Source: Ectocarpus siliculosus
Taxonomy: Eukaryota > Sar > Phaeophyceae > Ectocarpales > Ectocarpaceae
NCBI GenBank assembly: GCA_000310025.1
Contig: FN649735.1
Coordinates: 4,006,918-4,048,085 of the forward strand
Direction: 5' to 3'
DNA length: 41,168 nucleotides
Translations under genes and position numbers: made by a program
Part shown: piece after piece, positions 1 to 41,168 of the stretch
Layout of the letters: the number at the start of each line of letters is the position of its first letter
Position numbering within the stretch: the first letter of the stretch is position 1
The notes under the pieces: model-generated
What the model saw: only the letters and a program-made list of their open reading frames with translations
Database searches by the model: none
What the model was told of the DNA's origin: nothing

Positions 1-1316
1 AAAACGCAGGGGGGGGGGACGGGTTGCACGTCGTCAGCCGCCGGCGGGGATATGTCGTGGTCGGCGCGGATCGCGGCGCCAAGGTCTGAGATGTTCCCGA
101 GATACTCGTTGATGTCGGTGTTGGTGTCGGTGATCAGGCGCGTCTTCACCGCTGCTTCTTGACCCATGATTTCCGCCGAATGAAGGCTGAGGTAGTCCCG
201 GGCGTTGGACACAATGCGGCTGATCTCGGCTTTCAACTGTTGCCTGCGGCCGGTCGATGGTTCGCCTGCGGCGTGTGTACCATGGTCCAACACGGCGAAG
301 AACGCTTTCGCGAACGTCTCGAGGTGAACGATGAAGTCGCGTGGCTGCGGGGTCCACCCGGTAGGGAGGGGTGGGGAGAACTTGGCGATATCGACGTTGG
401 CGATGGTCATCAACGAATCGATCATTTCGGCGTCGGGATAGGCCACTTTGCGGAGCAGCTGGGCAATTGCGTTCTTTGACAGCGTGGTGCCAACGAACCA
501 CCCACCGCGCAGCAGAAACAGCGTCGCCGCGGGCTCGTCTCCCCATGCCTTCGTGTCGCCTCGAAACCTCTCCTTTTGTACCTGGGTGTTAAGGCCCTGG
601 TTTAACACGTTAATATTTGGGCCCAGAGCCTGTGCTTGCTGGGGCTGTAGCACGAGCTGGCCGCCTAGCGGGAGATTAATAGGCTGGGGCTGGCCTTGCT
701 GCTGGAGGCCGGCAGGGGGGAGGTGGCCAGGCTGCTGCGGCTGCTGCTGATGCTGCTGTTGCTGGTGGAGCTGCTGCTGCTGCTGGTACTGCTGCTGCTG
801 CTGTTGCTGCTGTTGCTGCTGCTGCTGCTGTTGGTACTGCGGGTGCTGCTGCTGCTGTTGCTGCATCCTGAGCTCCAGGTTGCCGAGTCGATCGCTTTGC
901 TCTTTTAGGAGTAGAGACATCTGCAGCAGTAGCTGGACTGGGTTGATGGGGGGAGGTGGGCCTCCCAGCCCGGCTGGCGCGGCTCCGCCCGCATTCTGGT
1001 CTCCTCCTGCTGCGGGGGGCGCATTGTTGTTTCCCGCCGCCTGTTGGTTTCCCACCGCCCCTGCTGGCTGGTTTCCTGCTGCTACTGCCTGTCCGCCACC
1101 ATGGGGAGCTGCCGCTGCTGCTCCTCCTCCGCCGCCGCTGCTCTGTTGTTGGTTAGCTGCGGGCGGTGGTCCGTTGGGAGGCGGCGGTGGTGGCGGTGGA
1201 GGTGGCGCTGGCTGCGCTGGCTGCGCTGGCTGCAGCTGCTGGGGGGGACCCTGACCCTGCTGCTGCAGGTTGTTGCCGTTGTTCGTCACTCTGGCGTGTC
1301 TAGGACCAAAATTCGA
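1..1316 (-). CDS. Gln/Pro-rich protein of unknown function, partial (runs off the left edge)
   Basis: A single minus-strand frame stays open from an in-frame stop just above 1316 to the window edge, about 438 codons. Its first part (about 1290-920) is rich in Pro, Gly, Ala and Asn, with a run of about ten prolines. Near 920-870 there is a short leucine-rich, helix-like segment. A CAG/CAA-coded glutamine stretch broken by Tyr, His and Pro lies at 865-700. The last 200 codons are ordinary sequence rich in Leu, Asp and Trp. No ATG lies near the upstream end: the first in-frame ATG is at 920. The frame therefore either enters through a splice acceptor (an AG at 1301-1300 is possible) or starts at 920. 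I recognise no domain. A polyQ transcriptional regulator and a retroelement gag-like protein both fit. Coding status is likely; function is unknown. Confidence 0.6.
700..866. repeat. CTG/CAG-rich triplet tract (polyglutamine-coding on the minus strand)
   Basis: Almost continuous CTG, TTG and CTC triplets on the plus strand read CAG/CAA on the minus strand and code for glutamine-rich sequence. Interruptions by CAA, TAC and CAC codons would be expected to stabilise the tract against slippage. Confidence 0.85.
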
Positions 1317-3502
1317 TCAAGTCCCAAACGAAAACTCTTTTCTCTCGCTGCTGCTTTGCTGCACTGCCTTTGCGGGCGATGCAACGTTTTTCCCTTCGAG
1401 GTCCTCGGCTTCCCAAGGATCCCAAAAGCTTCTGCCAACCTCTCTCTCTTCTCTGTACCCTGTACATAGCTATACCCCCGTATACCCTTTTTTGTCTCTC
1501 GCCGCTCTTTCACGAAATTTCCGGTACGCTTCCACAAACCACGGATTCACGGTTATACCGAATCCTTCGTTTTTCGTGTACTGTCAACCTTGCGAACCCA
1601 ACTTTTGGGCGTCCTATAGCCTCCTGGGCTGTATCAATCATCACACAAGACGAACCATACGCACAGCTCGTGGCGCATGCCTTTATCATCGCTGTTGCTT
1701 GAGTGGGTGGCGAGGGAGTACTGGCAAACCAAAGTTGCGACACGGGCAAAAGAGCGAAAAAAGTTGCTTGAAGATGCGGCGGATCATTTTTCCCGCTTGT
1801 CCACCACTCTCGCGCTCACAATTTCTGAACGTCCTATAGCCTCCTGGTCTGTGTCAGCCACCACACAAGACGGACCATACACACAGCTCGTGGCGCATAC
1901 TTTGTCATCGCTGTTGCTAGAGTGGGTGGCGAGGGAGTACCGGTAAACCAAAGTTTTGACTGGGGCACAAGAGCAAAAAAAATGGTTGCTGGCGCGGTGG
2001 GCATTTTTTCAGCGTGCTGTCGACTCTCGGCACCTCCATTCCCGTGCCTCCTATCGCCCTGTGGTCTCTGTCAGCCGCCACCCAAGACGGGCCATACACA
2101 TAGCTCGCGAGGGATAGCTTTACAGTAGGCGCTGCTTCACTCTGTGAGGAGATATCACCGAAAAACCATTTCGGTGGGAAGGTACATGTATGTGTGACAG
2201 CAGCCGTTGCAGAGTCTGTTTTTTTTTTGGTCGGTGAAAAAGGATCGAACAACACCGTAAGAAGGGGGTCATCTTTTTTGTAGATCCCTTTCTGGGTAGG
2301 TTGTCCGAAAGGGGGGAAAAAAGATCTGCGAAAAAAGAACCGCAAGAAATGGCCTAAGAAACATTGCTCAATCTGAGTCACACAATTAAGAAATATCTCA
2401 ATAAGAAACACAGCAGCGACCGCTGCCCTACTACAAAAGAAACGAGGGGTTACGGGGGAGTGTGTCGAATAAGAAACAAACCCCACAGCTCTCTCGCTCT
2501 TTCCCCCTCTCCCCCTACCCCCCCCCCCTCCCATAGTGCATTATTATTAGTTGTACGCCGAGGGGGGAGTGTTTTTTTTTGCGGCGCCCCCTCCGCCCCC
2601 CTGCGGGCTCTGCGCTCTGCTCTGCTGGCGCTAAAGCTCTGATTTTCGTTGTTGGCATGTCAGCGTGCGGGTGAGGCATCATGCGGTGTTCATGCATTTG
2701 TTTAGTTTCTGCCCTCACTCATGAGGGGGGTACAAGACCTTGTAGCGATACAAGACGTTGCCGTTGAATACATTTTGCTTCTAGGGAGTGGCCGTATAGA
2801 ATCTCCTACGGATTCTCCACACGGATTCTTACTTTTGCTCACATGGATTGACATTTCTCAGCACACACAGACCCAACAGCAGTCACCACTTGCTTCAAAG
2901 ACGCCTACAGGTGTGGTGCGTACAGCCTTCAAGTTCTGGTGACGACCCGACAATCATGGAGGGAGAACTCTGTGGTGATGTGGTGAGAGGTCTGTTTTTT
3001 GGTCGAAATCAGGGGGGGGGGGGGGGTATGCCCGTCCAAAAAAATCCGTCGGGCCAACTATGGGGAGCCATAAGAGTCAGCCTAATTGCGGGCGCTAAAA
3101 TTGGTCGATGAGAGGCACCACCCTAACAACTGTAGTAGTATAATAAACGGTACTGCAACATGTCGTCTTCCCTTTATTCCAAACAGTCAATGAAAGGAGG
3201 GCGGGCCTGATACAACACAAATACTCAGCCGTACACGATACAACAAGCACCTGAGCTTAATTTACCGGTTACTCGCCCAGGGATCGTATTGTTTTTCGCG
3301 AGACCGTGCAGATCATGAGATGTCCGTCGTGGTGGTGTGACGTGTGACGTGTGATCCATCATGGCCCCGCAGAATTTTTAACATTTGTATGTACGTCGTT
3401 TTTGAGGCAGAGATTCACGGTGCCCCAAACAACGCCGGCGAGCTCTGAGCAGGAGCTGCAACACCGCACCCATCACTCTCTCCTCACCTCTCACGCCTCT
3501 CG
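1317..3502. other. Intergenic region between the divergent Gln-rich gene and ataxin-3
   Basis: I see no convincing gene here. It holds a tandem 220-bp repeat (1610-2125), several A, T and G homopolymer runs including 14 consecutive G near 3012-3025, and a C/T-rich stretch just before the ataxin-3 start that could serve as a pyrimidine-rich initiator. A 205-codon minus-strand frame (2534-1917) lies across the repeats and looks non-coding. Promoters for both flanking genes should lie here, but I see no clear TATA box. Confidence 0.5.
1610..2125. repeat. Tandem direct repeat, unit about 220 bp, 2.3 copies
   Basis: The phrase GTCCTATAGCCTCCTGG starts copies at 1611 and 1831. A diverged, truncated third copy starts near 2047. 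Each copy carries the blocks CACACAAGACG.ACCATAC, CAGCTCGTGGCGCAT, ATCGCTGTTGCT and GAGTGGGTGGCGAGGGAGTA in the same order. The array lies upstream of the minus-strand Gln-rich gene and could be promoter-associated or the remains of a mobile element. Confidence 0.85.
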
Positions 3503-6500
3503 ATGGCGTCACCATCATCTGACGGAGACCTCTGGGTGTATCACGAGGTAAAGCTATCGTTGCATCTTGACCACAGCTTTTGGTTGGGGCGTAAGTGAGC
3601 TGAGCATCGTAACTGCAACACAAGCCAAGTTACCGTTCGACTTTTATTTCTTGTTGCCTCTGATGTCTACTCGTTGCTCCTGCAGTCTGTTGTACGAATT
3701 CGTACGACGATACACACGACGTTACTTCGTTGATTCACGACTTTACGCACGGGCAAGCCAGCGACAGCCACTTTGTCTGGGTCAGTCAACACTGGAATGC
3801 AAACTGCCGTTTCTGTGTAGTAGAAATGGTTCGATGCATGTGTCGAGGCATTTTCTACTCCTGTACTGCTCCAGCATGCCTGCTCTTGTTGACGATCAGT
3901 TGATGCCGCTGCAGGCCAGGCAAGGAAAGCTCAACGAGAAACTGAGAAAGAAACGACAGGTGCACGCTTATCGAATGTCTGTCGAAGTCTGGCTCGCATG
4001 AACCGCGCGGCACGCTCACTTCGAAGTAAGGTTCCCAGTTGAAGGTTGAAGGCAGAGTTTCTTCCAAAGCAGCAGCCTACGGTACGGTATCTCTCCGCTG
4101 CTTACATACGCGCTGTTATCCGTGAGTGTCAATCGTCATCGAAGTGATCTGCTGTTTCCATACTCTGCTCCGTGGTACCGGTTGCGGAACATAACGACCC
4201 GGTCTCATCTACCGGCCTTCTCGCCTCGAGTCCTGCTTGCTGCTGCTGCTTCTGCTCCAAGTCTATGTAGCACATCAGAAGATTATCAGGTAGCTGTGTG
4301 CACACGTGTGGGGATATCTATGTTGCCTTCGGACCGCACAAGCTGTGCGTAAAACTAAGAGCCGTCCATCCCTTCTCTCTTCTTTTCTAATTATCGAAAG
4401 CGCGGAAGCTGAATGCGGTGTTTGCTTGTGTGTGCAACAAGCCACATTCCCTAACCGCGAGAAATCCGCACTCCGCGGAGGCTCCAAGTCCAGTGCGGCG
4501 CCTGCTTGAACCTACGCTTCGTTTGACGAGCGATCTGAAGCACGGGACATCGTCCTTGGTGCTGCTGGATGGCCTTCTCTTTGGCTCCCTCACAGCCTCG
4601 TGGCCTCTCGAAACACGTTCCACACGTGTATTCTGAAGCTTTAGCTTCAGTCTCATCTTTCAATATCCGTGGAACTTTTATTCGCGTAGCCCACCCCTTG
4701 CCCGACCCTGTCTCAAATGCCGATCTCGAGCTACAGTGTAAATCTCGTGGCGCCTGGAGTATGGTTCGGTGTGGAATCGCAAACCATGAGCCGTCCCCGA
4801 GTTTGAGCAGCTTCCGCCTCCTGTGGCCGGCAAGAGTGGACCTGGACTGTTCCTTGCCCTGTTTCGCCATGAGAACGGCCGGTTGAACAACGATAGAGGG
4901 TCCTGCGTGCTGCGCGCCACACTCTTTTTTTATTTATTTTTTTGCGTTTGTTTGTTCTTGAGTGACCATTGTACACATGCGGCTGCTGCTGCGGTTGCTG
5001 CTGTTATGCTCGGAATGTGCTGCAATGGTCGTACGGTTATCGTAGTCAGGTTGACAACAGTCTGCTCGTTCGTGTAGCGGTAGCGGTGCGCATCTATCGC
5101 GACGGCAAGCAAGCGCATTGAGATAATAGTTCGTCCGTCGTGCTTCTAGTCTACACAGATAGGCGTGTTCTTCTTTGTTGCCACTTCATACCAGAAAAGA
5201 AAGAAGGTCTTCACCAACTTACAGCATCTCCTACAGCAGTTCGGAAACGACGACTAGACTATTTTTCCTTTGTCGTGTTTGTTGTTTCTGAGCGCTCATC
5301 GGGTGTCGCCGTTCGTTACACGTGTTCAAGCCTGCGGTGGGCCAGAGGGATGAGAGTGGGTGTCTTCTCTACAGTGTAGAGTTCATGCCTTGTCTTCTCG
5401 AGTCTCCCTTCCTTTTTAGTCTACCTCTCTCTCTCTCTCTGTTGCATTTTCGCCGTTAGGGTCCCAATAACATCGAACGTCAACGGCAGTCGTTTTGCAT
5501 CTTGCTGAGTAGGAGGCTACCCGTGTACCCGGTTGCTGCATGTGAGGCGATGGGCGCCGCCTCTTTCCGTCAAGCAATGTACATGGCCCCTACGGTTCGC
5601 CGCACATGCAGTGCTGTGTGACAGCTTCCAGCGGTTCAGAGCGGCGACGATGTTTTTCGCCGGTAGGGGCCCAGAACAACGCGAACCGCGACTACTGTTG
5701 TTTCATTGTTTTGGGGTCCCCCACTCACCCAACCCACCCATGAATTTTGTTTTTTGTGTTTCCCTGCCGACTAACAACCTCGGCTACTGCAGTGCAAATT
5801 TCATGGCGCCTCAAGTACGGTTCCGTAGGGAATTGCAAATCACGACCCCTCCCCGACTTTGAGTATAGCTTCAACCTCCTGCGGCGGATAAGACCGACGT
5901 CAAACCCTAGATTTTGTCTGTCTGTGTCGCCATGTGGCCATCCACGAACAGCAAGCAGTTGGAGAGTCACAATAAAGAGGATCTGCTTCGCCACCAAGCA
6001 GACAGTTTTTTTTTCGTTTCTTCTACAGCTGGATATGATGGTACCATGTATCGGGTATAGCTGTGGTTGAGCTTGAGGGGTAGGGTCAGTCTACGGTAGC
6101 ATAATATTCTGTGCGAGGAGTTAATGCCTTCCTCGCGTAACGATGCGCATCTCCCACGGCAAACAGAATGAAGTACGTCATTATGACGCTATTTCTTGTG
6201 ACTACAAGTTCAAGTTCGCCCGGGCGTTATTGTTCTTACCGGAGAGAGAGACTAAACTTCTACTACAATACGTACCAGTTCGTGTACCCAGGTATGCATG
6301 TTGTGAGGTAGTGGGTGCTGCCCCTGCTGTTTGCTGCGGTACATGGAAAGCTTCCGGTGGGTCAGAGCGGCAAGGGGGCCTTGTTTCTTCACTTGTTTCT
6401 TAGCTCTGCTCTCCTCTACTTCTTTGTTTCCTGTCGCTGGCGGTCACTCTTTTTTTATCGCCCTTCGTTCTTGCTTGCAAGAAACTGTGAGGATGTAAAC

Positions 6501-8600
6501 TGGCTGAGTCTGGCTGTTTCTTAGGGTCCCCCGCCCACCCACGACCCACCTGTCGGTTTGATTCGTGGTCTCCAATTTTTTCAGCAGTAGTTAGTTGTCT
6601 AGTCAGGACATGCGCTACTACTGCTGCTGCGTCCGTCCATGGGTGGGTGCAACAGAAGAGCCCCGGGGACTGGTGGCCTTCTGACCTGATCGCAGAGAGA
6701 GGTTCCTGCCACTACCACAATACGACTCTTACTGAATGTCCATGACGGGGAACGCGTACTACCTCGCATAGCGTATTGCAGCAAGCGGGGGGTCCTGGAC
6801 TATAATCTGTCGTTGACTTGCGGACCCTTCTTCGGGTCAATATCATTTTCGTGTAACTTGTTTGGGTAAGTTAGCCTGTGACCACGGCGGGGATCGACCG
6901 CGTCATTTGTCAGACTATCATACATAGTAGTACGGACAGACGAAGAAGGTACTGGGTAGAGAGAGCAGAACGAACGGGATTGTAATTGATTGTGAAGACA
7001 AAAAAAATAACGGAACTGCTGGGTTCGTCCATGGATAGTTTTTGCAGCACTTATGAAGTATTAGCGTACAAAACGACTTCTTCATTATGTTTTTTTTTTT
7101 TTTCACTTCAGATCAGCGCTCACAGCACTAGTGCCGTTTACTCCAACCCGTGGTCACACAGAAGAGCCTCTCTCTACCCTCCCCTCCTGCGGTACTTTGC
7201 CTTCGATTTTTAATGAGAGAAGAGTTCAGCACTCTCTTCCCTCTGTGTAGAGGGTGCTCGTTGTTCTTATGCATGGCATGTACTGGCAGTAGTAGGTGAC
7301 ATAATATATCGCATCATCAATATTCACACCTAATAATGTTAGTCCACGACGATGAGGATGTCAAACGATAGGTTTGTTTCGGAAAGCTATCGGTGCCAAC
7401 GCCGCCCGGCCTCGATTTCTGCTGTGGAGTAATCGAGCTTTGAAAATTAAATGTTTGTGGTACTTGGATATGAGTCCGATCTGTGCATCCTCTGTGGGGG
7501 ATACGCGTATGGGAAGTATGGGTGTGAGGGTATGCATGCGGTTGTGGTCCAAGTGTGGGGCCCCCGGGAGCACACGGCGGTGTGCTCCTGGCACTTGCCT
7601 GAGGGGCTTGCGTGACGAATACATACAATACATGGTCCTTTTTCATCTGCTGTTCCTGGGATAACACAGTCCTCAGTCTCAACACCACAGACCGCTGAGG
7701 GCGGCAGTGCACTAACATTAAAAATTGTTCAGGGGGTGTGATATCTTATGCCATCTACTCTGTGTATAGAACTCTTTGTCGTGCTCGGTGGGCGAGCGTG
7801 TCGCGTTGTGCGCCCTCGACTTTATTTACGGCTAAAAAACTGGAAAGCTTCAGACAGGCAACGCGACGATACTCGTCGAGTTGCTATCACAATAAGCACA
7901 TGCCAGCCTCTCTCTGTTCAAGCGCGTGCGCTGCAGTGGCTGCTACTGTTGATGCTCCGGCCTCGGCCGCTCATCATACCCCTTGTCCATCTCACCCTCG
8001 GTTCTCAAAGCAGAGACGTCGCAAATCATATTCCCGCCCGCCCCCATGCGCAGGGCATGAATGGCTCGCAATCACACACGAACACACACGTGCCCCATCC
8101 GCACAGCATACGCAAGAGCATCCCGTCATACTCGCATACCCAGAAAAACATGCAGTTTATTGCTTCCTCATCTTGCGCCACCTCCCGTGTCCAAACACCA
8201 ACAACCCCCCGGATGAACCCGTGGTAAGTCCACCGTTTTCTCCGTCCCTGTGCTACTGCTGTGGTAGGATTTTCCATTGCAGAAACGAATGTTGCGCCTC
8301 ATTCGGCTGCGCAAGAGCCCAACGACCTTCTGGCCGAAGCCAAGCCTGTGGTTTTCTTCCTCTACCCTCTACCCTGTAGACTACTCACCGATTTCGTTGA
8401 CACTCACTGCGTTTGCACTGACTCTCTTGGAGGCTATTGCCTACTTGTTGGCTGTTCGACCTTAAGGGATCCGTTGGTCTAACTGCAGCACATCCTAGAT
8501 GGCCTCCTCCCTAACAAACGTGTTGTTCTTAGATGAGCATACCGAATTTTGTGTCATGACTGCTGTCTCACATCGGTCGAACTGCTGCTGCTACCGCTAC

Positions 8601-8645
<45 letters not shown>

Positions 8646-11600
8646 AGAAGCAAATGTCTAGCCTCTGCGGTCAGCACTGTATCAACAACTTGGTTCAGGC
8701 GGCAAGCTATTCCGCCGCAGACCTGGCGGACATCGCCCTCGAGCTCGACGACCAGGAGAGGCAGCACATGCTGGCTGCGGGCTCCGACACCCCGGACGCG
8801 TTGAAGTACGTACGCTTGTTGGTTTGTTTCAGCCCAGCAAACAGAGTTATGTACTTGTGGTAGCAGCGTAGACGGGGAAGATTTAAGCAATGCACGAGAG
8901 ACGTGGATGATGACTTCCTCAAACATCGGAGGTGTATCATGCAAGATTATGTATGGCTGGTACTATTTTTTTTTTTTCGCAGTATAAGGGTCGGCAGAGC
9001 CATGCGCCCCGGACGCAAAGTGTGGGAATAAGAAATGGTGTAGAGGGGGGGCAGTACATGCCGGGCCGAGCCCATGGGGTGTTGGCGTGCCGCAGACGTC
9101 AGTTTCGTGCACCTGTTACTCCACATCCAGCTTCGGGTGAAAGACATCTCTTCGGAGTTGGGAAGCCCTTGGGTCGAAGTAGCGCGGCAAGACCTTCCAC
9201 GGAATATTGCGGTTTGACTCTAGCAGTAGTTTTGTTCTCCGAGCCCCCCTGTCGAGTTTTCCTGCGTGGAAAAGCGAGCGCGATCGCTACCCTCTTCGCG
9301 AAGTACAGTTTCTTTTTATGCCTTGCGGTAATGTAGGCAATACCAATTCCCCACATGCGTGGGAAATAGAAGGCGGCCAGTCAGTCTCGCTCACCGGTCA
9401 ACACCGACCCGTGCATATCAAAAGTGTCAGGTATTTTTCGTCCAAGAGCGTGGATGTACGCACCGCACACACTAGCGCCTCCGCTGTTGAAGTTCAACCC
9501 GGCACGCTGTTTGTCGACTGACTGCAAATCTAACCCTAACCCATCTGGTGCCGGTGCGGGAAGGTTTTTGGCGGAAGAATCTGGAAACGTGGACGCCGCA
9601 GGAAATTTCTCTATTCAGGTGTGTTGGGCCGGTACGGACAGTAGAAGGTTCTGAGTAGAGACCGGAACGATTTGTAAGGTGAAGACAACAACAACGACAA
9701 CAACAACAAGCTACACTGGTAGATTCTTCCTGTCATTTCCCTAATAAGGGCACGTGGCACAGCTTTAGAGCTGATTCTCCGCGAGAGTCGAAGGAGCTAC
9801 GGTCTTGACTAGCGAGAGTTGTGTTTTTCGCCATGTAACGCTGTTTACATTCTGGCCTCACTCCGAGCCGTGCAATTACTGCGGCAAGCGTTTAGTGTTC
9901 CGCCAGTTCTGGTCCTGCCGTGATTGTGGTGGTTGAGCAACCCAGACACGTACCCCATAGACGAGTGTCAGAGGGAAGTGCCCGACTTATCGTCCCTTAC
10001 CGGTGGTTTACCCTCTTAGACAAGACTACCTACCCCGTCCCAATATCCACGCTCAGAGACGTTCCGGCTTTTTTCTTATCACAGGTACTAAACCTTGATT
10101 AATATGGTTAGAGCCTATTTACCCTCGTAGCCAAGAGCGCCCATCCCATCCACCACGCTTGGATGCACTTCTTTTTTTTCTTTGTTACATACCGCAGGTC
10201 CTAAACACGGCCCTGAAGCGACTGTACGGGGCGTACCTTGTATCGGCGGGCAGCGAGAGCGTCGGAAAGCTCAGCACCACGGGGTGAGAAGAGATAGGAC
10301 AAGAGCAGCCAAGCATCGAGCGTGGGATGGGAGGGGGAGGCGTGGTAGTGGAGGGCGGGTTAGGGGGGGTGAAGAGTCGGCTTTGAGGGGAAGTGACAGC
10401 AAATGACATGCTTTCCTCTCGCCGCTAGGGTAGAAGTAGCCCCAGCACGGTGTTTGATGACGTCTTCTTTGAGGGATTTCAACGGGCGTGAAATCGCTTA
10501 AGTCGTCGAGCCGGCAATACTATTCTGATGTGTTACGGTTCGTGTACAACCGATTCGGTGAGCTTGTTGGTGCTTTGGGCGAGACAGGAGTCGGCGCTCT
10601 AGAGGCACCCACGGAATATGTTCAAGTGTTTTCCCTTGTCTTCACGGAGGTACTTGAGCATTACATTGCCGCCAGGGTTGGCCGAAACAAAAAGATTATT
10701 CGGTGGTGGTTCGATCTTTAGAGGTGGTATTGTTGTTCTTGTGAAGTGAAGAACCGCTCTGAATTTCAATCGCGTACACCCCGTGTCCGCTTTCTTCACT
10801 TCAAATAGACCGGTTGGTTTTGCGGTGAGTTTCTATTCACAACATTTTCGCTGTCTCCTCTTGCGTACGTACGTGAGCAGATACGATGTCGAGGACGCCT
10901 TCGTTTTGAACCGACACGCGCATTGGGTGGCCGTGCGCTCTATCGGAGGGGCATATTGGGACCTCAACTCCATGCTGGACAATCCAAGTAAGAGAAATGC
11001 TGGATAGCCTTATGTGAGAGGATTGCTGGATAGTCTTATGTGAGAGGACTGCTGGATAACCCAAGTAAGAGGATTGCTGGATAGTCTTATGTGAGAGGAT
11101 TGCTGGAAAATCCAAGTAAGAGAAATGCTGGGTAGTCTTGCGTGAGAGGACTGCTGGATAACCCAAGTAAGAGAAATGATTGATAGTCTTACGTAAGAGA
11201 AATGCTGGATTGTCTCATGTGAGAGGATTGCTGGATACTCCAAGTGAGAGAAACGAAGACCAACCACTCCCCCCTCGCTGATGGACGTCTACGGCTACAT
11301 AATGCTCGACTGCTGTTTCGCCCCGAGACTTTACATGCACCACCATCTCAACGGACCGTGTTGTAGTCGCTTTGGAACACTCGTGTAGGGAAAGACTTGA
11401 AGGGGCACCCACCCTCTCAGAGCGAATTGGTTGGCGTGGGTATTTTGGCTTTTCCACAGCAACAATAGAAATGATGCGGGGCTTGTATTGGGCACACACA
11501 CGACCCCCCCCCCCCCACTTCGACGGGTACGCCTTCTCTCGTCTCGTGGAAACCCTTGCAGCGCGAATCACGACCTTCGCTCTGGAAGCTTACCTGCACC

Positions 11601-14600
11601 AGCTGCGAGAAGACGGGTACTCGGTCTTCGTTGTAAGGGGGGACGATCTGCCGCCTCCAGCCACGGAGCCCCGCGAGGGATCGAGGGACTGCTGGTACCG
11701 CGTAAAGGACTTGCTCGAGGTGTCAAGAGGAGGTATGAGACGGTGCTAGAAGAGATGCAGGGGGGGGGGTGATGTGTGATATATTTGGTGTTCCCTGCAA
11801 TTGCGTAACGTTCTGCCGCGTCATGATGCGTCTCGACGAGTCTGTTGGCTGTTGTTTCTCGAACGTTCCCACAATCAACGGCGAGTGAAGTCACGCCGTC
11901 GCACTGAAAGTCAGTTTTTTTTGTTGTTTCATGCCTTTTTGTTATTGCTTCCGCTGTCATTGAGAAGACTGCAACCACATTTGCCCCTTGCGCCTTGTTT
12001 TCCGCATTGGTTGTTGTTGTTGTTGTTGTCTTCACATTCAAAACCGTTCCGTTCTTTCTGCCCGTACCTTCTTCTGTCCGTACTAGTCCGCATTGCTTAC
12101 GCGACAATAGAAGGATAGATAGCGCACAGAAACAAACTTCCCCATCTGTTTTGCGGAATCTTATCCTTAGGCGTCATCAGAAAACACTACCAAACACCCG
12201 CGCTGTCTCTTGATTGATGAATGGTATGATGTTGCTGTTGTTAGTCTCTTTTAAATGTTGTTGGATGTTGTTGTTGTTTTGTGTCTTTACCGTAAGAACC
12301 ACTTCGATCTCTGCTCGAAACCTTTCAACCTCTATAGTGAAGCACAAGGAACTTGCTTTCTCCCTCTCTCTCTCTCTTTCTGCAACACAGGAAAAGGATC
12401 TGGCGGCGCATTGAACACGGCGGCCACAGACGTCTGGCTCAACTCCGGTCCGGGGCAGCGCCTAGACGGCGGAACAACCTCCAAGGGTCCGGGAAAAGAC
12501 GGGCGGGATAGCGGCGGGGCGGGCATGACGTCCGCCGAAGACATGCAGCTCGCGATGGCGATCAGCGCTAGCATGGGCGGTGGGGGGGCTGCTGAGGGGG
12601 GGGGCGAGGGGGAGGATGAAATGGCTCGTGCCATCGCGTTGTCGTTGTCGCAAGAAGAGTCAGCGTCGTCATCGCCAGCAGGTGAAAGGAAGGAGGGTCG
12701 TGGGGGGGTGGTTGATATTTTTTCATGTCGTTTTATCATCTTGTGGGTCTCTTGTCGCAGGCTGTTTGGTCAAGGTTAGGGAGTTTTCCTTTTTTTCCTG
12801 GGGGGGGCACCGCCACATGTTTTTCGCATATGCGGTCAGACCCTTGGGTTGCGTCCGTACACGTAGTAGCTCAGAGCTCCTGTTTCGCCTGCCATGTACA
12901 TTTTCTTAACGAGGAGTTATCCTCTGTCTGATTTTTCATCCACATTGAACGTAGAGCACCCTTTGTTCCTGTATTTGCTGTTGTACTTACCATGCACTAG
13001 TTTTTACATGTACTTACTCCTATCCTTTGTACGGAAATCGGAAGCTCCCGTCTGTTTCTGAATTCTTCGTGTCTACAGTTTTTATCTCCTGTCGTATTTT
13101 CGTGTTAAAGAGATGCCATTACTTTTGGTGTTCTGGTCATCGACGTGCCGGCGGTTTGTCGCTTGGAGGTACTTGGCATTGTTTTTTTTTAAGGTCCATG
13201 ATGAATTTTTTTGCGAATGGTAATGGTTCGTGCATGTTCGAGGTGAAGGCGCACATGTCAGACAGCAACTGAAACGAAGATCGAGTTCTTCTCGCACCTT
13301 CGTTCCGAAGGCTGATCCTGCCCTAGCTGATTAATTCACACGTTCTGCCGTATCAGCCGAGACCATGTATCTTTAAAGGACACCGCGTGCCTTCCTACAA
13401 CGTGTGTGTCCTTACGTGTGGGTGCTTTAGGGAGGAACAAAAGATAGGGGTACGGTAGGGTTTCCCTGTTCTCTGGCGTCGCTCAGACGAGAGGGATTAG
13501 GTCGTGTTGAGTCCTGCGGCTGATCTCTGCTTTCGTTGCCGTCGCTGCTGTCACCAGGCTTATACACACCACAACCAGTACCGGAGCTCCAACCCAATGG
13601 CCCGGACGTAGTGCGAGTTCAGGTAAGCGGCTGAGAGTGTGTGTCCCCGTACGTTTCTCATTGGAACTGCTTGAAGAGTGGTTCGCCTATTGCAAGTGTA
13701 GCACTACTATTCCGCCTCTTGAGGAATTGGCAGCCAAGAATCGAGGTTCGATGTTCAAAATATCGAAGAAAATGTACACGCAGGCAGTTGTGATGTTTTG
13801 GTTCAAAGCCCCCTCTATACAACCATTTGATATACTCCTACTAGCCCACAAACGGCGACAGAAACCGAGGCTCTGGACAATGAGAATATCTCCAAGTTTG
13901 GCCCTATGAATATTATTCCGATTACATGGCGGAAGCTAGCTGCGGTGTGCTGGCCACCGGTGAGGCGCGCGAGTATGCCCTTGGTTTCTTGCGCGAAGTA
14001 CTTGTTTTCGAGAGTGGCTTAGCATCTGCCATTCTTGGTAAGGTCTTTGTGCTACCGCGCAACGGTTTCTCCGGTTCTTGACGACAGAAAAAGAAATAAA
14101 ACTTTTCACGTCGGTGTCACGCCGTCGCTGCGCGTTTTACCACTCTGTCTAAAATATGTCAGTGTACGTTGGGCATGCGTTCCTCACATACACGAACACC
14201 GGTGTTACAGGTGACACGAAGCACGCGTACATAATACATAGTATGACCCCACTCCTAAATACCACCGTCGTCTCGTCTGCACCCTCACCGCCGCGAAAAA
14301 AAAAAAAAAAATGTTAAAGCTCCGAGTCGGGGGCGGCCAGAGAGTCGTCCACAGCTTCAGACGGTCCGATCCCCTCACGGCGCTTTTTGACGTGGCGGCT
14401 CAAGCCCTCGCCAAGGCCGACGGTAAGGCGCTGCCTTCTCCCTTCGACGTGGTAGCGCCAGGAGGACGGGCGCTGCTCAAGGCCGGGGTAGTTGTACCAG
14501 GGACCGATGGGGGCGATGTAGCAACAGCAGCGAAGCCGGCGGGGGCGGGTGGGGGGGAGAGTGATGGCGGTGGCCCTACGATAGGGTCGGAACAGCTGGG

Positions 14601-14631
14601 CGGGGCGAGCGTGATCGTGCGCAGGGCTTAG
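3503..14631 (+). CDS. ATXN3: Ataxin-3-type deubiquitinase: Josephin + two UIMs + C-terminal UBX-like domain
   Basis: A cysteine-protease deubiquitinase of the Josephin family, which trims or edits ubiquitin chains in proteasome and p97/Cdc48 pathways. Nine exons: 3503-3547, 8648-8805, 9564-9618, 10198-10283, 10881-10987, 11562-11732, 12391-12681, 13558-13622, 14320-14631. All junctions are GT-AG and phase-consistent, giving 429 aa. Exon 1 supplies the family start ending in LWVYHE, which joins KQMSSLCGQHC. Catalytic Cys22, His129 and Asn144 and oxyanion Gln17 are all present, and the His-to-Asn spacing of 15 equals that of human ATXN3. GYSVFVVRGDDLP (about 168-180) closes the Josephin fold. 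UIM-like motifs lie at about 255-270 and 281-298. Residues 322-429 resemble a UBX/ubiquitin-like domain but lack a clear FPR loop. No polyQ lies in the protein itself. The last acceptor (AAAG) is unusually purine-rich. An active enzyme is very likely. Confidence 0.93.
4729..4836. repeat. Dispersed repeat, copy 1 (pairs with 5783-5892)
   Basis: The blocks TCGTGGCGCCTGGAGTA, GGTTCGGTGTGGAATCGCAA and TCCCCGAGTTTGAG align in order with TCATGGCGCCTCAAGTA, GGTTCCGTAGGGAATTGCAA and TCCCCGACTTTGAG in the second copy. Both sit in ataxin-3 intron 1 and are probably fragments of one old mobile element. Confidence 0.75.
5783..5892. repeat. Dispersed repeat, copy 2 (pairs with 4729-4836)
   Basis: Same family and orientation as 4729-4836, about 1.05 kb further on. 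Similarity continues more weakly to a shared TCGCCATG block after the main match. Confidence 0.75.
7090..7250 (-). mobile_element. SINE, 5'-truncated copy with poly(A) tail
   Basis: On the minus strand this is the body and A-tail (14 T on the plus strand at 7090-7103) of the element found complete at 34086-34380. The two copies share the blocks CACTAGTGCCGTTTACTCC or its near match, CAACCCGTGGTCACACAGAA, CTCCTGCGGTACTTTGCC and AGAGTTCAGCACTCTCTTCC with few differences. The tRNA-like head is missing, as expected for incomplete reverse transcription. Confidence 0.85.
7291..7759. mobile_element. Foldback/MITE-like element with long TIRs, copy C
   Basis: The left end AGTAGGTGACATAATATATC is inverted at the right end as GATATCTTATGCCATCTACT. 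Further in, TAATGTTAGTCCAC pairs with GTGCACTAACATTA. The right end carries the family block CAGGGGGTGTGATATCTTA also seen in copies A and B. This copy is about twice as long as the others (469 versus about 225 bp), so it probably carries an inserted segment. No transposase frame is visible. Confidence 0.65.
8603..8644 (+). repeat. (CTG)14 microsatellite directly before the Josephin exon acceptor
   Basis: Fourteen uninterrupted CTG triplets are followed at once by CAG|AAG, the acceptor of ataxin-3 exon 2. Interrupted CTG/CCG/CTA triplets precede it from 8582. The tract takes the place of the polypyrimidine tract. If intron 1 were retained, the frame would read through as a leucine run. Confidence 0.92.
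10974..11254 (+). repeat. Tandem array of eleven 5' splice-site units (25/26 bp) at an exon-intron boundary
   Basis: The first unit straddles the end of ataxin-3 exon 5 and its donor. Two subtypes follow in the order A B B A B A B A B B A. Type A is 25 bp, with CCAAGTAAGAG or CCAAGTGAGAG. Type B is 26 bp, typically with CTTATGTGAGAG. Units start at 10974, 10999, 11025, 11051, 11076, 11102, 11127, 11153, 11178, 11204 and 11230. Every unit keeps a GTAAGAG or GTGAGAG donor. Only the first donor keeps the Josephin frame; the next unit brings in a TAG. Confidence 0.93.
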
Positions 14632-14934
14632 TTTTTTCAGGGGGTGTTTTTGTTTGGCGTTGCTGTCACTGGGCAGTTCCGTCCGTGTCTTTGCGGCGTC
14701 TCTGTGACACCGTCATCGCCGCATGTTTGTTGACAGTTCGGGCATCGCGGGGGTCGAATCACGTGGGCGGATGGCGCAAGACGGCTAAACGAGGTAGGAT
14801 CCATAACGTGTGCAAGATGTTGTGGCATTGCTGCCGCTGGTCTTTAGGAACACCGGGATCGGAACGCTCGCGAATCATGGCGGACCATAGTCCCAGTTCC
14901 AGTTGAAGGGCTCATGGGCGGTGTGTGTCCTCAG

Positions 14935-15137
14935 GCCCCTTCTGCAACGTGGACGACTCGTTTGTCGGTTGCGTTTTCGGTCCAGAAGGCGAGAACGCGG
15001 GGCCTTCGTGTGAGACCTGGAGCTACATTCCCTCTTTGGATCGGATCGGCGCACTACTGTGCCGCTTGGGACATGAAGACCCGCGGCACAAGTACGACGG
15101 AGGCTGCGTCCGACACTTATCCCGGCAAAAAAATTAA
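14935..15137 (+). pseudogene. Possible orphan exon or gene fragment, Cys-rich
   Basis: After a good acceptor (GTCCTCAG) an open frame of 66 codons runs to a TAA at 15135-15137. It begins GPFCNVDDSFVGCVFGPEG and later contains SCETWSYIPSLDR and YDGGCVRHLSR. Its codon choice looks coding-like, with mixed Cys, Trp and charged residues rather than low complexity. I find no convincing upstream exon and no family match. It may be the last exon of a small gene, a transposon fragment, or chance. Confidence 0.25.
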
Positions 15138-16007
15138 AAACATGACCCGTTCGGATCAAGCTGGGTTGTGTTGTAGACGGTAGAGATGAGACACTTACTC
15201 TTAAATGAGCGAAATAATGGAGGTGTTTGAGCGTTACTTTCTGGGGCTTCCATTGCAAAGAACCAAGTGTGTGGTATGTCTAGGCCTATCGAACGTAGGC
15301 CATTCGGTTACCCTTCGAAACTAGCTTCCGTTCTATGGGACGCGTGGGTCATGGTAGTATAGACTCCAAAATCGGCGGGGGTCTGGCTCTTGAATCCTCT
15401 CCCCTTCGCATGCAATTCGGCGTGTAGATGACACCATGCTCGCATCCAATCATCGGTCGAGCCAGCCATGTTTCCTATCAGCCAAATCGGCGCATTCATT
15501 TTAATCCCTCCTGAGCCCTCCTCCCGTACGCGCTCTCCCACCGCCCCAACATCAACAAAATCACCACTATCACCACTCATCCTCCTCCTCCTCCTCCTCC
15601 TCCTCCAAAACCAACAACACGGCATATTTTTGTTCAAAAAACATCACGTCACGATAACAAGCCCTTGCTGGCCCACGGGCGGGGTGCTCTACGCTAGGCC
15701 AAAGCTACATGCTGTCGAAAGCCGAAGTTGCTGCGTGTTGCCCGGCCAATCCCCCAACCACAACTCCTGGACGCGAGGATCATGGTCAACCCGAGCCAAA
15801 GAAGCTCCAGAACGCCACTGAACCAAGTCGAACTCCATCATCTGAGAGATAAAGCAAGAGCCCGAACAAACAAAGCCGTTGGGGGGAACCAGACATGCCC
15901 ATTAGAAATAGCGTATGGTCAGCCTGAACGCCAACAACCGCAGCTACGCTCTCATCGCCGCATACCACATCGCCAAGTCACCGCCGTTGCGCCCCTCTGC
16001 CCTACCT

Positions 16008-16230
16008 CCGTAACGTACCAATGGTGTCACAAGATACCACCCCCCCCTTCGCCGATTTTCGAAGCTCGATTCCTCGATGAAGAGGATGCCAAACCACATG
16101 ATCAAGATCTCGACGAGACGGTTCCAACGCCGTCATTTTGGGGGGCACCGTCACTGTTTTCGCCGCCGAGTAGTCGAGTTTTGAAAATCGTTCCAGGGGG
16201 TGTGACATCTTACGTCATGGCAACCTACGG
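16008..16230. mobile_element. Foldback/MITE-like element with long TIRs, copy B
   Basis: The left arm reads CCGTAACGTACCAATGG, then CACAAGAT, ACCACCCCCCC and CGATTTTCGAAGCTCGA. The right arm is its imperfect inverse: TCGAGTTTTGAAAATCG, CCAGGGGGTGTGACATCTTA, then CCTACGG. The arms are about 65-70 nt with a short centre and no coding capacity. The same ends occur at 7291-7759 and 23835-24055. Confidence 0.75.
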
Positions 16231-16506
16231 CTTGAATCAGGAAGGGAGCACCGGCCACCTCGCACGCCCACCGCAGCTGTCAAGAGTAGAAAGAGTGCGT
16301 CAAGATGCCCCCACAAGGTGGCAGCTACATCGGGCCCGGCCGCGAAAAGGAAGCCCTGACCTGGTGTGTGATAATATTCTAGTGGTACAGCAGAGCCGTT
16401 CCCTCTCTACCTCCCAGTCGCTGGGCACACCGCCTCCCTGACGGGACGTTTGTACACAAGGAGACAGCGGTGGACATTACAACGCCATCGACGAAACATC
16501 AAGAAG

Positions 16507-16507
<1 letters not shown>

Positions 16508-16538
<31 letters not shown>
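16508..16538. repeat. (GA)n microsatellite
   Basis: About 15 consecutive GA dinucleotides lie 30 bp beyond the stop codon of the minus-strand orphan gene, so they are probably in its 3' UTR or flank. Confidence 0.9.
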
Positions 16539-16541
<3 letters not shown>

Positions 16542-16568
16542 ACAAGCTGACAGACGCCTCACTCTATC

Positions 16569-19517
16569 CTAGGACACGCGGTATCCCGCCGTCATCGCGG
16601 GCGGCTGCTCGGCAGATAAGGACACCCGCCGCGCGGAGAAGTCGCCCGCCCGCACGTCTATGCTGTTGTCTTCCGAGGGGCAACAGCTCCCAACGCTTCC
16701 GCCGCCGCCGCCAACAAAGCTCAACGCATCACCGTCCTCACTACCAAGCGGTCTAGGCCCTTCTTTGCTGCTGTCGCCACCGCCGCTGTTGACGCAGCCC
16801 TCTTCGAACTGAAGTCCGATCGCGGCCGGCCGGGTGCGGCTCACGTTACCCAGGGGCTGTTGCTGCTGCTGAGGGGAGATCGTCTGTCCTACACCCACCA
16901 CCGCCTTCCCCCCACTCGCCGCAGCCGGCCGTGCCTCCGTCGCCGTTGCCGTCCTCTCATTATCGCCGTGCCGTTGAACCTCCCGCCCGTCATTGGCCTC
17001 TCTGCCTTCCGCTACTGCTGGCGCTGCGGCAATCGCGCCTTCTTCTGTTGGTACTAATTCTGCTGCTGGTCGTATTGTCGCGGCCCCTGCTGCTTCCTTC
17101 CCTGCTTCTACTTCCGCTACCGCTGCTGCTGCCGTCCCTCTACAGGCCGCCAGCCACTCGGGCCATTCGTCCGGAGGCAGCTGTTTCCCCTTGACCACAC
17201 CAGCCACCGCGATCGCCTTCGACGACACCGCCGCGGGCGCGAGAGCGCTCCTTGGTGACGAAGACTTGGAGGAGCACCCACAACCTTTACCGCCAGTCCC
17301 CCCGTTGGTCCCTCCCACCCTCGCCCCGGCCGCCTCCGCACGCACACCGCCCCAACCCCCGCAGCCGTCACCGCCCCAGGCACGCACGACTCCCGCCGGC
17401 ACGACCCCTAGCACGGGGTGGAAAACCAGGTAGTCGTCAGGCTTCGGCCTCCTGTCCCACATCAGGGGGGTCTCTCCATCATCATCTCCCGGCACCACGC
17501 CCTGGTCACCGTTGCCGTCTTCTCCCTCTTCGCTATCCGAAATCAGGTCCGGTAGGTCGGAATCGTCCACGGGGTCCCCCGAGAACACGCTGGCCCTGCC
17601 CGAGCAGAAGCTGCCGGCGCGGGAGCGGGCGTGCGCGATGGCCGAGTCGAGGTCTATCGCCCAGCGCTGACGGCGGTCTCCGCCGAAGAACGGTAGCCAA
17701 TGCGGTATGCTTCCTGAGGGGTCGCGGGTTGCAATGAATGGGCATGTGGGGTTGTTATCAAACAATACACCCTCCGACGGCACTGCATTTGAAAACGTAG
17801 CATCGTGGGCCGTCGGCGTGTAGCGAGGGCGTGTGTGGACAACCTTTGAGGGCTCCAAGCTGTCACGTATCAAAACACAACAACGTTCTACGTAGAGCCA
17901 AGCGTGGGTAGCCGCCGCCTGAGCAGAGACTCGAGGCATGTTAGTTTGTCTGTATAGCGCACGCACACACTGCCGCCGCGTTGGTGTGTCCGTCTATCTA
18001 GTTAACAAACGGATGGATAGTTTCGGCTAGGGCTTAGGGTAGACAGCACAAGCAAAGGTGAGGGCGGTATGCCGACGCTCCTGCTGTGACACCCAGGTCA
18101 CCTTCGAACATCACAGACCTATAAAAATACAAGAGGCCGGTGACTCACCTCGCAGGAATGTGCCCAAAACAAGCGCGCTCAGCAGCAAGATGCACGCGAA
18201 CGCTCTCCACGAAGGCCACGCCTTGCCGCCAACGATGGCGGTCTCTAACACCCCCCCCCCCCCGCCCCGCTTCTCACTTCCGCTCCCTCCCCCGCCGGTT
18301 CCTGCAGGCAACTCTCTCTCACGCCGCCCTTTTCCCTTGCTACCACCAGTAGGACCGACCTTCGCGTGGCGATTCCACCGGCCTGGTGTTGGCTCCTCCG
18401 CCCTGGCACCCTCATCGGTTGCACCGGTCCTTCCATCCCCGTGGACTACAGCCGTAGCGCCCGGGTGTTTTACACCGCCGGTATCCCTGTCCCGGGTGTT
18501 GGTGTTCGCACCCTGTCCCTTCACCAACGGCCCTCTTTGCTCTTGCTGGGGAGGCCGTTCTGTTGCTACGGTAGGCCGGGCTTCGGTGGGCAAGCTACTC
18601 TGCTCCGTGGTGGATGGTGGTCTGGACTGCGGATAGGCAGCCGTGGCGATTGTTGCGTAGCCGTCGACGAGTCTGGACTGCTGTTCTTTTGGTCCGGCGG
18701 TGGTGAAATCAGCAAGAGAAGCCGCAGCTGTCGTGGTGAATCGTCCGTCGCGCCTGGGAGGGCCTTCTCCGCTAGACGACGCCCGCGCCTCGTCATCCGG
18801 CACCCGGCCCGCATCCCCTGGGATAGATGATTCTCCTCGGCATGCCGCCGCTTCTCCGTCGTCGTCGCCGCCGCCGCCGGCACCAGCGGCATCGATGCAA
18901 CTACCGGTGCCTTCCTGACTGCCACCCACGCCTCCTCCTCTTACCGCCTCCTTCTTGTTGCCAGCCCCTGTTGCCGGAGGAAGCACGCAGTCTTCGCCAC
19001 CGGCACACCACGATGAATCCTGAAGGATGTCCGGCACCGTACCGCCTATCGTCTTGACCGCGCCGGGATAAGCATCCGATGACCTATCCGACAGGTGGCA
19101 CGACGGCTCCAGCGCGGGAGCGGGTACGCCCCAAGCCTGCCCGTCCCATGGCTTGCCGTTGCTCCGAACACCCTTGTTGCCATTGCCTCCTCCGTTAGCG
19201 CTGCAGGCCCCTTCACCGTCTCCGTTGATACATCTGGAGTTCCGTTCTTCGGCCTCCAGCTCTCCCTCGTCGGCATCGATCCAGCTACTGCGGGCTGTGT
19301 GCCATCCTTTGCCTCCGATGCCGCCGCCGCCGCCGCCTGACGGGGTTTCGTCTATAGGCTGAAGCTTTTGCCGTCGGGGGGCATGCGCCACGGCGGCGGC
19401 GGCGGCGGCAACGGTGGGGGAGATCGAAAAAGACAGCAGGATGGCATATGCTGTCAAGGAAGCCAAGGAAGCTGCAGGGGAAGCGTGATCCCGCCGTTTT
19501 CGTCGTCGTCGGACCAT
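16569..19517 (-). CDS. Orphan predicted single-span membrane protein, low-complexity Gly/Ser/Ala-rich, two exons
   Basis: Exon 1 runs from 19517 to 18149 and exon 2 from 17713 to 16569, giving 837 aa. The donor is CGAG|GTGAGT. The acceptor ACCCCTCAG|GA is the one that restores phase, making a split Gly codon; alternatives at 17929 and 17887 also keep frame. The chosen ATG begins MVRRRRKRRDHASPAAS, then a hydrophobic stretch ending in an Ala run that looks like a signal peptide or anchor. About 380 disordered residues rich in Gly, Ser, Thr, Asp and Glu follow. A clear membrane helix (about 437-455, FACILLLSALVLGTF) ends exon 1. Exon 2 opens with IPHWLPFFGGDRRQRW, has an acidic patch (SDSEEGED), then KPDDYLVFHPVLGVVPAGVV and more low complexity. 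I recognise no domain. The frame also stays open upstream to an ATG at 19694. Coding is likely; function is unknown. Confidence 0.62.
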
Positions 19518-21487
19518 GGGTGTCGTCGGATGCACCTCCACCCCCGGTGGTGCGTGTTCAAAACGCAGGGGACGTCCGCTTGTTGTGCAACCTTGGTGGA
19601 GATAGGACGTAAGAGGGGAGCGAGGTGAATGCATGCATGACGGTAGAGACGAGAGATAAGTATCATGGGGCGCCGGACAAGAAACCGAGAGCAAGGCATC
19701 ACAGCGGTTACAGCGTCCCTTGTGCTAGAACATGTCCGGTTATGGGCGGTCGCTACTCTGTGGTTGAAGTGGTGGAGAGACACGTGGGAAGACGCGGCGG
19801 CGGAGCAAGAAGACATCTCTCCCGACCAGCTGATTTGATATCCCTGCTGCTGCACATGTCGAGAAGACAGACCTGGGCCACAGCACTGCCAACGCAAGAT
19901 ATACCGAGGCTTAAACAACGAATACCCAGATTGCCACCTCACGCCACGGTGCTTGCCGCTGGTTGCCTGCTGCTGCCGCACGCCGACTGAAGATCGATCA
20001 CAGGTGGCGGGTACGAAAAAAAATGGTACATATGAAAACGGCGGTGCATCAAGCAACGCAGACAGACGGCTTCAGAAACACTTACCGTTGTCCGTGCCGC
20101 AGTAACGCCTCACATAAATCTCTTCACCGTGTCACGATATGTGCAAGCGGCAGCAGAGAGCCTCCACGGCCGGCCACGGCACATACACACCGGTGGGGTG
20201 AGCAGGCTGCATTTCTCCCCACTGCGGGGAGACGCAGCTGAAAGCTTTTTGATTATCTCGCGTGGTACAACCATATTTTTCCATTCGACGGCCCCCCTTC
20301 TCCAGCTCGCTCGCTCGGCAGGAGGCGACACAGCAACACCGTTCGACGATAGCTGCAGCTCTTCTCTGTTTTCCATCGACAGGATTGGCCCAATCACATC
20401 TTGCCCTGATTGCCGGAGATACCGCAGGGGAAGTTTGCTGGGTGGTGAACGAGACACCCGGGTAAACGTGAGTCTGCATTCAAGGCTTGATTTTGAATGG
20501 GTGGGTGCCGTGCGTCTCACACCGCCGCCTACCGCCCGGTGCACACGGCGGCATGAGCGGTCCGTATCGACTGCACAGGGGGGCTGATGCAGACAGAGAT
20601 GGAGGAGGAGGAGATTCCTGGTTCGGGTGTTGATGAGGACGATTGCGCAAAGGTCCCACAGAGTTGGGAGCATTGGTTGTTGAGTGCCGGGGAGAAGTTG
20701 GTGCTGACCCCTCTCGGGCACACACTGCTGTCACATACGCGCCCGTCCCAACCTGATCTGCTGAAGGATGCATCTTGTGTGATGATGTACTGAAACTGCT
20801 GTGCAGGTACAAAAATTATATTCGTAGCGGGCGTGCCAGCGTAGTAACAATTTGTTGAACTGCTCTATCTGCTGTATCTACCTACATTTTCTGCATACAC
20901 ATCATGGCCAGCGCAATTTTTTTCGGCGCCTGTGTTGTAGCATGCACAAATTACATACAAAAGCTCTTTCAAACACATCCTGTGTCCTTCTCTGTGTCGC
21001 CATGGCGAACGTCTTTAGCCTCCCCATGTACTTTCTTGATCGAGCTGTTGAATGCCATCGAGGTACTGCTCGGGCGTTTAGACGTGTTCCCCCCCTGTTC
21101 AAAATGTTGTTCCTGTGTTGAACCCAATGCTCCTTGAAAGACCGCACAACGTTGACGAGGGGATGAGACAGCAAGCAGAAAGAGAGACGGGAGGAGGGGG
21201 GGCGGGGGGGGGGGGGGGAGGCCCCGGTGTTCCGGCTCTCTGACAATACTGCTGTAGGAACCAAGCCATCGAATATATCCCACCATCGTATGCATGCAGA
21301 TATACCATCCCATGCGGTAGACCTCCCGCCCCTTGTCACTACGTCTCGCGTTCTCTTGGACATTCTACATGCACCCTGCAACAATAGCACTGCTGTGGTC
21401 TGGCAGCTACCTCCGCTCTACACATCATTTTGGCTCCGGCTCTCACCACGCGGGTAGGCAAGCCCGCAACAGCAGCACAAGGGCAAA
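19518..21487. other. Divergent upstream region between the orphan membrane gene and eIF3f
   Basis: Both flanking genes point away, so their promoters must lie here. A 203-codon minus frame (20721-20110) and an overlapping 152-codon plus frame (20129-20587) are both open, which suggests base composition rather than coding. An upstream exon of the minus gene cannot be excluded. A run of about 18 G interrupted by one C lies near 21204-21221. I see no TATA box. Confidence 0.5.
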
Positions 21488-24400
21488 ATGTCGTCTTTCG
21501 GGGGAGGGTCGGGGTCCATGCTGGTCCTTAACGATCCAGCGGCGCAGCTGTCTAGCGTGGAAGGGAAGGCGGCGACATCCGCCGCACCGGTGACCAACCT
21601 CTCTGCCTTCGCCAGCAGCAACGACATCGTCGTCAAGGTGTGCTGTGTGTGTTCGCTTCGAGTGTACTACTATAGCATCGACCGCGCAAACCGGCTGACC
21701 AATGAAGTGACCGGTTTCTTCCCGCTCACTGCAAAGACTTGAATACGTTCCCTTCGATTCTCTGTGGTTTTACCTAGAACGGGTATCTACCCTATATCTG
21801 TGATGGCATGTATATTTCTAGAAAGACGTGAGGTCTTTTTTGGAGTGTTTGTATGGTGGGTCTTGTGGGATGTGCCGTCGCCAAGCGGGGCAAACGGTGC
21901 CTTTGTCGCACGGCGTTTGGCTGGTAAACGTTTGGTGTGTTTCTCTTCCTCGGCCGGGCCTCCCGTTGGGCGGGGAACCCGAGGCCCTTGGCGAGAGGAA
22001 CAGACGGTTCAAACCGTCGTCGTCAGATGTGACCGCGGTCGTAGAGTCGTGCGTGCATTCATGCACTGATCGTGGTCTCTTCTTGTTGAATCACACACAA
22101 CGTGAATTGACCAAACTGATGCCACTGACGGCTTCATTACCTTTCTTACGAGTTTGCGCCGCGAGAGAGGCGGGCGTATGGCGGTCGACGGGACAATCCA
22201 GTCTGCGTTGCCCCGATCGCGGTTCCATTCCTATAGTATGTTGTAGCTCAAGCAAGAGAGTGAGAAGGGCCCACGCTCTCCACTCGTGATCCGGGCAGCA
22301 ACAACGCCGCGCGATAGAAACGCACGGGATTCATGAGTATGGTGCAGAATTCAGTGGTGCTTCATAAGCATCTTGGCATGCGTCACCGGAGGACCAAAAG
22401 CGTGTAATATCGCATGAACTTCGTACCGTATTCGTGCGAATGTGTGCAACACGGCTCGTTTGTGCTTCTTTCAGTATTTAATCCCCAAGACTAGGGGCCC
22501 TGTTTTCCGCCATATTTTCATCTCCCCATCTCTGTACCATGGACGTCGCAATCGTGCTCTCTTCATGTCGTGACGCTGCTGTACCGCTGTTGTCGATGTT
22601 GGATGACCGAGCATCACGAGTATGCGATACAAACCAGAACCCCACCAGCGGCATCGTGGGGCTAATTTTACCCATCTGGTGTAGCTCTTGCACCACATTT
22701 TTTTAGCAGCTCGCGTTCCAAGCTTGCCGGTACGCTAGCCACCGCTCCTCCTAACGCTCTACTCCCCCTGCCTTTTGAATTCGGTGACCAGGTTCACCCG
22801 ATGGTGCTGTTCTCGGTGTTGGACCACTACCTCCGACGACCGGAGAACCAGAAGCGCGTTATCGGGACCTTGTTGGGCACCGTGACGGCGAACGTTGTCG
22901 AGATCACTAACTCGTTCGCCGTGCCCCACCTGGAGAAGAATGACGAGGTGCGTGTGACACGTATTGTGAAGCCCACCCCTGTTTTAATTCTCTGACCGGG
23001 TGTGGCATGCCTTTTTTTTGTCAAAGACCACCGGCTGTTTGTTTGTTTCATGTGTGTTGACATCGTTAGCTCGTTCGCCGTGCCGCACACCTGGAGAAGA
23101 ACGACGAGGTGCATACGCGTAAGACTTCTTAGATCACGGGCTGTTTATTCCCGGCTCGAGTGTGCGACCTTTGTTCCTAAGACCACTGCCGGTTTATTCT
23201 CTGACGGGGTGTGGTGTTTACTCTCAAGACCACTGCCTGTTTGTTCCCTGACGAGGTGTGACATATTCTCAAGACTTACACACCTGTGTGCTGGCGTCTT
23301 TGTTTCATTTTGTATTTTTCTGCACATGATCATTCTTCGCGTGATGCCTAAATACATATGATGATGGACGGTACGAGCAGTGCTATCAGTAGTGTTTTGT
23401 CCTGGGTGACTTTTTAGTCCTGTCACCCTTCGTATGTAGCACACTTTGGGTTTTCTTTTGGGTGACAGTTTTTGTTGTTTGGGCGACATTTTTCTCTTTC
23501 TCCTGGGTGGCGCATGTTGATTTGCTCCTCCCCGTCTGGTTATTTCAGCCTTCTTTTTCCTCTTTCGTCATATAGTACTGTACGCGTGCTAAACTCCTCT
23601 TGCTCTTTCATTTCCTCCCTCTCTCTCGATATTTCTCGCGCTAATCAATTGTTCATGTTGGTGGTCGGTGTCCTGCTGGGTGCCCCTTAAAGGTCGCCGT
23701 GGGTAAGGACTTCAACAAGTCCATGCTCGCGTTGCAGCAGCGGGTCAACGGGAGAGAATCAGTCGTCGGCTGGTAAGGAACAAGCCGGAATGCTGGGATC
23801 ATCATAAGACAGTAGTAGCCTTGCGGTGATACTATCGTGTACGACACAAGACACCGCACCCCCTGGACCGATTTTCAAAGCTTGATATATCAACAGCAGA
23901 GAGAGTGGGGGTGATGAAAACGGCGACGCTGAAGCCGCCTGGTCGAGAGCTTCCCGAAAACTTATCATCGTTTCGTTTATACATCCCTCTTGGTCGTGGA
24001 GCAATCGAGCTTTGAGAATCGGTCCAGGGGGTGTGTTATATTGTGTAGCACACGGTTAGCTTGGTGTTAGTAGGGGATACGTGGTGTGGTTGACGGTTAG
24101 GGTTAGGTATACAACCCCCCCCTCTTAAGTCCGTATAGGCTAAGTACAGTCGGGGGCCCTCTATAGTGCCGGTGCCCGGAATAATGCCGGTAGAAATCTC
24201 GGGACACACCCTGGCACTATAGAGGGCCCCCCACTGTACAGTGGTGGCTACCGTTTAAGAGAGGGTCGTGACAAGCCAGTTTTTCTCTCCTAAGTCCGGT
24301 TTTCTCTTTAACCGTACTGTGAAATATATTTATTTCTCATGGTCGTGACAAGCCAGTTTGACTTTCTGTAAAATACTCTGTCTTAAACCGTAGCCACCAC

Positions 24401-27400
24401 TGTAATTTTATCCTCGTACAGGCGGTCCTCGTTTCATTAATAGGTGGTGCGCCTGTCTTGAGGGGGCACCAGCCTGTTTGTTTGAAGCCGCTGAATGCTG
24501 CTGCCCATGTGCATGTTTGCCGATTGGGTCGGTGTTGACTCTGTTGACTGTGTCGCTGCTGCTGTGGCCTGCCGTTTTGGATATTTTCTCGGGGCAGATA
24601 TCTGGTCTCTGCGGCTTCGTGTTTGTTTTTATTATTTGCATCGACCGCGCTAACCGTCTGACCAATGAAAATACGTCAGTCTTAGTGCGGTTGAAAACAC
24701 AAATCACTTCTAAATGCCATTAGCTGGGACGCCGTGAGGGGGCGGCATGGGGGAGATTAATCTATTCTACGGATCAAAGACAGAAACGGTAGGAACAGAA
24801 GAAAACTGCACACGTCTACGAAGGCTGCTACCTTGCACTCGAGATCGCTTTGGAGTGTGTGTTTTTTGGATCAGCTCACACACGTAGAAGCTCTAATCCA
24901 TGGTGACACAGAAGATTGCTTTTCCCTACACCCGCCCCTCCTGCGCATTTTTTGGCTTAACAGAATCCAAACCTGCCGTTTGATTATTTGTGTTTTTTTG
25001 GTGCTGCACGTTTCGAAGCCGGGCAAGTCTAACGAAGGTGGCTTGCCACGGTCAAATAATCGCTGCTAGAACAATGCCCCAAAAGGGGGCGACGAGAGGT
25101 TTTGGGTGGGAGGGGTTCGCGAGAATGTCCTTCTCTGGTCGAACTTACTCTCAATAACCTCGCGTGCATTTTGTTTTCACTCTGCCTTTCGCGGGCGTCG
25201 TTCGCGAGAACGTCCAGCTCGCCGTCCTATCTGGAGACGATGCGCGTGTCCTTCTCTGATCGAACCTGCTCTGAATAACCTCGCGTGCGTTTTGTTTACA
25301 CTCTGCCGTGCCTTGCTGGCGTCGGTTTTTCCTCCCACGACTGACCCTCTCCAGCAGTATTGGAATTCCGAACGAGATATAAGTGAAGGAAGTATTTGTT
25401 GACCTTGTCACGCCCGTCTTTTTTGTGATGCGTGTGCGGCGGTGGTGTTGACGACGATGGAAGGTACGCGACGTCCTTCGATGGCGTTCTTATCGTGGAC
25501 GACTCCTCTCTCATCCACGACTTCTACACCGGGGAGTGCGAGCGACCGGTGCATCTCGTCGTCGACACCGCATTGAAGGTGCAAAACCAGAAAGAATATC
25601 CCGTGATACCGCTGTACTACGCAGTTTTGTTAGCTTTTCTGTTTGGTTTTGTTGTGGTTGGATGGGCTCTTGGACTCGACACATGTCAGCTGTGCGGAGT
25701 GTTCGAGCTTACACACAAAGTCACGACTGACAAGAGTCTGGCAGCTCGTGGAGCTTTGTTTTTCATCTTGCATCACCCCTCGATGACACTACTGCTGTGC
25801 TCTCATGAACCCACTCCTGGGAGCACCCTTGTGGCAGGAAGAATGAGTATATGCTCTACGTTCAAGGTGGGTGGGCCGAAGAATGCCGAAGATGTCGACG
25901 AATCGTCAACAGTTGCACCGCATCGGCCATGCCAACGCCAAAGCGCTTGGCAGCCGGTATTGATACTGGCATGTTCGTGAAGCAGGCGGCAAAAAACAGA
26001 GGGAGAACTGGCGTTGTTTGGCTGAGGTCGAGAGAGCTGCGTTGTGCCGGTGATGCCGAAACTTTATTAAGACTTTGATGCTGAATACTGACACTGAGGA
26101 AGCAAAACACGACTACGATGGAGTGACGGCACAATAGCGGTTTCTCATACTGCGAAGAGTTTGGTCGCTACCCTGTTATCGGCGTAAAGTATGCGTTGTT
26201 TTGTTTGACTGCTGTCTTGTGGTCTGATCGTTTGGGCTGTTGGTTCAGACTAGCACCTGCTGTTTTCATTTGCTCTGCATTTCAAAACTTTTTCGGGCAT
26301 GGGTGCTGACCTCGCACAGAGGAATAATTTCAAACCTGCTGGACCTAAGGCACTACAATATTCTGAAAACGGAACGTCCCATCGCGTTGCCAACTTCCAT
26401 TTTTCTTCATTTTTCACCGTTACCATTTTTTTTTCCTTTTTCGCAGCACATCACCGTCTCATCATCTCTGGGGTTTTCTTTTGTTCCGTACCGTGTTTTT
26501 TTATTCCGTACCGTTTTTGCAGAACAACATCGTTGGGTGCAAGGCGTTCATCAGCACCCCGCTGGAGATCGACGGGTCGGCCCTCGCCAACGTGTTCCAC
26601 GAGGTAAAGGTTAGCCTCGTCTCGGCGGAGGCAGAGCGCATCTGTATCGACCGAATGGTCAAGGGCCAGGAGGAGGCGTTTACGACTCCTGAGGGGCTTG
26701 CGGAGGTGGACAGCAGAATGGCTAGCTTGGTGAGTTTTTGGCGCTGGCGTCGCCTTCCGGGGGGGGGGGGAGGGGGCGTGACTCTGAAGTTGTTTTTACC
26801 TTATCGGTGAGACCATGTGTCCTCGAGAGGACGGAGCATTATTCCCAGAGGGCCGATCACCGATGGCCAATCGACCTCCCCACTTGCCAAAACAGGTGGA
26901 GGGGCGCGTATTTATGTTTTGCATGCCTTAGCGGCTAGACCAGACGTGCAAATCATCAATACGACGCCCCCCCCGCCCGCCCCCTGGGGGACACGTCTGC
27001 TGAAAAGGGGCGGGGAGATACACCTTGCTCAGCACGGCTCGTAGCAGCGTCCAAAATCGATGGATGGATGTAAAGGTTCTGGTGAAAGAAATTCCAGGTG
27101 CAATTCGGCAAAGTCTAGGCGGAGGATGGATGCATCAACGGTATGATAATTATTGTACGCATCCTCGTCCCGTACCGGTCAACTCTCTCTTCACTCACAG
27201 GTCGCTGGTGTTGCCCTTTTGTCGCCTCTCCTTGTCGCGACTCTCGTTGGAGGGATGGGCAAACCATTACTCAATACCCCCTCCAACGAAAGTCTCGGCA
27301 AGGCGGGGCGAAGAAGCGCAAGGCCAGCGACCGGTGAGTGCGGAGAGGGAGCGCCCAAGCACGGAGAAGGATAAGCTTGTGGATGATACATCCCCCGCCT

Positions 27401-30400
27401 ACATTCTCAAGCACTGCCGAATTTCGCCCCTGGAATTCGTTCACATTAGAAGCCTTCACCCCGCGTCTATCCGTTTTTCAGCACACCCCTTTGGGGAGGC
27501 TTTCATCCGATGAAACGAAAACATCCCCCAACGATGGGTGTTGCCGGAATTTGAACGTTGGTGGAGGGTTTGTTTTTTGTTCTTTTTTCCATCTTTTTGT
27601 GGCCGTTGGTAGCCCAAACGGGCAAGCAAGGACCCCACCCGTTGGCGAAATGTTGGGGTCTTGGTGGTGACCCTTTTCGTGGTACAACCGGTGCTGCTAC
27701 TCAATGCTGCAAAGTTGTTTTGATAGAAAACGCGGTGTTGGGTGGGTAAGTCCTTGGCTATTTTTCTCGTGCACGTAAAGCAGTAGGAAACTGCTGGTTT
27801 CAATTTGGATCCGGTCACCTAGTCTTGGTGTCCGGTCGTTGTTGTTGCTTACGATGGTTATAACCCTCGTGTGTCTCGCCTACAACTGCGTGTGTTTTTC
27901 GGTGGTTCTGTTTGCCCTGTCTTTAACTGCGCGTGTTCGTTGGTACTGACCCTTGTGCATCTCACCTCTTGATCACGCGTGTCTGTTGGCTATGTCTCTG
28001 AACATGGTTCCACCAGGAAACGTCGATGCAGCGGTTGGTCACCATGTTGCAACAGGCGGAAGAATACGTGGGGACCGTTGTCGACGGGAAGCTTCCCGCC
28101 GACCCTCACATGGGCCGTAAGGTGCGTTTTCACCTCATGGATTGATTTGATTGTTGAGGCCGTCATTGTTCGTTTATGGTCTTGCTCGTATGGGCTTTGT
28201 TCTGCCGAGCATGGGTCGCACGCATGGTGCTGATTTCTTCGCTGTGTTTTTGTTCTGGGTTTGCGCTGATGAATGACATGATCACTTTCTCACCCGTCCG
28301 TCCATGAGTTGGAACCTCATGACGTATAGAACATGTTGGCGTTTTGGTCCTGTGAGCTACACATACAAGGTAATTTACGCCTGATCGCCGTGATGACAAG
28401 AACATGAGCGAGGACCAAATATTTCCACCATACGTTTGTGGGCAAGTCCATCGTTAGTTAAGATTATTTTTTGGAGATACCCGAAACGGTGCCGTCCGGT
28501 TGAAAGCATCGTGACTCTGCTATTAAGCACGCGTTTTCGCGTTTTGGTCCAGTGAGCTACATAAAAGGTAATTTACGCCTGATCCCTGTGATGACAAAAA
28601 CATGAGTGAGGACCAAATATTTTTACCATACGTTTCTGAGCAAGTCCATCGTTCGTTAAGATTATTCTTGGAGATACATGAAACGGTGCAGTGCGATTGA
28701 AACCATTTTTACGCTGCCATTACGTACAATTGTACACGTAGTCGAGTTTTGGTCCAGTGAGCTACATAAAAGGTAATTTACGCCTGATCTCAGTGATGAC
28801 AAAAACATGAGTGAGGACCAAACAAAAACCGGCGGCGCAATACTTGCCTCTGAAACGGTGACCGATACAGATACAGCTTGACCATCCCGCGCGGCCCACC
28901 CAACTTTTCGGTGTGTTCCATCAGTCCATCTCCATCCGATAGGTCTTACATACAGATTATATGTACTGTTTTGTAGATGCATGCAGTTTTAATGTGGTTT
29001 TGCAGCACTACTTGTTTATGTTTGAGATTTTCGTGTTTTGCCATCCAATGTCGAAGGTGGACCTGTGTCCTCTTGTGTGACATACCTCTGTCACCTGTTC
29101 GGGTTTTGAAAATGACGGGCTTTGGTGGTTGTTTCGCGAGTTTGGTCCGGTGAGCTTCACATAAAAGGTAATTTACGCCTGATCTCAGTGATGACAAAAA
29201 CATGAGTGAGGACCATTCTGGCGGTAGTCTATGCATTGGAGCCACACAAGATACCCCAGCGGCTGTCAGTCTTGAAATACAGACAGAAAAATCCGTTCTC
29301 AGGGAGACGATATGTCTCGGCAACTTCTCCCAGTGTAGAGCACGAGCCTTTGGGTCAAGCACACTTGCACAACCGTCATGTATCTTTTTTTAGGAACAGG
29401 CCTGGATATGTCATGTTCGTGATGTTGACTTGTTGATTGTCGCCCATGGCGGGGCGCCATGCCGCCTTTCGCCAATGCGGATTGTTTGTGAGGGTGATGC
29501 CCGGAGCAGCTAGACCTGCGCGACAGTCTCTAACTTTTTTTTCTTTTTCTCAAGTCTCGAATTGAAAGACATTCCAGCTCACTGCCTGTGTGCTTGGACA
29601 ACATGTAACTCAAGAGCGGTATTTGCGTGACCGGCGGCGAGACGTCCTGTGAGCTTCAAATTTAATTAAACTCTGAGCTTCGGCGCTGCAGAGAGAATGT
29701 CGAAATCAGCGAGGGCGAACAACAGGTTGCAGACCGCGCTGTGTGTTAGACAAGTAGGTTTGGAGTTAGATGTGCTGATCGGCTATTTAGACACAAAAAA
29801 TCGCCGAGGGCTTGAGTGCTCATTTATGCTATGATGCCGTTGCGTGTGACTATAATAGTACTGTGGTGTGCTGAAGTGTGATGGCCCGGTGTGGCTAATA
29901 ATGTACCTGCGTCGGTGCGCGTTTCGATCGAGTGTTGCCATCTTGCCATGGTGTGTTGCAGTCATCAGTATCCAAGCGCACACGATCGCGTACCGTGTGT
30001 TGATCCTGCCCAGTCTGGTGCCCTTGTCCTTGGATAGAGTTGAAACGGATAATGCCCTCGATTCTCGTTCTCTCTGTCACGACGTATGCAGTAGGTGCCC
30101 TTAATAAATTGTCGATCGGAAAGTGTATGCCACGTTGTTTTTTGTTTTTTGCTGGCCTGATGCGTTCGTTGCCCAGGCCAGGGTGTGAAACCATGGTGCC
30201 ATCAAGAGCCCAATCACTTATTTGCATGCTTTTCAACATGATATCGAAGATGCCGATGGGAATGCATCACCACCCCTTGTCACAACTGCGCTTCCCTTTG
30301 TGTTTTCCGGTTCTCCCTCCCTCGCTTTTTCTTGTTCCCCGCAGCTGGCCGACACTCTCGCCGCCATCCCGCGAATGAGACCGGAGGCCTTCAACCGCCT

Positions 30401-30494
30401 TTTCGACGACAATCTTCAGGACCTCCTTATGGTCTCTTACCTCAGCAGCCTTACAAGGACACAGCTCGCGATAGCAGAGAAGCTGGCCACGTGA
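21488..30494 (+). CDS. EIF3F: Translation initiation factor eIF3 subunit F (MPN-domain protein)
   Basis: A subunit of the eIF3 complex, which holds the 40S ribosome during cytosolic translation initiation. Seven exons: 21488-21637, 22792-22947, 23693-23772, 25464-25578, 26523-26729, 28017-28121, 30345-30494, giving 320 aa. All introns are GT-AG and in phase; human eIF3f is 357 aa. The MPN fold starts at VHPMVLFSVLDHYLRR, followed by RVIGTLLGTV and NSFAVPH (about 91-97). GWYATSFDGVLIVDDSSLIHDFY corresponds to human [20 protein letters not shown]. The His of the JAMM metal site is absent, so it is an MPN-minus, non-catalytic scaffold. KNNIVGCKAFIST aligns with the human NGRMSIKAYVST strand. The C terminus NLQDLLMVSYLSSLTRTQLAIAEKL matches the family tail. 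Exon 1 (50 aa) is the lineage-specific N terminus. Introns carry many repeats, listed separately. Confidence 0.95.
21676..21709 (+). repeat. Dispersed short repeat, copy 1 (eIF3f intron 1)
   Basis: CATCGACCGCGC.AACCG.CTGACCAATGAA occurs here and again at 24639-24669 in intron 3 of the same gene, both on the plus strand. The flanks differ, so this looks like the conserved end of a short mobile element or a shared protein-binding block. Confidence 0.7.
22898..23116 (+). repeat. Partial exon 2 duplication with donor site inside eIF3f intron 2
   Basis: The last 50 bp of exon 2 plus its donor (22898-22955) recur at 23057-23116, a shift of about 159 bp. CTCGTTCGCCGTGCC starts at 22911 and again at 23070. 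The copy reads TGGAGAAGAACGACGAG|GTGCAT and holds an extra dinucleotide (CACACC for CACC) that breaks the reading frame, so it is a decoy exon end rather than a usable exon. Confidence 0.9.
23125..23280 (+). repeat. Short tandem repeats in eIF3f intron 2
   Basis: Degenerate copies of AAGACCACTGCC.GTTTATTC, TCTGACGGGGTGTGG and CTCAAGAC recur about every 50-55 bp. Outlying related copies lie at 22985-23040 just after the true donor. Together with the exon 2 duplication, most of the first 330 bp of the intron is repeat-built. Confidence 0.7.
23835..24055. mobile_element. Foldback/MITE-like element with long TIRs, copy A (eIF3f intron 3)
   Basis: The left arm reads CGTGTACGACACAAGAC, then GCACCCCCTGGACCGATTTT and CAAAGCTTGAT. 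The right arm is its inverse: ATCGAGCTTTGAGAATCGG, TCCAGGGGGTGTGTTATATT, GTGTAGCACACGG. It is about 220 bp with no coding capacity, in the same family as 16008-16230 and 7291-7759. Confidence 0.8.
24147..24236. mobile_element. 90-bp TA-flanked MITE, pogo/mariner-like ends
   Basis: Both ends are bounded by TA (24145-24146 and 24237-24238). The terminal inverted repeats begin CAGTCGGGGGCCCTCTATAG and CAGTGGGGGGCCCTCTATAG on opposite strands, 25 bp each with one mismatch, around a short centre. TA targets and CAGT ends are typical of Tc1/mariner/pogo-superfamily non-autonomous elements. Confidence 0.8.
24239..24402. mobile_element. 164-bp TA-flanked MITE sharing its left TA with the neighbouring element
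   Basis: The ends are CAGTGGTGGCTACCGTTTAA and, inverted, CAGTGGTGGCTACGGTTTAA, with TA at 24237-24238 and 24403-24404. The left TA is the same dinucleotide that closes the 90-bp element. Inside, GGTCGTGACAAGCCAGTTT occurs twice as a direct repeat about 80 bp apart. Confidence 0.8.
24639..24669 (+). repeat. Dispersed short repeat, copy 2 (eIF3f intron 3)
   Basis: The second copy of the CATCGACCGCGC...CTGACCAATGAA block described at 21676-21709, in the same orientation. Confidence 0.7.
24861..24961 (-). mobile_element. Diverged fragment of the SINE family (eIF3f intron 3)
   Basis: The order GATCAGCTCACA, ATCCATGGTGACACAGAAGA, CCCTAC and GCCCCTCCTGCG mirrors the body of the SINE at 34086-34380, with many substitutions. 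No head or A-tail is clear, so this is a weak, old copy. Confidence 0.45.
25127..25308 (+). repeat. Direct repeat with 121-bp spacing in eIF3f intron 3
   Basis: A 61-bp block starting GTCCTTCTCTGGTCGAAC and containing AATAACCTCGCGTGC and CACTCTGCC at 25127-25187 recurs at 25248-25308 with only a few changes. GTTCGCGAGAA also precedes and separates the blocks, so the full unit is about 121 bp. Confidence 0.85.
27192..27340. repeat. Long intronic hairpin (63/62-nt arms, 24-nt loop) in eIF3f intron 5
   Basis: The left arm 27192-27254 (CACTCACAGGTCGCTGG ... CTCTCGTTGGAGGG) is the imperfect inverse of 27279-27340 (CCCTCCAACGAAAG ... CCAGCGACCGGTGAGTG). I count roughly 80 percent pairing, with 16 of 17 positions matched at the open end and 14 of 15 at the loop end. 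It could be a MITE or a small-RNA precursor. Confidence 0.85.
28343..29215. repeat. Four copies of a 75-77 bp element with TTTGGTCC/GGACCAAA ends (eIF3f intron 6)
   Basis: Copies lie at 28343-28419, 28543-28617, 28748-28822 and 29141-29215. Each starts TTTGGTCC, contains GTGAGCT, AAGGTAATTTACGCCTGATC, GATGACAA and ACATGAG, and ends GGACCA(AA). The first three are part of larger tandem units of about 200-205 bp that also share CCATACGTTT, AAGTCCATCGTT and GAAACGGTGC. The fourth stands alone. Confidence 0.9.
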
Positions 30495-30676
30495 TGGATG
30501 GTCGAACCCTTCGGGACCGGGATTGTTTTTTTAGTATGTTGGCGGGGGATGAGTTGAGGTCCAGGTCTTGGTGTTGTCTAGAAGACATGCAGCGGGAGGA
30601 CGAATGAATCCAGCTACTGTAACGTGGGTGGGGTGAAAGGAAACTGTCAGGACGTTGTCGATATCTCGGCAGGCTC

Positions 30677-30682
30677 AATAAA
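30677..30682 (+). promoter_or_regulatory. Possible poly(A) signal of eIF3f
   Basis: AATAAA lies 183 nt after the eIF3f stop codon, a plausible 3' UTR distance. Whether this organism relies on AATAAA is not known from the sequence. Confidence 0.3.
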
Positions 30683-31492
30683 CAGAAGGGCTCAGAAGAG
30701 GCGTTGGTGTCGGTTTGGTTGGAGACCAGACCGATATAGGACCTTTCCTCTAATGGCTCGGAGGGCTACTTGATGTTGGCAGGAGGGCTAGCCATGTACG
30801 CCTCTCAACGAGACATACATGTAGCTCGCGACGGCCGATGTAGAATAGCGCCGTATGTCGACTGGATACAGACCGCTCTTCCATCGGTGCAACGGTAGAG
30901 TGCTGTGTGGGGCTCGTGCAGGGGTCTTGCTGCTGCCCGCCGGCGATCGAGCATTTTCGACCTGTTGATTCCTCGAGTGTTGCCGGTGCTGGTAGAGGGG
31001 GCCCAACGCAGCATGTTGATTGCGCTATGCACTTTTTTTTTTATTGTCCTTTTGGTGGCTGATAGTCGAGAGGCCAAGATGTGCGTGGCGAGGGTATGCG
31101 GCATTTTTTTTTTTAGTAGTCAGAAGCCGTTTCGTGTGGTGCAAGCTTAAGATTTAGAGGGAATTCGGGAGAGACGAACACGAATATTTCGAAAAAATGA
31201 CGAGTCGCGAGTCTTGGGTCAAGGGAAAAAAGCCAGTGCTCTCCTGCTGGCTATCGACGTGGAACGCGTTCCTCAGCCGTTTTCACATAAGGGCGGAGGA
31301 CCAGGGCAATGAGGTCTAACCTTTGGCTGAGTATTTCGGCCTGAGATCGGCTCTCTGCCGCTTCTGTGCGTAACGGTGGGTGAAGCAGCGGTAATGTAGC
31401 GTGAGTTCAATTCTTTGTGGGGCAACAAGACACACTCCAGATTAGGCAGTGTTCCGTAGGATGTGTGATGTGCGAGAGCCTCCAACCTCCAC

Positions 31493-31594
31493 CACCCCTC
31501 TGTGGTTGGAAACACTGCAGTGAGTGTTGCGATACGGACCACCCCTCTGTGGTCTCTGTGGTTGGAAATACTGTAGTGAGTGTTGCGATACGGA
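31493..31594 (+). repeat. Tandem duplication, about 50 bp unit
   Basis: ACCACCCCTCTGTGG, GGTTGGAAACACTGCAGTGA and GTGTTGCGATACGG recur once in tandem with GGTTGGAAATACTGTAGTGA. The second unit holds an extra small GGTCTCTGT duplication. Confidence 0.85.
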
Positions 31595-32567
31595 GTGTCG
31601 TATTGGTTGGGAGGTTTCCACGTGGACGCCCCCGACCAACAACGTGCCACATCGCATCGACGCTGCCTCTTGCCGGAGACGGGGACCGGTTGTGGACAAC
31701 GAAAACTAGCCGTGGCAAGATCGAACCAACCTTTTTTTCGGGTGGTTTCCATCGTCACTGGTTTCCATGTTCTGCGTCAGCAATCGCCGGCAATAAACTC
31801 CACTCAAGTTAACACTCGGACGATCTCCGTCTGGTTTGCCTAGTTGCTTCCAACAACGGTTGTTTCGGAGAAGAAGGAAAAGAGATGAGCCGAGACCTGC
31901 CGAGAGACAAAAAAAAAAAAAAAGCTCGTGGCATACTATAGCAGTGCACGCGGACGTGCTGTTTCTTGTGTGCTGACACCTGAAATACACTACCAGTATA
32001 CGAACTGCTGTTTGTTACTGCTGTGGTGCTCCCAATCTCGACACTCTGCATGCATCGTGTGTCGTCGGGCTGTTGGTTGCATTAGCCACGCCATTATTAT
32101 TGTTTTTCCTGAGAGGAACAACAGATTCCCGTGGCGAACAGAGATTGGGGGAACCAACCAACATTGTTGTGCCCTTCCTCGTGCTTCATGCAAACATGAA
32201 CCCCTGCCTTATCGGCATGTTGAGGGACGATTCCGACGGGGAGATGGTATCTCCTACACTCGAAGTGTGGTGTTGCCCGTTCCTGCGAAGAGTTTTGTAA
32301 GATTCGGTGACTCGATCACCTAAAAATACCCCCAACCCGCCATATCTTGTTATTGTATTGATACAGGGTGGGGTTTTGGATACTTGTGTTTTCGGGCGTG
32401 CGCGACATGCATGTCTCCATCACGCTGCACTACACACGACTACCGTTGACCCGCCCTCCCTAGTGTTGGCGGTTGAGGTGCCAGGGCCAAGAGGTAGACC
32501 ACTAAATCTTTGGAGATAACAATCCGATGCACGATGCCCTAAACTCGCTCCAGCAACCTATTGCGTG

Positions 32568-32583
32568 TTGATTGGCCAATCAA
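32568..32583. promoter_or_regulatory. Perfect 16-bp palindrome with CCAAT on both strands, upstream of the C2 gene
   Basis: TTGATTGGCCAATCAA lies 129 nt before the ATG at 32712, with a purine-rich leader between. It carries ATTGG and CCAAT, the core bound by NF-Y-type factors. A promoter role is inferred from its position and symmetry. Confidence 0.45.
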
Positions 32584-32711
32584 CGATCGCGATCCGACGG
32601 TCCCTTCTTTTACAGTCCGGACCCCGTGAGGAGCATTCTTTGGGCGCCGGACAGAGCACAGAGAGAGCGCAGGAAGGGAGAGGAGGGGGAAAGCACAACC
32701 CAGCAGAAGCC

Positions 32712-35700
32712 ATGTTGTTGCCGGAGCCTAAAAAGACAGACCTGAAGGTGAGATAGGTAGGCGCGGTGCCGCCGCGGCGTGGCGGCAAGCCTAGCAAGTC
32801 GTGGCAATCGAGACATGGCATATTCCGATCGAGCACACCACACCTGGTGCTAGATTTTTGATTCCATGAACCATGGAGTGCCTTCTACCTACACACATTA
32901 CAAGCAGGCCAGCGGAAGGACGTGGACGGGGAACTCTATTTGTGCCCTCCATGAAGTAGCTGACGACTGTGGGTGGTGGTCTCATGCTCAGGGTGCTCCG
33001 TAATCCTGTCGTGCTGACTGAGCTTGCAGCGATCTCTGCTCTACTCTCTCCCGATGTTTCCCGTTGTGTGTGAGGTCATCCCGAGGTCATTTCGTCATTT
33101 CCTCTTCGATTCGAATTTTTTTAGGAAAAATCTCAACTGCCCTCGGCGCCACAGGCTCTTTGGCTCGCACCACGGTCGCGATATGTGATATGTATGCGGC
33201 TTGGCACGTAAGACAGAAAGCTCTACTCAATCAACCACACGATCGCAGCGAGTTCCACAAGCGTTCGTGTCTGTGTCCGTGTAGTCGGTGTTCAAACATG
33301 GTCGTGCTGGATTCGACGTTGTTGTTGGTGGTCGGTGGGGTCGCCAATAAATCGCGGCCTGTCAGCAGCTGTTCCACGTATGGGATGGTCGCACAAAGGA
33401 GCCAACAAACTGTTGGCGCTGTGTCAGAAGACTCCCCAGACCGACACCTTGACTGGCCATCCACGACGCTGGCTGGGTCGGACCATAGCGGTTCGGAGGT
33501 CTATATGATGTCGCTACGCATGGCCTGTAGCGGGGAGCAGCCGCTGCCATTCGCTCTCTTGAAGTTTGGTGTTATTGGTGGGCGAGCCGGCTCCGAACCG
33601 GCACACCTTACTTTCACCTTTTTGGGTGCGTTGTTTGCTGTGTGATCGGAGTACAGCAACAAAGGCAGCACGCGGTCAGCCCTGCCTCTTCACCTATCGT
33701 GGAGACTACAGTAGATCTCCCGTTGTGCATTTTCCTTGGGAACGTAGGTGTTGTGGTCGTGACAGCATGTTTGTTCGCACATTCGTCGTGCGGTTTGCGT
33801 GTGTGTGCGGACAGACTTTACTTGCATGTGACGTGGAGCCAACCGATTGCCACGGTGAGGTTGAATTTTGGTTTTGCCAAACTCTTGGCGTGCAGGCTGG
33901 GAAATCAGCACGCGATGAGATCATTCACCGTGATCTGACGCTTTGTTGCTGTGGTGCATGCTTTGCAGCCGTTTCGAAACTTGTGTGCCGTTTGCTGCTG
34001 CTGCTGTGTCACTTCGCAGCGGCAAGGCAAAATATGTAGCAAAAACCCCATTAGCTACAGCTCTTCTTGGACTTCGTACAATACATTTTTTTTTTTCTTC
34101 ACTTCAAATCAGCTAGTGCCGTTTACTCCAACCCGTGGTCACACAGAAGAGCCCCGCTCTACTCTCCCCTCCTGCGGTACTTTGCCTTCGACTTTTAATG
34201 CGAGAAGAGTTCAGCACTCTCTTCCCTCTGTGTACACACGAACTAGCGCTATCCACTTGGCCAGGAGCGAAAGCGAGAGAAAAACTCACTTTGCAAGAAA
34301 AGCTCGCTTCGCCGGAATTCGAACCCATTACCTGACCTCTATTAGAAGGTTTCGAGGATTCCGACTAGACCACCGGGGCGACCGGGTATATCATGATGCA
34401 AACCTCCAATTCGTTGTGTCGCTTTGAGAGCAAACCGGACTGACCCGCGGGGGGAAAGACAGAACGAAAAATACATATATACTATTTATATATGGTACAA
34501 TGCATGCTTTGTTTTGTACGTATCATATCCATATCTTGATGTGCATTCCAACAAGTTTGGTAGTGATCTCTGACCTCTTCCTTCATGTCAATGTGCCCAC
34601 CTTCCGACTGCACATGTGTTCAAAAACTGCTCCATGTACCAGTCTCCACAGCAGAAGGTGTTTACATGTCTTTGGTATCTGCATTTTTTTTGCTCTTCCC
34701 CCTTCTTGTCCTCTCGACTGTTTCCTTCTCGTTCACCTTCGGTCTGTAGAGTCCACGCACAGCAGCAGTTCCTTGAATGTGCACAATTACTTGAATGCTC
34801 GCCCTATGCGTGTACGGTTTTGCGTTACTCGAACACTCCGATGGCAGTCCTGTAATTCTTAATCCGACGGCGGTCAAGACGAAGACAACAAAATTGCAGC
34901 ATCGGCAACCGAGCACCACCACCATCACTGCAAACCAACACAACCAGCTAACATACATACACGCGTGCTGCACATTGTACAAGTACATGATAAAAGGGTC
35001 AAAACGACGACAACAACAACAGCAGCAGCTCACCACCACCACCACCAACAACAACAAAACAACCAACGCACCCTTACGTACGTGTATGCTCCCAAGATAC
35101 CAAATTCTGTTCCACTACTTCATGTATTCCACCACATGATAAAATTACTCCTGTTACTTTTTTTTTTTTTTAGCACTACTGGTGTTCCACCGCTTCAATT
35201 CTATGCAGAGCTTATACTGTTGTCCTATACACTAACACTCTTTAATACTACACTATTCCAGGGTTCACCGGAAGGCAAGGTCGTTCCCGGCTTTCCGACG
35301 GAAAGCGTTAGGGAATTCTCGCCGGATTCATCATCACCGACATCAGCATCGCCAATCATGGTGCGTTCGTTATATTGGAAGCATCTGTGGATGTCTCGCC
35401 CACTGCCGTTGGTGTGGAGGGTTTCCGCAGTGTTAGTGTTTTATTTTTTGGGCGTAAGAAAAGGCATGTGTGCGTATCGAACCTCTTGTTAAAGTGGTGT
35501 TTATCCCGTCTGTTCTGTGAGCCAGTCTACTGCTTGGAGTTGCTCGTATGCATACACGTTTGGGTGTATGTTTTTTGTTTCTCGCTCCAGCCGTGAGTTG
35601 GGCTCTCATCCAGCCTCGCAGAGAGGCTTCCGTGCACTTACCTTGTGCGTGTGCATTGGAGTGCGAGCATGTTGGTGATGAAAATCACACGTCCGAGAAA

Positions 35701-37953
35701 CGATACAAGTTGTTCTCACAAGCGTTTTTGAAACAAGATGACCATATACTTGTCAACCACGACACCGAACCAACCCTACACACTCTCTTTTGTGTGCACA
35801 TATGTCAGGCTAATGACCCTGTACGTAGTGTAGTCCCGAAAACGTATTCTCTCACAGCCACCTTGGCAACGGTGGGCTCAGTTTTGTTACCGCTCATGAC
35901 TTTGCCGTGTTGTTTTGGCCAATCGTTGTCCACCAGGTGCGGCGTATCTCCATGGACGACAAGGCCAAGCTGAAGGCGTTTTCCATCGAAAACGACAGCG
36001 CCGGCTGGCTTAAGAAGAAGCTCTTCAAGAAGGTGACTAACCCCAAACTTGACCCTCACCCTCATCCTCACCTAACTTAAACAATATAAATAGAAAGCAG
36101 TATATGGCTGGCCCGAGTAGCGCCTTCAAGATATTGAACGTCTCTAAATCGGGAGCCCATAGTTGTTTCATCTTTCCTCGTTTGGTTGCTGGCTACACTC
36201 GGTGCAATGCTGTGTTTTTCTCGACGTTATGCGCAGGAGCATGTTTTCTCTCGACGTGATACGCAGGTTTCAAAAGAAAGCGACGGAGAGGGGCATGAGG
36301 GGCGGGGAGGTGCTCTCTCCTCTTGCCCCCTTGTTTTCCTTAGCCCACCCGGGGTTGAGCCACACGGTGCCCCCCCCCCCCCCCCCATATACGGGCCCCC
36401 CCAACACGAGAACGTCTCCACCCCCATCATCAGAGGTATCGAGGTGTTTTCGTATGCATACACCTTGCTTGGCGGAAATGTCAGCTCAGATCCATCCTCT
36501 TCGAAACCGTACACTACATGTATTGTCCTCGCGCGCACCCCACACAGGAAGTGACATGGCCGCGGGAGCTTTACTTGAACGTTCTCGGGTGCAAGGCCCT
36601 GGTGCCGCAGTCCGCCGTGGGTGAGGGTGGGCCTCTCACCGCCACGGCGAGCGTCACCACGGACGGGGAGAACGGGGACGCTGCGGGCACTGCTGCTGCT
36701 GGTGTTATCCTGGCTGGTGTGGGGGGTGACATCGACGCCAGAGTTAACCCTGAACGCGCTACCCCTCCGCCAGGTATGTCTAGGAATCTCAGCTATGTTG
36801 ATTTCGCCTATTCGTATCCTATAGATACCAGACACACAGTCGTACTCGATGACGGGTGTTGCGGGCGGCAATAGGCACGCCACACAGGCTTTTGTTAGAG
36901 TGTGCGCGAGAAGTTGGAGGGCGCTTGTTTTCCGCAGTGCCTTGTTTGCGCGTGTTACGAGACAATGGTGTGTACAGGAGAGGACCGGTGCAGCCCATGA
37001 CGCCGCGCCTTGGATGTGGCTTTGGTCCCAACGGAGCGCGGAAGTTGAATTGGTTTAGGTTGATCCGTTGCCAAAAACGGTGAAGGGAGGTAGGGTGTAC
37101 CTGGTACTCCGTGTCTGGGCTACGAATTTGCCGTGATTTCGGTCTCGTGTTTGTTTTGTCATGAACCATGCGTATCACGTGTGCGTGCGGAGACGAGCGG
37201 TTTCAGTCTGTGCTGTATTGTGGCGTGAGTCTTGGGGCGCATACATAACACGTACTTCGTAATAACGATGTACACTCCCTTTGGTCCACACAAGGCGGAG
37301 CCCTGGGCGCAGCCGGAGGAGTGGTTGTCGCTACCCCCGGTACAGCTGACGGGACTGTCAACAGGACCGTCAGCGGGAGTGTTAGCGACAACCTGTCGCG
37401 GGGATTGGACACGGAGTCGGAGGGAGGGATTGAGTCAGGAGACGAGGCCACGAGCTCTGTAGGAGATGGGGCCGAACCGGTGGAAGACGTGAACGAGCTG
37501 ATGTCGGCCCTGTCGTCCAACATGGAGGGTGGGGAGGTTAAGGAGGTGAAGGGGGAGTGCTTTGTGCGCATACGAAACGCCACGACTGGACGCGACTTGC
37601 AGGTGAGCAAATTGTTGAATGCTGCCAGCACGCGTGGTGGTCTCTACATCCGCTCCAAGCTGTAGTTGGCGTGTTTTTCTTTCGGACACCCACGACATAT
37701 TTGCCCTCTCTCTCTCGTTCTGTCGTTTCTGTGGTGAAGTAGCACTTTTGTTCCACGGATGTCGTTTCCGTGGTACGTGACACTTTCATTCCACGGGTCC
37801 CTTCGATGCACATCGTGGTTTTGTCGGTCGGTCACGGCCGTGCAGCGATGCGTGCGTAAGGTACCAAGCGAGCGTTCAGCTTACTCTTGTCGACTCAGCC
37901 ACGAACCGCCTCCTCGTTGGCCGTCTCCCCACCTTGGCAAGCACAACTTCGAG

Positions 37954-37990
<37 letters not shown>

Positions 37991-40959
37991 CTGCTGTTGC
38001 TGCCTCAACCGATGTCCTTGACGCATGAGATATAAGGCTGCTTTTGTCTTTTCCCCGCAAGACGTGTTTATGTCATTTTTTGATGCACTGACCTGATGCG
38101 CGTTTCACTCGCCCCCCCCCCCCTCGCGCGCTACTACGTTCTCGTCAATCGATTCTTGCCAGACCGAAACCGTTTCCGGGGGCGCCAACATTGGGTTCCA
38201 CGAGACTTTTGTGGTGCCGTGTCAGGGTCCCAGGGACGCCGTTGTGCTGGAAGTGTTCTTCGGGGAGGGCGAGAAGGCCGTCGCAATCGGTAAGCAACAT
38301 GACAGCACTAGCGGTTACATTGGGAGCGAAGGGGGAGACGGAGTCGAAAAGGCGCATGCATTGCTCCCCCTCGCTACTCCTTTGGCAAAGTAGGAAGGAA
38401 TGATTGTCCATGGGTGATGGGTCCAATTCTCTGTCCTCTCGAGGACGCGTGGTCCATGGTGATGTGGAGCGGCCTGTAAACTTGAGTAGCCTACTTGGTG
38501 ACCTCGCACGTGGCTGGTCATGTGCACACCCTCTGTATCGGGCTGATCATATTTTGGCGACGCCCTTCCTCGTGATACTATTACAGTGTGATCCTTTTAT
38601 AGAGTGATGCCATTATGGTGTGATGCTATTTTGGTGTGATACTATTATTGTGTTACACTATTTTTGTGTGATGCTATTATAGTGATACTTTTAAAGTTTG
38701 ATACTTTAGTTTGATACTATGATAGTGTGATGCTTTAATAGTGTATGCTGACACGTGGCACATGACGCACATGGAGAGCAACCATCATTCAGTCGACCTC
38801 CCAGCTTCTTGTGCGACCCTCCACCCCCATTTCTTCGCAGACGTACGAGCGGCCCTTGCGCTCGAAACCCTACCCCATTCCGTCCCTCACTATTTAGTGT
38901 CCATTTGATGCCCCATTGCCCCGACTGCGGCATGCGTTTACATGAATACACCCCGCCCCCAAACATAACAAACGAGTATACCCTGGTCCGGTGAGAACCC
39001 GGCGTGCTCCGTCCCGGCTTTGTAGGGATGCGAGTCTAACGACTACGGCATGCACGACTATGAGTACACCCCCTCCCCCCCCCTCCCTTGCAGGCGATGC
39101 GGCCCTTCCGCTGGACGCCCGCGTGGTTGGCGTTTCCCACCCCGTGCTCCTGTCGGTGAAGGACAAGCAAGGGAGGAACAGGGGTTTCCTGAGGGTGGAA
39201 ACGTTTTGGCTCGACGAGGCGAAGCCTAGGAAGGAGGTCGGCGAGTTCTACTACAAGGTGAGACGAGACGGAGGCTCTCCCTTGGCACGGCGGTTGTCAA
39301 AAGTTTTTGTCTCGCACGAGTGAGTGGTTAGCCCGCGCAAGCCCGAACGAGATGTGCGAGTTCTACGACAGGGTGGGAGTGTATGGTCTCTCGAGAGTGA
39401 GGTTGTACAGTATGGCAAAATAGTGATAATCGGTCTAATATTGCTGTTAGTGGCGCCCTCGAAACACCGGCGCGAGCGTACGACCCCAGCCCGGTGCATT
39501 CCCTTCGTTGCTGGTATCCATGGTAAATAGACTGCTGTGTTTACCCACCTATGAATCCCACGATGGTTCAACGCGGTGTGAGTATTTTTCTTTGTCGAAG
39601 AAACCACGGTTTTGCCTCCATATACTTTTAGCTTTTGGTTTAGAGATTGGTCGGTTTTTTTTTGGTGCGAAATATTTTCCCATTATTTTATTGATCTTGA
39701 ATGATGTCTCTATCGGTGATGTATTGCCCCTGTTCCTGGCCCCGCCGTATCCTCCCCCTTCGACTGCTACCTTGCTTGTCTGATGGACATCTTTTGCTGT
39801 ACGTGTGCGCGGGGCATGTCGCATCTCGTCGGGATCTTTCGTGAACCCATCCCCACACTCGAAGGTCGTACACCCCTGCGGCGTGCACTTGCGGAATCAG
39901 CCATGCACCGGGTCGGACAGGAGCGTTCACGTGCTGGGGTGTGGGGAGGTCTTCGTCGCTTGCGAGCGGCAGTGGGTGAGGACAGCAGTACGGTGGAGGC
40001 TTTCGAGCAGCGTCTTCCGGGCATGTTTGTTGTGCCGTGCGTTGTGGTTGGAGAGGTTCATCGTGTTGCAGCATCTACCGGCCGAATGCCTCTTTGCCGT
40101 GTGTTGTGGTTGGAGAGATTCATTGTGTTCCAGCTTCTACCGGCCAATTTCCTTGTGCCGTACGTTGTGGTTGGAGAGATCCGTGGGGTGTCGTAGTTTG
40201 CTGCGAACTATTATGAGGTAACTCATTGTACGGGTTTTAGAGTTGAGTGAAACGGACGGTTCCATATTTTGGAAGTGCCTAGAATGGAAAATTTGTGACG
40301 TCATCAGGAGCTGCGCCACTATTTTCCCGCCCACCGTCACTTCAGCACCGACAGTACCGAAAGTCGCCTCCTAATAGCTTTCTTGGGGGTGGTTTGCTAC
40401 AAAAGCTTTCCATGAGGCGCGTTGAACTCTTGACCGCGATTTGCGATTGGTGCCATGCCGGTCGGTGATGGAGTATCTCGGTACGCCTGGGACGGGCGCG
40501 TGGAGGAATGGACAAAGTGCCTCTTGTTGGCGGACAACAACGATGGCCGTGCATTTGTTTGGTCATGATTGCTCTTTTACCTCTTTCTCGACGCGAACGG
40601 TTCCAGACCTCCGTATTTTTGTATATTACTTCGAATTTTCTTTTGGACTTGAGTGTGTGTGTGTGTTTTTTTTTGTAGGCCCTATTGTGCGGCCATCATT
40701 TCTCTTGCGCGAACGGTTTCAGACCTTGGTCTTCTCTCTCCGACGGCAATTATTTTTGTGCGCGTCTGCTCGTTTTTTGGGAAAACAGCACGTTGGCGGA
40801 GAACCCGTTGATGGCGACTGCAGCCCGGTGTTCGTCAAGTTGATGACCTCCAAGGACCGCTGGAACCGGTCCGGCTGGTGCTTCGAGACGCTCTGCAATA
40901 GCGGCGGAGTCAGCGTCCCGGTGCTGGAGCGCGCGAGTCCGCCCTTGAGAGAGGTGTGA
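32712..40959 (+). CDS. C2-domain protein with a long insertion in the C2 fold
   Basis: Eight exons: 32712-32747, 35262-35360, 35937-36032, 36548-36773, 37295-37602, 38163-38289, 39094-39257, 40789-40953 (or to the in-frame TGA at 40959). All are GT-AG with matching phases. The product is 407 aa, or 408 if it ends at LREV-stop. A C2 sandwich is read from ELYLNVLGCKALVP (about 84-97), then after about 135 low-complexity acidic/Gly residues GECFVRIRNATTGRDLQTE (239-257), GFHETFVVP, VVLEVFFGEGEKAVAIGDA, and GRNRGFLRVETFWLDE. The Asp residues that bind Ca2+ in classical C2 loops are mostly absent, so any membrane or protein binding is probably Ca2+-independent. Before it is a basic helix-like stretch (WLKKKLFKK). 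Exon 1 (MLLPEPKKTDLK) is the least certain part. Function beyond C2 is unknown. Confidence 0.72.
34086..34380 (-). mobile_element. tRNA-derived SINE, apparently full length (C2 gene intron 1)
   Basis: Read on the minus strand it begins with a tRNA-like head (34380-34310): A-box-like TGGTCTAGTCGG, anticodon loop CTTCTAA and B-box-like GGGTTCGAATTCC. A body of about 200 nt follows, ending in a poly(A) tail (11 T on the plus strand at 34086-34096). The body matches the truncated copy at 7090-7250 closely. No clear target-site duplication is visible. Confidence 0.8.
34310..34380 (-). ncRNA. tRNA-Arg(UCU)-like SINE head (degenerate tRNA sequence)
   Basis: GCCCCGGTGGTCTAG at the 5' side and TTCGAATTCCGG near the 3' side resemble tRNA-Arg. 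The loop CTTCTAA has the anticodon TCT in the right place. The anticodon stem does not pair, the T-arm has an extra base and the acceptor ends do not fully match. It is thus not a working tRNA gene, but it could still act as an RNA polymerase III promoter. Confidence 0.6.
34999..35060 (+). repeat. CAA/CAG/CAC triplet-rich stretch in C2 gene intron 1
   Basis: Runs of CAA, CAG, CAC and CAA triplets follow one another over about 60 bp, just before the poly-T and acceptor region of exon 2. No exon is supported here. Confidence 0.75.
37955..37987 (+). repeat. (CTG)11 microsatellite in C2 gene intron 5
   Basis: Eleven uninterrupted CTG triplets are followed by degenerate CTT/CTG/TTG triplets. They lie mid-intron, 175 nt before the next acceptor. 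Confidence 0.9.
38572..38745 (+). repeat. AT-rich minisatellite in C2 gene intron 6
   Basis: About eleven degenerate copies of a 14-18 bp unit, best described as GTGTGATGCTATTATA with variants (GTGATACTATTA, TTTGATACTTTA). It is sharply more AT-rich than its surroundings. Confidence 0.85.
40031..40186 (+). repeat. Tandem repeat, about 61 bp unit, 2.5 copies, in C2 gene intron 7
   Basis: TTGTGGTTGGAGAG recurs three times with about 61-bp spacing, together with CTACCGGCC and TGCCGT. A 137-codon frame through the array (39783-40196) exists because the repeat happens to lack stops. Confidence 0.85.
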
Positions 40960-41168
40960 CGTGCAACCGCAGCCGCAGGGCGCATGGTACTGACATGTGT
41001 TGCGCCGAAGAAAGTATGGTCGGCGACGGTCAAGCCTGTGTTCTGGGGTGGTGTCTATACTGCTTACCAACATCAGGGTCGAGAAAGCTTGTGGAGCTGC
41101 ATGTGTTGACCCCCCCCCCCCCCCCCCCAAAACTTTTTCTTTCCTCCTTTTTCCTTCTCTTTTTCTTC
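40960..41168. other. Right edge: 3' flank or next intron of the C2 gene
   Basis: No coding signal is visible. A run of 19 C (about 41109-41127) is followed by a strongly T/C-rich end. If the GAG|GTGTGA site at 40953 is used as a donor, this is intron; otherwise it is 3' UTR and flank. Confidence 0.5.

Follow-up and report, generated by a model that had tools for sequence, protein, structure and literature searches.

An exon end and its 5' splice site form the first unit of an eleven-unit tandem array in an ataxin-3-like gene of Ectocarpus siliculosus, and the first of several repeated donors is likewise a homology-supported exon end in five more genes of this genome: CDC48/p97, IFT54, XPD, a short-chain dehydrogenase (SDR) and an RGS protein. 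With a probability of roughly 0.7, we consider the array to be a tolerated by-product of local tandem duplication spanning the exon/intron border. The array lies in the window, a stretch of 41,168 nucleotides (C10:4006918-4048085), and whole-genome searches covered the 189-Mb genome in 492 contigs. The features are collected in Table 1.

Table 1 Exons, donors and related features of the ataxin-3-like gene (positions in the window) and repeated donors in five other genes
Feature	Position	Strand	Detail	Basis
Josephin exon with catalytic Cys	8648-8805	+	SLCGQHC	in-frame joining, Josephin/ataxin-3 matches
Josephin exon	9564-9618	+	FLAEESGNVDAAGNFSIQ	in-frame joining, ataxin-3 alignment
Josephin exon	10198-10283	+	VLNTALKRLYG...	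in-frame joining, ataxin-3 alignment
Josephin exon, catalytic His and Asn region	10881-10987	+	exon half of array unit 1 formed by the final 15-16 bases	phase-consistent; joined protein matches Josephin and ataxin-3
Tandem array	10973-11253	+	25/26-bp, 11 units; unit 1 is exon end plus first donor, units 2-11 intronic	TRF, motif positions
Donor 1	10988-10994	+	GTAAGAG; alone among the eleven joins the next exon in frame, gap-free	joining, ataxin-3 alignment
Array-bearing intron	10988-11561	+	574 bases with donor 1 (318 if donor 11); acceptor ccttgcag/CG	exon joining
TAG	11005-11007	+	in frame for every later donor	exon joining
Donors 2-11	11014-11250	+	11014, 11040, 11065, 11091, 11116, 11142, 11167, 11193, 11219, 11244	GTRAGAG motif positions
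Josephin exon directly after the array intron	11562-11732	+	TRITTFALEAYLHQLREDGYSVFVVRGDD...	in-frame joining, ataxin-3 alignment
Exon with ubiquitin-interacting-motif-like stretches	12391-12681	+	stretches under Pfam cut-off	frame, Pfam
Additional exon	13558-13622	+		frame only
CDC48/p97 (L017)	C241:514153		22-bp spacing, 4 donors	PDB 4.4e-20, junction without gap
IFT54			35-bp spacing, 3 donors	MIP-T3_C 5.6e-10 joined; 0.073 with a longer left piece; no match with only the right exon
XPD			68- and 51-bp spacing, 3 donors	RAD3 4.8e-18, gap-free
Short-chain dehydrogenase			19-bp spacing, 4 donors	3.9e-9, gap-free; adh_short 3.8e-9
RGS protein			67- and 52-bp spacing, 3 donors	Pfam 34.8 bits joined; left part by itself 15.5; right part without a match

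An ataxin-3-like gene in seven exons

When joined through donor 1, seven exons of the window give one open frame. The joined product matches Pfam Josephin over the full model (2.2e-46, positions 1-157 of 157) and human ataxin-3 in the PDB (1yzb, 3.4e-34), in agreement with the identity proposed in the first-pass annotation, and on this homology the gene is confidently predicted to encode an ataxin-3/Josephin-like protein. Its Cys, His and Asn are what we take to be the catalytic residues. Matches to UIM_2 (0.002) and UIM (0.05) are both under the Pfam cut-offs. The genome holds two Josephin matches, both within this gene, as seen by exon-wise searching, which can miss others.

An imperfect CTG repeat (8582-8647, 21 copies in Tandem Repeats Finder, TRF) adjoins the acceptor CTGCAG of the catalytic-Cys exon and is the second splice-site-abutting repeat of the gene; its frame is open throughout, so it might alternatively be coding poly-Leu. 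An open frame at 14245-14628 has a weak UBX-domain match (E 0.032, under the cut-off) and is possibly a C-terminal exon of the same gene.

Eleven donors in tandem

TRF and the motif positions agree with the first description of the exon end as unit 1 of a 25/26-bp array of eleven donors. GTRAGAG is present in 11/11 units, which account for 11 of the 13 occurrences on the plus strand of the window, and successive donors are spaced by 26, 26, 25, 26, 25, 26, 25, 26, 26 and 25. TRF reports four overlapping rows within 10972-11253, with periods of 26, 51, 77 and 128 and scores of 228-364. Two unit subtypes, described at first as alternating, are indeed present: A (...CCAA/GT; units 1, 4, 6, 8 and 11), with intronic members of 25 bp, and B (...TTAT/GT or similar; units 2, 3, 5, 7, 9 and 10), of 26 bp. 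The 51-bp TRF period is consistent with duplication of a two-unit block. The alternation is imperfect, in the order A B B A B A B A B B A; the donor is swapped between subtypes in unit 9 (GTAAGAG) and unit 11 (GTGAGAG).

Identity among the ten intronic units averages 79% (range 64-100%), and because of this divergence the array is not fresh. A chance origin was excluded in favour of tandem duplication. No second match to the array DNA was returned by a genome search that skips very common words. Elsewhere in the window, further tandem arrays lie at 28339-28822, 38572-38744 and 40030-40180, with units of 198, 16 and 62 bp, respectively.

The first donor keeps the protein

Splicing from donor 1 to the acceptor at 11562 would give ...DLNSMLDNP/TRITTFALEAYLHQL..., which aligns gap-free with ...NLNSLLTGPELISDTYLALFLAQL of ataxin-3. 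Each later donor (10/10) leads to an identical 139-residue product ending in LDNPSKRNAG; the offset of unit 10 (+231) is a multiple of three, yet it runs into the same TAG. The earlier view that only donor 1 preserves the Josephin frame thus stands on the gap-free junction and the ten stops, as does the view that later donors share one TAG, except that six residues (SKRNAG) are added after LDNP and not about ten. Also as described, the truncation falls past the presumed catalytic Cys, His and Asn: the 139-residue product scores 130 bits, covering 132/157 Josephin positions, where the full domain reaches 158 bits, and is without 25/157 model positions. Protein homology points to donor 1 as the donor used.

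Donor strength and conservation

Six U1 genes were found in the genome, all (6/6) with the canonical ACTTACCT at the 5' end. The predicted U1 pairing of the eleven array donors spans only -4.4 to -4.7 kcal/mol, with donor 1 at -4.5; donors 6 and 8 are identical to donor 1 at 11/11 compared positions, and donor 4 at 10/11. Since copies 4, 6 and 8 equal copy 1 throughout -3 to +7, donor strength cannot pick the first copy, and transcript order and/or exon context must therefore make the choice. Of the six other donors in the gene, five have stronger predicted pairing than donor 1 (-5.8 to -11.0 kcal/mol) and one has weaker pairing (-3.1). In the five other homology-supported genes, which have 3-4 donors each, pairing ranges from -9.2 to -11.1 kcal/mol, compared with 11 donors at -4.5 in ataxin-3; among these six genes, the longest array coincides with the weakest donor.

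Evidence that the intronic donors are better conserved than the remaining unit letters is weak. In a post hoc test, 2/22 parsimony steps fell in the donor columns (7/26 of the unit), each of them at +3, a position that tolerates A or G (P 0.04); with trees derived from the remaining columns the count was at most 3/23 (P 0.10). Invariant columns made up 6/7 of the donor and 6/19 of the rest (P 0.02). A TGCTGGA block is as conserved as the donor, with 3 minority cells in 7 columns against 4.

Repeated donors in other genes

The first-pass annotation had suggested searching the genome for repeats whose first unit lies over a donor. Pattern searches for three consecutive donor motifs, with the loci then read individually, yielded the five more homology-supported genes. 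In all of them the later donors (12/12) shift the frame or reach a stop. All 12 differ from the first donor at no more than one of 11 positions, a likeness that is partly built in, as the search pattern fixed 5-7 positions and the filter kept at least 7/11; the first donor's predicted U1 pairing is shared by 11/12, the exception being the weaker donor 4 of CDC48. The RGS protein has no PDB match at 0.001.

Copies were also compared outside the searched motif, over 20 exon and 17 intron bases and against the background of the fetched stretch. Later copies match the first at 23 and 24 of 30 positions in XPD (background maximum 16), at 24 and 24 in RGS (17), at 21, 22 and 22 of 32 in SDR (19) and at 21, 21 and 14 in CDC48 (17), where 2/3 exceed the background. 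IFT54 copies reach 12 and 13 of 30, below the background maximum of 16; its exon half is shared only in the last three bases, CAG, and the repeat begins at the donor itself (TRF 1666-1774). At the settings used, the donors of XPD, RGS and the kinase-like gene are not called as arrays by TRF; for them 'array' denotes three or four similar copies.

A kinase-like gene (L036) and a RAD5-like gene (L035) are probable further cases. The former has a Pkinase match of 0.003, under the cut-off, and no PDB match at 0.01; its copies are alike, and one overlapping donor at +6 would keep the frame. The RAD5-like gene has no PDB match at 0.001. At about 1367-1543 of this locus (C26:5962379) there are two intronic copies, each with TGTAG, followed by 15 bases that keep the reading frame of the exon end (KLGRE and KLGKE) and then by GTGAGT, which from their sequence could be in-frame 15-base microexons.

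Donor arrays are present in both CDC48/p97 (L017, C241:514153) and ataxin-3 (window 10973-11253), and the two proteins cooperate in the same degradation pathway in other organisms. Their co-occurrence here is probably coincidence.

Survey and genome-wide counts

AGGTRAG triples were found at 16 places, of which 15 were fetched and one (C4:670081), by eye without a tandem repeat, was left out. The fetched loci comprise four whose first donor is supported by homology (L015, L017, L033, L034), two probable (L035, L036) and two possible cases (L014/L038, L037), two in-frame coding repeats (L011, L012) and five without a visible exon (L009, L010, L013, L016, L021). A further 14 repeats (L018-L020, L022-L032) were chosen by eye from the GTRAGAG, GTAAGT and GTAAG listings, for GTAAG among the matches listed, about the first 100 of 197; one of the 14 was anchored with homology (L023), and L022 and L028 had no clear exon on inspection. 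In total 5/29 surveyed repeats are homology-supported, with ataxin-3, the starting case, additional, and the open frames of most of the non-supported ones were judged by eye only. Locus L009 (C7:1498308) carries at 1989-2448 a 14-copy array with donors 30-34 bp apart and AGGTAAG in each unit, and no visible adjoining coding exon.

Across the genome, donor triples showed no consistent excess over the reversed-pattern control and were higher in 1/5 comparisons. Counted as overlapping matches rather than arrays, and against a crude control that differs in dinucleotide make-up, they numbered 14 versus 17 for GTRAGAG, 38 versus 96 for GTAAGT, 197 versus 359 for GTAAG, 17 versus 188 for AGGTRAG at 39-69 spacing, and 26 versus 16 for AGGTRAG at 8-38 spacing, the sole higher count, in which 12/26 came from one array. 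Single AGGTRAG motifs numbered 36,324 versus 36,064 in the control.

Mirror patterns for acceptors gave 6 versus 5 in the control, and 70 versus 15, the latter mostly from what resemble families of coding or dispersed repeats. Of these acceptor loci, five were fetched (L039-L043). One of them, L043 (C25:4454969, 1479-1645), has 58-bp units with TTGCAG/GAGTTCTT, and its last acceptor opens a 34-residue frame without a PDB match. Judged by its layout, it is a possible mirror case in which the last acceptor would be used.

Probable tolerated duplication across the exon/intron border

We propose that a short segment over the exon end and 5' splice site was duplicated in tandem, and that the array would have grown by slippage or unequal exchange, partly as two-unit blocks. 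The exon would stay intact 5' of copy 1, so that splicing at copy 1 would leave the protein unchanged and the remaining copies would leave with the intron. Tandem duplication may strike anywhere; where it spans a donor, it would survive thanks to the exon left whole at the first copy. The choice would be set by transcript order, with the first donor made and committed winning, and/or by the sole adjacency of copy 1 to the full exon with its enhancers, which is compatible with a first-donor rule. That the first donor wins would be the simplest rule in this organism that makes all these genes work. At most a few truncated mRNAs would arise from the array, and these would probably be targeted for decay. 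The available text of a study of designed human-cell libraries reports that, with both 5' sites consensus, the first was predominantly used, and that order was irrelevant for 3' sites (PMC6783452). For Ectocarpus itself, the portion available of PMC4476162 reports that splice motifs in exons are strong and that alternative splicing is detected at a low rate.

Neutrality does not predict that ataxin-3 has a longer array and a weaker donor than the five other genes, and the slightly lower change in the donor columns also speaks against it. In its favour are the equally conserved TGCTGGA block, the finding of the same layout in unrelated genes whose donors are strong, and an intron free of polyadenylation signals. 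Functional readings, even when combined, seem unlikely to us. The first-pass annotation had seen in the array a special device, a U1 landing array or a switch, and this view lost ground: the layout recurs in at least five unrelated genes, 1/5 counts are above the control and donor conservation is weak. On the sequence evidence a regulatory role for the array is not supported. Eleven weak donors might jointly recruit U1 snRNP and aid the first, a reading in line with the low predicted pairing of donor 1 relative to 5/6 of the gene's other donors, with the longest array lying at the weakest donor and with the slightly less changed donor columns; we nevertheless hold it improbable, as donors are strong in all five other homology-supported genes, where such help is unneeded, downstream U1 sites would compete as well, and the conservation test is weak and post hoc. 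U1-site arrays could in principle block early polyadenylation (telescripting), and bound U1 had been offered as such a guard; the 574-base intron, however, contains neither AATAAA nor ATTAAA, and its T runs are all shorter than 6, which makes this hardly credible.

It is quite improbable that the later donors act as a poison switch, in which truncated or decay-targeted mRNA is made and array length or a factor sets the deubiquitinase level. All ten do share a premature TAG that lies 5' of further introns, and the cut product would retain the part with the presumed catalytic residues while losing 25/157 Josephin positions, but extensions not divisible by three tend to give stops anyway, and the five other homology-supported, unrelated genes likewise break the frame or stop; the search for regulatory signals covered those for polyadenylation and gave none. 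Similarly little weight can be given to the speculation that decoy-donor copy number is a heritable dial, by which the ataxin-3 array, perhaps also that of CDC48, would titrate U1, set the productive share of mRNA and be kept by selection. An assembly error, or a true exon end elsewhere, is very improbable given that the intronic units differ, unlike one unit repeated by an assembler, and that the homology junction is gap-free. Tolerated duplication across the border remains our preferred reading.

Relation to known repeats and significance

The human gene 6-16 (IFI6/G1P3), which is induced by interferon, contains a minisatellite that Turri, Cuin and Porter reportedly described in 1995. According to the available text of PMC4526556, downstream repeat units of this minisatellite serve as splice donors. 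By analogy we regard it as the closest known case, and it is a clear precedent for a multi-donor repeat. In both, a tandem repeat supplies several donors, and the ataxin-3 array has a donor-like sequence in every unit (11/11 GTRAGAG) and a first unit that overlaps a real exon end and donor. The 6-16/IFI6 repeat has a unit of 12 bp, so that extra units keep the frame and lengthen the isoforms, whereas in the ataxin-3 array the units of 25/26 bp are not divisible by three and the ten later donors all reach a TAG; the gene and lineage are different too. The present case also differs in that every additional unit disrupts the protein and in that the layout occurs in several genes of a single genome. 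Among the matches listed in the literature search, no title or abstract start concerned donor arrays in ataxin-3 or algae.

Equal donors in series also characterize the designed pairs of PMC6783452, where, in the text available, the upstream one was predominantly used; those were human-cell constructs, whereas here the series are natural, comprise 3-11 donors, and have a predicted use drawn from homology. In intron gain by tandem duplication, as far as the accessible part of PMC4974935 describes it, a short splice-signal segment is likewise duplicated with the protein unchanged, and that paper cites a 24-bp AGGT segment that was repeated in fission yeast. That process places a new intron inside an exon, whereas here an existing donor was multiplied and no intron was gained: the homologous ataxin-3 junction removes all intronic copies within one intron.

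Donors that are similar, and often identical, follow one another in series of 3 to 11 in at least six ordinary genes of this genome, and the protein tolerates the first only. The choice between identical donors was previously tested with designed constructs (for example, those in the available text of PMC6783452), and these genes offer a natural test. If confirmed by cDNA, they would be natural replicates of a first-donor rule outside animals, with a measurable error rate per decoy. They would also show why duplications that cross the border can accumulate silently, and should later donors serve in a few percent of mRNAs, array length may translate into variable gene output between strains.
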